Source: Candidatus Avirikenella pullistercoris
Lineage (GTDB): Bacteria; Bacteroidota; Bacteroidia; Bacteroidales; Rikenellaceae
NCBI GenBank assembly: GCA_018710935.1
Contig: DVIX01000010.1
Coordinates: 1 to 64,000 of the forward strand
Direction: 5' to 3'
DNA: 64,000 bases
Below, piece by piece: positions 1 through 64,000 of this stretch; the first letter of the stretch is position 1, and each line of letters opens with the position of its first letter. A program made the translations under genes and the position numbers. Below the pieces are notes generated by a model. It saw only the letters and a list, made by a program, of their open reading frames with translations, did not search any database and had not been told where the DNA came from.

Positions 1-1
1 A

Positions 2-319
2 GGAAAGACGGTTATCCGGGATAGGGACGAGCTGATGTTCCGGTATAAGAATGTGGAGTTGACTCCATATCAGCTTTCTTCCGGAGAAAAACAGATGATC
101 GTTATTCTTACGATTGCACTGACTCAGAATATGCGTCCGGCGACTTTAATCATGGATGAACCGGAAATTTCGCTTCATTTTGAATGGCAAAGAAAGGTGA
201 TTGCCAATATTATGCGGTTGAATCCTTCTTTGCAATTATTGGTTTCGACCCATTCGCCGGCAGTAATTATGGATGGTTGGATTGATAAGGTGCAGGATAT
301 AAGTGATTTAGTTGTTTAG
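2..319 (+). CDS. AAA/ABC-type ATPase, C-terminal part (AriA-like), cut by window edge
   Basis: The reading frame is open from the first bases of the window, so only the C-terminal ~105 residues are present. They contain an ABC-type signature (SSGEKQ), a Walker B strand ending in acidic residues (LIMDEPEISLH) and a switch-histidine motif (STHSPAVI), the order found in AAA_15/AAA_21/OLD-type ATPases. The stop lies 30 bases before a DUF4435 gene on the same strand. Such an ATPase next to DUF4435 is the composition of the PARIS anti-phage system (AriA + AriB). Family membership is well supported by the motifs; the defence role is inferred from the pairing. The Walker A half lies outside the window, so the exact subfamily cannot be judged. 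Confidence 0.8.
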   Translation, partial: GKTVIRDRDELMFRYKNVELTPYQLSSGEKQMIVILTIALTQNMRPATLIMDEPEISLHFEWQRKVIANIMRLNPSLQLLVSTHSPAVIMDGWIDKVQDISDLVV

Positions 320-349
320 TTTTGTTGTCGTGCTATTAATGGGTAATGA

Positions 350-1369
350 ATGTCCAAACTTGTAAATAATATTAATTCCGAATATCTGGCTGTATCTAAA
401 CTTTTTTCTCATCCGAAAAGAAAGGGGACAGAGAAGGTTTTTGTATATGTGGAAGGGTACGAAGATATTGCTTTTTGGCGTAATATTTTTCGGATGTATG
501 AATCCGAGCGGTTGCAGTTCGAAATTAGTATTCCTTCACGGGACGATTTGGCGAAAGGGAAAAAAGTGCTTTTAGGGATGTTGCCCAACTGTGGAAAGAA
601 CATGATTCTCTGCATGGACAGTGATTTCGATTATCTTTTCCAAAATGAAACGGCGCAGTCGTGTACGGTAAATAATAGCGAGTTTATATTTCAGACTTAC
701 GTTTATTCCATAGAAAATTATTTGTGTTATCCTCCTTCTCTTCGGGGAACTTGTGTGCGGGCGACGAAAAATGATACGTTTATATTTGATTTCGAGCAAT
801 TTATGGCGGATTATTCCCGGACAATTTATCCGGTTTTTTTATGGTATGTTTATTCTGCGGTGTGTAAAAAGGAAAATTTTTTTACGTTGAATGATTTTCG
901 GAATACCGTAAAAATTCATTATCTGGATATTAAAAATAACGGAGCGGATACGATAACCTGGTTGAACCGGCAGGTGGTGCGGCGTGTGCAGAAGCTCGAA
1001 GAGAAATATCCTCGCTGGAAACAGGCGGTAAAAGAGTATGGGGTGAAGTTGAAAAAGTTAGGCGTTACATCCGGTAATGTCTATTATTATATGCACGGGC
1101 ATACCTTGTTGGATAATGTTGTGATCGTATTGGTGCAGACCGTGTGTGAATTATTGAAGGTTATGAGTATAAATTATATTCGCGGCAGTAACAGGTCGGG
1201 TGTTGCTTTGACGAATGAGTTGAGTAATTATAAAAATTCTTTGCGTGATCCGGAACAGGTGTTGTTGGATAACGATGAATATCAGGGGTCGGAACTTTTT
1301 GCCCGTTTGAAATCGGATATTGATAAATTTTTGGATAAATATTTTAAATTGCAGCAAGCAGATGAGTAA
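350..1369 (+). CDS. DUF4435 (Toprim-like) protein, AriB-like effector
   Basis: 339 residues. An N-terminal Toprim-type pattern is visible: a beta strand leading into VEGYED (Glu35) and a second hydrophobic strand ending in the acidic cluster Asp90-Ser-Asp92-Phe-Asp94. This Glu plus DxD layout is the metal-binding arrangement of Toprim nucleases and is the hallmark of DUF4435. In PARIS the DUF4435 subunit (AriB) is a toxic nuclease held by the ATPase AriA and released when a phage anti-restriction protein is sensed. Here the ATPase gene ends 30 bases upstream. The last 8 bases overlap the start of trpB2, so the pair is probably co-transcribed with a metabolic gene. The C-terminal two thirds are unrecognised. 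No signal peptide or membrane segment. The family call is firm; the PARIS assignment is probable. Confidence 0.75.
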   Translation: MSKLVNNINSEYLAVSKLFSHPKRKGTEKVFVYVEGYEDIAFWRNIFRMYESERLQFEISIPSRDDLAKGKKVLLGMLPNCGKNMILCMDSDFDYLFQNETAQSCTVNNSEFIFQTYVYSIENYLCYPPSLRGTCVRATKNDTFIFDFEQFMADYSRTIYPVFLWYVYSAVCKKENFFTLNDFRNTVKIHYLDIKNNGADTITWLNRQVVRRVQKLEEKYPRWKQAVKEYGVKLKKLGVTSGNVYYYMHGHTLLDNVVIVLVQTVCELLKVMSINYIRGSNRSGVALTNELSNYKNSLRDPEQVLLDNDEYQGSELFARLKSDIDKFLDKYFKLQQADE

Positions 1370-2729
1370 GGTGAAGAAATTTATATTGTCGGAAGATGAG
1401 ATGCCCCGGCAGTGGTATAATATTGTGGCGGATATGAAAAACAAGCCTCTTCCGTTGATTCATCCCAAGACGAAAAAAGAGGTGAAACCGGAAGATCTGG
1501 CCCCTTTGTTTTCGGAAGGAGTGATTGAGCAGGAATTCAGTACGGAACGGTTTGTAGAGATTCCCGATAAGGTTTTGGAGATATATAATATTTGGCGTTC
1601 TACTCCGCTTGTTCGGGCTTATGGATTGGAAAAAGCACTCGATACGCCGGCAAAAATCTATTTTAAGAATGAAGGGACATCTCCTATCGGTTCCCATAAA
1701 CTGAATACGGCAGCAGCACAAGCCTATTATGCTTATGAGCAGGGAATTAAAAGCCTGACAACTGAAACGGGAGGCGGGCAGTGGGGGAGTGCCCTCAGTT
1801 TTGCTTGTCAATATTTCGGTATTGATTTAAAAGTGTTTATGGTAAAGGTGAGTTATAACCAGAAACCATACCGTAAATTGATGATGAATACGTGGAAAGC
1901 GGATGTCATTCCTTCGCCCAGCGATAAGACTGCGGCGGGAAGGGCTGTTTTGGAGCATGATCCCGAATGTTCCGGAAGTCTGGGGATTGCGGTGTCGGAG
2001 GCTGTCGAAATGGCGGTTGAGAGTGGCGGTGCTGCTAAATATGCTATCGGAAGCGTGTTGAATCATGTGTTGATGCATCAGACGATTATCGGTGAAGAAG
2101 CAATTTTACAAATGGAAAAAGCGGGAGACGAACCGGATGTAGTAATCGGTTGTTTCGGCGGCGGTTCCAATTTTGCAGGGATAGCATTTCCGTTTTTGCG
2201 GGATAAGCTCGTTAAAGGGAAAAATATTCGTGTAGTAGCGGTAGAGCCTCAATCGTGTCCGAAATTGACAAGAGGGGTGTTTCAATATGATTTCGGCGAT
2301 AATGCCGGTTTTACTCCGCTTATTCCTATGTATACGTTAGGGCATAATTTCCAGCCGGCTGATATTCATGCCGGAGGTCTGCGTTATCATGGGGCCGGTT
2401 CTATCGTAAGCCAGTTGTTGCACGATAATCTGATAGAGGCCAGGTCTATTCCGCAGATCGAGACATTTGAAGCAGGATTGCTGTTTGCCAATGCGGAAGG
2501 TATTATTCCTGCTCCGGAATCGGCACATGCTATCGCTCAGGCGATCCGTGAGGCGAAAATAGCGAAGGAAGAGGGGAAGCAGCGTACTATTCTGTTCAAT
2601 CTTTCCGGGCACGGACTGGTCGATTTATATGCTTATGAACAATATTTTGCCGGAAAACTTCGTGATTATCCCCTTTCTGACGAATATATACATCGAAGTA
2701 CATCTGAATTGGAGCAGATTATTAAATAA
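1362..2729 (+). CDS. trpB: Tryptophan synthase beta chain, TrpB2 type
   Basis: 455 residues from ATG 1362, the length of the TrpB2 subfamily rather than the ~400 of TrpB1. It joins indole (or phosphoserine-derived aminoacrylate chemistry) to make L-tryptophan using PLP. The PLP lysine lies in GSHKLNTA (Lys113), followed by the catalytic glutamate region TETGGGQWG and a glycine-rich phosphate loop (GCFGGGSNF). ATG 1362 is chosen over upstream in-frame codons because it gives the usual TrpB2 N-terminus and overlaps the DUF4435 stop as ATGAGTAA, a translational-coupling arrangement. No trpA, trpC or trpF is nearby, so this is a stand-alone copy, which is typical of TrpB2. A weak terminator follows. 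Confidence 0.93.
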   Translation: MSKVKKFILSEDEMPRQWYNIVADMKNKPLPLIHPKTKKEVKPEDLAPLFSEGVIEQEFSTERFVEIPDKVLEIYNIWRSTPLVRAYGLEKALDTPAKIYFKNEGTSPIGSHKLNTAAAQAYYAYEQGIKSLTTETGGGQWGSALSFACQYFGIDLKVFMVKVSYNQKPYRKLMMNTWKADVIPSPSDKTAAGRAVLEHDPECSGSLGIAVSEAVEMAVESGGAAKYAIGSVLNHVLMHQTIIGEEAILQMEKAGDEPDVVIGCFGGGSNFAGIAFPFLRDKLVKGKNIRVVAVEPQSCPKLTRGVFQYDFGDNAGFTPLIPMYTLGHNFQPADIHAGGLRYHGAGSIVSQLLHDNLIEARSIPQIETFEAGLLFANAEGIIPAPESAHAIAQAIREAKIAKEEGKQRTILFNLSGHGLVDLYAYEQYFAGKLRDYPLSDEYIHRSTSELEQIIK

Positions 2730-2776
2730 TTGCCAGATAAAAGAAGATTAGAATCTTTCTCAAGGGTTTTTTACAG

Positions 2777-2807
2777 CGGAGATGGAGTGGGGTTTCGTCT
2801 CCGTTTT
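2777..2807 (+). terminator. Probable intrinsic terminator after trpB2
   Basis: CGGAGA (2777-2782) pairs with TCTCCG (2798-2803), followed by a short T run. The stem is only six base pairs with a 15-base loop, so strength is uncertain. Confidence 0.5.
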
Positions 2808-2823
2808 CATTTAAAAAGAATAA

Positions 2824-3276
2824 ATGATGGAAATAAAAATTGTAAAAGACGATAAGAAGCGATATTTGGATTTACTGTTGTTGGCGGATGAGCAGGAGGA
2901 TATGATCGACCGTTATCTGGAGCGGGGTGAATTATTCGTGTTGGATGAGAATGGGATAAAAGCGGTTTGTGTAGTAACGGATAATGGAGAAGGCGTATAT
3001 GAGATTAAGAATTTGGCGGTAGTTCCTGCTTCCCAACGGTTAGGATATGGTAAAAAGATGGTTGAATATGTCTGTAACTACTTTAGGTCGGGATGTCGGA
3101 AAATGTTGGTAGGAACGGGGGAAAGTCCGGTAACGGTTCCTTTTTATTTAAGTTGCGGGTTTAAGCGGGTATATCGGGTAAAGAATTTTTTTACGGACAA
3201 TTATAACCATCCTATTTTTAATGAGAAAGGAGAACAGTTGAAGGATATGCTTTATTTTGAGAAATGGTTGAGGTAA
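2824..3276 (+). CDS. GNAT family N-acetyltransferase
   Basis: 150 residues. The acetyl-CoA binding motif A is visible as a strand (NLAVVPASQ) followed by the R/Q-x-x-G-x-G/A loop QRLGYGKK at about residues 66-78, and a C-terminal PFYLSCGF segment matches GNAT motif B. The substrate cannot be predicted. ATG 2824 is immediately followed by a second ATG (2827); either could be used. It stands alone between the trpB2 terminator and the convergent queG gene. Confidence 0.85.
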   Translation: MMEIKIVKDDKKRYLDLLLLADEQEDMIDRYLERGELFVLDENGIKAVCVVTDNGEGVYEIKNLAVVPASQRLGYGKKMVEYVCNYFRSGCRKMLVGTGESPVTVPFYLSCGFKRVYRVKNFFTDNYNHPIFNEKGEQLKDMLYFEKWLR

Positions 3277-3369
3277 TCGAATAAAATCGATACGTACACC
3301 GGGAAGAAGTGTTGAGCCTTTATATGGGGAAAGTATGTTCCGGAGAGAGAATACTCGGTTGTATGGTTT

Positions 3370-4350
3370 TCATGTTTGTAAGGATTCGGATGTTTCCGGG
3401 AGTGTAAGGTTGTCGGTTGAGGCGATAATATTTCGTTTTAAATTTTCCAATCCGGGGCGGGAAAGAGGTGTCTTTTTGTATTGGCGGAACTGCTCTTCAT
3501 CGAGAGCGAGCCATTCGGAAAGGGTTAGCGAAAAGTTATATTCATCGGAAGAGAACAAGGCAGATGTCTTTTCGGAAATTTCCGGGGTTATTTCCCGTAT
3601 GGCTTTTTTATTCCAGGGACATATTTCCTGGCAGATGTCGCATCCGAAAAAGAATGGACGGCTGCGGCGGAGTATATCTTGTTCCGTTTTTGTAAAAGGT
3701 TTTTTATGTTCGATAGTGAGATAGGATGTGCAACGCCTTGCGTCTAACGGGGATTGTCCGTCTAAGGCTTTTCCCGGGCAGTTATCTATGCAACGCCTGC
3801 AGTTACCGCAACCGTTAAACGGGTTAGGGGTGTCATAAGTATCAGTTTTGCAGTTTATAATCAGTTCTCCCAATAATAGGAAACTGCCTTTTTGGCGATT
3901 GATGAGCAGGCCGTTTCTCCCGATCCAGCCTAATCCGGCTTCTACAGCCCAATATCGTTCTGCAATAGGAGCCGAATCTGTAAAACAACGGCCTGAAACG
4001 AGTTGCCCGGAACAGTTTAGTTTTTGCAACAGTTCTCCGAGCATATTTTTTATAACAAAGTGGTAATCTTTTCCTTGGGCGTATCGTGCGATGCCTGGAG
4101 CATGAGTTTGCCGCAGGTAACCGATTCCGCATACGATGATGCTGGCGGCATCTTCTGTGAGCAAAGCAGGATTTCGCCGGAGACAGTTGTTGCGGGTAAG
4201 CCAATCCATTCCGGCATGTTTTCCTTCAGCAAGCCATTTATCCATAGTGTGGTGCGGAAAACTTACCTCTTTCGGTCGGACAATGCCGCATAGATCGAAG
4301 CCGGTTTCCCGGGCGCATTTTTTTATGAAACTATTGGACAGACAGGTCAC
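3370..4350 (-). CDS. queG: Epoxyqueuosine reductase QueG
   Basis: 326 residues. QueG is a cobalamin- and iron-sulfur-dependent enzyme that reduces epoxyqueuosine to queuosine at the wobble position of GUN-anticodon tRNAs. Two ferredoxin-type 4Fe-4S motifs are visible, CGNCRRCIDNCP in the middle and CDICQEICPWN about 60 residues later, after an N-terminal DUF1730-type domain starting with GFDLCGIVRP. No other queuosine genes are in the window. A TATGTTTG element at 4372-4379 on the minus strand is a plausible -7 box. Confidence 0.93.
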   Translation of the reverse strand: MTCLSNSFIKKCARETGFDLCGIVRPKEVSFPHHTMDKWLAEGKHAGMDWLTRNNCLRRNPALLTEDAASIIVCGIGYLRQTHAPGIARYAQGKDYHFVIKNMLGELLQKLNCSGQLVSGRCFTDSAPIAERYWAVEAGLGWIGRNGLLINRQKGSFLLLGELIINCKTDTYDTPNPFNGCGNCRRCIDNCPGKALDGQSPLDARRCTSYLTIEHKKPFTKTEQDILRRSRPFFFGCDICQEICPWNKKAIREITPEISEKTSALFSSDEYNFSLTLSEWLALDEEQFRQYKKTPLSRPGLENLKRNIIASTDNLTLPETSESLQT

Positions 4351-4511
4351 GAAACAGTAAATTTATTTATGCAAACATAATAAACAGTTTTGAGTTGGCA
4401 CTCTTTTAGAAAGGAAATGAAAAAGGAAAATATGATAATTCGAAGAAAAAAGGTATCTTGCATCGTTAAAATCCGGGAGCGGAAAATATGTTTGAAGAGG
4501 AATAAATAGTT

Positions 4512-5633
4512 ATGGGCGGCAGGGATTATAAAGGGCATATGTCCAAAATAAAGGTAAGCAACATGATATATCCGATCCTAATAGGATTGGGAGTCGTGGG
4601 ATATATGCTGTATCGGGAGTTCGATCCGGATGTTTTTTCTGTCCTGCATTTTACCTGGAAATCGGTTTTATGGATTTTTATCGCTTTTTTATTTATGTTC
4701 GGCAGGGATATCGGGTATATTATCCGGATCCGGATTCTGTCGGATAATAAATTGACCTGGATGCAGGCATTTCGGGTTATTATGTTGTGGGAGTTCACTT
4801 CGGCTATCACGCCTTCGGCGATAGGAGGAACGAGTTTCGCTATTATTTACGTTCATAAAGAGGGTATCAGTGTAGGTAAGAGTTCTGCTATTGTATTGCT
4901 CACCTCTTTTTTCGATGAGTTATATTTTATCGTAATGTTTCCTTTGGTTACCTTATTGGTAGGAAAGTCGGTTTTATTCGATGTTTCTGCTGCGGTGGGG
5001 GATACGTTTGCGATGGGGTTACTGGGTATTGCCTTGACGGGATATTTCCTGAAATTGATTTATACGCTATTCGTTTCGTACGGGTTGTTTATCAATCCGA
5101 AAGGATTGAAATGGATTCTTTTGAAGGTGTTTCGTATCCGGTTTCTGCGTAAATGGTATAGGTCGGCAGTTAAGACGGGGGATGATATCATAGCGAGTTC
5201 TAAAGAGATAAAGACGAAGAAATTGGGATTCTGGGTGAAAGCGGTAAGTGCTTCTTTTCTTTCGTGGAGTTCACGTTATTTAGTGGTCAATGCCATATTG
5301 TTGGGGTTTTTTGTTTTTGGTGACCATTTGTTGCTTTTTGCCCGTCAGTTGGTGATGTGGATTATGATGTTGATAATGCCTACTCCGGGAGGAAGCGGAT
5401 TTTCGGAATTTCTTTTCAAAGAGTATCTCAGCGATTTTATTCCGGTCGATGTTTCTTTGCAGTTCGGGGTTGCGGCATTGTTGGCTTTGTTATGGAGGTT
5501 GATAACTTATTACCCTTATTTAATTATCGGGGCGGTTATTTTCCCTCGTTGGCTTAAGAGAAATTTCGGTGCGGAGGCGCGTGCATCGTGGAAAAAGCCG
5601 GAAGCAGTGGAAGAAGAATCGGGCAATAATTGA
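4512..5633 (+). CDS. YbhN/UPF0104-type integral membrane protein (LPG synthase transmembrane-like)
   Basis: 373 residues, with about eight hydrophobic segments and a conserved-looking PTPGGSGFSEF loop (about residues 293-303), the signature of the lysylphosphatidylglycerol-synthase transmembrane / YbhN family. These proteins are thought to move lipids across the membrane; the MprF synthase domain is absent, so no aminoacyl transfer is expected. The C-terminal tail is charged and cytoplasmic. Two starts are possible: ATG 4512 and ATG 4539; the second (MSKIKVSNM) resembles the family N-terminus better. The substrate is unknown. Confidence 0.85.
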   Translation: MGGRDYKGHMSKIKVSNMIYPILIGLGVVGYMLYREFDPDVFSVLHFTWKSVLWIFIAFLFMFGRDIGYIIRIRILSDNKLTWMQAFRVIMLWEFTSAITPSAIGGTSFAIIYVHKEGISVGKSSAIVLLTSFFDELYFIVMFPLVTLLVGKSVLFDVSAAVGDTFAMGLLGIALTGYFLKLIYTLFVSYGLFINPKGLKWILLKVFRIRFLRKWYRSAVKTGDDIIASSKEIKTKKLGFWVKAVSASFLSWSSRYLVVNAILLGFFVFGDHLLLFARQLVMWIMMLIMPTPGGSGFSEFLFKEYLSDFIPVDVSLQFGVAALLALLWRLITYYPYLIIGAVIFPRWLKRNFGAEARASWKKPEAVEEESGNN

Positions 5634-5765
5634 TTTCAGACTGTTTTTTTGTGTGAAAATAGGTAAAACAGGATAAAATCGTAAAGGAATAACCTTTCTT
5701 GTAAAAAAAGAACATAGAGCCCAAATAATCCGGGAAATGTAGGTACAATTATCGCAATAGTTTAC

Positions 5766-5773
5766 TATTTTTG
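5766..5773 (+). promoter_or_regulatory. Probable -7 box of the ferritin gene
   Basis: TATTTTTG matches the Bacteroidota -7 consensus TAnnTTTG and lies 34 bases before the ferritin start codon. No clear TTTG is found at the expected -33 spacing, so the call rests on the -7 element only. Confidence 0.45.
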
Positions 5774-5807
5774 CATAAACAAATTAATCAATGTAAAATT
5801 AGGGATT

Positions 5808-6290
5808 ATGAAACTGACAAAAAAACTTACGGATGCATTTAATGAGCAGATAAAAGCGGAAATGTGGTCTGCTAATTTATATTCTTCGATGTCCATTTAT
5901 TTTCAGGGACTGGGATTGTCCGGATGTGCTCATTGGATGAAAAAACAGGCGGCGGAAGAGCTCGAACATGCTGAAAAATTGATTGATTTCGGAATGACTC
6001 GCGGAGGAGATATTAAGATAAGTGCGATTGATGCTGTTCCTGTTAAATGGGAAAGTCCGAAAGCGGTATTCGAAAATGTTTATAATCACGAATGCTATGT
6101 GTCGGAGTTGATCGATAAATTGATGGATCTTGCAATAGCAGAGAATGACAAGGCAACGCAAGAGTTTTTGAGATGGTTTATTAACGAGCAGGTTGAGGAA
6201 GAAGAAACTGCTCAAGGGATCCTTGATAAATTTAAGGTTTTCGATGTTCATGCACTTTATTGCGTTGACCACGAATTGGGTAAAAGATAA
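5808..6290 (+). CDS. ftn: Non-heme ferritin
   Basis: 160 residues, normal for bacterial ferritin. It forms a 24-subunit shell that oxidises Fe(II) and stores Fe(III). Ferroxidase-type ligands are visible on the four-helix bundle: an early Glu in the helix NEQIKAEMWSANLY, the EELEHAEK pair in helix B, and EQVEEEETAQ in helix D. It has no heme-binding Met of the bacterioferritin type that can be recognised. A strong terminator follows. Stand-alone gene, distinct from the peroxide cluster (dps, ahpCF) about 15 kb away. Confidence 0.95.
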   Translation: MKLTKKLTDAFNEQIKAEMWSANLYSSMSIYFQGLGLSGCAHWMKKQAAEELEHAEKLIDFGMTRGGDIKISAIDAVPVKWESPKAVFENVYNHECYVSELIDKLMDLAIAENDKATQEFLRWFINEQVEEEETAQGILDKFKVFDVHALYCVDHELGKR

Positions 6291-6318
6291 ATAAGGTTTT
6301 CTCGAACCGTAAAGTTAG

Positions 6319-6348
6319 AAAATGGGAACTTTTAAGTTCCCATTTTTT
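6319..6348 (+). terminator. Intrinsic terminator of ferritin gene
   Basis: A perfect 11-bp stem, AAAATGGGAAC (6319-6329) with GTTCCCATTTT (6336-6346), loop TTTTAA, ending in a T run. Confidence 0.9.
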
Positions 6349-6487
6349 GTTTTATAGAAACTTTGTAGATTTAATGGGCAAAATGAATGTCAGGTAATTT
6401 TCAAAAAGCTTTAGTTTGAAAAATAGAGGTAGGAGTTGAATACAGAATAAAAAAAATATTTTGTATTACAGAAATGTATAAAAACAA

Positions 6488-6517
6488 AAAATCGGACAAT
6501 TTTAAATTGTCCGATTT
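6488..6517 (-). terminator. Intrinsic terminator of the initiator tRNA gene
   Basis: An inverted repeat around ATCGGACAAT / ATTGTCCGAT, with the A-rich tract 6481-6490 forming the U tail on the minus strand. It lies 7 bases downstream of the tRNA 3' end. Confidence 0.85.
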
Positions 6518-6523
6518 AATTAG

Positions 6524-6596
6524 TAGCGGAGACAGGACTCGAACCTGTGACCTTTGGGTTATGAGCCCAACGAGCTGCCAACTGCTCCACTCCGCG
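6524..6596 (-). tRNA. tRNA-fMet (initiator, anticodon CAT)
   Basis: 73 nt cloverleaf on the minus strand with anticodon CAU. Two features mark it as the initiator rather than elongator tRNA-Met: the first base pair is a C1/U72 mismatch, with the remaining six acceptor pairs intact, and the anticodon stem carries the GGG/CCC run next to the loop. The TψC arm reads GGTTCGAGTCC. The 3' CCA is not encoded. Confidence 0.95.
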
Positions 6597-6608
6597 GTAT
6601 TGTGGGTA

Positions 6609-6640
6609 CAAAGATAAGCAATATTTTGTCATTTCCAAAA
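6609..6640 (-). promoter_or_regulatory. Bacteroidota-type promoter of tRNA-fMet
   Basis: On the minus strand TTTTG (plus 6636-6640) is followed after 19 bases by TATCTTTG (plus 6609-6616), 12 bases upstream of the mature tRNA 5' end. This is a near-perfect -33/-7 match. Confidence 0.8.
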
Positions 6641-7019
6641 TTTATTGACGGTTTATTTGGATAGTATATTTTCGGAAAAGGATGCGGGCATAGGATTGTA
6701 GCATCCTGACGGGTATTTTTAAAATGGGGAAAAAGGCACGGACAGAATGAATGTGTTTGAGCGGGAAAAGGTTGGTTGGGGATTGCCGATGGATATAAAA
6801 TATTGAGTCTTCGGTTTTTGATAGGACAATATGAAAATTATGTTCTATCTTTGTAAAATATGGAAAAAACCGGGAAAATCGTGAAAGTTTGTTTTTAAAG
6901 ATTGCCGGAGCGTTTTTATATTCGAAGAATATAATTGAAAGCCGAATGGCAGAAAATTTATTTTCAGTTTTTGCCAGAATGTATTCTATATTATGTAACG
7001 ACAAAATTTGCAAAAGCTT
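6641..7019. other. Intergenic region upstream of the GH3-type gene
   Basis: No gene is supported here. A TATCTTTG element at about 6846-6853 on the plus strand may be the -7 box for the downstream gene, giving a ~160-base leader; no good -33 element is seen at 19-21 bases. The long antisense frame in this stretch has no recognisable protein character. Confidence 0.5.
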
Positions 7020-8564
7020 ATGCCCATATTGACTCGTTTGGTTAATCAGGTCCTTTCCAAAAGATTGTCGGCCATTGATTTTTTCAGAAAGAATCCGCAT
7101 ATGGTTCAGCAGAGGCAGTTCGAATATTTAGTCCGGACGCTGTCTCATACGCTGTATGGGAAACAATATAATGTCGGCCGGGAAATGACGTTTCTGGAAT
7201 TCCAGAAGCGGTTGCCGGTAGTTACTTATGACGAACTTTCTCCTTTTATCGAACGGGTCAGAAGAGGGGAGCCGGGAGTATTGTGGGATACGCCGGTACG
7301 GTGGTTTGCCAAATCATCGGGAACGACGGCCGATAAAAGCAAATTTATTCCGGTAACTTCGACTTATCTGCATCACTGCCATTTTCGGGGGCCTAAGGAT
7401 GTATTGGCTTTATTTACCCGCAATTATCCGAAATCCGATATTTTTTCCGGTAAGACATTGACATTGGGCGGTAGTCACCGGTTGGATATGCAGGAAGGTT
7501 CGGGTGCCCATTCCGGCGATCTTTCGGCGATTATGATACAGAATACGCCGTGGTATGCTTCCTTTAACCGGGCACCTTCTTTGAAAGTAGCTTTGACAGC
7601 CGATTTCGAAACGAAAGTCAGAATGATATGTGAAGAGACTACGCGGCAGAATATAACTTCTTTTGCGGGAGTCCCTTCGTGGAATATGGTGTTGTTGAAT
7701 GAAATATTGAAATATACGGGAAAAGATAACATTTGCGAAGTGTGGAAAAACATGGAACTGTTTATCCATGGCGGAGTCAGTTTCGTGCCGTACAGGGAGC
7801 AGTATAAACGGCTTATTCCGTCGCCGGATATGAAATATATGGAAACTTACAATGCATCGGAAGGATTTTTTTCGATTCAGGATATTCCGGAGAGAGACGA
7901 TATGTTGTTGATGCTCGATTACGAGATATTTTATGAATTTTTGCCAATGGAGTATCTTGAGTGTCCGGAAAAAGCAGTTCCTTTGGAGGACGTACAGTGC
8001 GGAGTGAATTATGCGGTGATTATCTCTTCGAGTGCGGGGCTTTGGCGTTACATGATAGGCGATACGGTTATATTTACTTCTACTGATCCTTATCGTATTA
8101 AAATTACGGGACGGACGAAACATTATATCAATGCTTTCGGCGAAGAGGTGATTGTGGATAATGCGGACAGGGCTATCCATGAGGCGTGCAGGCAGACCGG
8201 AGCTGTAATTCGGGATTATACCGTAGCACCGGTTTATATGAATGAAGATGCGAAAGGAGCACATCAATGGATTATCGAATTTGAAAAAAAACCGAATAAT
8301 GCGGAACGATTCAACACCGTTTTGGATAAGACTTTGCAAAACGTGAACTCCGATTATGAGGCTAAGAGAACGAGAAATACAACGCTTTATCCGCCGCAGA
8401 TAATTTATGCTCCGCAGGGATTATTTTATGAATGGATGAAAGAACGGGGTAAATTGGGAGGACAGAATAAAATTCCCCGTTTAGCCAATAACCGGAAATA
8501 TGTGGATGAGTTGCTTTGTATAATCGAAAGGCTTGGAAGCGATAAACAGGCGTTGAAGAATTGA
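7020..8564 (+). CDS. GH3 auxin-responsive-promoter family protein (acyl-adenylate/amido-synthetase fold)
   Basis: 514 residues from ATG 7020 (an upstream TTG at 7008 is in frame but gives an atypical start). The GH3 family belongs to the ANL adenylating superfamily; plant members conjugate jasmonate or auxin to amino acids. Visible motifs are the ATP-binding Ser/Thr loop KSSGTTADKSKFIPVT at about residue 96, the second motif YNASEGFF in the middle, and the YRIKITGRTKHYINAFGEEV hinge region. The bacterial substrate is unknown; the gene is common in Bacteroidota. It is followed after 12 bases by a deoxynucleoside kinase and then by an rRNA methyltransferase on the same strand, so probably one operon. 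Confidence 0.85.
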   Translation: MPILTRLVNQVLSKRLSAIDFFRKNPHMVQQRQFEYLVRTLSHTLYGKQYNVGREMTFLEFQKRLPVVTYDELSPFIERVRRGEPGVLWDTPVRWFAKSSGTTADKSKFIPVTSTYLHHCHFRGPKDVLALFTRNYPKSDIFSGKTLTLGGSHRLDMQEGSGAHSGDLSAIMIQNTPWYASFNRAPSLKVALTADFETKVRMICEETTRQNITSFAGVPSWNMVLLNEILKYTGKDNICEVWKNMELFIHGGVSFVPYREQYKRLIPSPDMKYMETYNASEGFFSIQDIPERDDMLLMLDYEIFYEFLPMEYLECPEKAVPLEDVQCGVNYAVIISSSAGLWRYMIGDTVIFTSTDPYRIKITGRTKHYINAFGEEVIVDNADRAIHEACRQTGAVIRDYTVAPVYMNEDAKGAHQWIIEFEKKPNNAERFNTVLDKTLQNVNSDYEAKRTRNTTLYPPQIIYAPQGLFYEWMKERGKLGGQNKIPRLANNRKYVDELLCIIERLGSDKQALKN

Positions 8565-8576
8565 AGATAGTTAATT

Positions 8577-9200
8577 ATGTATATAGCGGTTTCAGGAAAT
8601 ATCGGTAGCGGCAAGACTTCATTAGTGGAGATGTTGTCGGAACGGCTGGGTTGGAAGGCCTATTACGAGGAAGTGGATGATAATCCCTATTTAAATGATT
8701 TTTATCAGGATATGGGACGTTGGGCCTTTAATCTGCAGATGTGTTTCCTGAGTAAAAAGATTCGGCAAATCAAAGAGATACTGAATGATAAATGCGATAT
8801 TATTCAAGACAGGACTATTTTTGAAGAAGCGTATGTGTTTGTTACCAACCTTCATAAAATGGGATTGCTGGATACTTCGGATTTCGATCTTTATATGGAA
8901 TTTTTCACCCTGCTTACCGGAGAGGTGAAAGAGCCGGATATCATTATTTATTTAAAGGCGAGTGTGCCGACTCTTGTGAGCCAGATACATAAACGGGGGA
9001 GGGCATATGAGATGCGGATCGAAGAGAGTTATCTGGCAAGCTTGAATGAGCTTTATAATTATTGGATAGAGAAAGTATATAAGGGAAAGGTGATTACGAT
9101 TGATATAGATGAAACCGATTTTATTTTGTATGATTCCATGTTTGAGAAAATAGTCGGGATTGTTCAGTCGGAGATTGCTAAAATCGGTTTGCAGAAGTAG
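8577..9200 (+). CDS. Deoxynucleoside kinase (dNK/dCK-dGK family)
   Basis: 207 residues. It phosphorylates deoxynucleosides in the salvage pathway. The P-loop GNIGSGKTS is at residues 7-15, the catalytic-base region is CDIIQDRTIFEEAYVF (the DRS/ERS equivalent is QDRT), and the lid arginines lie in HKRGRAYEMR, the usual R-G-R-x-x-E lid of the family. Specificity (dA, dG or dC) cannot be read from the sequence. It is separated by 2 bases from the downstream methyltransferase gene, so the two are translated in close succession. Confidence 0.92.
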   Translation: MYIAVSGNIGSGKTSLVEMLSERLGWKAYYEEVDDNPYLNDFYQDMGRWAFNLQMCFLSKKIRQIKEILNDKCDIIQDRTIFEEAYVFVTNLHKMGLLDTSDFDLYMEFFTLLTGEVKEPDIIIYLKASVPTLVSQIHKRGRAYEMRIEESYLASLNELYNYWIEKVYKGKVITIDIDETDFILYDSMFEKIVGIVQSEIAKIGLQK

Positions 9201-9202
9201 TT

Positions 9203-10573
9203 ATGATACAGCTTCCATCGCAGTTTAAAGAACGGAGCAGGGAGGTGGTAGCACCTGCCGAATACGATGCGTTTATCTCTTCCTTCGATATGGAACAGCC
9301 GGTTTCCGTGCGGATGAATCCTTATAAAAAGGGAGAAGCTCCCTTTTGTCAGGAACGGATTCCCTGGTGTAGTGAGGGATATTATCTTTCTTCCCGTCCC
9401 TCTTTTACTTTGCTACCTGTTTTTCATGGCGGGGCATTTTATGTGCAGGAAGCTTCTTCCATGTTTTTAGAGCAGCTTTTTTTACAGGGTATATTCCCTG
9501 CGATAGGGAAAGATATCCGGGTATTGGATTTGTGTGCGGCTCCGGGAGGGAAATCCACACATATCGCCTCTTTATTGGGGAAAGAGGGGTTGTTGGTGGC
9601 GAATGAAGTGATAAAACCTCGTTCGAAAATTCTTGTCGAGAATGTACAGAAATGGGGAACGGCCAATACGATGGTGACGAACAGTGACCCTCGTGCTTTT
9701 GGGAACTTATGTCATTTTTTCGATGTAATGGTGGTCGATGCTCCTTGTTCCGGAGAAGGGATGTTCCGAAAAGAGCCTTTGGCGAGAGAGGAGTGGTCTG
9801 AAGATAATGTGAGCCTTTGTGCACAACGGCAGAGGAGGATTCTTGCCGATGCGTGGGATGCCCTTGCACCCGGCGGCTTTTTGATATACAGTACTTGTAC
9901 TTTTAATCGGGAAGAGAATGAGGAGAATATCGCTTGGATAACCCGGAATTATGAGGTGGAGCCTGTTGAAATATCATTGGTTTCCGAGTGGAATGTCGTC
10001 CGGACGGAAACAGAGGGAATTTCTGCTTTTCGTTTTTTCCCCCACCGTATAAAGGGAGAGGGCTTTTTTGTGACGGTAATGCGGAAAAGTTCCGGAGAGC
10101 GTGTCGAACGGAAGAATAGAGCGGTGGGGAAAGGTGTATTTTTATCTCCTGCAAAAAATGATATGCAGGAACTTAAAAATTGGTTCGGTCATCCGGGAGA
10201 TTGGGAATTCGGGGTGCGCAATCAGGAGGTGTATGCTTTTTATAATGGACGGAAGGCCGATGCGGAACAGATAGCGGCAAAAGTGAATCTTATATATCCG
10301 GGATTGGATGTGGGACAGTTGTTCCATAATAAGTTGAAACCGGCTCATGCTTTGGCATTGTGTAACGATTTGTCATCGTCGGTAGTTCCTGTTGCTTCTT
10401 TGGATGAAGCGGATGCTTTGAATTATCTGAGAAAAGCGGATGTCGGGTGCGAAAAATTTGCTCTTTCGCTGAATCTCATTGTCTATCGGGGAGTATCTCT
10501 GGGATTTTTGAAACGGATAGGAAATCGTTGTAATAATATGTATCCTAAAGAGTATAGGATATTGAATTTATAG
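9203..10573 (+). CDS. rsmF: 16S rRNA m5C methyltransferase, RsmF/NOL1-NOP2-Sun type
   Basis: 456 residues. An N-terminal RNA-binding/fold segment is followed by the Rossmann methyltransferase domain with the SAM motif LDLCAAPGGKSTH at about residues 108-120, the motif IV catalytic cysteine region VVDAPCSGEGMFRK and motif VI STCTFNREENEEN, in which the second cysteine is the nucleophile. A C-terminal PUA-like region with the usual RsmF N-terminal extension pattern (NLIYPGLDVGQLF) completes the protein. RsmF methylates C1407 of 16S rRNA; the exact position in this organism is inferred. Third gene of a likely operon. Confidence 0.9.
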   Translation: MIQLPSQFKERSREVVAPAEYDAFISSFDMEQPVSVRMNPYKKGEAPFCQERIPWCSEGYYLSSRPSFTLLPVFHGGAFYVQEASSMFLEQLFLQGIFPAIGKDIRVLDLCAAPGGKSTHIASLLGKEGLLVANEVIKPRSKILVENVQKWGTANTMVTNSDPRAFGNLCHFFDVMVVDAPCSGEGMFRKEPLAREEWSEDNVSLCAQRQRRILADAWDALAPGGFLIYSTCTFNREENEENIAWITRNYEVEPVEISLVSEWNVVRTETEGISAFRFFPHRIKGEGFFVTVMRKSSGERVERKNRAVGKGVFLSPAKNDMQELKNWFGHPGDWEFGVRNQEVYAFYNGRKADAEQIAAKVNLIYPGLDVGQLFHNKLKPAHALALCNDLSSSVVPVASLDEADALNYLRKADVGCEKFALSLNLIVYRGVSLGFLKRIGNRCNNMYPKEYRILNL

Positions 10574-10643
10574 TTTTGTGTTTGCCAGAGGATATGTTTC
10601 GTTTCGGCAGTATAAAAGAGATGTTTTACCTAAAAATAGAGGA

Positions 10644-11447
10644 ATGAAGAAAGGAATAATTTTGTTTTTGACATTGTCCGTTATATTTACGACGAAGTCT
10701 TTTGCACAGTTCAATCTGGATAGAGCGCTTAATGCGGGGGCGAAAGCCGTAAAGGCCGCTACTCTTTCCGATGCGGAAATCAACGGTTATGTGAAAGAGT
10801 ATATTGATTGGATGGATGCCAATAATCCTGTTTGTGAGGGAGATGATCCTTATGCGGTTCGGCTTGACAGTATTACTCGGAGTATCAATAATATCGATGG
10901 GATTAATATTAAGGCGTACCGTGTCGTAGATGTGAATGCGTTTGCGTGTGCCGACGGCAGTATCCGGGTTTTCGCAGGACTTATGGATGTTATGACGGAT
11001 GAAGAGTTATTGGGAGTTATCGGTCATGAAATAGGCCATTATATGAATAAAGATACTAAAGATGCGTATCGTACGGCTTTACTCACTTCTGCTTTACGCG
11101 ACGGAGTGAGTGCTGCGGGAGGAACGTCGGCAAAACTTTCCGATTCCCAGTTGGGAGACTTGGGAGAAGCGTTGAGTTCTTCTTCTTTCTCACAAAAACA
11201 GGAACGGGAAGCTGATATATACGGATACGAGTTTTTAAAAAGCCATGGCATCAATCCATGGGCGATGGCACTTTCCTTTAAAAAATTGAAACAAATGCAG
11301 GGAGAGATGGGAAGCCAGAAAAGCAGTAAGGTACAACAGCTCTTTTCTACGCATCCCGATTTGGATGCCCGGATAGAAGCTATGGTGAAGCGTGCTCAAG
11401 CAGACGGTTTCGAATGCCCTGTAAAAGATACGGAGGCGGATTTATAG
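10644..11447 (+). CDS. M48 family zinc metalloprotease, secreted
   Basis: 267 residues from ATG 10644, chosen because it begins directly with a signal peptide (MKKGIILFLTLSVIF..., cleavage near SFA-Q) and has a purine-rich AGAGGA just upstream; the upstream GTG/TTG-type extension is not signal-like. The zinc site HEIGH is at residues 128-132 and the third ligand is in EREADIYGYEFL. It is related to LoiP/BepA-type periplasmic proteases with M48C architecture that degrade or fold outer-membrane proteins. No TPR region is present. A strong terminator follows. Confidence 0.93.
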   Translation: MKKGIILFLTLSVIFTTKSFAQFNLDRALNAGAKAVKAATLSDAEINGYVKEYIDWMDANNPVCEGDDPYAVRLDSITRSINNIDGINIKAYRVVDVNAFACADGSIRVFAGLMDVMTDEELLGVIGHEIGHYMNKDTKDAYRTALLTSALRDGVSAAGGTSAKLSDSQLGDLGEALSSSSFSQKQEREADIYGYEFLKSHGINPWAMALSFKKLKQMQGEMGSQKSSKVQQLFSTHPDLDARIEAMVKRAQADGFECPVKDTEADL

Positions 11448-11470
11448 AACTTATGTTAAGGGATAGAAAA

Positions 11471-11501
11471 AAACGGAACATTTTAAATGTTCCGTTTTTT
11501 T
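11471..11501 (+). terminator. Intrinsic terminator after M48 protease gene
   Basis: AAACGGAACATTT pairs with AAATGTTCCGTTT around a two-base turn and ends in a long T run. It may act in both directions, but the minus-strand gene ahead stops only at 11573. Confidence 0.88.
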
Positions 11502-11572
11502 GATGTAATATTTTTGTCGCTTTTATATTCTGTACGGATTTTTTGTCGTTGGTAAATCCGGTAAATTTTTAT

Positions 11573-12562
11573 TTATTTTTTTTCTTCCCATATCCAGTAG
11601 CTGTAAGGGGGATAGTAGAACGGAAGCTGATTCAGTTTTTGAAGGGCTTGCGGATATGTTTGGAACCGGTATATGGAAACGAGATAAAGTTCTTTGGAAG
11701 AAGAGTATATCATTTTTGCATCGGTTCCCTCATTTTGTAATTTCCGGGTGTATTTTTCAGCTAAATCCTTGTTGATAAATGCTCCTGCTATGATATGAAA
11801 ACTCGGAGAAGATACTGTGGCTGTCTGTCCTTTTTTTAGTGAATCCTGTGATGAATCGCTTTTTGCAGGCGGTATGGTTTTTTCTGTCTGTACGGGTGGA
11901 ATGGGGGATGATTTGGGTGAATAGATTATCAATGCGGCAATAATCGCCCCCAATACGATAACCACTCCGATAAGTATCAGGATCAATAATTGTGTATTGG
12001 CATTCTTACGAGGTTTGTTCTCTGTGGGAACATAGGGGGGAGGAGTTTCCGTTTGTGTTTCGGGATGGTTTGTATCATTGTCGGAATGCGGTTCTTCTCC
12101 CTCTTTTTCGGATTCCTGATAATCTTGTTGTATTTCTTCGTTCTGGTAAAAAGGTTCATCTGTTTCCATATCGAACGGATTCAGGTAAGGAGAGAGGCTT
12201 TCGCTTACGGTAAAGATAGCGGCACCTTCAGGATATAAGTTTAATACGCCTACGTTTTCGATATTGTAACGGATACTGTTATCTGTTTTAGTGACAATGT
12301 TGTTTAACCAGCCGTTATATATCTCTTCGGCCTGTTGTTTTTCGACATGGTTGGTATTGCTTATCAGGTCGATGACAGAATTTTCACAAACGTCGTTATT
12401 GTATTCGACGGTATAGCGGGGAGCGGTGAATTTATGGTCATCGCTTAAAGATGCGGCTATGCGTGCGATTTTCAGACTTCCGATAGTAGGAAGATATACC
12501 GGGTTATATTTAACCAAAGTATTGAATATGATCGAACTGACGTTGTTGATGTAATTTTCCAT
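11573..12562 (-). CDS. HU-CCDC81-type and SPOR domain membrane protein
   Basis: 329 residues. The N-terminal ~125 residues resemble the HU-like CCDC81 domain found in Bacteroidota SPOR proteins (LPTIGSLKI, then NVGVLNLY). A Glu/Pro/Thr-rich linker follows, then one transmembrane helix at about residues 193-213 (LLILILIGVVIVLGAII), a Pro/Ser-rich linker, and a C-terminal SPOR domain of ~75 residues (FHIIAGAF.NKDLAEKYTRKLQNEG). SPOR domains bind denuded peptidoglycan at the division septum. The protein is therefore a bitopic inner-membrane protein with a cytoplasmic nucleoid-type domain and a periplasmic wall-binding domain. It lies upstream-to-downstream of lgt on the same strand. Confidence 0.85.
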   Translation of the reverse strand: MENYINNVSSIIFNTLVKYNPVYLPTIGSLKIARIAASLSDDHKFTAPRYTVEYNNDVCENSVIDLISNTNHVEKQQAEEIYNGWLNNIVTKTDNSIRYNIENVGVLNLYPEGAAIFTVSESLSPYLNPFDMETDEPFYQNEEIQQDYQESEKEGEEPHSDNDTNHPETQTETPPPYVPTENKPRKNANTQLLILILIGVVIVLGAIIAALIIYSPKSSPIPPVQTEKTIPPAKSDSSQDSLKKGQTATVSSPSFHIIAGAFINKDLAEKYTRKLQNEGTDAKMIYSSSKELYLVSIYRFQTYPQALQKLNQLPFYYPPYSYWIWEEKK

Positions 12563-12609
12563 AGTATCGTGTATTAGCCTGTTTTAAAATTGAATATGTA
12601 TTTCGATAA

Positions 12610-13464
12610 TTATTTTCCGGACAGAGAAAATTTATGTTTGATTGACATATATAGTATTATAAATCCGATAATGACGAAAGGAATGCTTAATAACTGTCCG
12701 GTATTTAGTCCTAAAGTCATTTGGCGGGTTGCATCCAATGTATCTTGGGGATTTTTGATTGTTTCGATAAAGAAACGGCTTCCGAAAACGGTTATCAGGA
12801 AAAGGGCGAATAGAAGCCCTGGATAACGGGTGCCGATATTTTTTTTGAAATAAAGGTACATTAATAAAATAAATATAAGGGTATATATAACGGCCTCATA
12901 AATCTGGGTGGGATGTGAAGGTAGGGAGTATATGGGGACTGCTCCTTCGTTTGCCCATTCATAGATATTCTCGATGAACCGAAATCCGTAGGAAGAGCCT
13001 GTCGGATCGCCGTATATTTCAGAGTTGAAGAGGTTTCCCAACCTTATCAAAGCGCCTCCGATAGGGATGACGGTTACTACACGGTCGAGTGTCCAGATAT
13101 ACTTGATTTTGTGCTTTCGGGAGAATAGCCAGAGTCCGATTAACATCCCGATAGCTGCACCGTGGCTTGCCAGTCCTCCCTGACGCAGGTTAAAAACCTG
13201 CCATGGGTTTTGCCAATATTCGGCGGATTCATAAAAGATGCAGTGTCCGAGCCGTGCCCCGATGAGGGTAGATATGAAAGCATATAAAAAGATAGAATCC
13301 GATAGTTTGGGATTCAGATTCTCTTTTTTCAGCATTTTGCCAAAAATGTATAAGCCGATTAAAAATGCGGCTATCCAGCAAAGGGCGTAATACCGTACTT
13401 CGAAAGCGCCTATTCTGAAAAGGGCGGGATCGACGTTCCAATCGATAAAAAAAGGAGTCAGCAT
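12610..13464 (-). CDS. lgt: Prolipoprotein diacylglyceryl transferase
   Basis: 284 residues, seven predicted membrane segments. Lgt moves diacylglycerol from phosphatidylglycerol to the lipobox cysteine of prolipoproteins. The family signatures GGLASHGAAIG and the RLGNLFNSEIYGDPT loop with its essential arginine are present. Its start lies 3 bases after the stop of the upstream Crp/Fnr regulator gene, so the two are probably co-transcribed. Confidence 0.95.
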   Translation of the reverse strand: MLTPFFIDWNVDPALFRIGAFEVRYYALCWIAAFLIGLYIFGKMLKKENLNPKLSDSIFLYAFISTLIGARLGHCIFYESAEYWQNPWQVFNLRQGGLASHGAAIGMLIGLWLFSRKHKIKYIWTLDRVVTVIPIGGALIRLGNLFNSEIYGDPTGSSYGFRFIENIYEWANEGAVPIYSLPSHPTQIYEAVIYTLIFILLMYLYFKKNIGTRYPGLLFALFLITVFGSRFFIETIKNPQDTLDATRQMTLGLNTGQLLSIPFVIIGFIILYMSIKHKFSLSGK

Positions 13465-13467
13465 CTA

Positions 13468-14130
13468 TTATTTATTGTCGTTAAGAATTGATTTAAGTTT
13501 TTCTACGTCCGATACGATAATCCGGGTATCTTCTACCTGAATGGCATTCACTTTGGTAAAATCTTCCAATACCCGTTCTACGGAGTTCATCGTAACTTCG
13601 AAATATTTGACCAGGTCTTTTTCGCAGGTAGGCTCATGGAGATTATAGGTTTTGTTTATCAGGTATTCTGCTATTTGGCTTTTCAACGAACGGAAAGAGA
13701 GGTAAAACAATTTTTTGGTAAGTAGATTAGCGCGTTGGCTGAGAATGTCGATGAAATTGGATAATATGACAGGGTCTTCCTGCATCATTCCGAACAGAGA
13801 TGCCCGGTGGAGCATCAGTATAGAAACGTCCGATTGTGCAACGACATTAATCGGCAACCGGTTGTACCCTCCGAACAGAAAAGCGGGAGAAATCAGATTC
13901 GGTGCTTTGATTTCGTTCGAACGCATGATGATACCGCCGGAATTGGTCGTTTCACCGCGAACTATTCCTTTCAGAACAATCATTAAACTGGAATAAGCCG
14001 TATCTTTTTTAGCGATAACTTCTCCTTTCTTAAACTCAATAACGGAATAGGTGTATTTGTTGAGCAGTTCTGCAATGTGCTCTTTTTCAAGGCCTCGGAA
14101 AAGAGGGCTTTGTTCGAGTATTGTATCCAT
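13468..14130 (-). CDS. Crp/Fnr family transcriptional regulator
   Basis: 220 residues: an N-terminal cyclic-nucleotide-binding-like barrel (PLFRGLEKEHI..., residues ~8-120), a long dimer helix and a C-terminal winged helix-turn-helix (CEKDLVKYFEVTMNSVERVLEDF). No cysteine cluster of the Fnr iron-sulfur type is visible in the N-terminus, and the cAMP-contact pattern is not conserved, so the ligand is unknown. Bacteroidota carry many such regulators with divergent HTH helices. Confidence 0.88.
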   Translation of the reverse strand: MDTILEQSPLFRGLEKEHIAELLNKYTYSVIEFKKGEVIAKKDTAYSSLMIVLKGIVRGETTNSGGIIMRSNEIKAPNLISPAFLFGGYNRLPINVVAQSDVSILMLHRASLFGMMQEDPVILSNFIDILSQRANLLTKKLFYLSFRSLKSQIAEYLINKTYNLHEPTCEKDLVKYFEVTMNSVERVLEDFTKVNAIQVEDTRIIVSDVEKLKSILNDNK

Positions 14131-14307
14131 GGCTTACGCTTTTTGAGTTTCCTTATTTGTTTGACAGGAGAGTTTCATTCTGTTTTTAAAAGGAATATTA
14201 TTTTCCCTTCAAAAACTTTACCTGTTCGAAACAATTATTAAGCTAAGATACAAAAAAATATTGAATTCGGGATATCGGGATAAAGGAGAGGGGAATTGTA
14301 GCGCGGT

Positions 14308-15015
14308 TTACAGGTCGAAAAGGGTGAACCGGTTGGTCTTTCCGTCTATTGTCAGAAGTTTCCCGGCGAGGGGAGAGCCGTACCCGGTCAATAGTTTTAT
14401 GGCTTCCAGTGCCTGAATGGAACCGACGATGCCCGGTAGGGGGGATAATACTCCGACAGGGGATTTCTGTGTCCGGGGTATTTGCGGGAAAAGGTCGCTG
14501 TAAGAACCTGCCTGGCCGTAATTGAAGACGCTGACTTGTCCTTGTGTCTGTTCGGCAGAGCCGTAGATGAAAGGTATGGAAAATTCCCGGCATATTTTAT
14601 CGACAAGGTAACGGGTAGGGTAATTATCTGAACAGTCGATGGTTAAATCATATTCTTTTATGATTTGGCTTGCGTTTTCAACCGTAATGTAAGAATTATA
14701 AACATCGGTGTTCGTGTCGCTGTTGATAAGTTTTACTTTTCGGGCGGCACATTCCGCTTTCGGGTGTCCTAAATCCTTTTCTGTATATAAAACTTGGCGT
14801 TGCAGGTTACTGAGGGATACGATATCGGAGTCGGCTATTCCTAACCGTCCTATTCCTGCCGCGGCTAAATAATGGAGCACGGCGCTGCCCAAGCCGCCGG
14901 CTCCTATTACCAATACACGTCCGTTCAACAGTTTTTCCTGTTGTTCCGGAGTAAAATCTTCTACCAGCAGGTTGCGTACGTACCGTTCCTGTTGTTGTTC
15001 CGATAATTGCGTCAT
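14308..15015 (-). CDS. thiF: ThiF-type adenylyltransferase (HesA/MoeB/ThiF family)
   Basis: 235 residues. It activates the C-terminal glycine of ThiS by adenylation for sulfur transfer. The nucleotide-binding GAGGLGS at residues ~38-44, the DxDxVxLSNLQRQ segment and the TIDCSDNYPTR loop match the E1-like fold. The zinc-binding and persulfide cysteines of E. coli ThiF are not evident: the expected C-x-x-C region reads SYSDLFPQIP, and the protein ends at LFDL with no C-terminal CxxC. Last gene of the thiamine operon; its start lies 7 bases after the thiH stop. Confidence 0.9.
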   Translation of the reverse strand: MTQLSEQQQERYVRNLLVEDFTPEQQEKLLNGRVLVIGAGGLGSAVLHYLAAAGIGRLGIADSDIVSLSNLQRQVLYTEKDLGHPKAECAARKVKLINSDTNTDVYNSYITVENASQIIKEYDLTIDCSDNYPTRYLVDKICREFSIPFIYGSAEQTQGQVSVFNYGQAGSYSDLFPQIPRTQKSPVGVLSPLPGIVGSIQALEAIKLLTGYGSPLAGKLLTIDGKTNRFTLFDL

Positions 15016-15022
15016 AAATTAT

Positions 15023-16162
15023 TCAGGCTCCTATTTGTGAACTTTGCATATAAAGCGACCAATCTTTCCATACAGCTTCCATGCCATGTGCTTTTACCGA
15101 ACGTACTACGTCGTCTACACTCCGGTCGTCGTTTACACTGAATTGTTCCAGTTCTTTATTTTTATCGTAATCGGAATAACCTCCCGGCGCTGTTTTTGAA
15201 CCGGCACTAAGGGTCGTGATTCCGAGTGTCATTACATTATCCCTGAAATAGGGGCTTTCACGGGTGGAAAGCGAAATTTCCACATCCTCGCTCAATAATC
15301 GGTAAGCACAAATCAGTTGCAGTAATTGCCGTTCATTTGCAGGGTAGTTGGGCTGGAATCCTTCTCCGACGAAGGGACGCAGGCGTGGGAAAGAGATGGA
15401 ACATTTCGTCCGCCAATATTTGTTTTCCAGATAACGGGTGTGAAGGGCCGTAAAGAAGGCATCGGTACGCCATTCTTCCAAACCGATAAGATTGGCTACT
15501 CCTATCTTATAAACACCGGCTTCCCCTAAACGGTCGGGAGTTTCCAGCCGATAACGGTAATCCCTTTTCTTCCCGGCCAGGTGGTAAAGCGGATAATTTT
15601 TTTCATTGTAAGTTTCCTGATAAACATATACCGAATGCAGCCCTTTATCCATAAGATAACGGTAATCGTCTGTGTCGAGTGGTTGTACCTCAATGGATGT
15701 TTGTGAGAAATAACGTTTCATCGTGGTAATGGACTCGCCCAAATATTCCACTCCCGCTTTGGCCGGGGCTTCCCCGGTTACCAGCAGAATATGTTCGAAC
15801 GGGTGTTTCCGGATTGCTTCGGCTTCGATAGCTATCTGTTCTTGTGAAAGAACGGTACGTTTAATTTTGTTGCCGCAGTTGAACCCGCAATAGATACAAC
15901 GGTTGGAGCAATAGTTGGAAAGATAGAGGGGAGTGTATAGCTGTATTACTTTTCCGAATCGGCGGCGGGTGATTTCCGCGCTTTTTTGAGCCATTGCCTC
16001 TAAATAATTTTCGGCTGCCGGAGAAACCAAAGCGGCAAAATCATCCAATGATACGTTGCCCCTCTCGGCCAAAGCACGTTCTACGTCGGCAGGTTTGGAG
16101 GCGTATATTTTTTTGGTTATGTCATCCCAGTTATAACGGGATATTTCGTCATAAAAAGTCAT
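15023..16162 (-). CDS. thiH: 2-iminoacetate synthase ThiH (radical SAM)
   Basis: 379 residues. It cleaves tyrosine by radical SAM chemistry to give dehydroglycine for the thiazole ring. The CxxxCxxC 4Fe-4S motif is seen as SNRCIYCGFNC, preceded by the ThiH-type N-terminus (TFYDEISRYNWDDI). The C-terminal region contains STRESPYFRD, typical of ThiH. Use of ThiH rather than the oxidase ThiO fits an anaerobe. Located between thiG and thiF with short gaps. Confidence 0.95.
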   Translation of the reverse strand: MTFYDEISRYNWDDITKKIYASKPADVERALAERGNVSLDDFAALVSPAAENYLEAMAQKSAEITRRRFGKVIQLYTPLYLSNYCSNRCIYCGFNCGNKIKRTVLSQEQIAIEAEAIRKHPFEHILLVTGEAPAKAGVEYLGESITTMKRYFSQTSIEVQPLDTDDYRYLMDKGLHSVYVYQETYNEKNYPLYHLAGKKRDYRYRLETPDRLGEAGVYKIGVANLIGLEEWRTDAFFTALHTRYLENKYWRTKCSISFPRLRPFVGEGFQPNYPANERQLLQLICAYRLLSEDVEISLSTRESPYFRDNVMTLGITTLSAGSKTAPGGYSDYDKNKELEQFSVNDDRSVDDVVRSVKAHGMEAVWKDWSLYMQSSQIGA

Positions 16163-16172
16163 TTTCGAAATT

Positions 16173-16946
16173 TTACAGGTTGTTGAGGAATGAAGTTAGC
16201 GGGCTGGTTGCATTTGCATGGACGGAGGTAGGGGCGAGTTTTGCTTCAAATGCCATGCGTCCTGCTTCTACGGCCATTTTAAAAGCTAAAGCCATTGCCT
16301 TGGTATCTTGTGCTGCTGCGATAGCGGTGTTGACCATTACGGCGTCGGCTCCCATCTCCATGGCCGCAGCAGCATGGGAAGGAGCGCCTATCCCCGCATC
16401 CACGACTACGGGTACGTTGCTCTGTTCGATGATGATTCTCAAAAATTCCGAAGTAGCTAATCCTTTATTGGACCCGATCGGAGCGCCTAATGGCATTACG
16501 CATGCGGCACCTGCGTCTTCCAATCGTTTGCAGAGTACAGGGTCGGCATGGATATAAGGCATTACGATAAATCCGTCTTTTGCCAATTCTTCCGTAGCTT
16601 TTAACGTTTCCGTTGCGTCGGGCATCAGATAACGGGGATCGGGATGAATTTCGAGTTTCAATAAATTGGTTTGCAGGGCTTCCCTCGCTAATTGTGCGGC
16701 AAAAACAGCCTCTTTAGCTGTGCGTACGCCGGAGGTATTGGGTAATAATTGTAATCCGGGGTGTTGAATATGGGTAATCATATCGTCTTGTTTATCATTG
16801 ATATTTACCCGTTTGAGGGCTACGGTAACTAACTCGCTGCCGCTTGCCATTATCGCTTCCCGCATCTCTTCCGATGAAGCGAATTTGCCTGTTCCGAGGA
16901 ATAGGCGGGAGGTGAAACTGTAATCACCGATTTTTAAGTTTGTCAT
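16173..16946 (-). CDS. thiG: Thiazole synthase ThiG
   Basis: 257 residues. It assembles the thiazole phosphate ring from DXP, dehydroglycine and ThiS-thiocarboxylate. The Schiff-base lysine lies in [16 protein letters not shown], the phosphate-binding loops are [13 protein letters not shown] and [12 protein letters not shown]. Full length for the family. 19 bases separate it from the thiE stop. Confidence 0.96.
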
Positions 16947-16965
16947 CTATTTCAGGTTTATATTT

Positions 16966-17628
16966 TTATAAGTTTTCTTTCTTGAAATTTTCCGCAACAG
17001 CTTCGATAAAACTTCTTGTCGTTTCTTCCGGATGCCCATCGGCACTGATAGCTCCGGAGACGGCTATCCCGCTGATTCCAGTGTCTTTCAGCAGCGGAAT
17101 ATCGTTTAAGGTGATACCTCCGATAGCCACTGTCGGAAGTGTTTTCAGCCCTTTTTCCTGCAATGATTCGAAGATAGATGCATATCCTTCCCTGCCCAGT
17201 ACCGGACTTAAATTTTTTTTCGTAGTTGTAAAGCGGTAAGGTCCTAATCCGATATAATCGGCACCATTGGCCAGAATGTCCAATATATCTTCTAGGGTAT
17301 TGGCTGTTCGGCCGATGATTTTATCGGGCCCTAATATTTGCCGGGCTTTTAGGGTTTCCATGTCGTTTTTTCCCAGATGAACGCCGTCGGCATCTATTTG
17401 TTCGGCAATGGCTACCCGGTCGTTTATTATTAAAGTCGCTCCGTATTCCCGGCACAGGCCTTTTATTATCCGGGCAGTTGCCAGCATTTCACTGTCGGAA
17501 GATTCTTTCATGCGTAATTGTACCCAGTCGCCTCCGCCTGATAAAAAAGCTTTCGTTTCTTCGATAATGGCTTCCGGCGTTCGTTTCCCGGTAATGTAAT
17601 GTAATTTCGATATTTTTTTTATTCCCAT
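16966..17628 (-). CDS. thiE: Thiamine-phosphate synthase ThiE
   Basis: 220 residues. It couples HMP pyrophosphate to the thiazole phosphate to give thiamine phosphate. Family motifs are QLRMK near residue 36, LIINDR, DGVHLGKND and the C-terminal VAIGGIT plus GIAVSGAI phosphate loops. Its first 10 bases overlap the end of the tenI-like gene, indicating translational coupling. Confidence 0.94.
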   Translation of the reverse strand: MGIKKISKLHYITGKRTPEAIIEETKAFLSGGGDWVQLRMKESSDSEMLATARIIKGLCREYGATLIINDRVAIAEQIDADGVHLGKNDMETLKARQILGPDKIIGRTANTLEDILDILANGADYIGLGPYRFTTTKKNLSPVLGREGYASIFESLQEKGLKTLPTVAIGGITLNDIPLLKDTGISGIAVSGAISADGHPEETTRSFIEAVAENFKKENL

Positions 17629-18245
17629 GCCGATACGATTTTTTTATAGTTCTGAACGCTTTTCGATGAATCGATAGAACCGTTTTGCGGTTCCCATACG
17701 GAACCGCACAATGCTGCACCGTCGAATCCCAACGATTTGATACTGGTTATATTATTTCTGTCTATTCCGCCTAATGCAACGATTTTGCAACGGTATTCCT
17801 TTTTATGTTCTTTTAAATATTTTCTTATCTTTCCCGGCTCCAGCTTGGACATGTATCCTTGTTTGGAAATACTGTTGAAAACAGGACTGAGAAAGACGTA
17901 GTCGGCGTCTGTTTTGCTTGCATCGTCCAGTTCTTCTAACGAATGGCAGGGGATGCTTCTCCGCTCATCCTTTTTTTCCGGTAAAAGCGCCATTTCTTTT
18001 ATCCGGGTATGGAATCCGCCCAAACGATAAGTTTGAAAAAGGTTGAAACGGTGGTGTATGGAGAGTTGTTTCCTGTTTATGTGAGTACATAGCTCATCTA
18101 AAAAACGCCGTAGCGTATCTTCATCCGTATCCGGTTTCCGGATGTGAATACGACAGGGGAAAGATTCGGCCAGAATACGCAGCGTTTCAGCTTCACCTTT
18201 GTATACTTGAGGCAAAGTAATGATTAGTGGAACCGGGAAATCCAT
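17619..18245 (-). CDS. tenI: TenI/ThiE-like protein
   Basis: 208 residues from ATG 18245 (beginning MDFPVPLIITLP), immediately after the thiS stop. It is a second (beta/alpha)8 barrel of the ThiE superfamily: SIHHRFNLF replaces the INDR region, and a C-terminal ALGGID...GFDGAALCGSVW retains the phosphate loop. The HMP-PP-binding arginine/lysine motif of true ThiE (QLRxK) reads HIRKPD here. In other bacteria TenI is a thiazole tautomerase; that role is inferred. Second gene of the operon. Confidence 0.82.
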   Translation of the reverse strand: MDFPVPLIITLPQVYKGEAETLRILAESFPCRIHIRKPDTDEDTLRRFLDELCTHINRKQLSIHHRFNLFQTYRLGGFHTRIKEMALLPEKKDERRSIPCHSLEELDDASKTDADYVFLSPVFNSISKQGYMSKLEPGKIRKYLKEHKKEYRCKIVALGGIDRNNITSIKSLGFDGAALCGSVWEPQNGSIDSSKSVQNYKKIVSAWE

Positions 18246-18246
18246 T

Positions 18247-18444
18247 TTAACCTCCCTGAGTTGCCCGGATAATGGTGACATTATCTCCTTCCTGCAGGAT
18301 ATATTCTTCCCATTTGCTTGCTGGAATGATTTTAGTGCCTATGGCGATAGCACATCCTTGCATGGAAAGAGACATCGAAACGATTAAATCGGCGATGCTC
18401 TTTCCCTGGAAATCCGTTTCTTCGTTATTTACCAGAATTTTCAT
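18247..18444 (-). CDS. thiS: Sulfur carrier protein ThiS
   Basis: 65 residues, ubiquitin-like fold, ending in the diglycine (TQGG) that is adenylated by ThiF and loaded with sulfur for ThiG. The start MKILVNNEE and the internal VTIIRATQGG end match the family. First gene of the operon, 163 bases downstream of the TPP riboswitch. Confidence 0.95.
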   Translation of the reverse strand: MKILVNNEETDFQGKSIADLIVSMSLSMQGCAIAIGTKIIPASKWEEYILQEGDNVTIIRATQGG

Positions 18445-18607
18445 ATTTTTTGTTTTAACGATTTACATAAATTCGTTTTTTGTCAAACGTAGATTCCTGT
18501 TTTTAGAAAATAGGAATGGTGAGCTTAACGTTAAACGGTTCTGAGAATATAATATTTCTGACGAGGAGATAGGTACCGGGTATATAAACAGTGAATGCAA
18601 AAAGGTT

Positions 18608-18684
18608 ACGCACTCCCTACGCCGGTATTATCCGTGTCAGGTAAAAGGGTATAATCTCAGCCGTTTCCGGCACCCCTGTCGTTT
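18608..18684 (-). promoter_or_regulatory. TPP riboswitch (THI element)
   Basis: On the minus strand the element contains, in order, GGGGTGCC, GGCTGAGA, an ACCC..ACCTGA segment, GGATAAT and the GCGTAGGGA end, which together are the conserved core of the thiamine-pyrophosphate aptamer. It lies upstream of thiS and is expected to shut the operon off when TPP is plentiful, by blocking translation or by termination. No strong terminator hairpin is evident between it and thiS. Confidence 0.95.
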
Positions 18685-18735
18685 TCGGAAGGTTTTTTGA
18701 TAACTGCCCCTTCGCGGCATTCGTACCATATTGTA

Positions 18736-18765
18736 CAAAGATAATTTTTTTCAGTGAGAATACAA
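18736..18765 (-). promoter_or_regulatory. Bacteroidota-type promoter of the thiamine operon
   Basis: On the minus strand TTG (plus 18763-18765) is spaced 19 bases from TATCTTTG (plus 18736-18743), about 45 bases before the riboswitch core. Confidence 0.75.
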
Positions 18766-18773
18766 TCGATAAA

Positions 18774-19376
18774 TTATAAAGTGCAGAAAAAAGTTACCAG
18801 GAACGGAACGCTGAAATCAACGATTATTCCGTGAAATACGGATATGACTATAAATTCTTTTCCCGATACTTTGGTAATGATAGGCAGGGTTGTGTCCATG
18901 GTTGTGGCCCCTCCGGAGGAGATCGGAGCTAATTTCCCGAAATAATAAGCGAGCAGGGGAGCGAATAGCAGTGTAATAATTTCCCGCAAAACATTCGAGA
19001 CTAAAGCGACGGTACCTAATTCGGCTCCTTTGAACTCGGTGATAAAAATAGAGGAGAGAGAATAATATCCGAATCCTGAAGCTACGGCTAAACAATCTGT
19101 TAAGCTGCGGCCTCCGTACAATAGACCGGTAATGGCGCTGCCGGCCAGTGTTCCTATGATAGTTCCGATAGGCAGGATGAAAATTTTGAATCCTTGTTGT
19201 TTTACTGCGGAAAAGACGGTGCGGTCGCTACCGACACTGATGCCTACGAAAAACATCAGCAGGTATAAGATGTAAATTGTAATATCGTTTTCGATTACCG
19301 ATTGGGGAATCCAATCGGAATAACTTAAAATTACCCCTAAAATGAAAAAAGAGACGATGATGATGCTGCCTTTCAT
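18774..19376 (-). CDS. lysO: LysO-type lysine exporter, C-terminal subunit (DUF340)
   Basis: 200 residues with about five to six membrane helices. It matches the C-terminal two thirds of E. coli LysO (YbjE), including the FFVGISVGSDR segment and a Gly/Ala-rich pore-like stretch. Its start overlaps the stop of the upstream 90-residue gene by 4 bases (ATGA type). In E. coli one polypeptide holds both parts; here they are separate. Confidence 0.85.
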   Translation of the reverse strand: MKGSIIIVSFFILGVILSYSDWIPQSVIENDITIYILYLLMFFVGISVGSDRTVFSAVKQQGFKIFILPIGTIIGTLAGSAITGLLYGGRSLTDCLAVASGFGYYSLSSIFITEFKGAELGTVALVSNVLREIITLLFAPLLAYYFGKLAPISSGGATTMDTTLPIITKVSGKEFIVISVFHGIIVDFSVPFLVTFFCTL

Positions 19377-19645
19377 TTTTTTTCTTCTTTAAAAAAGCGT
19401 TTATAAATAAATAGGGCAGCGAATGCGCTTCCTATGACGGCTCCCGAGGTAATAACGAGGGCGTCTAATCCGATGGTCCCGAGATTATCCATAATATCCC
19501 GGTTAGCGCCTACCGTAATGCCTAAGAAAAAAAGCAAGGCATAGATAGCCAGTGAGATGATTTTGGGTACGAATGCCAGGCGTTTTTTCCGCAACAGGTA
19601 TCCGAGAAAGATTCCTGCGGCCATGATTCCAATGACTGTCAGCAT
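19373..19645 (-). CDS. lysO: LysO family transporter, N-terminal subunit
   Basis: 90 residues, about three membrane helices (MLTVIGIMAAGIFLGYLL, a middle helix with FFLGITVGANRD, and a last helix). This corresponds to the first third of LysO. The GITVGANRD motif is an internal repeat of GISVGSDR in the partner. There is no frameshift scar: the two frames overlap as coupled genes, a state common in Bacteroidota. Confidence 0.85.
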   Translation of the reverse strand: MLTVIGIMAAGIFLGYLLRKKRLAFVPKIISLAIYALLFFLGITVGANRDIMDNLGTIGLDALVITSGAVIGSAFAALFIYKRFFKEEKK

Positions 19646-19888
19646 ATTTTTTCTTCTGAAAATTCTGTCAAAGATATTTATTTTTAATAAACTCGGAGAG
19701 TGTCTCGTCGATTTCGGAGAAAGGTGCTATGTATCCGGGTTGAAAATTTCTGCTGAAAACAGAAATCGTATGCCCGGCTATTTTATATAAATTAAGGATT
19801 TTATTACCAAAATTACAGGTTTTGCCTTTGGGGGTTTCCGGATAATCTTAAAAACATTTATTTTTGACTTAATATAAAAAATAAGAAA

Positions 19889-20791
19889 ATGGATAAGGAG
19901 ATACAAAATATCAAAACGATTTTTGAGTACAATGATATATTGGGAATCGAAACGCTTCATCCGTTGGTTAGTGTGATCGATTTATCGAAAGCTAAACCGA
20001 TGAGGCATGTACGTCGGACCTTTGATTTTTATGCGCTCTTTTTAAAAGAAGTAAAATGCGGGAATTTGATATATGGACGTCAATATTATGATTACCAGGA
20101 GGGAACGATTGTGTGTCTTGCTCCGGGACAGGTCAGTGGTGTTGAGGACAACGGCGAAGTTTTTCAACCGAAAGGTTGGGCGTTAGTTTTTCATCCTGAC
20201 TTGATTCGGGGAACGGCGCTCGGACGGAATATAAAAAGTTATAGTTTCTTTTCGTATGAGGTGAATGAAGCGCTGCATCTTTCGGAACGAGAACGGGAAA
20301 CGGTTATAGATTGCCTTTCTAAAATTCGGGAAGAGTTGCAATATCCTGTAGATCGCCATAGTAAAAGGTTGATTACGATTAATATCGAAATGTTGCTCAA
20401 TTATTGTTTGCGTTTTTATGAACGTCAGTTTATTACGCGTACGAATGTGAATCGGGATGTGTTGGTACGTTTCGAACGGTTACTCGATAACTATTTTTCC
20501 GGAGATAATCCTTTGCGGGAAGGATTGCCTTCCGTAAAATATTGTGCGGGGGAACTTTGCCTGTCGCCTAATTATTTCGGTGATTTGGTCAAAAAGGAGA
20601 CCGGGAAGACGGCTCAGGAGTATATACAATATAAGTTGATAGATATTGCCAAAGAACGGGTTTTCGATCCGGATAAGACAATCAGTCAGGTTGCCTATGA
20701 ACTCGGATTTCAGTATCCTCAGCATTTTACACGGCTGTTTAAAAAAATGGTCGGATGTACTCCGAATGAGTACAGAATGCATACGAATTAG
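19889..20791 (+). CDS. AraC family transcriptional regulator
   Basis: 300 residues. The N-terminal ~170 residues form a cupin-like sensor (YALFLKEVKCGNLIYGRQYYDY). The C-terminal ~100 residues are the AraC double helix-turn-helix, with AGELCLSPNYFGDLVKKETG in the first and SQVAYELGFQYPQHFTRLFKK followed by GCTPNEYR in the second. Target and ligand are unknown; it reads away from the lysO pair and towards the convergent dps. Confidence 0.93.
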   Translation: MDKEIQNIKTIFEYNDILGIETLHPLVSVIDLSKAKPMRHVRRTFDFYALFLKEVKCGNLIYGRQYYDYQEGTIVCLAPGQVSGVEDNGEVFQPKGWALVFHPDLIRGTALGRNIKSYSFFSYEVNEALHLSERERETVIDCLSKIREELQYPVDRHSKRLITINIEMLLNYCLRFYERQFITRTNVNRDVLVRFERLLDNYFSGDNPLREGLPSVKYCAGELCLSPNYFGDLVKKETGKTAQEYIQYKLIDIAKERVFDPDKTISQVAYELGFQYPQHFTRLFKKMVGCTPNEYRMHTN

Positions 20792-20830
20792 TTGTGATTC
20801 TTTGTATAGGAAAGAGTTGTTAAAAAAGAA

Positions 20831-20858
20831 AAAGGGAAACGATTTATCGCTTCCCTTT
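20831..20858 (-). terminator. Terminator of dps
   Basis: AAAGGGAA (20831-20838) pairs with TTCCCTTT (20851-20858), with further pairing of CGAT/ATCG inside. The A-rich left flank gives a long U tract on the minus strand. Confidence 0.82.
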
Positions 20859-20878
20859 ATTCATGGATTGTCGTGAGA

Positions 20879-21355
20879 TTATTTATTGATATATGCAGTC
20901 AGCATCCAGATTAATTTTTCTTGTTCTTCCAAATATCCGGTCAGAATTGAAACGGTTACTTCGTCATTTACTTCCGATGCAGCGGCAATCAGTTTTCTTT
21001 CTTCTCCGACAAAGTGTGCGATAGTTTCCAATACATTTTGCAGAGCTTTTTCCCCGTTGCAAACGTTATCTATCTCTTTTACTTGTGCTGTTTTCAGGTA
21101 ATCGCTGTATTTGTTGGCAGGAGTTCCGCCTAATTGGAGGATACGTTCTGCGATAGCATCTATCTTTTCAGCGGTGTCGTTGTACATTTCTTCGAATTTG
21201 CTATGCAGTACGAAAAAATCGTGTCCTTTTATATTCCAGTGAAATCCGCGAAGGTTTGCATAATAGATTTGATAATCGGCCAACAATTGTTGTAAAGAGT
21301 CGATAATACCGGAAACTTTCGATTCGTCTAATTTAATAAAATCAAGTGTTTTCAT
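20879..21355 (-). CDS. dps: Dps-type DNA-protection ferritin
   Basis: 158 residues. Dps forms dodecamers that oxidise iron with hydrogen peroxide and can coat DNA. The inter-subunit ferroxidase motif is visible: YYANLRGFHWNIKG (His) and HSKFEEMYNDTAEKIDAIAER (Asp/Glu). No Lys-rich N-terminal DNA-binding tail is seen. It is divergent from oxyR, fitting peroxide control. Confidence 0.93.
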   Translation of the reverse strand: MKTLDFIKLDESKVSGIIDSLQQLLADYQIYYANLRGFHWNIKGHDFFVLHSKFEEMYNDTAEKIDAIAERILQLGGTPANKYSDYLKTAQVKEIDNVCNGEKALQNVLETIAHFVGEERKLIAAASEVNDEVTVSILTGYLEEQEKLIWMLTAYINK

Positions 21356-21397
21356 AGTTTTATGTTTTTTAAGTTATTATTTTCTTTTTTCTTAGTT

Positions 21398-21429
21398 CAA
21401 AGATACGGGTAAATCGATGCGTTTCAAAA
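21398..21429 (-). promoter_or_regulatory. Bacteroidota-type promoter of dps
   Basis: On the minus strand TTTTG (plus 21425-21429) and TATCTTTG (plus 21398-21405) are separated by exactly 19 bases, about 43 bases upstream of the dps start codon. A TATATTTG on the plus strand near 21442 may serve oxyR, so the two promoters would overlap back to back. Confidence 0.78.
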
Positions 21430-21483
21430 CGATAATTTCTATATTTGTATAAATAAATTCTATCATAATTTAATGCTATACCG

Positions 21484-22410
21484 ATGACGATACAGCAATT
21501 AGAATATATCCTTGCCGTGGATAAGTTCCGCCATTTTGCAAAAGCGGCCGAATATTGTTTGGTTACGCAGCCGACATTGAGTGCGATGATTCAGAAATTG
21601 GAAGAGGAGTTGGGGGTACAGATTTTCGACCGGAGCGTACAGCCGGTGTGTCCTACTGCCATAGGGGAAAAAATATTGGCTCAAGCGCGGATAGTTCAGC
21701 AGGAAGCGGGGCATGTAAAAGAGATTGTGAAAGAGGAACAGAAATCGGTATCGGGAATTTTTCGATTGGCTATATTGCCGACCATTGCGCCTTATCTGCT
21801 GCCTCGGTTTTATCCGACTTTTATGGAGCATTACCCGGAATTGGATATCAGTGTTACGGAAATGAAGACGCAAAATGCAAAAGAGTCTTTATTAAAAGGG
21901 GAATCCGATGCGGCTATTATTGCCAGTATTCCGGAGGAGGCATCGTTACAGAAAGATGTTCTTTTTTATGAAGAGTTTTTAGGGTATGTATCGAGAAAGG
22001 AACCGTTATTTAAAAAGGATTTGATTCGTACTTCCGCCATTACGGGGGAGCGGTTATGGCTATTGGATGAAGGGCACTGTTTTCGAGACCAGTTGGTGAA
22101 ATTCTGTCAGTTGGAAAATGTGAAAGATAATCAGAGGGCTTACCATTTAGGCAGTATAGAAACTTTTATGCGGATGGTAGAGGGAGGAAAAGGAATTACG
22201 TTTATTCCGCAATTGGCTTTTTATCAATTAAGCGAGCAACAAAAAGAGTTGGTTAGGCCGTTTGCAATTCCTCATCCGACGCGTCAAATCGTATTGGTTA
22301 CCAATAAAAGTTTTGTCCGTTATTCTTTGCTTCGGATATTGAAAGAGGCGATACAGGCTTCTGTTCCTAAAGAGATGCTTTCCCTTCAAGCCGTACAATA
22401 TTTGGTATAA
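21484..22410 (+). CDS. oxyR: LysR-type peroxide sensor OxyR
   Basis: 308 residues. N-terminal winged HTH of the LysR family (FAKAAEYCLVTQPTLSAMIQKLEEELG), then a periplasmic-binding-type effector domain. The redox cysteines are at residues 199 (EGHCFRDQ) and 208 (KFCQ), the same numbers as Cys199/Cys208 of E. coli OxyR, so a peroxide-formed disulfide switch is expected. It is divergent from dps and upstream of ahpC-ahpF, its likely targets. A strong terminator follows. Confidence 0.96.
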   Translation: MTIQQLEYILAVDKFRHFAKAAEYCLVTQPTLSAMIQKLEEELGVQIFDRSVQPVCPTAIGEKILAQARIVQQEAGHVKEIVKEEQKSVSGIFRLAILPTIAPYLLPRFYPTFMEHYPELDISVTEMKTQNAKESLLKGESDAAIIASIPEEASLQKDVLFYEEFLGYVSRKEPLFKKDLIRTSAITGERLWLLDEGHCFRDQLVKFCQLENVKDNQRAYHLGSIETFMRMVEGGKGITFIPQLAFYQLSEQQKELVRPFAIPHPTRQIVLVTNKSFVRYSLLRILKEAIQASVPKEMLSLQAVQYLV

Positions 22411-22489
22411 GTGTATATCGGTAGGGGATGTTTCGGAGTTATGCCCGTATTGATGCGATATCGGTTGTCTTTTATAAATCGATTCGGTA

Positions 22490-22520
22490 AATCCCGGTAA
22501 AATTTTTACCGGGATTATGT
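22490..22520 (+). terminator. Intrinsic terminator of oxyR
   Basis: AATCCCGGTAAA pairs with TTTACCGGGATT over 12 bases with a tiny loop, followed by ATGTTTTCT. The tail is only moderately T-rich. Confidence 0.75.
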
Positions 22521-22647
22521 TTTCTGTCTGGTGACAGGCATTCGTTCCGTCAAACCGGATGGTTGAGGATTCCTGTTATGAAATATTTTTCTTTATAATA
22601 AGAACTTTTGTCATGCTTTTTGTTTTGGAATTTTATTATTTACAGGG

Positions 22648-22663
22648 TCTATGAAGACATAGA
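22648..22663. promoter_or_regulatory. Candidate OxyR operator upstream of ahpC
   Basis: A perfect palindrome, TCTATG-AAGA-CATAGA, similar to the ATAG..CTAT half-sites used by OxyR. Its centre is about 64 bases before the start point inferred from the ahpC -7 box, the usual position for LysR-type activation. Confidence 0.55.
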
Positions 22664-22705
22664 ACTTTTCAATCGGAAATATTCTTCTTTGATAGGAAAA
22701 GAGTA

Positions 22706-22713
22706 TATTTTTG
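22706..22713 (+). promoter_or_regulatory. Probable -7 box of ahpC
   Basis: TATTTTTG matches TAnnTTTG. No TTTG lies at the standard -33 spacing, as expected for an activator-dependent promoter. The rest of the 22411-22760 gap holds the oxyR terminator and the candidate operator; nothing else is evident. Confidence 0.5.
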
Positions 22714-22760
22714 TATCAGAAATAATGATAAATAATTGATTAATAAAAAAATAAAAAATT

Positions 22761-23327
22761 ATGGAACCGATTATCAATTCACAGATTCCTGAATTTAATG
22801 TTCAGGCTTTCCAAAACGGAAATTTTAAAAATGTCAGCACTAAAGATGTTTTGGGCAAATGGGCTATTTTCTTTTTCTATCCGGCCGATTTTACTTTTGT
22901 GTGCCCGACGGAACTCGTAGATATTGCTGAAAAATATGAAAGATTTAAGGAGTTGGGTGTCGAAATTTATTCCGTAAGTACAGACTCTCATTTCGTACAT
23001 AAGGCATGGCATGATGCATCTGAGAGTATCCGTAAGATCAAATATCCGATGTTGGCCGATCCTACCGGTGTATTAAGCCGTGCTTTCGGTGTTATGATCG
23101 AAGAGGAAGGAATGGCTTACCGCGGAACATTTCTCGTTAATCCGGAAGGTAAAATCAAAATTGCGGAAATCCATGATAATAATATCGGAAGAAATGCGGA
23201 TGAATTGCTCCGTAAAGTGGAAGCAGCTTTGTTCGTAGCGGAACATCCGAATGAAGTGTGCCCTGCGAAGTGGAAAAAAGGAGATGCGACTTTGAAACCG
23301 AGTATTGATTTGGTAGGTAAAATCTAG
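22761..23327 (+). CDS. ahpC: Alkyl hydroperoxide reductase subunit C (typical 2-Cys peroxiredoxin)
   Basis: 188 residues. It reduces hydrogen peroxide and organic peroxides. The peroxidatic Cys48 is in FTFVCPTE, and the resolving cysteine is in the C-terminal NEVCPAKW. Full length for AhpC1-type enzymes. ahpF lies 116 bases downstream on the same strand. Confidence 0.97.
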   Translation: MEPIINSQIPEFNVQAFQNGNFKNVSTKDVLGKWAIFFFYPADFTFVCPTELVDIAEKYERFKELGVEIYSVSTDSHFVHKAWHDASESIRKIKYPMLADPTGVLSRAFGVMIEEEGMAYRGTFLVNPEGKIKIAEIHDNNIGRNADELLRKVEAALFVAEHPNEVCPAKWKKGDATLKPSIDLVGKI

Positions 23328-23443
23328 ACTGGTTATTTTATAAAGCGTAGGAAGAAGGAAGAACGGAAATGGAGCAAAGCTTCGATTACTTTCTTCCTTT
23401 TTCTTTTGGTTTGAAATAGTTTAAAAAGATAAAAAAGAATGTT

Positions 23444-24997
23444 ATGTTAGATACAGCATTGAAGCAGCAGCTTCGTTCGATTTTTCAGGGATTGGACAAC
23501 TCTTTTACATTTGAAGTGTCTGTGGCCCCGGAACATGAAAGCAGGCAAGAGTTGCTGGAATTATTGAACGATGTTTCGGAATGTTCGGATAAATTATCTG
23601 TCCGGATTTCGGGGAATAAGGGATTGGAATTTACATTATTGAAAAATGGGGAAAAGACCGGTATCGAATTCCGGGCTGTCCCGAATGGCCATGAGTTCTC
23701 TTCGTTGATAATGGCAGTGATGAATGCCGACGGAAAAGGGAAGAATTTCCCGGATGAGGATATTTGCAACCGGGTGAAAAGGTTGAAAGGCCCGATCAAA
23801 TTAACCACTTATGTTTCTCTAACCTGTACGAATTGTCCGGATGTGGTGCAGGCATTGAATGCGATGACGACATTGAATGGCAACATCAGCCATGAAACGG
23901 TGGACGGTGCTATCAATCAGGAAGAGGTCGATGCGTTGAGTGTTCAGGCAGTCCCTTCTGTTTTTGCGGACGGAAAACTGCTTCATGTAGGGAGAAGCGA
24001 TTTCGGTGAATTATTAGGTAAATTGGAAGAACGGTATGGATTAGCCGGAGAGAGCACCGATAATACGGTCAGAAGTTACGATGTCGTAGTATTAGGCGGA
24101 GGCCCTGCAGGTTCTTCCGCAGCGATTTATTCGGCAAGAAAAGGATTGAAAGTAGCGGTAGTGGCTGAACGGATAGGCGGACAGGTAAAAGAGACCGTGG
24201 GGATTGAAAATCTGATTTCGGTACCCGAAACGACAGGAAATGAGTTGGCAGGGGCTTTGAAAACACATATGGAGCGTTATCCTATCGATTTATTCGAGCA
24301 CCGTAAGGTAGAAAAGGTGGAAATACGGGGTAAGGAAAAAGCCGTGTGTGTTTCCGGAGGAGGCGAATTCATTGCTCCTGCGTTGATTGTCGCTTCCGGA
24401 GCGAGCTGGAGAAAATTGAATATTCCCGGTGAAGCGGAATATATCGGCAGGGGCGTCGCTTTTTGCCCTCATTGCGACGGACCGTTTTATAAAGGGAAGC
24501 ATGTCGCTGTTGTAGGTGGCGGTAATTCGGGAATTGAAGCAGCCATTGATTTGGCAGGTATCTGCTCCGAAGTAACGGTTTTGGAATTTATGGATGAGTT
24601 GAAAGCTGACCGTGTATTGCAAGAAAAAGCGAAAAGTTTATCCAATGTGGAGATATTTACCTCTTCACAAACGACTGAAGTAATAGGAGAAGGAGGAAAG
24701 GTTACAGGAATTCGTGTTAAGGATAGGAAGAGCGGAGAGGAACGTACGATTGCGCTGGATGGTATTTTTGTTCAGATCGGGTTAGCGGCGAATAGTGCGG
24801 TTCTGAAAGAGATCGTAGAAACGAATCGTACGGGAGAGATTGTTATCGACAGCCATTGCCGGACGAATGTTCCTGGAATCTATGCAGCGGGCGATGTCTC
24901 TACTGTTCCTTATAAACAGATTATTATTGCGATGGGAGAAGGAGCGAAGGCGGCACTTTCCGCATTTGAAGACAGAGTTAGGGGAGTGATCGGATAA
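23444..24997 (+). CDS. ahpF: Alkyl hydroperoxide reductase subunit F
   Basis: 517 residues. The N-terminal double thioredoxin-like domain carries CTNC (about residue 128), and the C-terminal thioredoxin-reductase-like flavoprotein contains GGGPAGSSAA (FAD), the redox CPHCDG, GGGNSGIEAA (NADH) and the final AAGDVSTVPYKQ FAD motif. It passes NADH electrons to AhpC. A strong terminator follows. Confidence 0.97.
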   Translation: MLDTALKQQLRSIFQGLDNSFTFEVSVAPEHESRQELLELLNDVSECSDKLSVRISGNKGLEFTLLKNGEKTGIEFRAVPNGHEFSSLIMAVMNADGKGKNFPDEDICNRVKRLKGPIKLTTYVSLTCTNCPDVVQALNAMTTLNGNISHETVDGAINQEEVDALSVQAVPSVFADGKLLHVGRSDFGELLGKLEERYGLAGESTDNTVRSYDVVVLGGGPAGSSAAIYSARKGLKVAVVAERIGGQVKETVGIENLISVPETTGNELAGALKTHMERYPIDLFEHRKVEKVEIRGKEKAVCVSGGGEFIAPALIVASGASWRKLNIPGEAEYIGRGVAFCPHCDGPFYKGKHVAVVGGGNSGIEAAIDLAGICSEVTVLEFMDELKADRVLQEKAKSLSNVEIFTSSQTTEVIGEGGKVTGIRVKDRKSGEERTIALDGIFVQIGLAANSAVLKEIVETNRTGEIVIDSHCRTNVPGIYAAGDVSTVPYKQIIIAMGEGAKAALSAFEDRVRGVIG

Positions 24998-25016
24998 AAG
25001 GCTGTAGTTAATTTAT

Positions 25017-25059
25017 AAAAAAGAGGGAAAGGTTCCGTACGGGCTTTTCCCTCTTTTTT
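25017..25059 (+). terminator. Terminator after ahpF
   Basis: AAAAAAGAGGGAAA pairs with TTTTCCCTCTTTTTT; the symmetric A and T flanks mean it can serve both ahpF and the convergent MBL gene. Confidence 0.85.
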
Positions 25060-25095
25060 GCAGTTTTTGGTTTTGGAAGAAATTTGGTTCTGTTT

Positions 25096-25920
25096 TTATA
25101 AATGTATTTTCATTCCGGTATTAAACAGGTGAAATTGTGAACGGAGTATTTCCGAAAGGACCGAAACAGCGTGATCACCGGTGCAGTGTCCTGTATATAA
25201 TTCTAATGAAGGGTATTCGTTTTTTATGGTTTCGGCGATTTGCCGTATCTCGTTGTCGGTTTCGAAATTATCTGCGATATGTGTACCTCCGATGAACGCT
25301 TGTATTTTCCCGTTTCCGGTAAAGGAACGGCAGGAATCCAAAATATTCAGTATTCCTGCATGGGAACAGGCAGACAGGACAATCCATCCTTTTTTATGAT
25401 TGATTATTAAGGAAATTTCATGGTCGAAAGAGTCGAATTGCTCTCTGTTACCTTCTTGTACGGTTAAAGTACGGTTTGCCGAAGGAGTAGGGTAATGGTG
25501 TGTATGGTTTACGATTATACCTGTGTTTTCGGTTAACATTCGGCTTTCTGTAATAAAATGGAAACGGGGTTTCAGGCGTTCGAAAAGAATCGGATTCATG
25601 CCTATTTCCCGTTTTTCTTTTCGGCAGGAAAAATAACGTTTCCCTTCTATATTGCAAGACAGATGGATCGGTGCATGCCGGTTGATTTCGGCAAAACGCC
25701 TTAGCCCTCCGGTATGGTCATTATGTCCGTGCGATAAGATTAAGTTGTCGATATTGCCGATATTTATTCCTGTTTTTTCTGCATTGTCGGCGAATTTTCC
25801 CGATGCTCCCGTATCGAATAGCCATAATAAACCGTCGGACTGGAAACAGAGGCTAAGGCCGTGTTCCCAGGCTAATCCGCTTGTCCCTGCGCGGTTGTCT
25901 ATCAATACGGAAATATCCAT
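25096..25920 (-). CDS. Metallo-beta-lactamase-fold hydrolase (COG1237 type)
   Basis: 274 residues. The zinc-binding SHGHNDHTGG motif is at about residues 63-72, with later metal ligands in SACSHAGI and YTGHCTGDHA. This arrangement is that of the COG1237 subgroup, some members of which are dihydropterin-related synthases; the substrate here is not known. No signal peptide. Divergent spacing from galE is 35 bases, same strand, so the two could share a transcript. Confidence 0.85.
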   Translation of the reverse strand: MDISVLIDNRAGTSGLAWEHGLSLCFQSDGLLWLFDTGASGKFADNAEKTGINIGNIDNLILSHGHNDHTGGLRRFAEINRHAPIHLSCNIEGKRYFSCRKEKREIGMNPILFERLKPRFHFITESRMLTENTGIIVNHTHHYPTPSANRTLTVQEGNREQFDSFDHEISLIINHKKGWIVLSACSHAGILNILDSCRSFTGNGKIQAFIGGTHIADNFETDNEIRQIAETIKNEYPSLELYTGHCTGDHAVSVLSEILRSQFHLFNTGMKIHL

Positions 25921-25955
25921 TCGGTTTTTTTAGGGGGCATGACAGTATTCGGGAA

Positions 25956-26978
25956 TTATAACCCTCGTAAATGTTTCTCCCACATCCAGGCGGAGAGGAG
26001 GGTTTCTTCGATGCTTTTTTCAGCTTTCCAGCCCAACTCCCGGTTTGCCAGTGAAGTGTCCGCCCATATTTTTTCGATATCGCCTGTGCGTCGTCCGGTG
26101 ATACGGTAGTTTACTTTTACTCCGGTCGTCTTTTCGAATATTTCTACCAATTCCAGAACGGAGAACGGACGGCCTGTTCCGATGTTGAAAACTTCGTAGG
26201 GAGTTTTGTTTTGTTTATCTATCAGGCGTACCATGGCGGCTACGTGGGCTTTGGCCAGATCGGTTACGTCGATATAATCGCGGATAGCAGTCCCGTCGGG
26301 AGTGTCGTAATCGTTTCCGAAGATGCTGAGGCATTTACGTATTCCGGCAGCCGTTTGGGTAATATACGGCATCAGGTTGTTGGGAATCCCTTTGGGCAGT
26401 TCTCCTATCAACGCCGAAGGATGTGCCCCTATCGGATTGAAATAGCGCAATGCTAAAGCAGACATCGTTCCATTTGTTGCGTTTACGGTATCTTCAATGA
26501 TATCTTCGCATATCTGTTTGGTATTCCCATAAGGAGAAGTGGCTTTTTGGCGGGGGGTCGTTTCCGTAGCGGGCAGTTCTTCCGGTTGTCCGTATACGGT
26601 TGCCGATGAGGAAAAAACAAAGTTGGGGACGCGGTTTTCCTTCATCAATGACAAAACATTGATAAGCGATTCCAGATTGTTCCGGTAATAGTCCAACGGT
26701 TTTTCTACGGATTCCCCTACTGCTTTCAGAGCCGCGAAATGGATAACGGCAGAGAATTGGTATTTTTTAAACAATTTCTCCATCGCATTTTTGTCTAAAC
26801 AATCTACTTGTTCGAATGCGACCTCTTTCCCGGTGATTTTTCGGACTCCTTCTACGGCGGATATTTCGGAGTTATAAAGATTATCGGCAATAACTACGTC
26901 GTATCCTGCGTTAGTAAGTTCAACGGCTGTGTGGGAACCGATATAACCTGCTCCGCCCGTTACTAAAATACATTTCAT
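25956..26978 (-). CDS. galE: UDP-glucose 4-epimerase
   Basis: 340 residues from ATG 26978 (MKCILVTGGAGYIGSHT), preferred to a further upstream in-frame codon because the Rossmann strand should start near residue 2. It converts UDP-galactose and UDP-glucose. GGAGYIGS binds NAD, the catalytic pair is SSSATVYG (Ser) and YGNTK (Tyr-x-x-x-Lys), and the specificity loop FNPIGAHPS follows. Needed for the Leloir pathway or glycan precursors. Confidence 0.96.
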   Translation of the reverse strand: MKCILVTGGAGYIGSHTAVELTNAGYDVVIADNLYNSEISAVEGVRKITGKEVAFEQVDCLDKNAMEKLFKKYQFSAVIHFAALKAVGESVEKPLDYYRNNLESLINVLSLMKENRVPNFVFSSSATVYGQPEELPATETTPRQKATSPYGNTKQICEDIIEDTVNATNGTMSALALRYFNPIGAHPSALIGELPKGIPNNLMPYITQTAAGIRKCLSIFGNDYDTPDGTAIRDYIDVTDLAKAHVAAMVRLIDKQNKTPYEVFNIGTGRPFSVLELVEIFEKTTGVKVNYRITGRRTGDIEKIWADTSLANRELGWKAEKSIEETLLSAWMWEKHLRGL

Positions 26979-27024
26979 AACCGAACTATTCGTAAAACAA
27001 TGGTCAAAAATAAAATATTTCCTC

Positions 27025-27085
27025 TTTTGCAAAGATAACGGAAAAAGGAGAATGAAATAAAATCTAATTGACTATCTTTGAAAAA
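27025..27085. promoter_or_regulatory. Divergent promoter region galE / GH2 gene
   Basis: Two TATCTTTG -7 boxes face apart: one on the minus strand (plus 27030-27037) for galE and one on the plus strand (27073-27080) for the GH2 gene. Neither has a clear TTTG at 19-21 bases upstream. Confidence 0.5.
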
Positions 27086-27119
27086 TAAAGGGGATTTCAT
27101 TGATTCTTCCGGCAGGTTT

Positions 27120-30100
27120 ATGAGTATACGAAAATTTATACGTGCGTTTTTAATATTATCCGTTATTATTATCCCGTTTTTTTCGGTGGCGCAGGAGGAA
27201 TCGGTTCCTACCGGAAAGTCCGTTCCGGAATGGCAGGTCCCCGATGCATTGAGAGGAGGGCAGGTTTCTCCTCATTTTCCGGTGATTCCTTTCCGGAACG
27301 ATGCGGAAAGTATGGAACGGTCGGTTAAATCTTCTCCTTATTTTTTGTCTTTGAATGGGACTTGGTCTTTTAGTTGGATGGAAAATAGCGATTACCGTCC
27401 GATGGAATTTTTTTCTCCGGAGGTAGATTTATTGGGATGGGATACTATACAGGTACCGGGAAATTGGGAGAGGCAGGGGTTCGGTATTGCGTTTTATGCA
27501 GGGGAGAAAACGGAGAGAACAGAAGGGAAGAAATTCCCGGTTACAGCAGAAATGAATGAGGTCGGTTCGTATCGCCGGAATTTTGCTTTATCGTCATCTT
27601 GGAACGGCCGTAGAGTTGTGTTGCGGTTTGAAGGGGTATCCTCATTTTTTTACGTATGGTTGAATGGGGAGCTTCTGGGGTATAATCAGGGAACTGGTAT
27701 GCCTGCTGAATGGGATATTACGGATAAAGTGTTGTATAACGGGGAAAACAATGTCCTGGCTGTCGAGGTTTACCGTTGGAGCAGCAGTTCTGCTTTGGAA
27801 AATGCCGGGACTTGGCAAATGAGTGGAATCGAACGAGATGTGTATTTGTATAGTACGCCTTTACAATATATTGCCGATTATGAAGTAACGGCGGATCTGG
27901 ATGAAGAGTATAAGAACGGGGAATTTGCTCTCCGTACGCAAATAAGGGGAGTTCCGGGGAAATCGGCATTTATTCGTTACATCTTGAAAGATTCGTTCAA
28001 TAATGAGGTATTGTCGGAAATTCGTCCTGTGGCGGAGGGAAAAGAGAATCAGTGGATTGATTTTCCGATGCGGAAAATTACGGATGTATTGCCTTGGAGC
28101 AGTGAGAAACCTTATCTTTATACATTGGACCTGGAATTGTTGGATTCGGATCGGTATATTATGGAATATACCGGATGTAAAGTGGGTTTTCGCAATGTAC
28201 GGTTAAAAGAGGGAGTGTTGCTTGTCAATGGTATCCCTGTCAGGATAAAAGGTGTTGCCCGTCGGGAGCATTCGTGGGAAGGGCGTGTCTTGTCGGAAGA
28301 GGTTATGCTTGAGGATATCCGATTGATGAAGCGGAATAATATCAATGCTGTTTTGAACAGTTATTGTCCGGCTTCTCCGGTTTGGTATGAGTTGTGCGAC
28401 CGGTACGGGATTTATATTGTTGACAGGGCTTATATTGCAGGAAAGGACGATATTGTTTCCGATACGGCATGGCGGCCTGCTTATCTTGATAGGGTGCAGC
28501 GTATGTATCAGCGGTCTAAAAATTATCCTTCTGTTGTCGGTTGGTCTTTGGGAAGCGGGGCAGGAAATGGGATAAATGCAGAAAAAAGTTACGATTGGCT
28601 GAAGGCAAAAGATACGACCCGGTTTATAATGTCTCCTTTCGCAAATGAAGAACATGCGGATATTTTAGGGTTGGAAAATATGACGGCGGATTCTGTAAAA
28701 GCCTGTTCGGAAGGTGTTTTTTCCAGGCCTTTTATTGTAGAGGGGTATATGAAAGCATCTGGTAATAATCTCGGAGGATTGTCGGATTATTGGAAAGTAT
28801 TGGAGGATTATCCTCAGGTGCAGGGAGGATTTATAACGGAATGGGCGGATTGTAATTTTCGGGAGAAAGGGCGTAATGGAAAAGATTATTGGGAATACAG
28901 GGAAAATGAAAAGGGCACTTCTGCCGACGGTTTAGTCGCTTCAGACCGGATTCCTTATCCTCATTTGGAAGAGGTAAAAGCGGTTTATCAGGATATACGG
29001 ACAGAGATTTTAGACCGTAATCCTGCGTCTCTCCGTTTTAAAGTAATTAATCGGAATGCATTTACTAATTTAAATGAATTTTCCCTTTATTGGAGCTATA
29101 TGAATGATTTGGGACAAACGGTTCGGCAGGGGATATTTAATATTGATGTCAATCCGGGCGATTCGTCTGAATTTATCCTTCCTGAAATTCCTGAACGGCG
29201 GTTGCAGCGGGAGATATTCGTTAATTTAAGTTGGCGTCCGGTATATGAAATGCCTTTTTTGGACAGAACGGACGACATTGCTTTCGAACAGTATGTTATT
29301 AAAGTTCCTGAACAGGAAACGATAGAATCGTCGGAAGAGCAGAAAGACGGTACCCGGCTTCGCAGGGACAAAGCTACCGGGATAATTCGGAATAACCTGG
29401 CTTCGTTCCGTTTTTCCAAAGAAACGGGGGCTCTTGTTTCATACCGGTTTGAGGGGAACGAATACTTGAAGGAACCGATGGAACTTTGTTTTTACCGGCC
29501 GGCTACCGACAATGACCGGGTGGATAAAAACGGCTGGGCAGGGTGGAAAGCAATGGGGCTCGATTCGACTTATCAACGTTTGACCGGCTATAAGGTGAGT
29601 TTCGATAAAAAAGATGCGATAGTCCGTACGGAAGTGGATATTTTCGGAAAGGAAGGGAACCGCCTTTTTGAGGCGGAAATAACATACCGGTTATCTTTTT
29701 ACGGGAAGATGGAAGTGATTTGCCGTTTGAAGCCGGCGGATAAAAAAGGAACGCTTGCCCGTATCGGCTGGCGGTTGGTTATGGGAACGGCGTATGATAA
29801 TATCCGTTATTTCGGGAAGGGAACAGAGACTTATCCTGACCGTAATGAAGGAGGGCGTGTAGGGTTGCATAATCTTTCTTCCTCAGAGATGTTTTATCCG
29901 TATGCAAGGCCGCAGGAAACAGGTACTCGGATGGAGGTCAGATGGGCGATAGTTTATGATAAATATTTGAATAGTTTGATGATTCATTCGGAACGGCCTT
30001 TTATGGTATCGTTGTCTCCTTATGAAGATTCGGTTGTGGAGCGTGCTTCCCGTTTGGATGAGTTGACAGATACGGGTGCAAATACATTGCACATTGATTA

Positions 30101-30242
30101 CCGCCATGCGGGAATCGGGGGGGCAGCATCGGGCGTGGGAACGGATGAGAGATTTTTAATACGTCCGGAAGAGGAATATTTTAAATTTATATTCATTCCT
30201 TTTACGGGAAGCGATAATGTCGAGATAAGCGCTTTATTGTAA
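27120..30242 (+). CDS. Secreted GH2 (LacZ-like) protein lacking catalytic residues
   Basis: 1040 residues from ATG 27120, which opens directly into a signal peptide (MSIRKFIRAFLILSVIIIPFF, cleavage near SVA-Q). Domains follow LacZ: sugar-binding jelly roll, two Ig-like domains around a TIM barrel, and a C-terminal beta-galactosidase small-chain domain with RPATDNDR. The TIM barrel has lost key residues: the acid/base motif GNE reads GSG (Ser479-Gly480), the nucleophile region CEYAHAMGN reads VEGYMKASGN (Glu541 displaced by one), the sodium/galactose Asp region EDQDxW reads ENAGTW, and the DEANIE metal ligands read DRAYIA. It is therefore probably inactive on beta-galactosides by the classical mechanism. 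Fold is certain; function unknown. Confidence 0.88.
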   Translation: MSIRKFIRAFLILSVIIIPFFSVAQEESVPTGKSVPEWQVPDALRGGQVSPHFPVIPFRNDAESMERSVKSSPYFLSLNGTWSFSWMENSDYRPMEFFSPEVDLLGWDTIQVPGNWERQGFGIAFYAGEKTERTEGKKFPVTAEMNEVGSYRRNFALSSSWNGRRVVLRFEGVSSFFYVWLNGELLGYNQGTGMPAEWDITDKVLYNGENNVLAVEVYRWSSSSALENAGTWQMSGIERDVYLYSTPLQYIADYEVTADLDEEYKNGEFALRTQIRGVPGKSAFIRYILKDSFNNEVLSEIRPVAEGKENQWIDFPMRKITDVLPWSSEKPYLYTLDLELLDSDRYIMEYTGCKVGFRNVRLKEGVLLVNGIPVRIKGVARREHSWEGRVLSEEVMLEDIRLMKRNNINAVLNSYCPASPVWYELCDRYGIYIVDRAYIAGKDDIVSDTAWRPAYLDRVQRMYQRSKNYPSVVGWSLGSGAGNGINAEKSYDWLKAKDTTRFIMSPFANEEHADILGLENMTADSVKACSEGVFSRPFIVEGYMKASGNNLGGLSDYWKVLEDYPQVQGGFITEWADCNFREKGRNGKDYWEYRENEKGTSADGLVASDRIPYPHLEEVKAVYQDIRTEILDRNPASLRFKVINRNAFTNLNEFSLYWSYMNDLGQTVRQGIFNIDVNPGDSSEFILPEIPERRLQREIFVNLSWRPVYEMPFLDRTDDIAFEQYVIKVPEQETIESSEEQKDGTRLRRDKATGIIRNNLASFRFSKETGALVSYRFEGNEYLKEPMELCFYRPATDNDRVDKNGWAGWKAMGLDSTYQRLTGYKVSFDKKDAIVRTEVDIFGKEGNRLFEAEITYRLSFYGKMEVICRLKPADKKGTLARIGWRLVMGTAYDNIRYFGKGTETYPDRNEGGRVGLHNLSSSEMFYPYARPQETGTRMEVRWAIVYDKYLNSLMIHSERPFMVSLSPYEDSVVERASRLDELTDTGANTLHIDYRHAGIGGAASGVGTDERFLIRPEEEYFKFIFIPFTGSDNVEISALL

Positions 30243-30398
30243 TGGCAATGCCGGTATAGTATGTTGGGGTATATATGAGCGTTTGGATGAAATGTAATAT
30301 TGTTTTTTATTTTTGCGTTATATAAAATGTAATAATATCGGAAGAGTGTTTGTAAATGGCACAATTTTAGATTGATAATTGATTCAGAATTCTTGGTT

Positions 30399-31406
30399 AT
30401 GAGAAAAGTTTTTTTTCTGATATGGGCGGCTTTCCCGCTATTGACCGTTTCGTGTATGGCTACATATACGACGACCCGTTCGGAGTATGTGGATGATTTG
30501 TATGGAGGGGATAACGGGCGGACGTTTACGGCTTCCAGAAGTAATAAAACAAACAGTACGGATGATATATATTATTCTTCATCTTCCCGTGCGGTTGAGG
30601 AAATAGAGTTGAGTGATTATTATCCGGGAATGTTTGAGGAGGCGCTTACCGGAACGATTCAGGAGCCGGTAACGAATGAGAGTGCTGCAACGACAAAAAG
30701 TGGCAGTTCTTCTTCCTCTGATATTACAGTGAATATTAACTACGGATGGGGGAATTGGTATCCTTCATGGTATTATGGGACCAGAGGTTGGGGAGTCGGA
30801 TTTTCTTGGGCATGGAGGGATCCTTGGTATTCGCCTTGGTATTATCCTACATGGGGTTGGTACGATCCCTGGTATGACCCTTGGTACTCACCGTGGTACG
30901 ATCCTTGGTATCATCCTTGGCATGGCCCGTGGCATGGGTATCATCCTCCGGTGTATGTGCCTCGTTATAACCGGTATAATTCTTCTTATACAGGAAATCG
31001 CAGAACAGGTACGATGATAGGAAACAGCAGCAATGGTTACGTACCTACCCGTCGTCCGGCATCTGTTTTTGATAATGAGCGGCGTCCTTCTTATAGCGGA
31101 GGTGCAGGACAAGGGTCTTCTTCGGGACAGAGCGGTACTATCGAAAGGGTAAGGCGTGCCGGTTCTCCGGATTATAATTCACAGCGTTACCAGAATCAAA
31201 ATAACAATAGCGTACCTCGTTATGACAATAATACTTATCGTCCTAACAGCGGAAATCCGGTAAGGACTCCTTCTCGTGCCGGAGGAAGTATTAGCAGGGG
31301 GACTAACGGCGGTTATAGCGGCGGCGGAGTTTCGCGGGGAGGAACATCCGGGGGAGGAGTTTCCCGTGGTGGCGGTGGCGGAGTGTCAGGCCCGGTTCGC
31401 AGGTAA
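30399..31406 (+). CDS. Lipoprotein with Trp/Tyr/Pro repeats and Gly/Ser-rich tail
   Basis: 335 residues from ATG 30399. A lipoprotein signal peptide ends in LTVSC (cysteine at about residue 19). A Ser/Thr-rich region comes next, then a run of about ten DPWY/SPWY/HPWH units (residues ~140-185), then an Arg/Asn/Tyr-rich segment and a C-terminal run of Gly/Ser/Arg (GGGVSRGG repeats). Nothing resembles an enzyme. Low-complexity, surface-exposed and probably structural; related proteins occur in Bacteroidota without assigned function. A TATTTTTG at about 30310-30317, 22 bases after a TTTG, is a plausible promoter. Confidence 0.8.
   Translation: MRKVFFLIWAAFPLLTVSCMATYTTTRSEYVDDLYGGDNGRTFTASRSNKTNSTDDIYYSSSSRAVEEIELSDYYPGMFEEALTGTIQEPVTNESAATTKSGSSSSSDITVNINYGWGNWYPSWYYGTRGWGVGFSWAWRDPWYSPWYYPTWGWYDPWYDPWYSPWYDPWYHPWHGPWHGYHPPVYVPRYNRYNSSYTGNRRTGTMIGNSSNGYVPTRRPASVFDNERRPSYSGGAGQGSSSGQSGTIERVRRAGSPDYNSQRYQNQNNNSVPRYDNNTYRPNSGNPVRTPSRAGGSISRGTNGGYSGGGVSRGGTSGGGVSRGGGGGVSGPVRR
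30820..30950 (+). repeat. Short in-gene repeats encoding (D/S)PWY units
   Basis: Degenerate 9-12 bp units of the type gatccttggtat, in frame, encode the consecutive PWY/PWH units of the lipoprotein. Changes are mainly at silent or first positions, so selection is on the protein pattern. Confidence 0.75.
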
Positions 31407-31447
31407 TAAAATAAAGGGATTGTTTACAGATTGATTTATATAATGTT

Positions 31448-33031
31448 ATGAAACGCTTATTGATTATAGCGGTATCCACTTTGCTGGTATTTCCTGCAGG
31501 AGCGCAGTCTTTGCAGGAGATATATCGCATATCCGAACAGAATAGCAGTTTCTCGACGGCACGCAGTTCTGCGATGGGAGGTGCGTTCGGTTCTTTGGGG
31601 GCCGATGCCGCTTCCGTCAATGCCAACCCGGCCGGACTCGGTATGTATCGTTCTTCGGAAGTATCCATAACCCCGTCTGTTCAGGTGGCATCCGTGATTT
31701 CTTCTTCCGTCGGCGGAGAAGCGATCGATGTGAAAAAAAGACATGCGACGGTAAACCTTAATAATTTATCGGTTATTTTCAATAAATACGATAAATCCAT
31801 GAGTTCTTCAAAATTCGGAGTACGGGGGTTTACGTTCGGGATTACTTATAACCAGTTGGCGAATTACCGTACTCGGCAGCGGGCTGAAAGTTCTTCTTCG
31901 GGGATGTCTATTGCCGATATGTTCGGTGCCCAATTATTCGGAATCGATCCTAAGAATTTATATGATGCGAATGTTCCGCAGCGTGCTTTTCAGACCTATC
32001 CCGTTTCCCAATGGGGAGCCATAGAAGCTTATCAGACAGGGCTCGTTTTCGATGTGACCGATAATCCGTATCAATATTCACCGTCTTATACCGATGCAGA
32101 TACGGGGCTCCCGGTAGGTAGTTTGGTACATGGGGACCGTGTATATCCTGAACTTTACCGGCGTATGTCCGGGAATATGGGAGAATACTCTTTTGCCGGG
32201 GGAATAAATTTAGGAGATAAGATATATATAGGGATGACTCTCGGTATTCAGAGTTTTCAGTTCGACCAATACGATTATTATGTGGAAACGGCTGCAGCTA
32301 CTAATGTCGGAGATTTGGTGCAATTACGCTATATGCAGTGGCTTACAATGAGCGGAGCGTCTTTCAGCTTTAAATTCGGAGTGGCTGCAGAACCGGTAAA
32401 AGGGTTACGCATAGGGGCGGCAGTACATGCCCCTACCATTCATAATATCAGTGAAGAATATTCTTCCGGAATGGATAATTATTATTTGAATAATCAGAAT
32501 TATTCCAGTTATTCCGTATATGCGCCCAATGACTATAAAGTGCGGACAGCTCCTCGTTTTATAGGGGGTGTCTCTTATACGTTCGGTACACGGGGAGTTA
32601 TTTCATTCGATTATGAGTGTATTTGGTATAATGCTATGCGGGTGCGGGGACTTAACTATTTGCCGGGACAACCTACGATTAATGATGAAATACGTACGGT
32701 TTATAGGCCTACCAATAATTATAGGGTAGGGGCTGAAGCCGTTATTATTCCGGGTGTTTATTTGAGAGGCGGATATTCGTTTTATGCGAATGCCAATAAA
32801 ACACAGGATGATAAATACGGGAATGTGCAAAATATTACCGGAGGTATCGGATTCCGGAATAGGTTTTTCTTTCTTGATTTAGCATACGTACACACGCATT
32901 CGGAACAGGCTCCGTTCCGTTATTTCTCTTATAATGATCCTTATTTCGGAGATACTCTTCAGAGCGATAGCGAAATTGCAACAAAACTAAATAACAGTAA
33001 TATTATTCTGACCCTCGGAATTAAGTTTTAG
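31448..33031 (+). CDS. OmpP1/FadL/TodX family outer membrane protein
   Basis: 527 residues. Signal peptide MKRLLIIAVSTLLVFPAGAQ. The mature N-terminus has the family's SAMGGAFGSLGADAASVNANPAGLG segment (conserved N-P-A-G), then alternating beta strands ending in a C-terminal Phe (LTLGIKF), as BAM substrates do. FadL-type barrels import hydrophobic molecules; the substrate here is unknown. It follows the repeat lipoprotein by 41 bases on the same strand. Confidence 0.9.
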   Translation: MKRLLIIAVSTLLVFPAGAQSLQEIYRISEQNSSFSTARSSAMGGAFGSLGADAASVNANPAGLGMYRSSEVSITPSVQVASVISSSVGGEAIDVKKRHATVNLNNLSVIFNKYDKSMSSSKFGVRGFTFGITYNQLANYRTRQRAESSSSGMSIADMFGAQLFGIDPKNLYDANVPQRAFQTYPVSQWGAIEAYQTGLVFDVTDNPYQYSPSYTDADTGLPVGSLVHGDRVYPELYRRMSGNMGEYSFAGGINLGDKIYIGMTLGIQSFQFDQYDYYVETAAATNVGDLVQLRYMQWLTMSGASFSFKFGVAAEPVKGLRIGAAVHAPTIHNISEEYSSGMDNYYLNNQNYSSYSVYAPNDYKVRTAPRFIGGVSYTFGTRGVISFDYECIWYNAMRVRGLNYLPGQPTINDEIRTVYRPTNNYRVGAEAVIIPGVYLRGGYSFYANANKTQDDKYGNVQNITGGIGFRNRFFFLDLAYVHTHSEQAPFRYFSYNDPYFGDTLQSDSEIATKLNNSNIILTLGIKF

Positions 33032-33142
33032 GTACAAAGAGAGAAAAAAGTTTTTCGGAAAAAGGGTATAAGGCAAGGCAAGTGCAGCTAAGCAAAGAAG
33101 GTTCTTTTGCAGATTGCAGAATTGTATTTTATATTTAAAAAT

Positions 33143-33190
33143 GAGAAAAGAAAGCTGAGAGGAAACAATCGGTTTTCTTTTCTCTTTTTT
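33143..33190 (+). terminator. Terminator after the OmpP1/FadL gene
   Basis: GAGAAAAGAAA (33143-33153) pairs with TTTCTTTTCTC (33174-33184), followed by TTTTTTG and further T-rich sequence. Confidence 0.75.
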
Positions 33191-33383
33191 GTTTTTAATT
33201 ATCTCCGGCTGTTGGTTTGGTGTGTAAATAGTAGAATGGGAAAGGAAAATTTTGGGTTATAATAAATTTATTTTTATTAAGTAAGTCATTACAATTTTTT
33301 GTAATTTTACCATTGCTTCACTCACGTCGTCGTTTCCCTTTTAAGGTAAAGCGGCAAGTAGGGGAGCGCTACATTTTTGAAAT

Positions 33384-33683
33384 GCGTTTACCAACGCTTT
33401 GTTTTTGGTCGTTAGAACCTAGGAAATTCAAACGTAGAATCAAAGACAATGCAGGAGTAGATGCTACGGGTAGGTATATACTGTTCCCGTGGGTGTGCAG
33501 GGGGCCTATTATGCCCTCGCGCACACTTTCGAGCGTACATTATACCAACGGCGTGGGTGTCTTATTCTGTCCTGTCCATTCTACGGGTTTTCCTAGGACC
33601 TTAACGACGGACAAGCAGAGATCAGATGCCCCGCTTTCTTTATGTAGTTATCTTTAGAATAAATCATCTGCGATTGGGCATCT
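33384..33683 (+). ncRNA. Candidate structured RNA or long leader upstream of the AT-rich acyltransferase
   Basis: The 670-base gap after the OmpP1/FadL gene holds no recognisable protein but dense inverted repeats. A long-range stem joins GTCGTTA+CCTAGGAAA (33408-33414, 33418-33426) with TTTCCTAGG+TAACGAC (33589-33597, 33602-33608). Inside lie hairpins ACGGG/CCCGT (33466-33470, 33486-33490) and GTGTGC-AGGG / CCCT-GCACAC (33493-33502, 33514-33526). Outside are GCGTT/AACGC (33384-33397) and AGATGCCC/GGGCATCT (33624-33631, 33676-33683), the last ending 21 bases before the next start codon. An open frame of 114 codons (33313-33657) crosses it but resembles no known protein; that it codes cannot be excluded. 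Strand is taken from the downstream gene. No known RNA family is recognised. Confidence 0.5.
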
Positions 33684-33704
33684 AGTGGATATAATAATAA
33701 TTTA

Positions 33705-34385
33705 ATGAATATAAATAAAATTATTAAAGTTTTTAAAAAAGTAAATCTTTTAAAAACTTTGTATTTCAATTTCCACTATTTTCCTTTTAAAATAGCAGTT
33801 CGGTTACCTGTATTTATTTTTTGGAGGTCTGAACTTTATAAAATGAAAGGGACGATTTTAATAAATGCTCCTATTTCAACAGGAATGTTAAAGTTTGGTT
33901 GTCATGGATTAGGGACGCAAGATTTATTATATTCACGAACAATGTGGGAAGTTTATGGAACTCTTATACTCGAGGGAAAAGCAAATATAGGTCGTGGTTC
34001 TAAAATTAGTATAGGTGAGGATGCAACATTAATTTTGGGCAAAAATTTTTCTATTACTGGAAATTCAACTATTATCAGTCAAAAAAAAATAACGTTTGGT
34101 AGCGATTGTTTATTATCATGGGATATCTTAATCATGGACACAGATTTTCATCATATAATGGATAAAGATTACAATAAAATTAATAATCCTGAAGCTATCA
34201 AGATTGGAAAGCATGTATGGATAGGTTGCCGAAATACTATATTAAAAGGGGTTAGTATCGCTGATAATACCGTGATTTCTGCAAATTCTATTATTACTAG
34301 AAGTTTTTTTGAAGAAAATTGTGTAATAGGTGGACATGGTAAAAATGTTAATGTTATTAAGAAAGATATTATATGGAGTATTTGA
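33705..34385 (+). CDS. Left-handed beta-helix acyltransferase (hexapeptide repeat), AT-rich
   Basis: 226 residues. The C-terminal ~130 residues are a left-handed beta helix built from hexapeptide turns (IGRGSKISIGEDATLILGK..., later IKIGKHVWIGCRNTILKGV), with the catalytic-type histidine in DTDFHH. Such enzymes O-acetylate sugars of capsule, LPS or exopolysaccharide (WcaF/maltose acetyltransferase relatives). The ~60-residue N-terminus is hydrophobic and basic. Codon use is strongly A/T at third positions, unlike all neighbours, suggesting acquisition by transfer. It stands alone; no other glycan genes are adjacent. Confidence 0.85.
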   Translation: MNINKIIKVFKKVNLLKTLYFNFHYFPFKIAVRLPVFIFWRSELYKMKGTILINAPISTGMLKFGCHGLGTQDLLYSRTMWEVYGTLILEGKANIGRGSKISIGEDATLILGKNFSITGNSTIISQKKITFGSDCLLSWDILIMDTDFHHIMDKDYNKINNPEAIKIGKHVWIGCRNTILKGVSIADNTVISANSIITRSFFEENCVIGGHGKNVNVIKKDIIWSI

Positions 34386-34520
34386 AAATAATATAAAAAT
34401 AAAAAAAAATTTTCAATGAGAGGTTGGTATTTTTTGAGAAACCCTTTTCCGTTTATTATAGAGATTTATGAAATTGAGACTATGTAGGTGAATTACTAAA
34501 ATGAGTTTTTAATGGATTAA

Positions 34521-34568
34521 AATGTTGACAAAGTTGGGAGAATCTTTTTTGTCAACATTATTTTTTCT
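34521..34568 (+). terminator. Terminator of the acyltransferase gene
   Basis: A perfect 12-bp stem, AATGTTGACAAA with TTTGTCAACATT, followed by ATTTTTTC. The remainder of the 34386-34699 gap is AT-rich with no other support for a feature. Confidence 0.85.
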
Positions 34569-34699
34569 ATTTTTATAAAATGAGAATTGTTTATTGAGAC
34601 AATGAGGAAAAGATAGTTGCTGTGTTGTTTTCTGTTTTTAGATATTCTTTTTAAATAGGCTTATCCTGAGTAAATTATATTTTAATATAAAATTGGTTT

Positions 34700-35116
34700 A
34701 TGTGGAAAATTTATGCTTTGTTGTCGGCTGTATTTGCTGCTTTGACTGCTATTTTCGTAAAATTGGGGGTAAAAAATGTCGACTCTAATTTGGCAACGGC
34801 TATCCGTACAACGGTTATATTGTTGATAACATGGGGAATCGTGGTTGTTAGCGGGCATTTTGCAGAGATAAAAGTTATTAACCGGAATACATGGTTTTTC
34901 CTTTTGCTTTCAGGTATAGCTACGGGATTGTCGTGGCTTTTTTATTTTAAGGCGCTTCAGATGGGAGATGTATCTCGGGTAGCTCCGATAGATAAGTTAA
35001 GTGTCGTTATTACAATTTTACTTTCGTTTTTGATCCTTAAAGAGCCTGTTACTCCGCGTGTTTGGATAGGCGGAGCGTTTATTGCATTAGGCAGTATAAT
35101 TATGATACTTAAATAG
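34700..35116 (+). CDS. EamA family half-size transporter
   Basis: 138 residues, about four to five membrane helices, corresponding to a single EamA domain; most DMT-superfamily EamA proteins have two in tandem. Conserved features are FVKLGVKNVDSNLATAIR near the start and the FYFKALQMGDVSRVAPIDKLSVV stretch, followed by the LKEPVTPRVWIG end helix. It would need to work as a dimer, as small multidrug-resistance proteins do. Substrate unknown. Confidence 0.85.
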   Translation: MWKIYALLSAVFAALTAIFVKLGVKNVDSNLATAIRTTVILLITWGIVVVSGHFAEIKVINRNTWFFLLLSGIATGLSWLFYFKALQMGDVSRVAPIDKLSVVITILLSFLILKEPVTPRVWIGGAFIALGSIIMILK

Positions 35117-35196
35117 TATATCGGGGGAATATGGAAGTCATCGGTTATTTCTGTATAAGCGGGAAGGTATCCGAAGGCGATCGATTATGTACAGTT

Positions 35197-36291
35197 TCAG
35201 AATAAAACGGTTTTTAGCAGAACATCTTCGATAACGGTATGTTCATAATTTGTTCCTTTCGGCAATTCCGGTGCCTTTATCCCGTTTCCATGTCCTCCTT
35301 TCAGTTCCGAAAGCATCAGAGGAGATACGAAAATACGGGCTTCATCGAAATAGTTATTTTCCAGAAACAGGTTGAATAGTTGTGTCCCGCCTTCCACTAT
35401 CATGGATAGAATGTTTTGTTTGTAAAGGTAATCCATAATCTTCTGCATCCATAAGTCATTCTTGAAATCTATCCCTACGTATTTGTAACTTTCGGAAAGG
35501 GCTGGAATGTCAGTACTGTTTTGAGTGAATATGACGGTCGGAGTGTCTCCTTTGAAAATATTTCCGGATGGCAGGAGTTGTTTTTGCCGGTCGATGGTAA
35601 GCCGTAACGGTGACGGTCCGTACCATTCTCTTGCCGTCAGTTGTGGATTATCGCGTTTAATCGTTTCGGAACCTACTATAATAGCAGACTCTTCTGTCCG
35701 CCATTTATGTACTAACCGTTTGCATTCGGTATTGGTCAGCCATGTAGGAGGGGTATCGGGCTCTCTGTCATTGTCTATATAGCCGTCGATGGTTTGTGCC
35801 CATTTGAAAATAACGTATGGACGTTTTTTTTCGTGAAAAGTAATAAAACGGCGATTCAGATAACGGCACTCTTTTTCCAGTATATTTACCTCTACTTCTA
35901 TCCCTGCATCCCGTAACATCGTAATACCTCCTCCGGCTACCAAGGGAAAAGGGTCTTGCATTCCGATAACTACTTTTGGAATTTTATGGTCGATAATCAG
36001 GTTGCTGCATGGAGGGGTTTTCCCGTAATGGCAACAAGGTTCCAGGTTGACATAGAGGGTGGATGCGGAAAGCAGATCTTTATCCGTATCGGCAACGCTT
36101 TGTATTGCATTTACTTCAGCATGTGCTTCTCCGTATTTCCGATGATACCCTTCTCCGATGATGCGGCCGTTATGGACAATTACGCATCCTACCATCGGAT
36201 TGGTCCTTACATTTGTCCTTCCCTTCTCAGCAAGTTCTATGCAGCGTTGCATGTAAAACTCGTCAGTCGTCATTTGTTTTTTTGTTGCCAT
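35197..36291 (-). CDS. ribD: Bifunctional riboflavin deaminase/reductase RibD
   Basis: About 364 residues. The N-terminal cytidine-deaminase-type zinc site is HAEVNAI plus EPCCHYGKTPPC, converting the GTP-derived pyrimidine; the C-terminal RibD reductase domain has the VEGGTQLFNLFLE motif. ATG 36291 or ATG 36273 (MTTDEFYMQRCIELA) is the likely start; the second matches family N-termini better. The other riboflavin genes are not in the window. Confidence 0.93.
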   Translation of the reverse strand: MATKKQMTTDEFYMQRCIELAEKGRTNVRTNPMVGCVIVHNGRIIGEGYHRKYGEAHAEVNAIQSVADTDKDLLSASTLYVNLEPCCHYGKTPPCSNLIIDHKIPKVVIGMQDPFPLVAGGGITMLRDAGIEVEVNILEKECRYLNRRFITFHEKKRPYVIFKWAQTIDGYIDNDREPDTPPTWLTNTECKRLVHKWRTEESAIIVGSETIKRDNPQLTAREWYGPSPLRLTIDRQKQLLPSGNIFKGDTPTVIFTQNSTDIPALSESYKYVGIDFKNDLWMQKIMDYLYKQNILSMIVEGGTQLFNLFLENNYFDEARIFVSPLMLSELKGGHGNGIKAPELPKGTNYEHTVIEDVLLKTVLF

Positions 36292-36546
36292 ATTATCTAT
36301 AATCATGAGGCTAAAATAGTAAATAAAATGAAAATAAAGGAAGAATGAGAAAGAGGAATTTGTAAATAGGTTGTTTTGAAAATTAAGAATTTCGGGTAGT
36401 TGGATGTAAATAGATTCGGAAAAGATTACTGTGTAGTGTTTGGAACAAGAAAAGAGACCGGTATAGTTCCGGTTTTAATTGTATTTTTGCAAAATATGGA
36501 GGATAGGAATATTTTCTTTTAATGCATTCATGATTGAGTGAATACA

Positions 36547-37542
36547 ATGAATATAAGATTACAGTCGATACTATTATTTATGTTGGTTGCTTCATGGACG
36601 GTAGCGGCTCAGGAGCTGAATCGAAAATTTTATGAGGAGGCTGAGTCATTTCGTAAGAGTATGCCGGCGGGCCTTCAACAGAGACAGTGTGATGCGATTA
36701 GAAAGGCTATCGATGGCAATACGGAACTTTTGGATAGTGTAAGAAAAAGCCGTAACGGTGTTCCACAGTTGCCGGACGGAATTTTAGCGAAAATGGTTGC
36801 TCCGAATTTATGCCTGTTCTGTCCGGAGAAACCGGCTTCATCGCAGCGTCCTTTATTGCTTTATTTACATGGGGGATGTTGGGCTTTCGGAAGTATTAAC
36901 AGTTGTGCTGCTTATTGTGCATCTGTCGCTTTATCCGGTGATTGTTGTGTGGCTGCGATCGATTACAGGCTTGCTCCGGAGAATCCTTATCCTGCCGCAT
37001 TGGAGGATGCTCGTGAGGCTTTTCTCTGGCTTAAGGAGAATGCTTCACGTTTAGGGTGTGATTCCTTACGCATATCTGTCGGAGGAGATAGTGCGGGAGG
37101 CAATCTGGCTGTTGCTATGGCCCTTATTCCGGAAATCACGCCGCAAATAAAATCTTTAATACTGCATTATCCGGTTACGAAAGTTTATGCGGATAATTCC
37201 GAGTCTTGGAAAAAATATGGCGAAGGATACGGATTGGATGCAGACCTTATGGAAATATCGAATCGTGCGTATGCTTCGGATGTAACTTTTCCTTATGTAT
37301 CTGTGGCACATGCATCAGCAGGACAACTTAGCGGATTGCCGCCTACAATGATTATTTCTGCCGGACGGGATATTCTTTGCTGTCAGGGAGAGGAATTTGC
37401 CCGGCAATTACGTGATGCCGGTGTCCGGGTTTCCCGGTATGAGTTTTCTTCGGCAGTACATCTTTTTATTACAGTTCCCGGACAACCCTCTGCTTTTGCC
37501 GAAGCTGTGCGCTTGAGTGCCGGTTTTCTGAATAGGCATTGA
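36547..37542 (+). CDS. Secreted alpha/beta hydrolase (HSL-type esterase)
   Basis: 331 residues from ATG 36547, which begins with a signal peptide (MNIRLQSILLFMLVASWTVAAQ). The oxyanion-hole motif HGGC (HGGG in most relatives), the nucleophile GDSAGG, the acid in GRDILCC and the catalytic His near VHLF are in the order of hormone-sensitive-lipase family esterases. The G-to-C change in the oxyanion motif is unusual. Substrate not predictable; exported to the periplasm. Confidence 0.88.
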   Translation: MNIRLQSILLFMLVASWTVAAQELNRKFYEEAESFRKSMPAGLQQRQCDAIRKAIDGNTELLDSVRKSRNGVPQLPDGILAKMVAPNLCLFCPEKPASSQRPLLLYLHGGCWAFGSINSCAAYCASVALSGDCCVAAIDYRLAPENPYPAALEDAREAFLWLKENASRLGCDSLRISVGGDSAGGNLAVAMALIPEITPQIKSLILHYPVTKVYADNSESWKKYGEGYGLDADLMEISNRAYASDVTFPYVSVAHASAGQLSGLPPTMIISAGRDILCCQGEEFARQLRDAGVRVSRYEFSSAVHLFITVPGQPSAFAEAVRLSAGFLNRH

Positions 37543-37619
37543 GTTATTCTTGGAAATAGGTAATTTTCCGAAATTGTTTTTGAGTTTTTTATTGCATTAT
37601 TGTTTGGTTCCGTTTATAT

Positions 37620-37650
37620 AAAAAGGGCAGCCATCGGAGATATGGCTGCC
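37620..37650 (-). terminator. Terminator of the RND efflux operon
   Basis: GGCAGCCAT (37626-37634) pairs with ATGGCTGCC (37642-37650); read on the minus strand the stem is followed by CTTTTTATA. Confidence 0.8.
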
Positions 37651-37732
37651 AATAAAATCAGATTTCCCAAAAGTATTTTTGTTCTATCATAATTTGCCGG
37701 TATTATTTCCTTTTATGGGAAAATGGTAATAA

Positions 37733-39052
37733 TCAAAAGTTTAGTAAACCCGTGGCTCGCAAATATTCTGTTTCATAAATTTTATATTGAGTTTGTGCTT
37801 CTATGAGATTACTTTCAGCTTGTTGCCACTGAGATTGGGCATCGAGCAGATCGGTCAGTGAAGCCATTGACGCTGCGTAGCGGTTACGCATAACACGTAA
37901 GTTTTCGTCAGCTTGTTGTATTCCGGTTTTAGCTGTGTGAATGAGTAGATAACCGTCTTGTACATTACGAATCGCTTGTTGCACTTCAATAGAAAGTAAA
38001 CGGGTGTTTTTTTGTAATTCGAGTTCTGCATTGTGTAGTTTATATTGTGCTTTTCGTATTTTTTTACGGCTTTCGCCCCAGTGAAAAATAGGAATCTTTA
38101 CAGCCAGCATCGCTAATCCTATGCCGTCTCGAAATTCCTGTGAATATGGTATTGTTATGCCATTTCCTATGTCGGTTGTACCATTGAGTTTGATATTACC
38201 GAAATAGGAGTAGCCAAGTGATAATCCGACAGTAGGTAACATATCGGCGCGTGCCATGCGAATCTGTTCTTTTTCAGCGGCGACTTGTTTCTCGAGTAGG
38301 TGCAGTTCGGGGCGGGCATTCATATCCGATGTGAGCTGGCCGGGTTCCGAAATGACGAATGTTGTATCGACGGCCTCTATTGCCGTATTGAAATCGACGC
38401 CTATGATTTGGCAAAGTGACATCCGACAAAGGTCGGCTCCGTTTTGTGTTTTTTGTAACTGATAGCGGATGTCGCTGCGTTTGGTTTCGATACGTAACAA
38501 ATCGTTTTCGGTTGCCATACCCGCCATGAGTGCCGTTTCTGTTTGACAATAGAGGGTATCCATCTGTGCGTGATAACTTTCCAGCATCTGCACTTTGCGT
38601 TTTACGGCAATATAGGTCCAATAAGCGTTGTCGGTTTCAACGAGTATGTCCATGCGAGTCATGCGATGTTGTTCGGTGGCTGTTTCTTCGCCGATACGCG
38701 CTAACCGTTGACCGGTTGTGATTTTACCTCCCGTATAAATGGGTTGTGTCAGATTGATACCGGCCAGATAGGTACCGCGCATACGTAATTTCATTCCCAT
38801 CATATCCATATCAGGGAACATATAGGCTCCGATTGCAGAACCTTCGATATTCGGAAGAAAAGCTGTTTTTGCGATTTCTCGGTCGAGCTCTGCCTGCCGG
38901 AGCGTATTGTCCGCCTGTTGCAGTTCTTCGCTATGCGATAGCGCCATTTCGCGGCATTCGGTCAGTGAGAGCCGGAGCGGTTGTTGTGCCGAAACGTTTG
39001 CGATCGAGAATAAGGCGGCACAACATGAAATAACTATATTTTTTTTATTCAT
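37733..39052 (-). CDS. TolC family outer membrane efflux protein
   Basis: 439 residues. Signal peptide (...SIANVSAQ). Two repeats of the TolC type, each with long coiled-coil helices (LRQAELDREIAKTAFLP in the first, YKIYETEYLRATGLLNF at the C-terminus). It forms the outer-membrane channel of the tripartite pump encoded with the two upstream genes, 12 bases away. Third gene of the operon. Confidence 0.93.
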   Translation of the reverse strand: MNKKNIVISCCAALFSIANVSAQQPLRLSLTECREMALSHSEELQQADNTLRQAELDREIAKTAFLPNIEGSAIGAYMFPDMDMMGMKLRMRGTYLAGINLTQPIYTGGKITTGQRLARIGEETATEQHRMTRMDILVETDNAYWTYIAVKRKVQMLESYHAQMDTLYCQTETALMAGMATENDLLRIETKRSDIRYQLQKTQNGADLCRMSLCQIIGVDFNTAIEAVDTTFVISEPGQLTSDMNARPELHLLEKQVAAEKEQIRMARADMLPTVGLSLGYSYFGNIKLNGTTDIGNGITIPYSQEFRDGIGLAMLAVKIPIFHWGESRKKIRKAQYKLHNAELELQKNTRLLSIEVQQAIRNVQDGYLLIHTAKTGIQQADENLRVMRNRYAASMASLTDLLDAQSQWQQAESNLIEAQTQYKIYETEYLRATGLLNF

Positions 39053-39064
39053 TTGATTATCGTT

Positions 39065-42000
39065 TTATATGTTAGCAGGTTTACGAATACGGAACAACGT
39101 CGCATAGAAAATCGGTAAAAGGATGAGCGTAATAATCGTACCGATTGTAAGACCGCCCATAATCGTAATAGCCATCGAACTGTACATCGGGTCGCTGACG
39201 AGCGGAATCATGCCGACAATGGTTGTTAGTGAAGCCATCAGTACAGGCCGTACGCGCGAAACGGTAGCTTCGATGACGGATGTATAAGGAGATATTTTTT
39301 CTTCGGTTTGAAGTCGGTTGATTTCATCCACAAGTACGATGGCATTTTTAACCATCATGCCGATTAGTCCCAACATACCGATAATGGCCATAAAGGTCAT
39401 GGGTTGGCCGCTTAGCAAGAGTGAGGGTGTGATACCGCAGAAAACGAACGGGAAACAGAGCAGTATAAGGATAACTTTGCGCCAGCTGTTGAACAGAAAT
39501 AATAGGATAGCGAGAATCAAAAAAATGGTTATCGGTACGAATTTCATCAAGTTGCCGATAGCTTCTCCTTGTACTTCGCCTTCTCCGACCCAGCGCATTG
39601 TATAGCCTTCAGGCAATGGGATGGCTTCGATTTCATCTTGAATGGAGGATACTACTTTGGCTGGAGTTGCATCGCTACGGTCGGGATTCGGATCGCACTC
39701 TGCTTCGATAATACGCTGTCCGTTAAGGCGTAGTACGAGGTCTTCATCCCAATCGAGCCGTAGGTCATCGACGATGTTGCCGAGCGGCACGGCTCGAAAT
39801 ACCTTGTCTTGTAATTCGCTCATCGCTTTGCCTCCGAAGAGTGCGTTTTGCAGTTCCTCGTTGGAGAGATGTATATTCATCATGCTCCAAACAGGAATTT
39901 CGTCGATATTTTTGATGCGGCTGCCGTCATCGTTGCGGACTTGTAAATTGAGCATAATCATACGTTCTTGGTCATTCAGGACGCCGACTGTCATTCCGTT
40001 TGTAGCGGCTAATAGTGCATTGGCTACATCTCCTCGTTCGATTCCCGAGCGCAGGGCGTCTTCTTGTTTGTATTCCGCTACGAATGCTTTACCTTTCGGT
40101 TTCCAGTTATTTTGTACCGAATAGGCGTCCACATAAGGCGAACGACGCATGATGGCTTCGGCCTGTGCGCTCAAATTGCGCAGTACGGTAGGATCGGGGC
40201 CTGCAAACTCCACCTCGACGGTGTGTGAGGTCGATATGGAAAAGTTGTATTTGCGAATGCGGATATAAGCGTCGGGATATTGTTCGCGGAGTTGTTTCCG
40301 AATATTCGGAATTTGTTTTAAAACAGTATTGTAGTCTTTGCAATCGACAATTAGTTCTCCGTAACAATCACCGCCAGAAGTCATCGGACGTACCAGACAA
40401 TAGTGAGCCGGAGCACTGCCTTGACTGATAGCTATACGTTCGATGTCGGGGTTGTCTGAAAGCCGGTCGCTCATTTCCAGCAATCGATCACGCACGACAT
40501 CGGCATCGGTAGCTGAAGGAAAGAAACATTCGACAACGAATTGTTTGTAGTCGAAATCTGGAAAGAAAAGATTTTTCACTTTCGTCATTCCGAAAATACA
40601 GAGAGCCAGTATACTGAACGCTGTAATAATAGTCGTGCGTTTATAGCCGATCAAAAATGCGATTGTACGTCGCACAAAATTGTGAACAGGCGAGTTCATT
40701 ACTGTTTTGGAATCGTTTCCGGTCGATTTTTCCCGTTTCGGCAACCATAATTTGGCACAGACAGGAACCTGTACCAAAGCCAATACCCAACTTGCCAGTA
40801 GGCTGACGCACAGCACTAAAAAGAGATCACCGGCATATTCTCCGGCCGTATCGGGCGAAAGGTAAACGCAGAGGAATGTTGAAGCGGCGATAACCGTTGC
40901 ACCCAACAGTGGCATGGCCGTATTGCGTCCGATGCGGTAAAGGTAGGTTTTCGGACCCAATCCTCTTTTTTTATCGATCAAAATACCGTCCATAATTACG
41001 ACGGCGTTATCTACCAACATCCCCATCGCTACAATGAATGCACCGAGCGAGATACGTTGCAGTGTTGTGCCGCAAACAAGCAAAATAGGGAAAGATACGG
41101 CGACTGTCAGCACCAGTCCGAAACCTATAATGAGTCCGCTGCGGAAACCCATTGTGAATATCAATACCAAAATAACGATAGCGACTGATTCGACGAGATT
41201 CCACATAAAGGAGGAAATAGCTTCATCTACCTTGTCGGGTTGAAAAAAGATTTTTTCGGTCTCAAATCCGACAGGAATGTGTTTCATTGCTTCGGACAGT
41301 CGGGCATCGACGGCCTTGCCTACATCGGGAACAATGGCAGATGATTCCATTGCTATGCAGATGGCCAGTGCGGGCTGGTTCCCGACAAAAAAGCCATTTC
41401 GTTGAGGTTCGGCATAAGCCCGTTCCACGCGGGCAATATCGCCGAGGCGGATTCGTTTTCCGTCTAATGTTCGGATCAGCAGATTGCGAATATCCTCCTC
41501 GTTTTTGACAGCCGAATCGATGTAGAGTGCAATTTGCTCGTCGTCGCTGCGATATTTTCCCGCATCGACAACTTTTCCGGCTGTTTGCAGCGCGGACATG
41601 ATTTGCGTGGGAACAATGCCGTTGCGGGTAATCTGCTCTTTGGAGAGTACGATGTTGATGACCTCGTCGCGGTTACCTATGATATTGATGCGTTTGACAC
41701 CTTTCACGTCAAGCAGTTCACGACGGAGGTATTTGGCATATTTATACATTTCGGGATAATCGTACCCGTCGGCTGTTAGGGCGTAAAAAATACCATATAC
41801 GTCCATCATATCATCCACCACGACCGGACTGTAACATCCTTGCGGAAGACGTGAGGCCGTGTCACTAACCTTGCGCCGTAGTAAATCGAAATGCTGCTCC
41901 AATTCTTTTTCCAGTACAGTCATCTGAAATTCGACGGTGAACATGGCAGAACCGTTCTGACATTCGGTCTTTACCTTTTTTACATTGGGAAGTGCCCGCA

Positions 42001-42211
42001 ACTCATCTTCCATCATCTGGGCTACTTTTAATTCCATTTCGTGTGCGCTGGCTCCCGGCCAAGGAACTACTACCATTGCTTGTTTAGCAGATACGGCTGG
42101 GTCTTCCAATTTGGGCATTTGTATGAATGCTAATACGCCGGCAATTAGGATTGCCGCTATTAGTGACCAGAACAGTATTGGCCGCTGCATGAAAAATTCG
42201 GTCAGTTTCAT
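39065..42211 (-). CDS. RND family efflux transporter, inner membrane pump
   Basis: 1048 residues, standard for AcrB/CusA-type HAE-1 pumps: N-terminal helix, two large periplasmic loops, twelve helices. The proton-relay aspartates lie in GMLVDNAVVIMDG. It exports small molecules with proton influx, in complex with the MFP and TolC partners. Its start overlaps the MFP stop by one base (TAATG). Substrate unknown; the absence of CusA-type Met ligands is not assessed. Confidence 0.96.
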   Translation of the reverse strand: MKLTEFFMQRPILFWSLIAAILIAGVLAFIQMPKLEDPAVSAKQAMVVVPWPGASAHEMELKVAQMMEDELRALPNVKKVKTECQNGSAMFTVEFQMTVLEKELEQHFDLLRRKVSDTASRLPQGCYSPVVVDDMMDVYGIFYALTADGYDYPEMYKYAKYLRRELLDVKGVKRINIIGNRDEVINIVLSKEQITRNGIVPTQIMSALQTAGKVVDAGKYRSDDEQIALYIDSAVKNEEDIRNLLIRTLDGKRIRLGDIARVERAYAEPQRNGFFVGNQPALAICIAMESSAIVPDVGKAVDARLSEAMKHIPVGFETEKIFFQPDKVDEAISSFMWNLVESVAIVILVLIFTMGFRSGLIIGFGLVLTVAVSFPILLVCGTTLQRISLGAFIVAMGMLVDNAVVIMDGILIDKKRGLGPKTYLYRIGRNTAMPLLGATVIAASTFLCVYLSPDTAGEYAGDLFLVLCVSLLASWVLALVQVPVCAKLWLPKREKSTGNDSKTVMNSPVHNFVRRTIAFLIGYKRTTIITAFSILALCIFGMTKVKNLFFPDFDYKQFVVECFFPSATDADVVRDRLLEMSDRLSDNPDIERIAISQGSAPAHYCLVRPMTSGGDCYGELIVDCKDYNTVLKQIPNIRKQLREQYPDAYIRIRKYNFSISTSHTVEVEFAGPDPTVLRNLSAQAEAIMRRSPYVDAYSVQNNWKPKGKAFVAEYKQEDALRSGIERGDVANALLAATNGMTVGVLNDQERMIMLNLQVRNDDGSRIKNIDEIPVWSMMNIHLSNEELQNALFGGKAMSELQDKVFRAVPLGNIVDDLRLDWDEDLVLRLNGQRIIEAECDPNPDRSDATPAKVVSSIQDEIEAIPLPEGYTMRWVGEGEVQGEAIGNLMKFVPITIFLILAILLFLFNSWRKVILILLCFPFVFCGITPSLLLSGQPMTFMAIIGMLGLIGMMVKNAIVLVDEINRLQTEEKISPYTSVIEATVSRVRPVLMASLTTIVGMIPLVSDPMYSSMAITIMGGLTIGTIITLILLPIFYATLFRIRKPANI

Positions 42212-43266
42212 TACAATAATCCTCCTATATTGGTTTTACCAGGTTTTTCTATAACTCGTATCTTTTGGCCTTCCTGTAAAACATTTACGCCAGCCCGGAC
42301 AATTTGTTCTTTGCCTGTCAATCCTTCGAGGATGACAGCCCGGCCTTCGGCATCGGTATTGCCCAGTGTGACACGCCGTCTGGTAACGGTCGAGTCTTGT
42401 TCGATGACCCATACGTATTCGGTTTCTTTATCTTGGAAAACAGCACATAACGGTACGACGAATCCGGAGGCAGAGGTTGTATCCTCTATAACGATTCCTA
42501 TTTCGACGTTCATACCGGCCGTAAGCTGTTCATCGGGTTGTCCGGCAAAAACCAGACGCAATTCATAAAGTTGATTGCCGTCGGCTTTTGGGGTGAGACC
42601 CGACAATTTCATCGGTAATTCTTGTTCGATACCTGCTGCTTTACAATAATAGCGGATAAAGTGCTCTTTCTGTCTGTACGTATTGACGGGGATGTCGGCT
42701 ATTGCTTCCATATGCGACACATCCAGCAGGGTAAATAAAGCTGTTCCTGCATCGACCATCTCTGCCGGCGAGAAATTCACGGCCTGCACATATCCGTCGG
42801 TCGGCGCATAGAGTTTCGTGTAGCCGAGTTTGTTTTTATTCATTTGTAATTGCACACCCAGCTGCTGCAGACCGGCAACAGCCTTTTCGTAATCGTTGGC
42901 CGAAACGCTCTTCTGATCGAAAAGCTGCTTCGTGCGCTCTACTTCGTTTTTGAGTTGGTCGTACTGTATCTGTAATGCCTCGACGCCCAGCCGGTAGTCG
43001 GCATCGTCTAATTCGGCGAGTAATTGCCCTTGATGGATATAGTCGCCTTCCCGCACATGGATACGTTCGATTTGCCCGGCCGTTTTGAATCCGAGGCTGA
43101 TCGTATGAGCTTCACGAATAATACCCGAATAGTTTATTATTCCGCTGGATTTCAACAATACGGGTTCCGTCAGTGTAACGCTTCGTATCTCGGGACGTTC
43201 CTGCGATGTTCTGCCGCAGGCGTAAAATGTTCCGACAACAATCATCATGGTAAGTAATTTTTTCAT
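42211..43266 (-). CDS. RND efflux periplasmic adaptor (MFP), lipoprotein
   Basis: 351 residues. Lipoprotein signal peptide with cysteine at about residue 17 (GTFYACGR). Then barrel-sandwich/lipoyl halves (AGQIERIHVREGDYIHQGQLLAELD and VNFSPAEMVDAGTALFTLLDVS) around a coiled-coil hairpin, then beta-barrel and membrane-proximal domains. First gene of the operon, divergent from an AraC regulator 165 bases away that may control it. Confidence 0.95.
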   Translation of the reverse strand: MKKLLTMMIVVGTFYACGRTSQERPEIRSVTLTEPVLLKSSGIINYSGIIREAHTISLGFKTAGQIERIHVREGDYIHQGQLLAELDDADYRLGVEALQIQYDQLKNEVERTKQLFDQKSVSANDYEKAVAGLQQLGVQLQMNKNKLGYTKLYAPTDGYVQAVNFSPAEMVDAGTALFTLLDVSHMEAIADIPVNTYRQKEHFIRYYCKAAGIEQELPMKLSGLTPKADGNQLYELRLVFAGQPDEQLTAGMNVEIGIVIEDTTSASGFVVPLCAVFQDKETEYVWVIEQDSTVTRRRVTLGNTDAEGRAVILEGLTGKEQIVRAGVNVLQEGQKIRVIEKPGKTNIGGLL

Positions 43267-43430
43267 AGGTTCGATCTATTTTGATATTTTTAATTTCGTT
43301 ACAAAGTTCCCGATTTATTTTGTGTGATTTGTTTACTAATAGGATAGTATATTATTCTAAAGGATGATAAATTGAGGTAATATCAGGTAATTTTCTTTAA
43401 TTTGTTCCTTGAAAGGTTTAAATTGAAATT

Positions 43431-44339
43431 ATGAAACATAATTATTGGGATTTGGATTTGATTCGGTTATCGGCACAAGACGGAGCCGTACATTTGGATA
43501 AACAATTTATTTTGATTGATAACTTCGATGGAGTTTCGGAACAAGTAAATGCGGATTTATTTTTTGTAAATCATCCTGTTAAACTTTCTTTTACAATCGT
43601 GCTTTTTTGTTTGGCAGGACAAATGCAATTCCAGATTAATTTGCAGAATTTCGAACTTCATTCCAATGATATTTTGATTGTTCAGGAAGGTGCTATCGGA
43701 GAATACCGGGGTATGAGCGACGATGCTAAAATTGCCGTAATCGCTTTTGCATCCGAATATTTTCAGGGAACTTTTCAGGTTGAGGCGACAATGTCTTTAC
43801 AACGTAGGCTATATGTTTCTCCTATTTGTCATCTGAAAAAGGAGGCAATTGAAGAGAGTATGGCAATTTATCGCCTGATGAAAGCCAAAATAATGGAAAT
43901 AGACAATCCATTCCGTAAGGGGGCATTGCTCGGATATACGCAAGTGCTTACTTATAATGCTTATAATTATCTGCTCACATCTGATTCTGATGAAGAAAAA
44001 TCTCAGAAAAAAACAGGCCGGCAACAGGAACTGTATACACGATTCATTAAAGAAGTACAGAAAAGCTATACTAAAGAGCGTAGCATTTCTTATTATGCGA
44101 ATGTGTTATGCATAACACCTAAATATTTGTCACAAGTTGTTCATAAAGTAAGCGGTCGTTTTGCAAGCGATTGGATTACCGACTTCGTTATTCTCGAAGC
44201 GAAAGCTTTGCTTAAAAGTCGTAAATATACTGTACAACAAATAGCCGATATGCTGAATTTTTCCAATCAGTCTTTTTTCGGTAAATATTTTAGAGAAAAA
44301 GTCGGGTGTTCGCCGACATCTTATCAAAATGCTGAGTAA
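43431..44339 (+). CDS. AraC family transcriptional regulator
   Basis: 302 residues. N-terminal cupin-like sensor to about residue 165, a polar Lys/Gln-rich linker, then the AraC DNA-binding domain with SISYYANVLCITPKYLSQVVHKVSG and TVQQIADMLNFSNQSFFGKYFREK followed by GCSPTSYQ. Divergent from the RND operon, so probably its activator. The N-terminus has no membrane segment. Confidence 0.93.
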   Translation: MKHNYWDLDLIRLSAQDGAVHLDKQFILIDNFDGVSEQVNADLFFVNHPVKLSFTIVLFCLAGQMQFQINLQNFELHSNDILIVQEGAIGEYRGMSDDAKIAVIAFASEYFQGTFQVEATMSLQRRLYVSPICHLKKEAIEESMAIYRLMKAKIMEIDNPFRKGALLGYTQVLTYNAYNYLLTSDSDEEKSQKKTGRQQELYTRFIKEVQKSYTKERSISYYANVLCITPKYLSQVVHKVSGRFASDWITDFVILEAKALLKSRKYTVQQIADMLNFSNQSFFGKYFREKVGCSPTSYQNAE

Positions 44340-44723
44340 TTTTGCATTCCGTTCATTTTGATTTTTAAATTTCCGATTATTTTTTGTATTTGAACAAAGC
44401 GATTTTAAATCGTATTTTGTTTGAGTTCAAATATTGGTACTTTATTGATTTACACTTTTCAGACATGGGTATTTGAAATCCGGTTTTGTTTGGAACCACC
44501 GATAAATAAAAGTTTGTATTTCGGTGTTTTGAAGTTTCTCCTACCGTTTTGAATGAAGTAGCAGGATGTTGATGCAACCGAGGTTTTAATCGGCTTTTGA
44601 TTGTCTTGCCGGATTTCGTTTGTATAGCGTATTCCTTCCATATTTTTGTTTACGATAATTCTCGTTTTTTATCTTTATCTTTGTTAAATAAAGGTAAAAT
44701 ATCTTTTCTTTAAAGGATTATCG
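44340..44723. other. Intergenic region, nothing firmly identified
   Basis: 384 bases between an AraC gene and prmC. Short minus-strand frames (44377-44641) shift between two frames and show no family resemblance; they could be an unrecognisable remnant. TATCTTTG at about 44680 is a candidate -7 box for prmC without a clear -33 partner. Confidence 0.4.
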
Positions 44724-45584
44724 ATGATATTGTCAGTTCTGTTTTCTTCCATAACGTCCCGTTTATCTGATAAATTCAATGAACGGGAATCCCATATTCT
44801 CGCTTATCTTTTGATAAAGTTTTTATACGGAAAGGAAAAGTACATGGTAATCGCTTATCCTGATGAGGAAATTGCCGTCGATGAAGAGGAACTTTCCGGT
44901 GTTATCGGAAGGTTGCTGGCTGATGAGCCGGTCGAATATATTGTAGGAGAAGTCGAATTTTATGGGTGTCCTTTTTGCGTGAACCGGCATACACTTATAC
45001 CCCGGCCTGAAACGGAGGAATTGGTCGATTGGGTGATTCGGGAATATAGACAGGGTATTTGGCCGGGGAAATGTAAAATATTGGATATAGGGACTGGCAG
45101 CGGGGCGATAGCGTTATCGCTTGCCCACAATATCCGTTTTAGCGAAGTTATTGCTTATGATGTGAGCGAAGAAGCTCTCAAGGTAGCGCAAAAGAATGCT
45201 GTAAGGCAGGGAGTGAATAATATTTCTTTCGAATGGAAAGATATATTGGCAATGGATATTTTGCCGGAAACATTCGATATTATTGTCAGTAATCCGCCGT
45301 ATGTGTTGGAAAATGAAAAGCAAGCGATGCAGGCGAATGTATTGGAGTATGAACCGCCTGTGGCGCTTTTCGTGAAGGATGCGGTCCCGTTGTTATTTTA
45401 TGAAAAAATTGCGGCATTGGCATTGTCAGGATTAACGGATGGAGGGAGGCTTTATTTTGAAATTAATGAACGATTCGGAATGGAGATGATACGGATGCTT
45501 GAAAAAAAAGGTTTCTCCGAGGTGGTATTACGAAAAGATTTATTCGGGAAAGACCGGATGATACGAGCGATAAAAAACGGATAA
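44724..45584 (+). CDS. prmC: Release factor glutamine methyltransferase PrmC (HemK)
   Basis: 286 residues. It methylates the GGQ glutamine of RF1 and RF2. The SAM loop is DIGTGSGAIAL and the hallmark NPPYV (residues ~190-194) binds the substrate Gln. N-terminal helical domain RPETEELV follows HTLIPR. Followed 4 bases later by recX. Confidence 0.95.
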   Translation: MILSVLFSSITSRLSDKFNERESHILAYLLIKFLYGKEKYMVIAYPDEEIAVDEEELSGVIGRLLADEPVEYIVGEVEFYGCPFCVNRHTLIPRPETEELVDWVIREYRQGIWPGKCKILDIGTGSGAIALSLAHNIRFSEVIAYDVSEEALKVAQKNAVRQGVNNISFEWKDILAMDILPETFDIIVSNPPYVLENEKQAMQANVLEYEPPVALFVKDAVPLLFYEKIAALALSGLTDGGRLYFEINERFGMEMIRMLEKKGFSEVVLRKDLFGKDRMIRAIKNG

Positions 45585-45588
45585 GACG

Positions 45589-46077
45589 ATGTATTACGGA
45601 AAGAAAGAGGCAAAGAAACGAGTTGTCACTCCGGAAGGTGCATTGTCCCGGTTGATGATATTGTGTTCCCGGGCGGAAAAATGCGAGGCGGATGCCCGAT
45701 TGTTGCTTGCCCGTTGGGATATAGGCAGGGAGGAGGGAGAAAAGATAATGGAACGGCTTATCCGGGAAGGATATGTCGATAATCGGCGTTATGCTGTTGC
45801 TTTTGTACGGGATAAGGCTGAGTATAACGGTTGGGGTGAACATAAAATTACCGATGCGTTGAGGCGGAAGGGAATTTCTTCTGCCGATATCGCTTTTGCA
45901 TTACAGCATATCGACAGGAAAGAGATGCGGGAAAAATTGAGAAAATTATTGATAAAAAAGAGAGATAGCGTTATTGCCGGGAACGAGTATGAGTTGAAAG
46001 GAAAATTGATTCGTTTTGCCCTTTCGAAAGGATTCGGTTATGATGAGGCGGTTGCAATGGCAGACGATATTTTATAA
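45589..46077 (+). CDS. recX: Regulatory protein RecX
   Basis: 162 residues. RecX inhibits RecA filaments. It shows the three tandem three-helix repeats of the family, with LIREGYVDNRRYAVAFVRDKAEYNGWGEHKI as the most conserved stretch (split across residues ~60-90) and SKGFGYDEAVAMADDIL at the end. Operon with prmC; no recA nearby. Confidence 0.9.
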   Translation: MYYGKKEAKKRVVTPEGALSRLMILCSRAEKCEADARLLLARWDIGREEGEKIMERLIREGYVDNRRYAVAFVRDKAEYNGWGEHKITDALRRKGISSADIAFALQHIDRKEMREKLRKLLIKKRDSVIAGNEYELKGKLIRFALSKGFGYDEAVAMADDIL

Positions 46078-46142
46078 TCTGTTACCGTATTGCCTTTATT
46101 ATGTGCTATTTTTCCTATTTTTGCAGAAGAATACGATAAAGA

Positions 46143-46760
46143 ATGTTTAGAGAAAGTTTAACGAATGAGGAGGTAAATAACCTGCCTATTATAGGGTATC
46201 AGGGGGAAATTATTGTCCTTGAAACCGGTGACCAAAAGGTTGCGGAAAGGTATCTCTCTAAACAAAAGTTAATCGGTTTCGATACCGAATCCCGGGCGAA
46301 TTTTACGAAAGGAACGAAAGATAGTATTTCATTGGTGCAACTATCGGGAGCAGAGAAAGCTTTTTTGATACGGCTTAATAAAACGGGACTTTCTCCGGGA
46401 ATCATTAAAATTTTACAATCCAGGAAAATAGTTAAGGTAGGGCTTGCGATTCATGATGATTTGAAAAAGATTATGGAGGTGAACGATAAGTTTTATCCGC
46501 ATAATTTTGTCGATTTGCAATCTATTGTAAAAGATTACGGGATTCAGGAGCTCGGATTGAAAAAGATTTCGGGTATTGTGCTCGGAAAGCGGATTTCCAA
46601 AGCGCAACGTTTGAGTAATTGGAACGCCGTAAAGCTGACGGAAGCACAACAACGTTATGCTGCTACGGATGCCTGGATATGCCGGGAGATTTATATGAAA
46701 TTATTAAATAGTGTGAAAACAGATGTTAAAAGAAGCGAAAATATATCTCAAGAAAGGTAA
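46143..46760 (+). CDS. DEDD 3'-5' exonuclease (RNase D-like)
   Basis: 205 residues. DnaQ-like domain with exo I GFDTES (Asp, Glu), exo II GLAIHDDLKK (Asp) and exo III QRYAATDAWICREIY (Tyr-x(3)-Asp), the DEDDy set. Single-domain, without HRDC, so nearer to WRN-type/RNase D-like small exonucleases. Its 3' end overlaps the next gene by 38 bases. A TATTTTTG at about 46117 with a TTGC about 21 bases upstream is a probable promoter. Confidence 0.9.
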   Translation: MFRESLTNEEVNNLPIIGYQGEIIVLETGDQKVAERYLSKQKLIGFDTESRANFTKGTKDSISLVQLSGAEKAFLIRLNKTGLSPGIIKILQSRKIVKVGLAIHDDLKKIMEVNDKFYPHNFVDLQSIVKDYGIQELGLKKISGIVLGKRISKAQRLSNWNAVKLTEAQQRYAATDAWICREIYMKLLNSVKTDVKRSENISQER

Positions 46761-47919
46761 GGAAGAGTCTTTGAAAAGGTTTCACCCCTGGATTTTTTCT
46801 GGGGCGATTGCCCGTGTGGAAGGCGTTGCTGTTGACGGAGAAATTGTGGGGATGTATAGCCATGAAGGTGCTTTTTTGGCGAAAGGGCATTGCGGGATGG
46901 GATCTATTGCAGTACGGGTGTTGACTTTTAAGGATGAAGTGTTGGATGAGGGATGGTGGAAACGCCGTATTACCGAGGCATATCGTATGCGGGAAATTTT
47001 AGGATTGACCGCTTCTTCCGAAACGAATTGTTACCGGTTGATACATGGAGAGGGTGATGCCCTGCCGGGATTAGTAGTGGATATATATGGTAATACGGCT
47101 GTTTTTCAGGCGCATAGTGTAGGGATGTATCTTGAGCGGGATGTTATCTGTAAGACGATTAAAGCGATATATGGCTCCCGAATAACGGCGGTGTATGATA
47201 AAAGCAGTGCTACATTGCCCTATAACGAAGAGATAAAGGTTACGGACGGTTATCTTTTTAAAAAAGATAATCATTCCGCTTTACAAGTCAGGGAGAACGG
47301 AATATTGTTCGATGTAAATTGGGTTGAGGGGCAGAAAACAGGTTTTTTCATCGACCAGAGGGTGAATAGGAACTTGGTAAAGTATTATTCCCAGGGACGG
47401 ACTGTATTGAATACTTTTTGTTATACCGGAGGTTTTTCGGTGTATGCCCTTGCAGGAGGAGCTGTTTCGGTCGATTCGGTTGATAGTTCGGGAAAGGCGG
47501 TTGAGTTGTGTGAAAAAAATGTATCGTTGAATTTCCCTGAAAACGATTCTCATCGGGGAATTACCGAAGATGCTTTTCAGTTCCTTCGTGATATGGAATC
47601 GGATAAGTACGATTTGATTATTCTGGATCCTCCGGCTTTTGCGAAACATCATAAAGCGAGGGAGAATGCTTTACAAGGGTATAAACGGATTAATGTACAG
47701 GCATTTCGTAAAATTCGGGCAGGAGGCATCTTGTTTACATTCAGTTGTTCACAGGCGATCAGTAAAGAGCAGTTCCGCATGGCGGTTTTTTCTGCTGCTG
47801 CTATTGCCGGGCGCAATGTCCGTATTCTTCACCAATTGACTCAGCCTGCCGATCATCCCGTAAATATTTATCACCCCGAAGGAGAATACCTGAAGGGATT
47901 GGTGTTGTATGTGGAATAG
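46723..47919 (+). CDS. rlmI: 23S rRNA m5C methyltransferase RlmI-type
   Basis: 398 residues. N-terminal PUA domain (RFHPWIFSGAI), then an EEHEE-type and a Rossmann domain with NTFCYTGGFSVYAL (SAM) and the catalytic LDPPAFAKH region. RlmI methylates C1962 of 23S rRNA; the target here is inferred. Starts 38 bases inside the exonuclease gene, so it is likely translationally coupled. Confidence 0.9.
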   Translation: MLKEAKIYLKKGKEESLKRFHPWIFSGAIARVEGVAVDGEIVGMYSHEGAFLAKGHCGMGSIAVRVLTFKDEVLDEGWWKRRITEAYRMREILGLTASSETNCYRLIHGEGDALPGLVVDIYGNTAVFQAHSVGMYLERDVICKTIKAIYGSRITAVYDKSSATLPYNEEIKVTDGYLFKKDNHSALQVRENGILFDVNWVEGQKTGFFIDQRVNRNLVKYYSQGRTVLNTFCYTGGFSVYALAGGAVSVDSVDSSGKAVELCEKNVSLNFPENDSHRGITEDAFQFLRDMESDKYDLIILDPPAFAKHHKARENALQGYKRINVQAFRKIRAGGILFTFSCSQAISKEQFRMAVFSAAAIAGRNVRILHQLTQPADHPVNIYHPEGEYLKGLVLYVE

Positions 47920-47991
47920 GTTATGGAAACATTGCCTGAATGGAAGTATGAAATCAAATCGGAATTTTGATTCGGAAGGTAAACCCTGTTT

Positions 47992-48438
47992 ATGGATGCA
48001 GATATAAAATTGATAAAGGCGGATTCTTCCGAATATCGGGAAGAGTTGGAACTTCGCAATGAAGTTCTGCGTAAACCGTTAGGATTGAATCTGTATGAGG
48101 AGGATTTGTCTCAGGAATGGGAACAGTATCATATCGGGTTGTTTGATAGCGGGAGATTGTTGGGTGTATTGATATTGGTCCCTTTGGGAACGGATTTCAG
48201 GATGAGACAATTTGCCGTAACAGCGGATAGCCGGAGAATGGGTGTCGGGCGCCGATTGATTCTGTTTGCTGAGAAATTTGTCCGGGAAAAAGGAGGAACG
48301 CGAATATGGTTTCATGCCCGAAAAACGGCTGTTCCTTTTTATGAAAAGCAAGGATATAAAACGGTCGGGGCTCCGTTTGTCGAACTGTCTGTACCTCATA
48401 TCGAAATGGAGAAAGAGCTAATTAATGCTAAAACGTGA
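47992..48438 (+). CDS. GNAT family N-acetyltransferase
   Basis: 148 residues. Motif A is FAVTADSRRMGVGRRLI with the G-x-G loop, and ARKTAVPFYEKQGYK is motif B; the ending PHIEMEKEL is common in ElaA-like GNATs. The substrate is not predictable. 72 bases after the methyltransferase. Confidence 0.87.
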   Translation: MDADIKLIKADSSEYREELELRNEVLRKPLGLNLYEEDLSQEWEQYHIGLFDSGRLLGVLILVPLGTDFRMRQFAVTADSRRMGVGRRLILFAEKFVREKGGTRIWFHARKTAVPFYEKQGYKTVGAPFVELSVPHIEMEKELINAKT

Positions 48439-48534
48439 AATTTTCTGATTCTTATCGTAAAATATTCAATGATTTTTTTATTCGATAGGGTGTTGGGAAT
48501 GGTATTTTGAGTGGGTTTGAGGTAAAAGGAAATA

Positions 48535-48566
48535 AAAAAGAGAGAGGATTTTCCTCTCTCTTTTTT
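48535..48566. terminator. Bidirectional terminator between GNAT gene and mutB
   Basis: AAAAAGAGAGAGGA pairs with TCCTCTCTCTTTTT; A and T flanks are symmetric, so it serves both converging genes. Confidence 0.88.
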
Positions 48567-48586
48567 ATTATAGATTGTGTTGAATA

Positions 48587-50731
48587 TTAGCTATTCAGAA
48601 TTTCTAAGATTTTGATAGCTGCTGTCGTTACAGGAGTACCCGGTCCGAATATTGCAGCTGCGCCGGCTTTGTAAAGGAAGTCGTAGTCTTGGTGGGGAAT
48701 TACACCTCCTACGATTACTACGATGTCTTCACGTCCGAGCTTTTTAAGTTCTGCAACGATTTGCGGTACCAATGTTTTGTGTCCTGCAGCAAGAGAGGAA
48801 ACGCCTACTACGTGTACGTCGTTTTCAACGGCTTGTTTGGCAGCTTCTTCCGGTGTTTGGAAGAGCGGGCCCATATCTACGTCGAATCCAATGTCGGCAT
48901 ATCCGGTTGCTACTACTTTAGCGCCGCGGTCATGGCCGTCTTGTCCGAGTTTTGCGATCATGATACGCGGTTGGCGGCCTTCTTTCTTAGCGAATGCTTC
49001 GCAAAGGGCTTTTGCTTTTTGGAAACTGTCGTCGTTTTTCACTTCTGAAGAATATACACCTGAGATGGAACGAATAACTGCTTTGTAACGGCCTACTACT
49101 GCTTCGCAGGCATCGGATATTTCCCCGAGTGATGCACGGAGTTTAGCAGCTTCGACAGCTAATTCGAGAAGGTTGCCTTTGCCTGTTTTCACACATTCGG
49201 TAATGGCTTCCAAAGCAGCTTTTACTTTTGCGTTGTCGCGTTTTGCGCGCAAATCTTTCAAACGCTCGATTTGAGATAAACGTACGGCTGTATTATCTAC
49301 GTCCAGAATATCGATCGGATCTTCTTTTTCCAAACGGTATTTGTTCAAACCTACGATAATATCGTTGCCTGAATCGATACGTGCTTGTTTGCGGGCTGCA
49401 GCTTCTTCGATACGCATTTTAGGAATACCTGTTTCGATAGCTTTTGCCATACCGCCCAATTCTTCTACTTCCTGAATCAGCTTCCATGCTTTTTCAGCGA
49501 TTTCTTTGGTAAGCGATTCGATATAGTAAGAACCTGCCCATGGATCGACTACGCGGCAGATATTGGTTTCTTCCTGTAAATATATCTGGGTATTACGTGC
49601 GATACGAGCAGAGAAGTCGGTCGGCAATGCGATTGCTTCGTCCAAAGCGTTGGTGTGCAAAGATTGAGTGTGTCCCAGTGCAGCAGCCATTGCTTCGATT
49701 GCCGTACGGGCAACGTTATTGAACGGATCCTGTTCTGTAAGAGACCAGCCGGATGTTTGTGAGTGGGTACGCAATGCCAGTGATTTCGGATTCTTCGGAT
49801 TGAATTGTTTAACGATTTTAGCCCAAAGAAGACGAGCAGCACGCATTTTTGCGATTTCCATAAAGTGGTTGGTTCCGATAGCCCAGAAGAAAGACAAACG
49901 CGGAGCGAAAGAGTCGATATCCATGCCTGCGTTCACACCGGTACGGAGGTATTCAAGACCGTCTGCCAAGGTGTATGCCAATTCGATATCTGCGGTAGCA
50001 CCTGCTTCTTGCATGTGGTATCCGGAGATAGAGATAGAGTTGAATTTAGGCATATTTTTGGAAGTGTACTCAAAAATATCGGCGATAATCTGCATAGAGA
50101 ATTTAGGCGGGTAAATATAGGTATTACGTACCATAAATTCTTTCAGGATATCGTTTTGGATAGTACCGCTCAATTGGTCCAAGGTACAACCTTGTTCCAA
50201 ACCGGCAACGATGTAGAATGCGAGTACAGGTAATACGGCACCGTTCATAGTCATAGATACGGACATTTTGTCCAAAGGAATACCGTCGAACAGTACTTTC
50301 ATATCTTCTACCGAGCAGATAGATACCCCTGCTTTACCTACGTCGCCTACTACACGGGGATGGTCTGCGTCGTATCCGCGGTGTGTTGCGAGGTCGAATG
50401 CAACGGAAAGACCTTTTTGTCCGGAAGCGAGGTTACGGCGGTAAAAGGCATTGGATTCTGCAGCAGTAGAGAACCCTGCGTATTGACGGATAGTCCACGG
50501 ACGCATTACGTACATCGTACTGTACGGGCCGCGAAGGAACGGTGCGATACCGGCAGCGTAACCGAGGTGTTCCATGTGTTCGAGGTCTGCTGCGGTATAT
50601 GCTCCTTTTACCGGAATATGTTCGGGTGTAATCCAGGTAGGATTTTCATTGCAGGCACCCGTACCCTTTGCACAACAAGCAGAACCCGGTTGTGCACCTG
50701 TTGTTTCTATATCTGAAAATTTTGCTCTCAT
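48587..50731 (-). CDS. mutB: Methylmalonyl-CoA mutase large subunit
   Basis: 714 residues. Adenosylcobalamin-dependent interconversion of succinyl-CoA and methylmalonyl-CoA, the key step of propionate formation. The substrate barrel starts [23 protein letters not shown]; the C-terminal B12 domain has the DGHDRGAK cobalamin histidine motif and [12 protein letters not shown]. Encoded 13 bases after mutA. Terminated by the bidirectional hairpin. Confidence 0.97.
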
Positions 50732-50744
50732 AATAGTCGTTTAA

Positions 50745-52619
50745 TTAGATGCCAAGTTCTTTTTGATATGCTGTAAGCGTTTCAAGGACATTGGATTTAA
50801 CACTGATAAAGTTTTTGATGCCTTTGGCTTCGAGTTCTTCTTTGCAGGCAGGAGCACCGGCGATAACCAATATTGCTTTTCCTCCCAATGCAGCCTGTAC
50901 TTCCGGGCCGAAAGTTGCGTATTCGTCGTCTGAAGAACAGAGGACAACGATTTCTGCTTTGGATTCCAAGGCAGCTTTTACGCCTTCTTCAACAGAGTGG
51001 AACAGGTTGTTGTCGATGGGTTTGATACCTGCGCAACCGAAGAAGTTGCTGGAGAATTGAGCGCGTGCACGTGCGAAAGCAAGATTTCCGAGAGTCAGCA
51101 TAAATGCTTTCGGAGTTTTACCGCTGCGGTCTGTTCTCAAACGGAGTGCTTCGAATGCCATTCCGGCACGATACGGTTTCAAAGTCTTCAAGCCGGCTTC
51201 CGGTTCTTTCCCGCAGCAGCATTTGCAAGCACTGCGAGTAACGGTTTCTTCCGTGATCGTTTTGTCTGCCGTTTCGTTGAAGTTCGGATATTGGTTGGTT
51301 CCCAATAAGATTTCACGACGGGTTGCGATGTTCAGGTCACGTTTTGCAGAAGTTTCTTCAATCTTGGATTGGATGAATCCTGCTTTGAAAGCAGCTACAT
51401 AACCGCCTTCGTTTTCCACTTCTTTAAATAAGTTCCATGCATTTTCAGCGATGGATTGGGTCAGAACTTCAATATAATATGAACCGCCTGCAATGTCGGT
51501 AACCTGATTGAAATGCGATTCTTCTTTCAGTAAAAGTTGTACGTTACGAGCTATACGGGAAGAGAATTCCGACGGAGCTTCGTAAGCGTTGTCGAACGGA
51601 AGAACTTCGATAGAAGATACTCCGGAAATAGCGGCACTCATCGCTTCGGTCGTTCCGCGCAACATGTTTACATAAGGGTCGTAAACAGTCATGTTGTATT
51701 TGGAAGTGATAGCGTGGGCTTTCATTTTGCAGGAGCAGCTCTTTTCCGGATTGTATTGTTTAACGATATTCGCCCATAACATGCGGGCAGCACGGAATTT
51801 TGCAATTTCCATGAAATAGTTGGAGCTAATAGCAAAATTGAACTTGATGCTTTTGGCAGCCTGGTCTACGCTTAAACCTGCTTCGGTCAGTTGTACGAGG
51901 TATTCGTGGGCAACAGACAAGGTATATCCTAATTCTTGTACGATGGATGAACCGCAGTTATTGAAAACGTTGCCGTTTACGGTAACGAAGCGTACACGTT
52001 TGTATTTGCTCCATTTCTCGATAAGGGTTTTGATTTCAGAAATGCAATTCCCTTCATGGCAGAATCTGCCTTTAAGAGAGAGCTTTTTGATAATCGGGTC
52101 GATGTTGAAAGAAACCTGTACATCTTCCGGGTCCATGTTTGATGCACTTACTTTTTCCATAAAAAGTTCGGCAACATGGGACACTGCACAACCGTCGAAA
52201 TTCAATTCTACTGCTTTAATTTCGATACCGCTCAATAGCGTGTCGAGGTCTTCAGCAGAAAATTCTTTGTTGCTGATAACGAAGCACAAAGAATCGGCTC
52301 CTTTCATCAATACGTCTAATGCGGTAGCATTTGCTGTTTTTGGGCAATCTACTTTGATTGTCTGACGGGTCAACCAGTTGTTATTTTCTTTTACGCCACG
52401 AACGTAAGGAAATTCACCTGGTTTGGAATTGAGATGTTTGATGCCTTCAAGATTTTCGGCACGATAATAAGGGCGAACGTTGAACCCTTCCATCGTTTTC
52501 CATACGAGTTTCTTCTCATAATCGGCACCTTTCAGGTCTTTGTTAATTACCGCTTCCCACTCTTCCGTAGATACGGGAGGGAATTCGGCAAATAGCTTTT
52601 GGTCCTTTAATTCTGCCAT
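50745..52619 (-). CDS. mutA: Methylmalonyl-CoA mutase small subunit
   Basis: 624 residues. Same barrel plus B12-domain fold as the large subunit but without the cobalamin DxHxxG motif, as expected for the non-catalytic partner. The sequence carries NFAISSNYFMEIAKFRAARMLWANIVKQY in two parts, shared with MutB (residues ~255-285). Promoter at 52655-52687. First gene of the mutAB operon. Confidence 0.96.
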   Translation of the reverse strand: MAELKDQKLFAEFPPVSTEEWEAVINKDLKGADYEKKLVWKTMEGFNVRPYYRAENLEGIKHLNSKPGEFPYVRGVKENNNWLTRQTIKVDCPKTANATALDVLMKGADSLCFVISNKEFSAEDLDTLLSGIEIKAVELNFDGCAVSHVAELFMEKVSASNMDPEDVQVSFNIDPIIKKLSLKGRFCHEGNCISEIKTLIEKWSKYKRVRFVTVNGNVFNNCGSSIVQELGYTLSVAHEYLVQLTEAGLSVDQAAKSIKFNFAISSNYFMEIAKFRAARMLWANIVKQYNPEKSCSCKMKAHAITSKYNMTVYDPYVNMLRGTTEAMSAAISGVSSIEVLPFDNAYEAPSEFSSRIARNVQLLLKEESHFNQVTDIAGGSYYIEVLTQSIAENAWNLFKEVENEGGYVAAFKAGFIQSKIEETSAKRDLNIATRREILLGTNQYPNFNETADKTITEETVTRSACKCCCGKEPEAGLKTLKPYRAGMAFEALRLRTDRSGKTPKAFMLTLGNLAFARARAQFSSNFFGCAGIKPIDNNLFHSVEEGVKAALESKAEIVVLCSSDDEYATFGPEVQAALGGKAILVIAGAPACKEELEAKGIKNFISVKSNVLETLTAYQKELGI

Positions 52620-52654
52620 AACTATATTTTTATTTTAAAGAGTTTTATAAAGTG

Positions 52655-52687
52655 CAAACTTAATTATTTTTGTTGGGTTTATTCAAA
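52655..52687 (-). promoter_or_regulatory. Bacteroidota-type promoter of mutAB
   Basis: On the minus strand TTTG (plus 52684-52687) and TAAGTTTG (plus 52655-52662) are 21 bases apart, 35 bases before the mutA start codon. Confidence 0.7.
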
Positions 52688-52789
52688 AAAAGTGGTAAAA
52701 AATAACCTTTTACCTCCTATTTTTATAACTTTGAATAGGAAAGACCGGCGGGATGCAGGTATGTCCGTTAAAATTAAGGAGTAAAATAT

Positions 52790-54658
52790 ATGTATAGGGA
52801 TTTAAGGGAATATATCTGTCGGTTGGAGCAGGAAGGAGAGTTGATACGGATTAAAAAGTTCGTCGATTCCGATTTGGAGATAGCGGAAATTACCGACCGT
52901 TTTTGTAAATGCGAAGGGGGAGGAAAAGCGCTGTTTTTTGAAAATACAAGGACGGATTTTCCTGTATTGACCAATATGATGGGGTCCGACAAAAGAATTT
53001 GCATGGCATTAGGAGTGGGTAGATTAGAGGAGTTGAATGAGCGGATATCGGATATGTTCGGGAAAGCGACGGCTCCGAAAACCGTCCTTTCCGATAAATT
53101 GAAAATGATTCCATTGTTGGGACAAGTAGCGAATTGGATGCCGAAACGGAAACGGGGGAAGGGGGAATGTCAGCAGGTAGTGCTCTGCGGTGAGGAGGTG
53201 GATTTGGGACGGTTGCCGGTATTGAAATGTGCTCCTTTCGATGGAGGCAGGTTCATTACTTTGCCTTTGGTACATACGGTCGATCCGGTTACCGGTGTCG
53301 GAAATGTAGGGATGTACCGCATGCAGCTTTTTTCGAAAAATACGACCGGAATGCACTGGCACAGGCATAAAACCGGTGAACGACATTATTCGGAATATAA
53401 AAGATTGGGAAAAAAGATGCCGGTTACGGTATGCTTAGGGGGTGATCCTGTCTATACTTATTCGGCGACGGCGCCTTTGCCCGACAATGTGGATGAATAT
53501 ATGTTGGCGGGTTTTATACGTAAAAAGCCGGTAGAGTTGGTGAAATGCATTACGAACGATTTATATGTTCCTGCCGATTGCGATTTTGTTATCGAAGGGT
53601 ATGTGGATCCATCGGAAGAAAAAGTCGTAGAAGGGGCGTTCGGCGATCATACCGGTTTTTATTCATTGGAAGATTTTTATCCGTTGTTCCATGTAACTTG
53701 TATTACTTATCGGAAAGATGCGGTATATCCGGCTACTTTGGTAGGAGTTCCGCCAATGGAGGACCTCTATATTGCAAAAGCGACCGAACGAATTTTTTTG
53801 GCGCCGATACGTTTGATGATGCAACCCGATATTACGGATATGTTCATGCCTTGGGAGGGTGTCGCACATAATATCGTTTTATTGGATATTGAAAAAAAGT
53901 ATCCGGGGCAGGGTTTTAAGGTGGCGAGCTCTATGTGGGGGGCGGGACAGATGATGTTTAATAAATTTATGTTGGTTACTTCCGGGTTGGCGGGACAATT
54001 GGGGGATAAGGAAAAAATAAAAGAGCGTTTGCGGAATATATCCGTACCGGATGACCTTCTTTTTTCGAAAGGACCTTTGGATGTGCTGGACCATACCGCT
54101 CCGGCAATGGGATTCGGAGGAAAGTTATGTATTGACGCTACGGAGAAATTTTCGGAAGAGAGTTTTGGACGGTACGAAAAAGATATTTCTGTACCGGAAA
54201 CATTTGCTCTGCCTTTCGGAGTGGCGGAGGCGGATACAAAATTATTAAAGGAAGGATGGCCGGTTTTATTCGTTTATGCAGGCAGGGATGTCGATTTCAG
54301 GCAAGTTTCGCAGGAGGTGATGGAAAATAACGGATTGGAAGGGCTGAAATTTATGGTGTTATTCGATGAGCAGGTGGCGGAATGCAATTATCGGTTGCTT
54401 CTATGGCTGATAGGGAATAATGCGGATGCCGTTCGGGATACCTTTATTTATAGAAATACTCTGGTAATAGACGCCCGGGCTAAATTCGGCGGACTAAACG
54501 GTTTTTCCCGTCGTTGGCCTAATATCGTTGCAATGGATAAAAAAACGATTGCCGAAGTGGATGCCAAATGGAACGAATGGGAGTTGGGAGCGTTTATTTC
54601 TTCTCCTTCTTTGGAATATGAAAGATTGTTATTTCCCGGAACGACCGATGTTAAATAG
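52790..54658 (+). CDS. ubiD: UbiD family decarboxylase (menaquinone biosynthesis type)
   Basis: 622 residues, the long UbiD subtype of Bacteroidota. UbiD enzymes use prenylated FMN to decarboxylate an aromatic acid of the quinone pathway. Recognisable segments are the N-terminal DLREYICRLEQEGELIRI, the metal/prFMN region with GNVGMYRMQ and H-W-H-R-H, and the E-x-P-x-E-D-type stretch VGVPPMEDLY with the catalytic Glu-Arg-Glu set inferred. ubiX is not nearby. A small membrane protein gene follows after 2 bases. Confidence 0.92.
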   Translation: MYRDLREYICRLEQEGELIRIKKFVDSDLEIAEITDRFCKCEGGGKALFFENTRTDFPVLTNMMGSDKRICMALGVGRLEELNERISDMFGKATAPKTVLSDKLKMIPLLGQVANWMPKRKRGKGECQQVVLCGEEVDLGRLPVLKCAPFDGGRFITLPLVHTVDPVTGVGNVGMYRMQLFSKNTTGMHWHRHKTGERHYSEYKRLGKKMPVTVCLGGDPVYTYSATAPLPDNVDEYMLAGFIRKKPVELVKCITNDLYVPADCDFVIEGYVDPSEEKVVEGAFGDHTGFYSLEDFYPLFHVTCITYRKDAVYPATLVGVPPMEDLYIAKATERIFLAPIRLMMQPDITDMFMPWEGVAHNIVLLDIEKKYPGQGFKVASSMWGAGQMMFNKFMLVTSGLAGQLGDKEKIKERLRNISVPDDLLFSKGPLDVLDHTAPAMGFGGKLCIDATEKFSEESFGRYEKDISVPETFALPFGVAEADTKLLKEGWPVLFVYAGRDVDFRQVSQEVMENNGLEGLKFMVLFDEQVAECNYRLLLWLIGNNADAVRDTFIYRNTLVIDARAKFGGLNGFSRRWPNIVAMDKKTIAEVDAKWNEWELGAFISSPSLEYERLLFPGTTDVK

Positions 54659-54660
54659 GT

Positions 54661-54966
54661 ATGGGTATGAGTAAGCTGAAGGAATTGCTCTCTTTTTCTC
54701 CAGGAGAGGTAAAAGGAATTTGTTTGATTGCAGGTATTGCGATATTGGTGTTTGTTGTTTGCAAGGTGATCGTGCAGAGTCGTAATGATGTCCGGATAAT
54801 TACGGTTACCGAGACGATTCCGTTGGCCGGGGAATATTTCGGAGAGGAAAAAATGCCGATACGGAAAGAAGGGACAGGGGAAACTGGTGCTGAACAGCCG
54901 GGAGAAGGAGAAACAGAAAATATAGACAATGAGTTATTGGATCTTCTGTTTTTCGAGAATAAATGA
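54661..54966 (+). CDS. Small single-pass membrane protein
   Basis: 101 residues (or 99 from ATG 54667). N-terminal FSPGEVKGI followed by one hydrophobic helix of about 20 residues (ICLIAGIAILVFVVCKVIV), then an acidic Gly/Glu-rich tail ending ELLDLLFFENK. The N-terminal layout recalls the helix preceding HhH domains in Bacteroidota ComEA-like proteins, but no HhH motif is present, so it may be a truncated relative. No function can be assigned. Confidence 0.6.
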   Translation: MGMSKLKELLSFSPGEVKGICLIAGIAILVFVVCKVIVQSRNDVRIITVTETIPLAGEYFGEEKMPIRKEGTGETGAEQPGEGETENIDNELLDLLFFENK

Positions 54967-54990
54967 TATGGAATTGAAATTCAGCCGAAA

Positions 54991-55022
54991 TTTCGCTTTT
55001 TAATAAAAAGATTATATATTTG
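54991..55022 (+). promoter_or_regulatory. Probable promoter of rpsU
   Basis: TTTC (54991-54994) is followed after 20 bases by TATATTTG (55015-55022). It lies about 200 bases before the rpsU start, giving a long leader. Confidence 0.6.
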
Positions 55023-55155
55023 CAGTCCGAAATAATCCGTACAGATGTGTGCGAAGTATGAATGCAGCGGTGTTTCGCTCTAAATGAAAGGGGGTTATAG
55101 TAACGATCCGGAAATAGATTGAGTTACATATACGATTTGCAGGAGCAGTTCTTGC

Positions 55156-55186
55156 GAAGGGGCTTTTTGCAAAGGCCTTCCTTTTG
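55156..55186 (+). terminator. Terminator-like hairpin in the rpsU leader (possible attenuator)
   Basis: GAAGG (55156-55160) pairs with CCTTC (55176-55180) and CTTTT with AAAGG inside, with a GG bulge, then CTTTTGTTT. It lies between the promoter and the gene, so a regulatory role is possible. No other gene lies in 54967-55222. Confidence 0.5.
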
Positions 55187-55222
55187 TTTATATTAATTTG
55201 TAAAAATTAAAAAAGAGATATT

Positions 55223-55414
55223 ATGATTATTATGCCGATTAAAGAGGGTGAAAATATTGAAAGAGCCCTTAAAAAATTTAAAAGAAAATTTGAAAAGACT
55301 GGTGTATTGAAAGAACTTCGTGCCCGCCAGCAATTTACAAAACCTTCTGTTGAAAAACGGAAACAGAGATTGCGTGCGATATATGTAAAGCAATTACAAC
55401 GCGAAGAAGAATAG
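55223..55414 (+). CDS. rpsU: Ribosomal protein bS21
   Basis: 63 residues, short and basic, with the conserved KEGENIERALKKFKRKFEKTG and REL/LRARQQF...KPSVEKR pattern. Part of the 30S subunit; in Bacteroidota it sits near the anti-Shine-Dalgarno region of 16S rRNA. The region before the ATG (AAAAAGAGATATT) has only a weak SD-like run. Confidence 0.95.
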   Translation: MIIMPIKEGENIERALKKFKRKFEKTGVLKELRARQQFTKPSVEKRKQRLRAIYVKQLQREEE

Positions 55415-55499
55415 ACGTTAGATTATTTGCCGGCTTCGGGCAGGTAGTTTGAGCGTTTGTTCTTATCGAATACGGATAAAACAGGTTGAACCGCTTGCC

Positions 55500-56402
55500 A
55501 TGTTAGATGATTTTCTGAAATATTTAGAAGCCGAAAAACAATATTCCAAACTGACGGTACTCGCTTATGGCGATGATATCCGTCAGTTTTTGCTTTATTA
55601 TGGCGTAGATGAGAAAGATTTCCGGCCGGAGAAGGTTACCCATCTGGATATTCGGGGCTGGATAATGAGTATGGTTTCCGAAGGGGCTAAAAGCACTACC
55701 GTAAACCGCAAAGTATCTTCACTCCGTTCATATTATCGTTATTTGATGCGGAGGGGAATTGTTTCCCGGGATCCTTTGGCTAAAATTACCTCTTTGAAAA
55801 AACCGCGCCGTGTTCCTGTTTTTGTGGAAAAAAGCAAAGTAGTGCGTTTTAGCGATTTTCTCATGGAGCCTTCTGCGGATTATGAAACGGAACGGCGCCT
55901 GCTGATAATAATTCTTTTTTATGCTACGGGAATCCGTCTTGCCGAACTGATAGGCATAGATGTTGAGGATATTTCTTTGGAACAACGCGAAATAAAAGTG
56001 ACGGGAAAGGGGAATAAGCAACGAATAGTACCTATTCCTCAAATAGTTGCATTGAGATTAAAAAACTATTTGGATTTAAGGAAAAATATTTGCAATTCTG
56101 ACAAAAATCCGTTATTTTTATCAAATAAACTAGAACGGATAAGCCGGACGGAAGTTTACAAAATTGTTAATGAAGTACTCGCCTTGATGGGGGTAGAGGG
56201 AAAAAAGAGTCCGCATATATTGCGGCATACTTTTGCTACTCACCTGTTGAACGAGGGGGCCGGAATAGAAACGGTGAAAGAGTTGTTGGGACATTCCAAT
56301 CTTTCGACAACACAAATTTATACACACAGTACTATTGCCGAGCTGAAAAAGAGTTACGACAATGCTCACCCGAGAGCAAAAAATAAAAATGAAAAAGATT
56401 AG
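55500..56402 (+). CDS. xerC: Tyrosine recombinase XerC/XerA type
   Basis: 300 residues from ATG 55500 (MLDDFLKYLEAEKQYSK); a TTG-led extension upstream lacks support. N-terminal SAM-like DNA-binding domain, then the catalytic set: Arg in ATGIRLAEL, Lys in the beta hairpin KVTGKGNKQR, HILRHTFATHLL (His and Arg), GHSNLSTTQIYTH with the nucleophile Tyr. It resolves chromosome dimers with XerD. Between rpsU and hpf as in other Bacteroidales. Confidence 0.94.
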   Translation: MLDDFLKYLEAEKQYSKLTVLAYGDDIRQFLLYYGVDEKDFRPEKVTHLDIRGWIMSMVSEGAKSTTVNRKVSSLRSYYRYLMRRGIVSRDPLAKITSLKKPRRVPVFVEKSKVVRFSDFLMEPSADYETERRLLIIILFYATGIRLAELIGIDVEDISLEQREIKVTGKGNKQRIVPIPQIVALRLKNYLDLRKNICNSDKNPLFLSNKLERISRTEVYKIVNEVLALMGVEGKKSPHILRHTFATHLLNEGAGIETVKELLGHSNLSTTQIYTHSTIAELKKSYDNAHPRAKNKNEKD

Positions 56403-56413
56403 GAGGAAAAGCC

Positions 56414-56707
56414 ATGAACGTAAAGATTCAATCTGTAAAATTCGATGCGGATAAAAAATTGATCGATTTTATCAATGCTAAATTAGAAAAGTTTGAAAGA
56501 TTCTCAGATAAAGTGACCAACGCAGATGTTACCCTCAAACTCGATAAAGATGTTGAGAAAGGGAATAAGGTCGTAGTTATTTCTTTGGAAATGCCGGGCG
56601 ATAATCTGGTAGCGGAAAGAAAAAGCAAAAGTTTCGAAGAATCGGTCGACCTTTGTATAGATGCGTTGAAAAAACAACTTGAGCGCTATAAAGAGAAACA
56701 CGTATAA
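56414..56707 (+). CDS. hpf: Ribosome hibernation factor HPF/RaiA (short form)
   Basis: 97 residues, beta-alpha-beta-beta-beta-alpha fold of the S30AE family, with ADVTLKLDKDVEKGNK and basic end LKKQLERYKEKHV. It blocks the mRNA channel of idle ribosomes. 11 bases after xerC, same operon, closed by a strong terminator. Confidence 0.92.
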   Translation: MNVKIQSVKFDADKKLIDFINAKLEKFERFSDKVTNADVTLKLDKDVEKGNKVVVISLEMPGDNLVAERKSKSFEESVDLCIDALKKQLERYKEKHV

Positions 56708-56728
56708 TATAGAATTAGTGTGATTTTT

Positions 56729-56755
56729 AATGCCGCCTGCGGGCGGCATTTTTAT
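56729..56755 (+). terminator. Terminator of the rpsU-xerC-hpf unit
   Basis: AATGCCGCC (56729-56737) and GGCGGCATT (56742-56750), loop TGCG, followed by TTTTATT. Confidence 0.9.
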
Positions 56756-56928
56756 TGACATCGTTGCTCGGATGGCCTGAATGCAGGAATGGCGATTTTA
56801 TTTTGAAAATTATGTAAATACCATGGTTTCTGTGTGTTGTATGATTGATCCGTGTCTGTAAATAAAATAAATATTTGATAAGCCGGTAAAGAAAAGGCTG
56901 GAAAAATTATTATTCTTTTTTCGTGAAA

Positions 56929-56960
56929 TTTGTTGATATAAAATAAATTGTATAACTTTG
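56929..56960 (+). promoter_or_regulatory. Bacteroidota-type promoter P1
   Basis: TTTG (56929-56932), 20 bases, TAACTTTG (56953-56960). It precedes the tRNA-tuf cluster by about 160 bases; the stretch 56967-57037 ahead of P2 may be a short separate transcript. Confidence 0.7.
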
Positions 56961-57008
56961 TTACTCCATAATTTGTGGAAATGCGGCCTTGATTGCTGGA
57001 AGGGGGAG

Positions 57009-57037
57009 AAAATCAATCTCTATTGAGGTGATTTTTA
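57009..57037 (+). terminator. Hairpin between P1 and P2 (possible end of a short RNA)
   Basis: An 11-bp stem with one bulged A (AAAATC+ATCTC with GAGGT+GATTTT), loop TATT. The tail after it is A-rich beyond five T, so termination efficiency is unclear. Confidence 0.4.
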
Positions 57038-57067
57038 AATAAATAATTAAAAAAAAGTAGTGGATTA

Positions 57068-57098
57068 TTTGGAGTTTGAAAATTAATTCATACTTTTG
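57068..57098 (+). promoter_or_regulatory. Bacteroidota-type promoter P2 of the tRNA-tuf cluster
   Basis: TTTG (57068-57071), 19 bases, TACTTTTG (57091-57098), 21 bases before tRNA-Thr. Near-consensus spacing. Confidence 0.8.
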
Positions 57099-57119
57099 CA
57101 GACCATTTTGGGTTATTTC

Positions 57120-57193
57120 GCCGATGTAGCTCAGTTGGTCAGAGCAGCTGATTTGTAATCAGCAGGTCGTGGGTTCGACTCCCTCTATCGGCT
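57120..57193 (+). tRNA. tRNA-Thr (anticodon TGT)
   Basis: 74 nt. Acceptor GCCGATG/TATCGGC, anticodon loop with TGT, TψC arm GGTTCGACTCC. First gene of the tRNA-tuf cluster. CCA not encoded. Confidence 0.95.
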
Positions 57194-57243
57194 CAGGTTC
57201 TTTGCAAGAGATATACTACTGTCTGTTTCAGTAGATGAAAGTT

Positions 57244-57326
57244 GGGGAGATACCAAAGTGGCCAACTGGGGCAGACTGTAAATCTGCTGACGTACGTCTT
57301 CGTAGGTTCGAATCCTGCTCTCCCCA
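57244..57326 (+). tRNA. tRNA-Tyr (anticodon GTA)
   Basis: 83 nt, with the long variable arm of bacterial tRNA-Tyr. Acceptor GGGGAGA/TCTCCCC; anticodon GTA; TψC GGTTCGAATCC. Confidence 0.95.
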
Positions 57327-57366
57327 CAAAAATTTAGTGGAGGAGAGAATATAATAACAAAGATTC

Positions 57367-57439
57367 GCGGAAATAGCTCAGTTGGTAGAGCATTAGCTTC
57401 CCAAGCTAAGGGTCGCGAGTTCGAGTCTCGTTTTCCGCT
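57367..57439 (+). tRNA. tRNA-Gly (anticodon CCC)
   Basis: 73 nt. Acceptor GCGGAAA/TTTCCGC; the anticodon loop TTCCCAA gives CCC, reading GGG. TψC arm AGTTCGAGTCT. Confidence 0.93.
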
Positions 57440-57495
57440 CAAAAGAAAGAAAAGGTATTATAAAGAGATAATAAACTTTAAATAAATTAAGCAAT

Positions 57496-58683
57496 ATGGC
57501 AAAAGAAAAATTTGACCGTTCCAAACCGCACGTAAACATCGGTACAATTGGACACGTAGACCACGGTAAAACAACTCTTACCGCTGCAATTACCACAGTA
57601 CTTGCAAAAAAAGGTCTTTCAGAACTTCGTAGCTTCGATTCTATCGACAATGCTCCTGAAGAAAAAGAACGTGGTATTACCATTAATACGGCTCACGTAG
57701 AGTATCAAACAGCAAATCGTCACTATGCACACGTTGACTGTCCGGGCCACGCTGACTATGTGAAGAACATGGTTACCGGTGCTGCTCAGATGGACGGTGC
57801 AATCCTGGTTGTTGCTGCTACAGACGGTCCTATGCCTCAGACTCGTGAGCATATCCTTCTTGCTCGTCAGGTAAACGTTCCGAGAATCGTTGTATTCTTG
57901 AACAAAGTGGATATGGTTGACGATCCTGAAATGCTTGAATTGGTAGAAATGGAAGTTCGTGAACTTCTTAACTTCTATAACTTCGACGGTGATAATGCTC
58001 CGGTTATCAAAGGTTCTGCACTCGGTGGTTTGAATGGCGAACCGAAATGGGAAGAAAGCATTATGGAATTGATGGATGCAGTTGATTCTTATATCCCTGT
58101 TCCTCCTCGTGACAATGAAAAACCGTTCTTGATGCCGGTTGAAGACGTCTTCTCTATTACAGGTCGTGGTACTGTATTGACAGGTCGTATCGAAACAGGT
58201 GTTATTCATGTAGGTGATCCGGTAGAAATTATCGGTTTGGGTGAAAAACCGAAAACATCTACTTGTACCGGTGTTGAAATGTTCCGTAAACTTTTGGATG
58301 AAGGTGAAGCTGGCGATAACGTAGGTCTTTTGATGCGTGGTATCGATAAGAAAGAAGTAAAACGTGGTATGGTTGTGGCTAAACCGGGTTCAATCACTCC
58401 GCATACTAAATTCGAAGCTGAAGTTTATATCCTGAAGAAAGACGAAGGTGGTCGTCACACTCCGTTTAAGAACCACTACCGTCCTCAGTTCTACTTGCGT
58501 ACTTTGGACGTAACCGGTGAAATTTCTTTGCCGCAGGGTGTAGACGTAGTAATGCCGGGTGATAACGTAACTATCACAGTAGAATTGATCTATCCGGTTG
58601 CTATCAACTTAGGTTTGCGTTTCGCTATCCGTGAAGGTGGTAGAACCGTAGGTGCCGGCCAGATTACAAAGATTATCGAATAA
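57496..58683 (+). CDS. tuf: Elongation factor Tu
   Basis: 395 residues. GTPase that delivers aminoacyl-tRNA to the ribosome. G motifs GHVDHGKT, the switch region [14 protein letters not shown] and NKVD are all present, then domains 2 and 3 ([30 protein letters not shown]). Codon use is strongly biased, as for a highly expressed gene. Co-located with three tRNAs and tRNA-Trp. Confidence 0.98.
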
Positions 58684-58699
58684 TCGGTCGAAATAGATT

Positions 58700-58727
58700 G
58701 TGTGGCGGAAATTTTCTGCCACACTTT
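58700..58727 (+). terminator. Hairpin between tuf and tRNA-Trp
   Basis: GTGTGGC (58700-58706) pairs with GCCACAC (58718-58724), followed by only TTTA. Too short a T run for strong termination; partial terminator or processing site. Confidence 0.4.
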
Positions 58728-58729
58728 AT

Positions 58730-58800
58730 ACGAGTGTAGTTCAAGGGTAGAATAGTGGTCTCCAAAACCATTGATGGGAGTTCGAATCTCTCCACTCGTG
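58730..58800 (+). tRNA. tRNA-Trp (anticodon CCA)
   Basis: 71 nt. Acceptor ACGAGTG/CACTCGT; anticodon CCA; located between tuf and secE as in related genomes. Confidence 0.95.
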
Positions 58801-58823
58801 CGATAAAAATTGTTAGAAAAGAA

Positions 58824-59015
58824 ATGAAGCTTGTTCAATACGTAAAAAATTCCTATCAGGAGTTGGTTCATAAAGTGGCATGGCCTTCTGTTAGTCAGCT
58901 ACAAAATTCAGCAATAGTTGTAATGGTTGCTTCCCTTCTATTTGCGCTGGTGATTGTAGTAATGGACTTGTCATTCGAGAACATTATGAAGTTCATTTAC
59001 GGACTTTTATACTAA
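58824..59015 (+). CDS. secE: Preprotein translocase subunit SecE
   Basis: 63 residues, one transmembrane helix (about residues 29-48) after a KVAWPS motif typical of SecE. ATG 58824 gives the standard length; the frame extending into tRNA-Trp is not coding. 24 bases before nusG. Confidence 0.95.
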   Translation: MKLVQYVKNSYQELVHKVAWPSVSQLQNSAIVVMVASLLFALVIVVMDLSFENIMKFIYGLLY

Positions 59016-59039
59016 TTTGTAACCGCTAATTAAGAGGAA

Positions 59040-59597
59040 ATGGAAGAAGTTCAGGAAAAGCAATGGTATGTGTTACGGGCCATCGGCGGGAAAGAGAAGA
59101 AGGTGAAGGAGTATATCGAAGCGGAAATCCGCAACGGCAAGCTCCACGACTATATTTCTCAAGTACTGATTCCTACTGAGAAAGTTTACCAGATACGCAA
59201 TGGTAAAAAAATCAGCAAAGAAAAAATTTCATATCCGGGTTATGTATTGGTAGAAGCGATTCTGGTGGGAGAAATTCCGCATATTCTTCGTAATGTACCT
59301 AATGTCTTAGGCTTCCTTAGCGACACAAAAGATACCACTTTAGGGGCTATTCCTCTCCGCCCGGCTGAAGTAAACCGTATCTTGGGTCGTGTAGACGAAA
59401 TGGTAGATAGCGAAGAGATTAACGAAACTCCTTTTCTTGTGGGGGAAACCATCAAAGTTATCGAAGGTCCTTTTGCATCGCTTAACGGCGTGATAGAGGA
59501 GGTCGATAATGAACGCAAGAAATTGGTGGTAAGCGTTAAGATATTCGGACGTAAGACTCCTATGGAGTTGAGCTTTATGCAAGTAGAAAAAGAATAA
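59040..59597 (+). CDS. nusG: Transcription antitermination factor NusG
   Basis: 185 residues. NGN domain (QWYVLRAIGGKEKKVKEYIE), then a KOW domain (VGETIKVIEGPFASLNGVIEEV). It links RNA polymerase and the ribosome. Gene order secE-nusG-rplK is universal in this group. Confidence 0.97.
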   Translation: MEEVQEKQWYVLRAIGGKEKKVKEYIEAEIRNGKLHDYISQVLIPTEKVYQIRNGKKISKEKISYPGYVLVEAILVGEIPHILRNVPNVLGFLSDTKDTTLGAIPLRPAEVNRILGRVDEMVDSEEINETPFLVGETIKVIEGPFASLNGVIEEVDNERKKLVVSVKIFGRKTPMELSFMQVEKE

Positions 59598-59612
59598 TTA
59601 AATCAAATTATC

Positions 59613-60056
59613 ATGGCAAAAGAGGTTGCTGCGTTAATTAAACTGCAGATTAAAGGCGGAGCAGCGAATCCTTCTCCCCCAGTAGGACCGGCGCTTGGTT
59701 CGAAAGGTGTGAATATCATGGATTTCTGCAAGCAGTTCAATGCTAGAACTCAAGATAAAGCAGGAAAAGTTCTGCCTGTAATTATCACTGTTTATAGTGA
59801 TAAATCTTTTGACTTTATCGTCAAACAGCCGCCTGTAGCCGTTCAAATTAAAGAAGCAGCAAAAATTCAGAGTGGTTCTAAAGAACCGAACCGTCAGAAG
59901 GTTGGTACTTTGACTTGGGATCAGGTTAAAGCTATCGCAGAATCCAAAATGCCGGACATGAATTGTTTTACTGTTGAATCAGCTATGAGAATGGTTGCCG
60001 GTACAGCAAGAAGTATGGGCGTTAAAGTGGAAGGGGAATTTCCTAATAATCTGTAA
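59613..60056 (+). CDS. rplK: Ribosomal protein uL11
   Basis: 147 residues. [21 protein letters not shown]-terminus with the conserved proline helix region, and a C-terminal 23S GTPase-centre-binding domain. Standard length. Confidence 0.98.
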
Positions 60057-60076
60057 TTCAAATTCGATTACTAATC

Positions 60077-60772
60077 ATGAGTAAGCTGACTAAAAACCAA
60101 AAAATAGCCCTTTCGAAAGTCGAACCAGGCAAGATTTACAAAGTGGATGAAGCAGCAGCGCTTGTAAAAGAGGTATCTTATACAAAATTTGACGCTTCTG
60201 TCGATGTTGATGTTCGTCTGGGAGTCGATCCTCGTAAATCTAACCAGATGGTTAGGGGCGTTGTCACTCTCCCTCATGGTACAGGTAAACAAATTCGTGT
60301 GCTTGTGCTTTGTACTCCCGATAAGGAAGCCGAAGCAACAGCAGCTGGTGCTGACTTTGTGGGATTAGATGAGTATATCGAGAAAATCAAAGGTGGCTGG
60401 ACAGATGTCGATGTTATTATAACTACTCCTACCGTAATGGCTAAAGTAGGTGCTTTAGGTCGTATATTAGGCCCTCGTGGCTTGATGCCGAATCCTAAAA
60501 CCGGTACTGTTACGATGGAGATCGGCAAAGCAGTTCAGGAAGTGAAAGCCGGTAAAATCGATTTCAAAGTCGATAAATTCGGTATTGTTCACTCCCGTAT
60601 AGGTAAAACGACGTTTACAGCAGAACAACTTGCAGATAACCTGCGTGAGTTCATGCATACGATTATAAAGTTAAAACCTTCGACTGCAAAAGGTACTTAT
60701 GTGAAGAGTATCTACCTGTCCTCTACAATGAGTCCCGGTATTCAGATCGATCCCAAATCAGTTGAGAATTAA
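60077..60772 (+). CDS. rplA: Ribosomal protein uL1
   Basis: 231 residues. Two-domain L1 with [18 protein letters not shown] signature, which binds the L1 stalk of 23S rRNA. In many bacteria L1 also represses its own operon; no L1-like mRNA site was examined here. Confidence 0.98.
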
Positions 60773-60792
60773 TAAAAATCGCCTGAATAATC

Positions 60793-61311
60793 ATGAAAAG
60801 GGAAGAAAAGACATTAATCATAAATTCTCTTGCTGAGAAATTAGAGCAATATCCTCATTTCTATGTAACGGACATCGCTGACCTGAATGCAGAACAGACT
60901 GCTGCATTGAGAAGATTGTGCTTCGAAAAAGAGGTGTCCTTGATGGTTGTGAAGAACACATTGCTTATCAAAGCATTGGAGAAAGTAAATAAAGCCGATG
61001 AAGAGCTGGTTTCTACCTTGAAAGGGGCAACATCCATTATGTTGACCAATACGGGGAATGTGCCGGCAAAACTTATCAAAGAGTTCAGAAAAAACAGCGA
61101 CAAACCGGTGTTGAAAGCTGCTTATGTTGACGATTGCGTTTATGTAGGCGAACAAAATTTGGATACATTGGTAAGTATCAAATCTCGCGAAGAGCTTATC
61201 GGCGATATCGTTACTTTACTTCAATCTCCGGCAAGAAATGTTATCTCTGCTTTACAATCGAGCGGAGGCAAAATTGCAGGTATTGTTAAAACATTATCTG
61301 AAAGACAATAA
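60793..61311 (+). CDS. rplJ: Ribosomal protein uL10
   Basis: 172 residues. N-terminal RNA-binding domain with KNTLLIKALEK, and a C-terminal helix that carries bL12 dimers. Only 20 bases separate it from rplA, so no long L10 leader is present. Confidence 0.97.
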   Translation: MKREEKTLIINSLAEKLEQYPHFYVTDIADLNAEQTAALRRLCFEKEVSLMVVKNTLLIKALEKVNKADEELVSTLKGATSIMLTNTGNVPAKLIKEFRKNSDKPVLKAAYVDDCVYVGEQNLDTLVSIKSREELIGDIVTLLQSPARNVISALQSSGGKIAGIVKTLSERQ

Positions 61312-61351
61312 ATCAATTCACTTTTGTAAAACAATTTAAATCGTATATAAA

Positions 61352-61726
61352 ATGGCAGATATTAAGAAAATAGCTGAAGAGTTAGTTAACTTAACAGTTA
61401 AAGAAGTTAATGAACTTGCTACAATCCTTAAAGAAGAGTATGGCATTGAACCGGCTGCTGCTGTAGCTGTTGCTGCTGCGCCTGCTGCTGGCGGTGCAGA
61501 AGCTGCTGCTGAAAAAACTTCTTTCGATGTAATTCTGAAATCAGGTGGTGCTGCTAAATTGCAAGTTGTAAAAGCAGTTAAAGAATTGACCGGTCTTGGT
61601 TTGAAAGAAGCTAAAGATTTGGTTGACGGTGCTCCGAAAGCTGTTAAAGAAGGCGTTTCTAAAGAAGAAGCTGAATCTCTTAAAGCTCATCTCGAAGAAG
61701 CTGGAGCTGAAGTTGAAGTTAAGTAG
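61352..61726 (+). CDS. rplL: Ribosomal protein bL12
   Basis: 124 residues. N-terminal dimerisation helices, an Ala/Gly-rich hinge ([14 protein letters not shown]), and the globular C-terminal domain ([25 protein letters not shown]). Highly biased codons. Followed by an attenuator-like hairpin. Confidence 0.98.
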
Positions 61727-61751
61727 TTTGCTCTTACTTTAAAGAGATATA

Positions 61752-61795
61752 GGTGTAGAATCTATGGGAATAGATTCTATGCCTTTTTCTTGTCT
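61752..61795 (+). terminator. Hairpin between rplL and rpoB (attenuator-type)
   Basis: GGTGTAGAATCTAT (61752-61765) pairs with ATAGATTCTATGCC (61770-61783) over 14 bases, loop GGGA, then TTTTTCTTGTCTTT. Such a terminator would make rpoB expression a fraction of ribosomal protein expression, as in other bacteria. Confidence 0.82.
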
Positions 61796-61955
61796 TTCTA
61801 AGTTACTTTTTGGGACAGGTTGCTTACAAACTGATAATTAATTGTTTATGTTTGTTTGGTAGTGCTTTTTCGGAGTGTTTTGCAAAATGTTCCCAGAATA
61901 GATTCCCGGTTTTGTTGCCGGACATATTATAAAAACTTCGACAAATCTGGATACA

Positions 61956-64000
61956 ATGTCTTTGAATACAAAAAACCAACGTATTAGCTTTTCTTCAATA
62001 AAAAACAGGATGCCTTATCCTGACTTTCTTGAGATACAGCTTAAATCATTCCATGATTTTTTCCAACTGGATACAACGCCTGAAAACAGAAAAAACGAAG
62101 GCTTGTATAAGGTTTTTTTAGAAAATTTCCCTATTACAGATACGAGGAATAATTTTGTCTTAGAGTTTATCGACTATTATGTGGATCCTCCCAGATATTC
62201 TATCGAGGAGTGCCTGGAACGTGGATTGACCTATAGTGTTCCTTTAAAGGCAAAATTGAAATTGTACTGTACAGATCCTGAACACGAAGATTTCGATACG
62301 GTTGTGCAGGATGTGTATTTCGGGATGGTTCCTTATATGACTCCGCGCGGGACATTCGTTATCAACGGAGCGGAACGGGTAATCGTATCTCAGCTGCACC
62401 GTTCGCCGGGGGTATTCTTCGGACAGAGCATTCACTCCAACGGTACGAAACTTTATTCTGCCCGTATCATTCCTTTTAAGGGTTCGTGGATTGAGTTTGC
62501 GACAGACATCAATAATGTGATGTATGCTTATATCGACCGGAAGAAAAAATTGCCTGTAACGACTCTTTTGCGGGCGATAGGGTTCGAGAGCGACAGCATG
62601 ATTCTGGAAATTTTCGATTTGGCAGATGAAGTAAAGGTTAGCAAAGCGAACCTGAAGAAGGTTATCGGCAGAAAGTTGGCTGCACGTGTTTTGAAAAGCT
62701 GGGTGGAAGATTTTGTGGATGAGGATACCGGAGAAGTCGTTTCTATTGAACGTAACGATGTGTTGATTGAACGGGAAGTAATCCTGGAAGAATCGCATAT
62801 CGACAGCATATTGGAATCGGGGGCAAAGACTATTATCCTATATAAGGAAGGTCAGAATACCGCCGATTATACTATCGTATCGAATACATTGCAAAAAGAC
62901 CCGTGTAACTCGGAAAAAGAAGCAGTGGTTTATATCTATCGCCAGTTGCGTAATTCCGAACCGCCCGATGAGGCTACTGCACGGGATGTAATCGACAAAC
63001 TGTTCTTCTCCGATAAACGATATGATTTGGGAGAAGTAGGGCGTTACCGGTTGAATAAGAAACTTTCTATCGATATAGACCCTGAGATAAAGGTGCTTAC
63101 GAAGGAAGATATGATTGCTATCATCAAGTATCTTATCAACCTGATCAATTCCAAAACGGATGTGGATGATATCGACCACTTGAGCAACCGTCGTGTAAGA
63201 ACGGTCGGAGAACAGTTGGCTAACCAGTTCAGTATCGGTTTCGCACGTATGGCACGTACGATTCGCGAACGTATGAATGTGCGGGACAATGAAGTATTTA
63301 CTCCGGTAGAGTTGATTAATGCGAAGACTTTGTCCTCTGTAATTAACTCTTTCTTCGGAACCAACCAGTTGTCTCAGTTTATGGACCAGACCAACCCGTT
63401 GGCTGAAATGACTCATAAGCGCCGTATGTCTGCGTTGGGTCCGGGTGGTTTGTCCCGTGAACGGGCAGGGTTCGAGGTGCGTGACGTACACTATACCCAT
63501 TACGGTCGTTTGTGTCCGATTGAAACGCCGGAAGGTCCGAATATCGGTTTGATCTCTTCTCTTTGCGTTTATGCGAAGATTAGCGATATGGGCTTTATTG
63601 AAACACCGTATCGGAAGGTTAAGGACGGTAAGGTAGATACCACACCGGAAGGCATTGTTTATTTGAGTGCGGAGGAAGAAGAGGGAATGGTGATTGCTCA
63701 GGCCAATGCTCCGCTGGATGACGAAGGACATTTCCTTGAACCGGATAAAATTAAGGCGAGGTATAACGGCGATTTCCCGACTGTTTCTGCAAATGAAGTA
63801 CAGTTGATGGATGTCGCTCCGAACCAGATCGCTTCTATTGCCGCTTCTTTGATTCCGTTCTTGGAGCACGACGATGCGAACCGTGCGTTGATGGGATCAA
63901 ACATGATGCGTCAGGCGGTTCCTCTGTTGAAAACCGAGGCTCCTATCGTAGGAACAGGTTTGGAAGGTGAAGTGATTAACGACAGCCGTGTTCAGATAGT
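61956..64000 (+). CDS. rpoB: RNA polymerase beta subunit, N-terminal part (runs off window)
   Basis: About 681 residues are present, from ATG 61956 ([18 protein letters not shown]). Visible landmarks are the fork-loop/rifampicin-region [34 protein letters not shown], which spans residues ~470-505, and the [13 protein letters not shown]-type segment ([13 protein letters not shown]). It is the catalytic beta subunit. The 3' end lies beyond the window. Confidence 0.99.

Follow-up and report, generated by a model that had tools for sequence, protein, structure and literature searches.

Members of the Bacteroidales evade phages and immunity by varying their capsules, surface proteins, and restriction systems, and such genes are so far known to be controlled mostly by invertible promoters and the UpxY and UpxZ proteins. 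JUMPstart/ops (RF01707) and epsC/EAR (RF01735) are leader RNAs of polysaccharide operons that are tied to transcription elongation or antitermination. Proteins of the UpxY family reportedly keep transcription from ending prematurely in the leaders that precede upxY (PMC7819879). We analyzed a 64,000-nucleotide stretch of DNA (the window) in which a 670-base gap precedes a hexapeptide-repeat acyltransferase gene (33705..34385, plus strand; PF00132, E value of 1.9e-7). Our sequence comparisons suggest that the gap encodes a transcribed 5′ leader of the acyltransferase gene that functions as a cis-acting transcription attenuator and represents a new RNA family, with a long-range helix (A) as the putative antiterminator and a hairpin (B) as the putative terminator. 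We place the probability of this reading at about two in three.

A preliminary description of the window had proposed a structured RNA of no known family in this gap on the basis of its inverted repeats, which we confirmed. Taken over the whole stretch, the plus strand was predicted to fold with a z score of -5.7, with none of 100 shuffles as good, and the minus strand more weakly (z of -2.8). Searches with Rfam 15 returned no family at or above the gathering score for the element in the window or in six homologous loci, with only tRNA and TPP matches elsewhere, and the element in the window also lacked a match at a relaxed threshold, in agreement with the earlier claim. The TPP riboswitch of the window (RF00059, 62.2 bits) is located at 18596-18687 on the minus strand.

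Homologues were collected by blastn in 393 genomes of Bacteroidales, which revealed copies in other families, and by matching a degenerate pattern to a collection of genomes at species level, which yielded at least 117 stretches. Among the pattern matches listed, nhmmer recognized about 70 full homologues, nearly all in Bacteroidales (Prevotella, Bacteroidaceae, Muribaculaceae, and Paludibacteraceae). Because the element is quasi-palindromic and nearly its own reverse complement, some homologues were first matched in antisense; after being turned to sense, all align end to end. The 114-codon frame in the gap is not conserved, as any open frame runs through the element in only 3 of 69 homologues, and element lengths differ by non-multiples of three, which ruled out a protein-coding gene. 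Covarying changes had been put forward as the test of a structured RNA, and we found many compensatory base changes across homologues. These findings support the structured-RNA interpretation, and the sequence comparisons indicate that the gap holds one copy of a conserved, so far uncatalogued RNA of ~310 nt, a fragment of which may be among the lists of a 2021 human-microbiome RNA survey (PMC8040213).

An unbiased covariation scan covering every column pair of 69 homologues gave the highest ranks to the pairs of helix A, formed by a left arm at 33408-33426 and a right arm at 33589-33608 (for example, 33414.33602 is TA in 31, GC in 22, AT in 15, and CG in 1). By our count, this long-range stem has 17 pairs rather than the 16 first described. 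Covariation signals also came from the inner extensions of helix A (33434-33440/33578-33584 and 33451-33456/33565-33570), hairpin D, hairpin B (33551-33577 with 33609-33634), and a pairing termed x′.y. Five helices recurred besides A: P1, hairpin D, hairpin B with its U-tract, x′.y, and w.x. A central variable domain (33466..33548), which contains a hairpin of GTGTGC (33493-33498) and GCACAC (33521-33526), is missing in a short form of the element. We also observed a closing stem (33369-33374/33642-33647) in the window, with little covariation support across loci.

At the 5′ side, the consensus fold contains the P0 hairpin GCGUU-UACC-AACGC (33384..33397), the arms of which (33384-33388/33393-33397) are the GCGTT/AACGC flank of the preliminary description. 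The consensus fold of the 5′ domain also contains P1 (33399..33449), in which UUGUUUUUG (33399-33407) pairs with CAAAGACAA (33441-33449) to enclose hairpin D (33410..33434). Hairpin D pairs 33410-33417 with 33427-33434 and was found both in the consensus fold and in the covariation scan, where pair 33415.33429 ranked 11. Its conserved loop, CCUAGGAAA (33418-33426), is complementary to UUUCCUAGG (33589-33597) in the right arm of helix A. P0 and the following T-rich UUUGUUUUUG (33384-33407) appeared terminator-like in a terminator scan and are nearly invariant in homologues; this segment could be an early pause or termination site.

Hairpin B (33551..33634) is terminator-like, with x (33551-33562) pairing with x′ (33624-33634) and an inner helix of 33573-33577 with 33609-33613, directly followed by the U-tract TTTCTTT (33635..33641). 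Across 119 loci, the T-rich tract after x′ has a mean of 7.5 T in 10 nt. Due to its long loop, hairpin B was not listed in a simple terminator scan. In an alignment not fitted to any structure, A and B together had 211 cells changed on both sides compared with 80 in shuffles and 46-109 in slid controls, a value reached by no shuffle and no slid control. The corresponding count for P0, P1, D, and B was 94, compared with 41.5 in shuffles and 19-39 in slid controls, and P1, D, and B likewise exceeded the controls on nearly all measures. P1 was paired in 91% of cells (in A1, column pair 27.77 is UA in 32 and CG in 18), and the inner helix of hairpin B was paired in 92%, with double changes in all 5 pairs.

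The preliminary description had also proposed mutually exclusive hairpins before the start codon, starting from a pairing of AGATGCCC (33624-33631), within x′, with GGGCATCT (33676..33683), which we term box y. This pairing is present (p<0.01 versus window shuffles) and covaries across loci, with pair 33628.33679 at rank 12 in the scan. The attenuator- or riboswitch-like layout was upheld by comparison, but the partners differ from those named. The conserved competitor for AGATGCCC is not CATCTG (33665-33670) but GGGTGTCT (33555-33562), which together with AGATGCCC forms the terminator-like hairpin ending in the U-tract. Measured against shuffles that preserved base composition only, as in our promoter and T-tract tests, complementarity of x′ and y reached p≤0.05 in 49% of 119 loci, with y clustered 40-55 nt downstream. 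In the same type of test, segment w (CTCACGTCG, 33321..33329) pairs with x in the window (z of 4.9, p of 0.01), as it does in the predicted fold of a transcript ending at 33560; p≤0.05 was reached in 34% of 118 loci, with w clustered 50-65 nt before the 5′ domain. Boxes y and w were not recognizable in about half or more of the loci.

Several of these helices cannot form together. Helix A cannot form alongside hairpin D, nor can it form completely alongside P1, and where A is present, x and the right arm are unavailable to hairpin B. In addition, x′ can pair with either y or x, and x with either x′ or the 5′ end w. Compensatory changes are found in helices on both sides of this competition, as in an attenuator. 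A folding model of the growing transcript predicted w.x and D up to 33560 and then A, and at the U-tract the predicted energy of A (-118.3 kcal/mol) was 6.5 kcal/mol lower than that of B with D (-111.8 kcal/mol). As modeled, competing helices with such close-lying alternative states are an attenuator layout. A and B have few bases in common, and the two may coexist in a pseudoknot.

The position of box y raises the alternative that the leader acts on mRNA translation or stability, with the U-tract as a mere linker and the x′.y pairing near the start codon setting ribosome access. Consistent with this idea, box y is found at a constant distance in the interval separating the hairpin from the start codon, and the lowest-energy predicted fold of the full leader combines A with x′ paired to the y region. 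However, the T-rich tract right after x′ is kept in almost all copies, as would be expected for a terminator, and the helices incompatible with hairpin B are conserved as well. We regard control at the level of translation or stability as unlikely relative to transcription attenuation.

The -7 box consensus of Bacteroidetes is TAnnTTTG, as quoted in PMC7366714, and we found this motif upstream in 100 of 119 loci compared with 9 expected and with 5 of 112 in a control region. It lies at a median of 75 nt ahead of the 5′ domain, with TTTG enriched 23-24 nt upstream of the box. The likely -7 box of the window, TACCATTG (33308..33315, plus strand), matches 5 of the 6 fixed bases (one mismatch) and lies ~70 nt upstream of the 5′ domain. 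In 109 of 113 loci, the first downstream gene and the element share a strand, with a median of 81 nt from the U-tract to the gene, whereas upstream genes are divided between the same strand (63) and the opposite strand (37). The spacer between the U-tract and the gene contains no promoter boxes beyond chance (2 of 95, with 4 expected). Judged from these boxes, a promoter lies upstream and a same-strand, promoterless gene lies downstream, as in an attenuator leader.

A promoter box and a terminator-like end are also found in intergenic small RNAs, and the element could be a free-standing, trans-acting small RNA gene, with the following gene incidental. Against this possibility, the downstream gene is on the same strand in nearly every locus and within a narrow distance range, the spacer lacks promoter boxes, and y pairs with the would-be small RNA yet lies outside it. 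The combination of an upstream promoter, a same-strand gene at a set distance, and a promoterless spacer thus argues for a 5′ leader, and we consider a free-standing small RNA quite unlikely. The idea that the spacer from the U-tract to y is a guide to another site in its own genome was rejected, as no other match was found at up to 3 mismatches.

The genes behind the putative leader are mostly accessory and encode UpxY antiterminators, acyltransferases, restriction enzymes, DNA methylases, and surface proteins. Among 102 first genes, we identified 6 UpxY-type antiterminators, 6 acyltransferases of family 3, and several proteins with DNA methylase or restriction domains. Single cases included TdeIII and BPTD_3080 restriction enzymes, HxsD, BspA-type leucine-rich repeat proteins, a phosphoethanolamine-transferase relative, and a helicase related to DISARM DrmD and phospholipase-D anti-phage proteins, the best matches of which were below the cut-off. 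Surface structures and phage defense are our reading of the common thread in this mixed gene list, rather than a statistical enrichment. The gene in the window resembles O-acetyltransferases of lipopolysaccharide or capsule, most closely those of lipopolysaccharide; its best NCBIfam match was WbbJ-type (E value of 5e-14), below the cut-off of that model. Behind it lies an EamA-type transporter gene (PF00892; 34700-35116, plus strand).

About 120 homologous loci were found in Bacteroidales of the gut and rumen, a set in which collection by pattern and blast favors close relatives and many genomes are metagenome assembled. A covariance model of the 5′ domain matched 17 of 149 genomes of Bacteroidales and none of 117 genomes sampled from the phylum outside the order. 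The short form without the central domain, detected by pattern only, occurs in some Bacteroidales and in Pedobacter-type (Sphingobacteriales) and Chitinophagales genomes. The genome of the window has a single copy, and up to 8 copies occur in others (7 in G018 and 8 in G079), dispersed before different genes. The same core precedes unrelated genes in different genomes: we found 95 pairs of cores with at least 80% identity, mostly with unrelated downstream genes, and the cores of two loci from different families (L034 and L038) are identical over their 261 nt, while their flanks and genes are unrelated. In these two loci (L034:8389-8470 and L038:8393-8470), spacers of ~25 nt between the identical cores and near-identical y hairpins (26 of 27 bases) are unrelated, which points to core exchange between resident elements or to a quickly replaced spacer. 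The core in the window is closest to Prevotella-type copies (88.6% identity to L078), which suggests that it was probably acquired. We also observed the RNA ahead of a TdeIII-type restriction endonuclease gene in four genomes (L122, L091, L163, and L048; one member tested), indicating that core and gene can travel together. Considering these sequence relationships, the element appears to travel as a module ahead of accessory surface and defense genes.

These exchanges of cores, along with the quasi-palindromic sequence, patchy occurrence, and multiple copies per genome, might instead indicate a MITE- or intron-like mobile element, non-autonomous and equipped with a promoter, that inserts ahead of genes and whose structure serves mobility rather than regulation. 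Passive insertion would not be expected to produce the strict orientation and gene distance, compensatory changes in mutually exclusive helices, or a gene-side box y matching x′, and the element encodes no protein. We find this explanation very unlikely. Retrons, group II introns, and IscB/TnpB guide RNAs were dismissed for lack of an RNA-model match, and neither reverse transcriptases nor transposon nucleases were among the top 25 families listed for first downstream genes. Phage and plasmid origins were likewise rejected, as the element in the window had no match in phages and one 33-bp match in plasmids that we judged to be chance; of ten pattern matches in viral contigs, none was confirmed by the RNA model.

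For the attenuator reading, we observed the helices, their covariation and overlaps, a promoter box, a U-tract, and a constant placement ahead of a gene, and from these we propose the following mechanism. Transcription would start near 33320; P0, P1, and hairpin D would form in the first part of the RNA, with x sequestered by w at the 5′ end. The emerging right arm (33589-33608) could then open D and P1 to form helix A, which would prevent x and the right arm from entering hairpin B and let polymerase pass. Without A, x would pair with x′, and hairpin B with the U-tract would stop transcription; in read-through RNA, box y would hold x′. Thus, B would terminate, A would represent the ‘on’ state, and a factor or ligand acting at the P0/P1/D domain would set the choice. 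The signal could be carried by a general elongation factor or by a ligand that binds the P0/P1/D domain, or it could lie in how folding is balanced against polymerase pausing. A conserved 5′ domain is present, but the mixed downstream genes give no hint of a ligand.

UpxY proteins are a candidate factor, and their reported antitermination role fits the UpxY-linked copies of the RNA. However, the genome of the window (G000) and three others (G018, G041, and G142) carry 1, 7, 5, and 2 copies of the RNA, respectively, and none of the four has a UpxY match exceeding the family cut-off, which rules out UpxY as the general factor or partner. The sole NusG-family match in the genome of the window (59064-59543, plus strand) falls short of the UpxY cut-off and presumably represents the housekeeping NusG. 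As a tentative possibility, the RNA may be a new switch class spread as a movable module that places the variable surface and phage-defense genes of one cell under a common signal, such as infection, envelope stress, or a nucleotide messenger, with no regulator encoded beside it. If the attenuator reading is true, a conserved RNA attenuator found up to 8 times per genome ahead of genes of this kind would add a new level of regulation and point to a common signal. The RNA is also a large new family in a phylum with few known, with natural variants at hand for RNA-switching tests.

Among described systems, the UpxY-controlled capsule leaders of Bacteroides fragilis share with this RNA an extended leader at the 5′ end, premature termination (proposed for this RNA) ahead of a polysaccharide gene, and occurrence in Bacteroidales, and UpxY genes lie directly behind the RNA in several Prevotella-type loci; in contrast, most genes behind the RNA are not capsule operons. 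RF01707 and RF01735 are likewise leader RNAs of polysaccharide operons linked to elongation or antitermination, but the RNA has no covariance-model match to either, is ~310 nt, contains a terminator-like hairpin of its own, and is also found ahead of restriction-modification and surface-protein genes. As in trp-type and riboswitch attenuators, overlapping putative antiterminator and terminator helices lie ahead of a gene. Unlike these attenuators, the RNA has neither a conserved frame through the element nor a known aptamer, and its alternative helices (w.x, D, A, B, and x′.y) outnumber those usually present.
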